Assembly: GCA_001797815.1 (NCBI GenBank)
Contig: MGQK01000028.1
Span: 17,036-27,806 of the forward strand
From: Deltaproteobacteria bacterium RBG_13_61_14
GTDB lineage: Bacteria; RBG-13-61-14
Length of the DNA stretch: 10,771 nucleotides
Reading direction: 5' to 3'
The stretch's first letter is position 1; each line of letters starts with the position of its first letter. Of the stretch, positions 1-10,771 are shown one piece after another. The notes beneath the pieces are model-generated. The model was given only the letters and a program-made list of their open reading frames with translations, was not told the origin of the DNA and did no database searches. Position numbers and translations under genes: made by a program.

Positions 1-109
1 TTTGCGGGTCCAGGTATTGATCCGCTTCCGCCAGCCGGAGCAGCCGGCGATAATCTTCCACCACCGACTCGGGCTGCGTCCGCAGAATCGCGACTTTCGA
101 TTTGGCCAT
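1..109 (-). CDS. Probable DUF362-type iron-sulfur protein, N-terminal fragment (truncated by left edge)
   Basis: Only the first 36 codons are present; the frame is open to the left edge. The protein begins MAKSKVAILRTQPESV and continues with a charged VEDYRRLLRLAEADQYL stretch. This resembles the start of DUF362 proteins as I remember them (a VAILRT strand followed by a helix with EDY and RLLELA), a family often carrying ferredoxin-like clusters and of unsettled function. No cysteine motif lies in the visible part. I chose the ATG at 109 because AAGGA (116-120) sits 6 nt upstream; the ATG at 115 directly abuts that sequence. A sigma70-like promoter at 191-219 probably drives it separately from folC. 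The assignment is a recollection-level match on a short fragment. Confidence 0.45.
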   Translation of the reverse strand, partial: MAKSKVAILRTQPESVVEDYRRLLRLAEADQYLDPQ

Positions 110-160
110 GGCCATTCCTTAATGCAAAATCGTGTTCCTTGCTTTCCGAATGATTCCTAA

Positions 161-183
161 ACGGTGAACCGTGAACGGTGAAC
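161..183. repeat. Three tandem heptamers (TTCACSG on minus strand) with embedded inverted repeats
   Basis: On the plus strand the units CGGTGAA, CCGTGAA and CGGTGAA follow each other without a gap at 162-182. They contain a perfect inverted repeat, ACGGT-GA-ACCGT (161-172), and a second, CCGT-GA-ACGG (169-178). On the minus strand they fall just downstream of the -10 box at 191-196, at about +1 to +24 of the leftward transcript. They could be an operator or simply a member of the TTCACGG/TTCACCG intergenic repeats I recall from several GC-rich anaerobe genomes. Confidence 0.7.
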
Positions 184-190
184 TAATCCT

Positions 191-219
191 ATTATACGAG
201 ACACCGCTCCTGGGCACAA
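191..219 (-). promoter_or_regulatory. Sigma70-type promoter for the leftward DUF362-like gene
   Basis: On the minus strand TTGTGC (214-219) is followed after exactly 17 nt by a perfect TATAAT (191-196). The -35 matches the TTGACA consensus at three positions, including the TTG. Transcription would start near 184, leaving a leader of about 75 nt before the ATG at 109. The -35 lies inside the hairpin element at 204-247, and the start site abuts the heptamer repeats at 161-183. The promoter suggests that the DUF362-like gene is its own unit rather than the tail of the folC transcript. Confidence 0.55.
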
Positions 220-247
220 GGTTGCAGTTCCTGCCCCACTGGAGCGG
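204..247. repeat. Two-part inverted repeat / long hairpin downstream of folC
   Basis: The outer arms CCGCTCC (204-210) and GGAGCGG (241-247) are perfectly complementary. Immediately inside, TGGGCA (211-216) pairs with TGCCCCA (232-238) with one bulged C and a small two-base asymmetry at 239-240. The inner sequence can also form a short GCAG/CTGC stem. About 13 bp of stem surround a 15-nt loop, 45 nt after the folC stop codon. No U-tract follows on either strand, so it is not a classic intrinsic terminator. It could be an mRNA 3' end stabiliser, a leader structure, or a dispersed palindromic repeat. It overlaps the -35 box of the downstream promoter. Confidence 0.65.
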
Positions 248-291
248 CCGGCCCGCTTCCCGGCCTGGAAAAATGAACGTCCACTGCCATC

Positions 292-1635
292 TCATACCGA
301 GACACCTCTTTTCAGGCCTAGATACGACATGGCCTCCCCGATCACGTAAAACGAGCCGGTGATCAGAACCACCTCTTCCGCCTCCGCCTGAGCCAACGCT
401 TGTTGAACCGCATCTTCCACCCGGGCAACCTCTTCGACCCTCCCCGCAAAACCCGCCAGCGCCGCGGCCAGCCGCTCGCCCGGCACCGCCTTCATCGTCT
501 GCGAGCGGGTGAGGATCACGCCGAAGAGCGCCGGCTTCAGCTCGCGGAAGAACCCCTCCACGTCCTTGTCCGCACCCAATCCGATCACCGCCCGCACCTT
601 TTGGCCGGGAAAAATTCTCTTCAGCGTAGCGGCCAGGCCGCGGGCCGAGTCGGCATTGTGGGCGCCGTCCAGCACGATCGTAGGCTTTTCGCCGATCACC
701 TGGAACCGCGCCGGCCAGCGCACCTGGGCCAAACCCTCCCGGATGGCTGATTCCGGGATCGGCCGATCCCTTCCTGCGAAGAGATCGCAAACTAAAACGG
801 CCAGCGCCGCGTTCTGGAGCTGGTGATCGCCAAGCAGCGGCAGCTTAAGCCCCGGCAAACGCCGGTCGCCCACAAGGTCAAAGACCTCGCCGGCCAGGCT
901 CTCTTGCCGCCGCGGCCAGCGGTAATGGTCTTCCAGCCGAACGAGCGGCGCCGCCACCGCCTGCGCCCGGGCCGTGAGCACGGCAAAAGCCTCCGCCGGC
1001 TGCGGGCCTACTGCCGCCGGTCGGCCGGGCTTGATGATCATCGCCTTTTCGCCCGCGATTTGAGCGAGGGTCTCGCCCAGGATGTCCATGTGGTCGTAGC
1101 TGATCGGCGTGACCACGGCCACCGCCGGGTCGCAGATATTGGTGGCGTCATAGCGGCCGCCCAAACCCGCCTCCAGCACCGCGGCCTCCACTCCCGACTC
1201 GGCAAAGTGGGCCAGGGCCAGCGCGGTCAGGATCTCAAAGTAAGTAAGCTCGCCCAGCGCCGATTCCCGCTCGACCGCCCCGGCCGCGGGGATCAGCCGG
1301 CTGGTCACCCGGGCCACGGCCTCGGCGGAGATGCGCTCGCCCATGACCTGGATGCGCTCGTGGAAGGAAAGCAGGTGGGGGGAAGTGTAAAGCCCGGTGC
1401 GCCAGCCGGCGCGGCGGAGCAGGCTCTCGATCAGGGCCGCGGTGCTGCCTTTGCCCTTGGTCCCGGCGAGGTGGATGACCTGGAACTTTTGCTGCGGCTG
1501 GTCCAGGACGGAGAGGAGCCGGCCGACCCGGGCGAGGTTCATGGCCCAGCCGTCGTAGGGATAGCGGAGCGTGCGCTCGTAATTGGTGAAGCGGTCGAGG
1601 AAGGCCAGGGCCTGCTCGTAGGTTAGGGTGGGCAT
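292..1635 (-). CDS. folC: Folylpolyglutamate synthase / dihydrofolate synthase FolC
   Basis: This cytosolic Mur-ligase-family enzyme adds glutamate to folates with ATP, and often also makes dihydrofolate from dihydropteroate. The 447 aa match the usual family length. Visible motifs: the P-loop HLAGTKGKGST (residues 55-65), YTSPHL with an HERI follow-up (83-94), LTYFEILTALAL (130-141), EAGLGGRYDATN (155-166), SYDHMDILG (179-187), AGEKAMIIK with the probably carbamylated K197, LDGAHN (322-327) and the C-terminal TGSFYVIGEA (426-435). The start is the ATG at 1635; its Shine-Dalgarno is weak. The gene begins 91 nt after the hydE stop, across one arm of an inverted repeat. A TAGAAT -10-like box (1664-1669) lacks a convincing -35, so I cannot tell whether folC reads through from the hyd operon. 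Family assignment is very secure. Confidence 0.95.
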   Translation of the reverse strand: MPTLTYEQALAFLDRFTNYERTLRYPYDGWAMNLARVGRLLSVLDQPQQKFQVIHLAGTKGKGSTAALIESLLRRAGWRTGLYTSPHLLSFHERIQVMGERISAEAVARVTSRLIPAAGAVERESALGELTYFEILTALALAHFAESGVEAAVLEAGLGGRYDATNICDPAVAVVTPISYDHMDILGETLAQIAGEKAMIIKPGRPAAVGPQPAEAFAVLTARAQAVAAPLVRLEDHYRWPRRQESLAGEVFDLVGDRRLPGLKLPLLGDHQLQNAALAVLVCDLFAGRDRPIPESAIREGLAQVRWPARFQVIGEKPTIVLDGAHNADSARGLAATLKRIFPGQKVRAVIGLGADKDVEGFFRELKPALFGVILTRSQTMKAVPGERLAAALAGFAGRVEEVARVEDAVQQALAQAEAEEVVLITGSFYVIGEAMSYLGLKRGVSV

Positions 1636-1685
1636 AACTCAGTTGGTCTTTTTTCCGAGGAAGATTCTAACGCGGAAAGAAAAAT

Positions 1686-1768
1686 TTAACCACAAAGACA
1701 CAAGGGCACAAAGCTTTTAGACATTTTCAGCTTATCCTGGCTTCGTGTCTTGGTGTCTTTGTGTTAAG
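1686..1768. repeat. Inverted pair of short dispersed repeats forming an imperfect hairpin between hydE and folC
   Basis: The plus-strand element at 1686-1713 (TTAACCACAAAGACACAAGG...) recurs as its reverse complement at 1741-1768 (CTTCGTGTCTTGGTGTCTTT...). The two arms of about 28 nt pair with roughly four mismatches and one bulge around a 27-nt loop. On the leftward transcript the second arm is followed by ATTTTTCTTT (1676-1685), so the structure could act as an intrinsic terminator or 3' stabiliser for the hyd operon. The hydE stop codon lies in the loop, so the right arm is translated as the hydE C-terminus. The CACAAAGACACCAAGACAC unit resembles a dispersed repeat I remember from many bacterial genomes. 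Confidence 0.75.
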
Positions 1769-2812
1769 AACTTCCTCGCTTCTTCGACGGCCGCCCGGGC
1801 CGAGGCCCACGGTGCGGCCCAGGGCCTCGATCTGGTCCCACAAGCGACGATGAAACGCCTCCGTGCTCTCCCCGGTCCCCCCTTTTCCCGGATAAATCTC
1901 GTAAAGCGCCCGGTATTCCAAAGGCGTCAGGTCGGGCATGACCACGTTGGCCCCGCACAAAAGGCCCATCTCCCGCCCGCGCTCCGGGCTGAGGGTGGCC
2001 AACGCGGTGGTGCTCGGGAGATTGGTCTCCGGGCACAACAGCCGGGCCAGGGCCACCACCTTGCAGGTCATCTCTTCCGAGTTGGGCGCTTGCCGGGAGG
2101 CGGGAGCGAGGAACTTCTTCGGGTTCCGACCCAGCGGGGCGGCCGGATGCGGCAGGAAGGGGCCCACGCCGATCATGTCCAGGTCCAGCTCTTGAAAAAG
2201 TTCCAGGTCGCGGGCCAGGCTCGCATAAGTTTGTCCGGGAATCCCGACCATCACCCCGCTCCCGACCTCGTAACCCAACTCCCGGAGCTTCTTCAGAATC
2301 GCGAAGCGGTCCGAGCGCTGCCCGCGCACCGGCGGATGAATGCGGTCGTAGAGCGCCCGGTCCGAAGTCTCGAATTTGAGCAGGTAGCGGTCCGCCCCGG
2401 CTTCCCGCCAGGCCTGGAGGTCTGCTTCCGACCGCTCGCTCAGGCTGAGCGTCACCGCCAGCGCGGTGGCGGCCTTGATGCTCCGAATGATTTTGGCGAT
2501 CCACTCCCGGCTCATGCCCAAATCCTCGCCGGACTGGAGCACCACGGTGCCGTAGCCGTAGGCCACCGCCTGGCGCGCGCAAATCAGGATCTCCGCCTCG
2601 CTCATCCGGTAGCGGGTCAGGTTGCGGTTGCCGGATCGGATTCCGCAATAGGCGCAGTTGCGGTCGCACCCGTTGCCGATCTCGATCAGCCCGCGCAGGT
2701 GCACCGCGTCGCCGACCGTCTTTTGCCGCACCGCGTCCGCCTCTTGCCAGAGTTCGGCCAGCCGGGTCTCATCGTCCTCTTTCAACCATTTCAGGATGGT
2801 CCTGCGGTTCAT
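1727..2812 (-). CDS. hydE: [FeFe]-hydrogenase H-cluster radical SAM maturase HydE
   Basis: HydE is a radical SAM enzyme that acts on the organometallic product of HydG during assembly of the [2Fe] subcluster. The 361-aa protein has the SAM-cluster motif C49-DRN-C53-AY-C56 after LRGLIEIGNG, then YGTVVLQSGED (88-97), LLKFETSD (144-151), GSGVMVGIPGQT (184-195), MIGVGPFLPHP (213-223) and GANVVMPDLTP (287-297). No cysteine occurs after residue 286, so the auxiliary CX7CX2C cluster of Thermotoga HydE is absent. The last dozen residues (NTKTPRHEARIS) are encoded by an intergenic repeat and are probably a non-native extension; a core of about 345-350 aa fits the family better. The ATG at 2812 overlaps the hydF stop by 4 nt (ATGA), implying coupled translation. 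Identification is secure, strengthened by adjacent HydF and HydG. Confidence 0.95.
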   Translation of the reverse strand: MNRRTILKWLKEDDETRLAELWQEADAVRQKTVGDAVHLRGLIEIGNGCDRNCAYCGIRSGNRNLTRYRMSEAEILICARQAVAYGYGTVVLQSGEDLGMSREWIAKIIRSIKAATALAVTLSLSERSEADLQAWREAGADRYLLKFETSDRALYDRIHPPVRGQRSDRFAILKKLRELGYEVGSGVMVGIPGQTYASLARDLELFQELDLDMIGVGPFLPHPAAPLGRNPKKFLAPASRQAPNSEEMTCKVVALARLLCPETNLPSTTALATLSPERGREMGLLCGANVVMPDLTPLEYRALYEIYPGKGGTGESTEAFHRRLWDQIEALGRTVGLGPGGRRRSEEVLNTKTPRHEARIS

Positions 2813-4047
2813 GCCGGTTGCCTTTTTCCTTCCCGGCAAAGCTCGAGCGCCGCGGGAAACGGCTCCAGCGCCCGTTCCAGGATCCCGAGTGAATAGGCGA
2901 TGGTGAGCCCGTAGTTGGTGATCGGCACCCCCGCCCGCCGGCAGGCCAGGATCCGCGTCAGCATCTCCCGCCGGTTCCACATGCAGGCCCCGCAATGGAC
3001 GATCAACTGGTAAGGGGAAACGTCTTGGGGAAAGTCGTGGCCCTGGACGTGGACGAACTCGAGCTTGCCTCCGACATACTGGGTCAGCCAGCGGGGGATT
3101 TTCACCCGGCCGATGTCTTCGGCGATGGGGTGATGCGAGCAGGCTTCCGCGATCAGGACGGAATCGCCTTTTTTCAGCCGCTCGATGGCCAGGGTGCCCC
3201 GCACCTGTTCGACCAGGTCGCCCTTGTACCGGGCAAAGAGGATGGAGAAGGAGGTCAGCTTCACCTCCTGCGGCGTGTTGGCCGCCACTTTCAGGAACAC
3301 CTGGGAATCGGTCACCACCAGCTTGGGCGGCGCCTTCAGGCTTTCCAGCGCGTGGCAAAGCTCGCGCTCTTTCACCACCAGGCAGTAGGCGTCGTGGTCC
3401 AGGAGATCCCGGATGGACTGCACCTGGGGCACGATCAGCCGGCCCTTGGGCGCCTCCTTGTCAATCGGCACTACCAGCACCGCCAGTTCCCCCGGGCCGA
3501 CCAAATCCGAAAGGATGGTGGCGCTGTTGACAAAATCGTCCGGCGCACAGTCGAGCAGGGCCTGGCGGAAGTCCAGAATCCCCGCGCCCGAGACCGCGGC
3601 CGTTTTGACTACCCGAATTTTTTCGGCGGCCAGCCGCTCCAGGATCTGGGCCGAGGGCCGGCCCAGGTCGCTCTTGTTCATCACCGCGATGATCGGGATC
3701 TTGCGCTCCTTGAACTCGGCCAGGAACTGGTCCTCGAAATCACCCCATTGCCCGGCCTCGGTCACCAGGACGGCCAGCTCGGTCCGGTCCAGCACCTGCC
3801 GGGTCTTCTGCACCCGCAGTTCGCCGAGCGCGCCGGTGTCGTCAATCCCCGCGGTGTCTATGAACAGCACCGGCCCCAGCGGCAAAAGCTCCATGGGCTT
3901 CTCCACCGGGTCGGTGGTGGTCCCGGCCTGGTCCGAGACAATCGAGACCTGCTGCTGGGTGATGGCGTTGAGCAGGGACGACTTGCCCACGTTTCGCCGG
4001 CCGAAGATGCCGATGTGCAGGCGCAGACCCTTGGGCGCGGCTTCCAT
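2809..4047 (-). CDS. hydF: [FeFe]-hydrogenase H-cluster maturation GTPase HydF
   Basis: HydF is the scaffold that receives the [2Fe] precursor and delivers it to apo-HydA. The 412-aa protein has a GTPase domain with P-loop GRRNVGKS (16-23), the TTTD switch (43-46), DTAG (64-67) and NKSD (124-127), then the dimerisation region, then the FeS-binding domain with C303-S-H305 and H351-C352-GA-C355, i.e. CxHx45HCxxC. All key residues are present. I chose the ATG at 4047 rather than an in-frame upstream start at 4146 because a GGGAG Shine-Dalgarno (4056-4060) lies 8 nt before it and the protein then starts just before the conserved LHIGIFGRRNVGKS. The start is 4 nt after the aspA stop and the hydF stop overlaps hydE, so aspA, hydF and hydE look translationally linked. 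Confidence 0.96.
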   Translation of the reverse strand: MEAAPKGLRLHIGIFGRRNVGKSSLLNAITQQQVSIVSDQAGTTTDPVEKPMELLPLGPVLFIDTAGIDDTGALGELRVQKTRQVLDRTELAVLVTEAGQWGDFEDQFLAEFKERKIPIIAVMNKSDLGRPSAQILERLAAEKIRVVKTAAVSGAGILDFRQALLDCAPDDFVNSATILSDLVGPGELAVLVVPIDKEAPKGRLIVPQVQSIRDLLDHDAYCLVVKERELCHALESLKAPPKLVVTDSQVFLKVAANTPQEVKLTSFSILFARYKGDLVEQVRGTLAIERLKKGDSVLIAEACSHHPIAEDIGRVKIPRWLTQYVGGKLEFVHVQGHDFPQDVSPYQLIVHCGACMWNRREMLTRILACRRAGVPITNYGLTIAYSLGILERALEPFPAALELCREGKRQPA

Positions 4048-4051
4048 GAAT

Positions 4052-5461
4052 TCATCTCCCTTTCGGATCGGGCGAGCCCAGCCGGCAGACCGCTTCCGGG
4101 CTGGTCCATTCCGCGAACTGCTCGGCGCTGAGCCAGCCCTCGGCAATCGCGGTCTCCTTGATCGTCCGTCCGGTCTCCTTGGCCCGGGCGGCCAGGGCGC
4201 AGGCCCGCTCGTAGCCGAGCACGGGCACGAGCGCGGTCACCGCGGCGGTCGAGCTCTCCACCTGGCCGCGGCAGCGCGCCTCGTCGGCCTCGATCCCTTC
4301 CACGCAATGCCGGCGCAGGATCTCGCAGCTCGAGGCGAGCAGGTCCAGGCTTTCGAGCAGGCAATGGGCGATCAGCGGCAGGAAAGCATTGAGCTCGAGG
4401 TTGCCGGAGCCGGCGGCAACAGCCAAAGTCTGGTCATAGCCCATCACCAGCATGGCCGCCTGCGCGACCGCCTCCGGGATCACCGGGTTGACTTTGCCGG
4501 GCATGATCGAAGAGCCGGCCTGGCGAGCCGGCAGCCGGATTTCGCCCAGCCCGGCCTCGGGGCCGGAAGAAAGCAGCCGGAGGTCGTTCGAGACTTTGAG
4601 CAGCGACGCGGCGCAGGCCTTTAAGATGCCGGAGACCTCCACGAATACGTCCGCGTTCTGGGTGGCCTCGATCAGGTTCTCGGCCCGGGCCAAGCCGATG
4701 CCGGTAAGCTCGCGCAAAATATCCACCACCCGGAAAATGTAGGCGCGGGGCGCGGCCAGGCCGGTGCCGATGGCGGTGCCGCCCAGGTTCACCACCCGCA
4801 GCCGCTCCTCGCACTTGTAAACCCGCCAGCGGTCGCGGTTGAAGGCTTCTGCATAAGCGCCCATCTCCCGGCCCAGGGTCGTGAGCACCGCGTCCTGCAT
4901 CTCGGTGCGGCCGACCTTGACCACGTGGGCGAACTGTTTCTCCTTGGCCTGGAACGCCTCCTGCAACCCCACCAGCCGCTCCTCCAAGCGGCGCACCAGG
5001 TGAATCGCCGCCAGCTTGAGCGCGGTCGGATAAGTGTCATTGGTGGACTGGTGCAGGTTCAAGTGGTCGAGCGGCGAGAGCACCTGGTAGCGGCCCGGTT
5101 TCTCATTTAGGAGCGCGAGCGCCCGGTTGGCCAGCACCTCGTTCACGTTCAGGTTGGTCGAGGTCCCGGCCCCGCCCTGCAACGCGTCCACCAGGATGTG
5201 AGAGTCGAGCCGGCCCTCCCTCATCTCGGCGCAGGCGGCGAAGATCGCCTCGGCCTTGGCCTTGTCCAGGTATCCCAGCTCGAAATTGGCCCGGGCGCAG
5301 GCCAGCTTCACCGCGCCGTAGGCGTGGATCAGGGCCGGGTGCACCGGCCGGCGGGCGAGGGGGAAGTTTTCGAGGGCGCGGGCGGTGTGGATGCCGTAAA
5401 GGGCCTCGGCCGGAAGCTCGCGCTCGCCCAGGAGGTCGCGCTCTTGCCGAAAGGCGCTCAT
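4052..5461 (-). CDS. aspA: Aspartate ammonia-lyase (aspartase)
   Basis: This enzyme of the aspartase/fumarase superfamily reversibly converts aspartate to fumarate and ammonia; the family works as a cytosolic homotetramer. The 469-aa length is typical. Motifs: an aspartase-like N-terminus ERDLLGERELPAEALYGIHT (7-26), GGAGTSTNLNVNEV (96-109), HQSTNDTYPT (137-146), GRTEMQDA (184-191) and the flexible catalytic loop GSSIMPGKVNPVIPE (316-330) with the probable catalytic base S318. The NPVIPE ending and the N-terminus favour aspartase over class II fumarase, but substrate is inferred. The ATG overlaps the ferredoxin stop by 4 nt (ATGA), and hydF follows after 4 nt. Its position among maturases suggests it supplies ammonia for the dithiomethylamine ligand of the H-cluster, or links to fumarate metabolism. 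Confidence 0.92.
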   Translation of the reverse strand: MSAFRQERDLLGERELPAEALYGIHTARALENFPLARRPVHPALIHAYGAVKLACARANFELGYLDKAKAEAIFAACAEMREGRLDSHILVDALQGGAGTSTNLNVNEVLANRALALLNEKPGRYQVLSPLDHLNLHQSTNDTYPTALKLAAIHLVRRLEERLVGLQEAFQAKEKQFAHVVKVGRTEMQDAVLTTLGREMGAYAEAFNRDRWRVYKCEERLRVVNLGGTAIGTGLAAPRAYIFRVVDILRELTGIGLARAENLIEATQNADVFVEVSGILKACAASLLKVSNDLRLLSSGPEAGLGEIRLPARQAGSSIMPGKVNPVIPEAVAQAAMLVMGYDQTLAVAAGSGNLELNAFLPLIAHCLLESLDLLASSCEILRRHCVEGIEADEARCRGQVESSTAAVTALVPVLGYERACALAARAKETGRTIKETAIAEGWLSAEQFAEWTSPEAVCRLGSPDPKGR

Positions 5462-5709
5462 GGGGCCGCCACCGGATGGCCTTGGGCCGGCAGTTGCTCG
5501 ACCTCGGCGATCAAGCTTTTGACTTTTTTAGCTTGCTGGGAGCAGACGCGGACGCAGTTGCCGCAGCCGAGGCACCGCTCCGGGATCACCTCCGCCTGGC
5601 CGGCGGAGATGCGGATGGCCTTGGCCGGGCAGTCGCGCACGCAGGTGGAGCAGACGCGGCAGCGTTCCTTGATGGTCGAGACCAGCGGCGTTGGCACCAC
5701 ATGGTTCAT
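5458..5709 (-). CDS. Dicluster [4Fe-4S] ferredoxin-like protein, resembling the N-terminus of sensory [FeFe]-hydrogenases
   Basis: The 83-aa protein has two CxxCxxCxxxC sets: C17-RVC20-STC23-VRDC27-P and C46-LGC49-GNC52-VRVC56-S, with the AKAIRI and AEVIPERC segments between them. It can hold two [4Fe-4S] clusters and could carry electrons, for example to HydE/HydG. The second set lacks the usual Pro after the last Cys (C-S-QQAKK). From VRVCSQQAKKVKSLIAEVE onward it looks like the linker that leads into the hydrogenase-like domain of HydS-type sensors, but it stops at HPVAAP. It starts 2 nt after the hydG stop with no clear Shine-Dalgarno, so translation is probably coupled, and its TGA overlaps the aspA ATG. 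Cluster binding is secure; role is unknown. Confidence 0.85.
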   Translation of the reverse strand: MNHVVPTPLVSTIKERCRVCSTCVRDCPAKAIRISAGQAEVIPERCLGCGNCVRVCSQQAKKVKSLIAEVEQLPAQGHPVAAP

Positions 5710-5711
5710 AT

Positions 5712-7124
5712 TTAAAAATACAGATCGCGCTCTCCTTGCTCGATCCGGCTCAGGCGGCTCTCGGTTTCCTGCCGCCGGGACGCCTGCGGGATATCCTCCA
5801 GGTGCCGGGGCAGCGCCGCCCTTCCCGCGGCGCGAGTCTCTGGACTCGCATAGTCTTGCAGATATTCCTTAAAAGTCAAAATCGCATTGGGCAGGCAGAA
5901 ACTCTTGATCAGGCCGGGCTTGGCCAGGTCCATGAAGTCCCGGCCGGTGCGGCCCAGGCGGTAACAGGCGGTGCAGAAAGAGGGGACGTAGCCGAGCGGC
6001 AGCAGATCGTGAATGACTTCGTCCAGGCTGCGGTGGTCGCCCAACTGGAACTGGGCGGTGGCCGGCTCGCCTTCCCGGTACCCGCCCGGGCTGGTGCGGG
6101 AGCCGGCGCTGATCTGGGACACGCCCAGGGCGAAGGTCAGGGCGCGCATCTTGGGCGTCTCCCGGGTGGTCATGATGAGGCCGGTGTAGGGGACGGCGAG
6201 GCGGAGGATGGCCACGATTTTCTTGAAGTCCTCATCCGCGACCGGGTAGGGCGGATGGGCGGCCAGCTCGGAACCCTCGGCCGGCTCCAGCCGGGGCACG
6301 CTGATGGTGTGCGGGCCCATGCCATACACGCTTTCCAGGTGGCGGACGTGCTGGAGCAGCGCCAGGATCTCGTAGCGGAAATCGTAAAGCCCGAAGAGCA
6401 CGCCCACGCCCACGTCATTGATGCCGGCCTCAAAGGCTCTCCCGACGGCGGTCAAGCGCCAGTTGTAGTCGGCCTTGGGCCCGCTCAGGTGCAGTTTCTG
6501 ATAGGTGGGCTGGTGGTAGATCTCCTGGAAGAGCTGATAGGTCCCGATCTTGCAGGCGTGCAGGTCGCGGAACTGCTCCACGCTCAGGGGCGCGATGTTG
6601 ACGTTCACCCGCCGGATCTCGCCGTGGCCCTCCTTGGTCGCATACACCGTGGCGATGGACTTGAAGATGTAATCCAGCCCCTCGTTCGGATAAGCCTCGC
6701 CGGCCACCAGCAACAGCCGCTTCTGGCCGGTGCGGATCAAATGCAGCACCTCGTCGGCAATTTCCTCCTGGGTCAGGGCCCGGCGCTTGAGCAAAGGATT
6801 GCCCACCCGGAAGGCGCAGTAGAGGCAATTGTTCTGGCAGAGGTTGCTGATGTAGAGCGGGGCGAACAGCACCAGCCGCTTGCCGTAGATCGCCTCCTTG
6901 ACCTCGGCCGCGGTATGAAACATCTCCTCCAACACCGCCGGGTCCTCACTCTGGAGCAGGACCGCGACCTCGGCCAGGTCCAGACCTTTCAGCTCGCGGG
7001 CCTTGGCGATCACCGCCCGGGCCTGATCCGGGCCGGATTCGGCCCCGGCCGCCAGATGGCCCTGGATCGCGGTATCGTCAATGAAATGCGGGGACTCCAC
7101 TTTTTTGCGCGCGGCATTAGGCAT
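5712..7124 (-). CDS. hydG: [FeFe]-hydrogenase H-cluster radical SAM maturase HydG (C-terminal module of the long frame, with its own start)
   Basis: HydG cleaves tyrosine to p-cresol plus the CO and CN- ligands and builds an Fe(CO)2(CN)-cysteine synthon. From the internal ATG the product is 470 aa, the normal HydG size. Motifs: radical SAM C96-QNN-C100-LY-C103 within LFAPLYISNLCQNNCLYC, KRLLLVAGE (135-143), NVNIAPLS (174-181), GVGVLFGLYDFRYE (238-251), ISAGSRTSPGGY (338-349), and the C-terminal auxiliary-cluster motif C384-TA-C387-x22-C410. All expected cluster ligands are present. AAGGAG (7133-7138) lies 8 nt before the ATG at 7124, so independent initiation is likely. However, no stop separates it from the sensor kinase upstream, so a kinase-HydG fusion is also possible. 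The stop is 2 nt before the ferredoxin start. HydG identity is secure; the N-terminal boundary is the open question. Confidence 0.93.
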   Translation of the reverse strand: MPNAARKKVESPHFIDDTAIQGHLAAGAESGPDQARAVIAKARELKGLDLAEVAVLLQSEDPAVLEEMFHTAAEVKEAIYGKRLVLFAPLYISNLCQNNCLYCAFRVGNPLLKRRALTQEEIADEVLHLIRTGQKRLLLVAGEAYPNEGLDYIFKSIATVYATKEGHGEIRRVNVNIAPLSVEQFRDLHACKIGTYQLFQEIYHQPTYQKLHLSGPKADYNWRLTAVGRAFEAGINDVGVGVLFGLYDFRYEILALLQHVRHLESVYGMGPHTISVPRLEPAEGSELAAHPPYPVADEDFKKIVAILRLAVPYTGLIMTTRETPKMRALTFALGVSQISAGSRTSPGGYREGEPATAQFQLGDHRSLDEVIHDLLPLGYVPSFCTACYRLGRTGRDFMDLAKPGLIKSFCLPNAILTFKEYLQDYASPETRAAGRAALPRHLEDIPQASRRQETESRLSRIEQGERDLYF

Positions 7125-9026
7125 GGGAATCACTCCTTGTCCAATGGGAAGGTGAACGACAAAAATGGTTCCGAGCTTCTCTTCGCTCTCGACCAGGATC
7201 CGGCCGGCGTGCTGGTTCACGACCTCCTTGACAATGGCCAGCCCCAGGCCGGTGCCGGTCTCTTCCACCGCCCGGGCGTTCTCGCCCCGGTAAAATTCGG
7301 TGAACAACCGGGAGCGGTCGGCCTGGGGGATGCCGATGCCGTTGTCGCTGACCTCGATCCGGACGTCATGGTCGGTGCCCAGGGAAAAGGCCACGCCCAC
7401 CCGTCCGCCCTCGGGCGTGTATTTGATGGCGTTGCTGATCAGGTTTTCCAGCATCTGCTCGATCATGTCCCGGTCGCCCCGGATCTCGGGCAAGCCCTCG
7501 GCCACGGTTACCGAGAAGTTCAGTCTCTTGTCCGCCGCCTCGTCCTGAAAGGTCCGCTGGATGCGGCCGGCGAGCGTGGCCAGGTCCACCTCGCTATAGT
7601 TCAAGCGGCGCTTTTCGCCCCGGCTCTGGGCCAGGTTGAGGATCTCATTGATCAGGGTGATCATGGAGCGGGCGCGGCGGTCGATCCGGCGCAGGTGTTC
7701 CCGCTGGGCTTCGTTCAGCTCGCCGAGATAACCGTCCCGGACCACTTCCAGGATGCTGAGGGTGGCGGCCAGCGGCGCCCGCAGGTTGTGGGCCACCCGC
7801 ATCATGAACCAGGAACGGTCGCGGACCAGGTTCTCGACGGCTTCGTAGGCCCGGGCATTGTCCAGGGCGATCGCCACCAGTCCGGCGGCCAGGCGGAAGA
7901 AGTCCACCTCGGGCTCGCCGAACCGCTCCGGCCGGACGCAGTAGGCGCCGAGGATCCCGATCACCCGCTTCTCCACGGTCAGGGGCACGAACAGGACCGA
8001 CTTGAGCCCGGCCGTGACCAGCTCCTCGCCGAATTGGAACATCTCCCGCTCGGTCAGGTGCCCGGTCACAAAGGGCTCGCCCTCGATGATCCGCCGGTTG
8101 AGCGGGCTCTTCTCCACCTCCACCACTTTCCCCTTGAGGAACTCGGGAGGCAGGCCGTGGACCGCGGCGTAGCGCAGTTGCTTGCCGTCCTGGGAAAGCA
8201 GCTTGACCGAGATGCCGGCCACCTCCATGACCGCGGCCAGCTCCGAGGTGACGATGCGCAGCACCTGGTCCAGCCGCTTCTCGGAGCCGATGGCCTGGAC
8301 CATGGCGTAGAGGCTGTGGAGCTGGGAATTGAGCGTGGTCACCGCCTCGGAGAGGTCCGCCAGGTCCAAGATGCGCTTGCGGAGCATGCGCATGATGGCG
8401 GTGGTGGAGAAGGCGGTGATGAAGACCGAGGCGGCAAAGAAGCTCAGCTCCACCGTGACGTGGAAGGGCTGGTTGGCCAGGTTGATGGCCTGGCCGCGGA
8501 ACCCGAGGGCGTGGTGCGGGATCCAGCCCAGGTATTCCGCGGCCGCGATCAGGCCCATCCCGGCCGCGACCAGGCCGGCGAAGCCGTAGGCGGAGCGGGA
8601 AGGAAGCAGGATCGAAGCGAAGATGATGTGAAAGATGAAAAAGAAGATGAAAGGGCTGGCGGCGCCGCCGGTGAAGTGGATGAGGAGGAACATGGAGGCA
8701 TAGTCGAGCCCCACTTGCCAATAGGTGAACCGTCGCAGGAACTCGGTCTGGCCGGCGGGGTCTGCGGCGATCCGGCGGCTCTTAAGGTGGAAGAGGATGT
8801 TGTAGGCGAGGATGAAAAGGGCGACCAGGAACAGGGCCGGGGCCGCGAACTGGACTCCGATCAACCAGGCCACCCCGGTCCCGGCCGCGATGCTGGGGGG
8901 CACCCACCAGCGGAGCCGCACGAACCAGAGGGTCCGGTCCTTGAGCTCGCCCAGAATAATCCGTTTCCGGCGGTGGATTTCTTCGGGCAGGTTCCGGAGC
9001 CCGGCATTCTTGGCTGCTTGAGTCAT
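5712..9026 (-). CDS. Membrane sensor histidine kinase in continuous frame with HydG (kinase module 7125-9026)
   Basis: One open frame of 1104 aa. Residues 1-634 are a sensor kinase: about six hydrophobic segments (near 42-60, 62-80, 104-120, 125-142, 146-166, 190-213; includes LLIHFTGGAASPF), a GAF-like domain (about 250-395), a HisKA dimerisation helix with H413 in VAHNLRAPL, and a HATPase_c domain with N532 (ENLISNAIKYTP), G1 VSDNGIGIP (559-567), F-box RLFTEFYRG and G2 TGTGLGLAIVKE (590-601), closing with GTIFVVHLPI. Residues 635-1104 are complete HydG. The kinase should autophosphorylate at the inner membrane and pass phosphate to the receiver encoded just upstream. The ATG at 9026 has GGAG 6 nt upstream and lies 27 nt after the receiver stop. 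The join depends on one base in a CCC run (7146-7148), so it may be two genes in vivo. The sensed signal is unknown. Confidence 0.8.
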   Translation of the reverse strand: MTQAAKNAGLRNLPEEIHRRKRIILGELKDRTLWFVRLRWWVPPSIAAGTGVAWLIGVQFAAPALFLVALFILAYNILFHLKSRRIAADPAGQTEFLRRFTYWQVGLDYASMFLLIHFTGGAASPFIFFFIFHIIFASILLPSRSAYGFAGLVAAGMGLIAAAEYLGWIPHHALGFRGQAINLANQPFHVTVELSFFAASVFITAFSTTAIMRMLRKRILDLADLSEAVTTLNSQLHSLYAMVQAIGSEKRLDQVLRIVTSELAAVMEVAGISVKLLSQDGKQLRYAAVHGLPPEFLKGKVVEVEKSPLNRRIIEGEPFVTGHLTEREMFQFGEELVTAGLKSVLFVPLTVEKRVIGILGAYCVRPERFGEPEVDFFRLAAGLVAIALDNARAYEAVENLVRDRSWFMMRVAHNLRAPLAATLSILEVVRDGYLGELNEAQREHLRRIDRRARSMITLINEILNLAQSRGEKRRLNYSEVDLATLAGRIQRTFQDEAADKRLNFSVTVAEGLPEIRGDRDMIEQMLENLISNAIKYTPEGGRVGVAFSLGTDHDVRIEVSDNGIGIPQADRSRLFTEFYRGENARAVEETGTGLGLAIVKEVVNQHAGRILVESEEKLGTIFVVHLPIGQGVIPMPNAARKKVESPHFIDDTAIQGHLAAGAESGPDQARAVIAKARELKGLDLAEVAVLLQSEDPAVLEEMFHTAAEVKEAIYGKRLVLFAPLYISNLCQNNCLYCAFRVGNPLLKRRALTQEEIADEVLHLIRTGQKRLLLVAGEAYPNEGLDYIFKSIATVYATKEGHGEIRRVNVNIAPLSVEQFRDLHACKIGTYQLFQEIYHQPTYQKLHLSGPKADYNWRLTAVGRAFEAGINDVGVGVLFGLYDFRYEILALLQHVRHLESVYGMGPHTISVPRLEPAEGSELAAHPPYPVADEDFKKIVAILRLAVPYTGLIMTTRETPKMRALTFALGVSQISAGSRTSPGGYREGEPATAQFQLGDHRSLDEVIHDLLPLGYVPSFCTACYRLGRTGRDFMDLAKPGLIKSFCLPNAILTFKEYLQDYASPETRAAGRAALPRHLEDIPQASRRQETESRLSRIEQGERDLYF
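7125..7148 (-). promoter_or_regulatory. Kinase/HydG junction: internal Shine-Dalgarno, out-of-frame TGA and CCC run
   Basis: On the minus strand this reads CCCATTGGACAAGGAG (7148-7133) followed by TGATTCCC before the ATG at 7124. AAGGAG at 7133-7138 is a near-perfect Shine-Dalgarno with 8-nt spacing to that ATG. In the fused frame the codons give PIGQGVIP-M. In the +1 frame they give LDKE followed by TGA (7130-7132), 5 nt before the HydG ATG, which is the usual layout of two coupled genes. Loss of one C from the CCC (GGG on the plus strand, 7146-7148) would place that TGA in the kinase frame. Confidence 0.8.
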
Positions 9027-9053
9027 AATGCTCTCCGGCGCCCGGAGCTTCAA

Positions 9054-9458
9054 CTAGCCTCCGGCCAGGATACCCTCGATCTTGGCCAACAGCTTTTTGG
9101 TGTCCACCGGCTTTTCGAACAGCCACTTGGCCGGCCATTCCTCGCCCAGGATGTGCTGGAACTTGTCCGGGCCTTCCACGCGGACCTTCTCCAAAAAGCT
9201 GGTCAAAATGACGATGGGCAGGTTTTTGAACTCCGGCTTTTGCTTGAGTTCGAAAGCCAGGTCAAAGCCCTCGGTGTCGGTGGCCATCATGATGTCAAGG
9301 ATCATGAGGTCGGGCACCTCCGCCTGCAACGCGGCCACGGCTTCGCGGCCATTGCCCGCGGTCTTGACCAGATAACCCTTGCTCTCCAGGATGATCCGGA
9401 GCGAGTCGCGGATGTCCCGGTCGTCATCCACCAGGAGAATCGTCCTTTTGTTCGCCAT
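9054..9458 (-). CDS. Single-domain response regulator (receiver only)
   Basis: A 134-aa CheY-like receiver without an output domain. It has the acidic pocket D11-D12-D13 (LLVDDDRD), the phosphoacceptor D55 (PDLMILDIMM), T86 (VILTS) and K116 (FEKPVD). T86 and K116 are 30 residues apart, about eight more than in CheY, because of an insertion running through GPDKFQHILGEEWPAKW. With no DNA-binding or enzymatic domain it probably works by protein-protein contact or in a phosphorelay. The ATG at 9458 is chosen over the in-frame ATG at 9488 because a strong AGGGAGG (9464-9470) ends 5 nt upstream and the product then begins MANKRTILLVDDD. It lies 35 nt after the hydrogenase stop and 27 nt before the kinase start, so it is the obvious partner of that kinase. 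Confidence 0.93.
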   Translation of the reverse strand: MANKRTILLVDDDRDIRDSLRIILESKGYLVKTAGNGREAVAALQAEVPDLMILDIMMATDTEGFDLAFELKQKPEFKNLPIVILTSFLEKVRVEGPDKFQHILGEEWPAKWLFEKPVDTKKLLAKIEGILAGG

Positions 9459-9493
9459 GCTAACCTCCCTTTTCACGGCCGAAGCCATGGTGG

Positions 9494-10771
9494 TTAAATT
9501 CCCCGTTCCACATAATGGGTGTGCAGCAGCTTATGGGACATATGCCCCAGCGGCTCTTTCAGGAACTTATCGTAAAGCTCCTTGACCGCCTGGTTCTCGT
9601 GCGACTGCCGGAACTCCTGGACGTCGTGGTCATCGTGGTAGAGCGCCTGGGCCCGCAGCGTCCGTTTCTCGTTGCTCACCGGCAGGGGCTGGCCGCCGCC
9701 GCCCACGCAGCCGCCGGGGCAGGCCATGATTTCGATAAAGGCGTAGTTGGCCGTGCCGTCAGCGATCTTGTCCATGAGCTTGCGGGCATTGCCCAGGCCG
9801 TGAGCCACCGCCACCCGGACCTCGCCCAGCGGTCCGACCACGAGCGCCGCTTCCTTGACCCCTTCCAGGCCGCGCACCGGCGCGATATCGAGGCTGGGCA
9901 TGTTCTTGCCCACCACTACAGCATACACCGTTCGCAGCGCGGCTTCCATCACGCCGCCGGTGGCCCCGAAAATGGTGGCGGCGCCGGTGTATTGGCCCAT
10001 GGGCGCGTCAAAACTCTCCGGCGCCAGGTTGATGAAATCAATCCCCGCCTGCCGGATCATACGACCGAGTTCCCGCGTGGTCAAGACCACGTCCACGTCG
10101 CGGAAACCGGAGGCGTTCATCTCCGGCCGGGAAGCCTCATACTTCTTGGCGGTGCAGGGCATGATCGAGACGGAGAAGATGTTCTTGGGATCAATGCCCG
10201 CGCTCTGGGCATAATAGGTCTTGGCCAGGGCGCCGAACATCTGTTGCGGGGACTTGCAGGTGCTGAGATGGGGCAGGAACTGGGGATAAAAGTGCTCGAT
10301 GAACTTGATCCAGCCCGGGGAGCAGGAGGTGATCATGGGCAGCTTGCCCCCGGTTTTTACCCGCTTCAAAAGCTCGTTGCCTTCCTCGATGATGGTCAAG
10401 TCGGCGGTGAAGTTGGTGTCAAAGACCCGGTCAAAGCCCAGCTGGCGGAGCGCCGCAATCATCTTGCCGGTGACCAGCGTGCCCGGCGGCATTCCGAACT
10501 CTTCACCGAGCTGGGCCCGGACGGCCGGCGCCTCCTGCACCACCACGTGTTTGCTGGGGTCCTCCAGCGCGGCCAGGACCTTGGCGGTCTCATCCCGCTC
10601 AATGATCGCGCCGGTGGGACAAACCACCGAGCACTGGCCGCAGAAGACGCAGGCGGCATCCGCCAGGTTTTGGCCCATGTCCGGCACCACCTTGGAGTTG
10701 AAACCGCGGCCTTCGGGAGTGAGCAGGTTGACGCCCTGGACCTGCGCGCAGACGGTGACGCAGCGCAGGCA
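9494..10771 (-). CDS. hydA: [FeFe]-hydrogenase catalytic subunit HydA/HndD type, C-terminal 425 aa (truncated by right edge)
   Basis: The enzyme reversibly interconverts H2 with protons and electrons at the H-cluster. The fragment begins inside a [4Fe-4S] motif (CLRCVTVCAQVQ, read to the window edge) and continues with a second set CVFCGQCSVVCP (fragment residues 41-52), then the H-domain: L1 TSCSPGW (148-154), L2 IMPCTAKKYE (203-212), GATGGVMEAALR, and L3 EIMACPGGCVGGGG (347-360), ending SHEN...LLHTHYV. L1 has Ser where the textbook motif TSCCPxW has its second Cys. The N-terminal domains are off-window, so single-subunit versus multimeric bifurcating (HydABC/Hnd) type cannot be settled, although L1 and C-terminal wording recall the multimeric group. 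The GTG at 10690 is not the start, because coding clearly continues upstream. The TAA stop is 35 nt before the receiver gene. Confidence 0.95.
   Translation of the reverse strand, partial: CLRCVTVCAQVQGVNLLTPEGRGFNSKVVPDMGQNLADAACVFCGQCSVVCPTGAIIERDETAKVLAALEDPSKHVVVQEAPAVRAQLGEEFGMPPGTLVTGKMIAALRQLGFDRVFDTNFTADLTIIEEGNELLKRVKTGGKLPMITSCSPGWIKFIEHFYPQFLPHLSTCKSPQQMFGALAKTYYAQSAGIDPKNIFSVSIMPCTAKKYEASRPEMNASGFRDVDVVLTTRELGRMIRQAGIDFINLAPESFDAPMGQYTGAATIFGATGGVMEAALRTVYAVVVGKNMPSLDIAPVRGLEGVKEAALVVGPLGEVRVAVAHGLGNARKLMDKIADGTANYAFIEIMACPGGCVGGGGQPLPVSNEKRTLRAQALYHDDHDVQEFRQSHENQAVKELYDKFLKEPLGHMSHKLLHTHYVERGI

Follow-up and report, generated by a model that had tools for sequence, protein, structure and literature searches.

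The carbon monoxide and the cyanide at the active site of iron-iron hydrogenases are made from tyrosine by HydG, which is known as a free protein. In the stretch of 10,771 nucleotides from Deltaproteobacteria bacterium RBG_13_61_14 analysed here (the window), however, HydG continues the frame of a complete membrane histidine kinase. The question hence arises whether the two proteins are truly joined and what such a union would mean for hydrogenase maturation.

The fused reading frame

All features of the window described here lie on the minus strand. From the ATG at 9026 to the stop codon at 5714-5712, 1,104 codons run without interruption (stop-to-stop from 9053), with residues 1-634 forming the kinase (7125..9026) and residues 635-1104 forming HydG (5712..7124). 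Pfam profiles detect GAF (residues 251-389), HisKA (407-469), HATPase_c (517-628), Radical_SAM (725-881) and BATS (909-1013) on this frame, all over their cut-offs. Continuous frame and profiles thus agree with the sequence-only reading, which had described a complete kinase of 634 amino acids in frame with a complete HydG of 470 amino acids carrying all cluster ligands, though without naming the strand. A plus-strand search gave antisense translations only and was set aside.

The junction (7077..7142), delimited by sequence comparison and a structure model, is a linker of about 20 amino acids without predicted structure that leads from the kinase core to the HydG core, with the peptide GQGVIPMPNAAR. 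The frames on either side of it are set by conserved residues, namely GTIFVVHLPI before and FIDD...ELKGL after, and the longest homopolymer within it is at most three bases. A single substitution in the CAA codon at 7139-7137 would create a TAA stop, right at the Shine-Dalgarno sequence of hydG. Frame damage is not a general property of this contig, as all genes other than the fused frame are intact. In the predicted structure the linker is disordered (pLDDT < 50 at residues 631-647), and as the mean pLDDT of the full-fusion prediction is only 65, we claim no inter-domain contacts.

The HydG part

Profile, motifs and alignment all identify the C-terminal part, which has its own ATG at 7124-7122, as HydG. 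It scores 529.6 against the NCBIfam HydG equivalog TIGR03955 (cut-off 312.15), covering profile positions 6-470 of 470, and carries the radical-SAM motif CX3CX2C at residue 96 and the C-terminal auxiliary-cluster motif CX2CX22C at residue 384. Its best match among solved structures is PDB 4wcx (E 3e-152), HydG of T. italicus, with which it shares a full-length match, the six cluster cysteines, the near-invariant residues and an operon with hydA, hydE and hydF. The near-invariant set comprises 74 alignment columns that are at least 95% identical over 76 HydG sequences; not one of these residues is changed in the window.

The genome of the window encodes a second HydG-like protein on contig C107 (L036 4403-5827), which is 47% identical, forms a long branch among the HydG sequences of the tree and has no other recognised hyd gene nearby.

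The sensor kinase and its response regulator

According to profiles, motifs and the model, the kinase part consists of six transmembrane helices, a GAF domain, HisKA and HATPase_c. The six-helix region (8367..8903) resembles the PilS-type 6TM domain, a match that is sub-threshold in the window and over the cut-off in relatives, and a low-confidence structure model likewise places six helices before the GAF domain (7860..8276; Pfam). HisKA (7620..7808), with the phospho-acceptor motif AHNLRAP, and HATPase_c (7143..7478) are both supported by Pfam and alignment, and the H, N, G1 and G2 boxes are all there.

Six transmembrane helices and a cytosolic kinase core are also found in RegB and in PilS 6TM kinases, from which the window kinase differs by the intervening GAF domain and the HydG C-terminus. 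In RegB, the motif GGXXNPF binds quinone (PMC8191878). The window kinase has GGAASPF, and all eight kinases of this type carry GGxxSP[FL], with S where RegB has N; furthermore, a search of the kinase alignment for a conserved redox-box cysteine returned no invariant Cys. Due to these two deviations, quinone sensing by kinases of this type is only a lead. That the GAF domain binds a metal or heme was considered and dropped, as its alignment holds no conserved Cys or His.

Directly upstream, a receiver-only response regulator is encoded (ORF limits 9054..9488; likely start 9458), and a receiver-only candidate cognate regulator is equally found in those relatives whose contigs extend that far. 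As no output domain is attached to it, it would presumably need a partner protein to take effect.

The operon

The order of transcription in the window is hydA, the receiver-only regulator, the kinase-HydG frame, a 2[4Fe-4S] ferredoxin-like protein (5458..5709), the aspartate ammonia-lyase gene aspA (4052..5461), hydF (2809..4053; TIGR03918), hydE (1727..2812) and then folC. HydA, an [FeFe] hydrogenase of the NADH-dependent group A6 type, is cut by the contig end (9494..10771). In relatives with more upstream sequence, hydC and a hydB with a fused GltD-like domain precede hydA, and their HydA passes the group A6 cut-off (905 vs 765). From this gene content and these scores, the operon is that of an electron-bifurcating type [FeFe] hydrogenase together with its maturases. 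This fused HydB, which is NuoF-like and carries a GltD-like FAD/NAD(P) domain, was seen at L042 589-3777 and L039 693-3746 and resembles a bifurcating hydrogenase subtype described in PMC11406978. In the hyd operon of PMC11736057, as here, aspA adjoins hyd maturase genes, and the role proposed for it is to provide ammonium for the dithiomethylamine bridge; the main text of that paper, when searched, mentions neither a kinase nor a fusion.

The kinase was used to scan the contigs of GTDB 220, and together with whole-genome searches (1,387 genomes) this yielded eight loci of uncultured bacteria with the conserved order hydCBA, receiver-only regulator, kinase, hydG, with or without ferredoxin and aspA, hydF and hydE. 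Kinase and hydG are adjacent in all eight, and as far as the contigs permit, the regulator and hydA lie upstream and hydF/hydE or aspA downstream, with one exception, a copy in Abyssobacteria SURF_17 (contig C6), downstream of which hydE and hydF were sought and none was found. A tight link between kinase and HydG at the level of the operon is thereby supported, irrespective of whether the two are fused.

Several further arrangements were observed. An FrhB/FdhB-like protein follows hydE at L042 11842-12990, and at L121 and L122 one response regulator is encoded immediately before hydG and a second one after hydE. In G064, the HydG beside a kinase of the same type (L067 3365-4828) has an altered C-terminal cluster motif, reading CTAGYRC... 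in place of CTACYR.... At L074, L082, L102 and L127, unrelated or distant histidine kinases are encoded as separate genes just upstream of hydG, so that kinase-hydG adjacency extends beyond the family of the window kinase.

Fused and separate loci

Kinase and hydG are fused at three of the eight loci and separate at the other five. Besides the window, the fused loci are that of the Syntrophaceae MAG L.E.D.11_1 (G062 contig C109, L042), which matches residues 1-1104 without a stop, and the SURF_17 copy on contig C6 (G061, L039), with 1,115 codons; the linker measures 19-20 amino acids in all three. SURF_17 carries a separate copy as well, on contig C124, where the genes overlap by ATGA as they do in G026; in G060 the overlap is 26 bases, in G064 it is short, and in G063 a TAA and a short gap intervene. 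No more fused loci were found in 395 genomes of the phylum of G062 and 47 of that of G065. Other long open frames around hydG, such as one of 830 amino acids at L016, were rejected as fusions, the upstream gene being in a different frame.

The expectation that the same fusion should exist in independent genomes was hence confirmed in two others, from different phyla, and the fusion can be considered real. It is nevertheless sporadic, since five relatives keep kinase and hydG apart, an arrangement that the sequence-only reading had named as evidence against the fusion. The kinase and HydG trees imply three changes of the fused state, at least two of them forced by supported branches, and they place G062 together with the unfused G063, which is also from the Syntrophaceae. 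Because the trees separate the fused loci in this way, the fusion, as read from these sequences, either had two or more origins or was lost on repeated occasions, and repeated fusion is the simpler assumption compared with the repeated splitting of one ancient fusion, as so little change is needed.

Other adjacent gene pairs of the operon are fused in 0 of 31 cases, as compared with 3 of 8 kinase-hydG pairs (Fisher p 0.006). As the window was chosen for being fused, a count that omits it is fairer, and gives 2/7 vs 0/25 (p ~0.04 by hand). This clustering suggests that fusion is favoured at the kinase-hydG junction, or at least more tolerated there than elsewhere. The independent fused loci and the absence of fusion at the 31 other pairs also make an assembly error an unlikely source of the fused frame.

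Translation signals and the SURF_17 copy

Within the fused frame of the window, a Shine-Dalgarno-like sequence, ACAAGGAGT (7132..7140), stands 7 nt ahead of the hydG ATG. At -8.0 kcal/mol it is stronger than that of the kinase start (-6.6) and equalled at only 2 of 49 internal ATGs. The hydG of G062 likewise starts with ATG, preceded at a spacing of 5 by a Shine-Dalgarno sequence of -11.4 kcal/mol. As both loci retain these signals, they probably yield free HydG besides the fusion.

Only the fused SURF_17 copy has no independent HydG start: from its kinase core to the FIDE motif, none of the possible in-frame start codons (ATG, GTG, TTG) was found together with a usable Shine-Dalgarno sequence, and the first plausible start, a GTG at 3502 of the L057 reverse complement, lies within the conserved region. 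With no usable start before this conserved motif, it looks like an obligate fusion. Its HydG also stands out among the 76 sequences, with 24 of the 74 near-invariant residues changed, as compared with 0-4 in the 75 others (none in G062). The changes include Y102D, the aromatic residue of CX3CX2C, as well as H272R, S275G and P277F in GPHTISVPRL. The six cysteines and the open frame are retained, and the H-cluster motifs of the hydrogenase at this locus are intact. We read this HydG as being under changed, not absent, constraint, and the retention of all six cysteines alongside the 24 changes suggests a new, perhaps regulatory, role.

Discussion

In our view, the locus probably reflects a real and recent in-frame fusion of neighbouring operon genes with dual products, in which kinase and receiver-only partner tune the hydrogenase. 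The kinase stop would have been lost directly before hydG, for which a single base change is enough, and one mRNA would then give rise to two products, a fusion of about 120 kDa and, by internal initiation, a soluble HydG of about 52 kDa. The larger product would be a membrane kinase carrying HydG on a flexible linker of about 20 residues; HydG would make the Fe(CO)2CN unit as HydG ordinarily does, and kinase and regulator would adjust the hydrogenase system to a signal from the membrane, perhaps the redox state of quinone. The fusion may bring part of the HydG near the kinase, and we propose that independent folding of the two cytosolic domains makes it tolerable. Judging from its start sites, the third fused locus, with no usable internal start, means that dual products cannot account for the kinase-HydG family as a whole.

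Alternatively, the fusion itself could be selected, either because the kinase places HydG at the membrane or because the substrate or cluster state of HydG feeds back on the kinase, with tyrosine, SAM, CO or the auxiliary cluster as candidate signals and the receiver-only regulator as the proposed output. Three fused loci in three lineages, the restriction of fusion to this one junction, the like linker lengths and the apparently obligate SURF_17 copy speak for such selection, but five relatives with the same operon do without the fusion and two of the three fused genes keep complete translation signals for hydG. Moreover, the HydG of the obligate copy is eroded, which argues for a changed role and not for anchored CO/CN synthesis. 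We therefore regard selection for the fusion as rather unlikely, and membrane anchoring of CO/CN synthesis and its coupling to the kinase, both envisaged from the sequence alone, are weakened by the ribosome-binding site and ATG that HydG keeps at two of the fused loci, the window and the Syntrophaceae MAG. Doubtful, too, is the more far-reaching idea of a new sensor class, in which a maturase or maturase-derived domain would report H-cluster assembly to a histidine kinase, responding to tyrosine, SAM, CO or cluster status; the SURF_17 HydG would then be purely regulatory, no longer catalytic and still binding two Fe-S clusters.

Two further accounts have little to recommend them over the loss of a stop with dual products. 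One wrong base in a metagenome-assembled genome could have erased the kinase stop, and indeed the window stems from a 132-contig assembly and TAA in place of CAA at 7139 would stop the kinase immediately ahead of the Shine-Dalgarno sequence of hydG; yet the same spot would have to be hit in several assemblies, given the independently fused L042 and L039, and the window has intact genes elsewhere and a junction free of homopolymers, so that we consider such an error very improbable. The stop might also have been lost neutrally, leaving a kinase with a passive, possibly degraded HydG tail and HydG made solely from its own start. The strong internal start signals and the sporadic distribution would fit, but the 1,115-codon frame of SURF_17 stays open with no other good HydG start, and we give neutral loss only a slim chance.

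Kinase and HydG are each ordinary members of their families. A published kinase-HydG fusion was sought in the open-access literature and none was found, so that, within the reach of this search, their combination is new, as had been supposed. A known earlier case of a fused maturase is the algal HydEF, which unites two maturases, whereas here a maturase is united with a signalling protein. Hydrogen-enzyme chemistry and signalling domains are also joined in the Group C sensory [FeFe] hydrogenases (PAS/His-kinase; BfuT), whose genes similarly adjoin those of bifurcating hydrogenases (PMC11406978), although there it is the hydrogenase domain itself that is joined and not a maturase. The genome of the window encodes a protein of this sensory kind on contig C21 (L035 858-2909; ferredoxin, [FeFe] hydrogenase domain, HisKA and HATPase), followed by a response regulator, a REC-kinase and a second 6TM-GAF kinase (5021-6967) that is 63% identical to that of the window.

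Overall, there is a modest chance that the kinase-HydG fusion is a true sensor-maturase. The separate genes, the fusions that keep a HydG start and the obligate fusion with an altered HydG provide natural material in three states. Little is known about how cells match H-cluster assembly to the demand of the hydrogenase, and a kinase and receiver-only regulator encoded between hydA and hydG, and fused to HydG in several lineages, represent a concrete candidate for such a control link.
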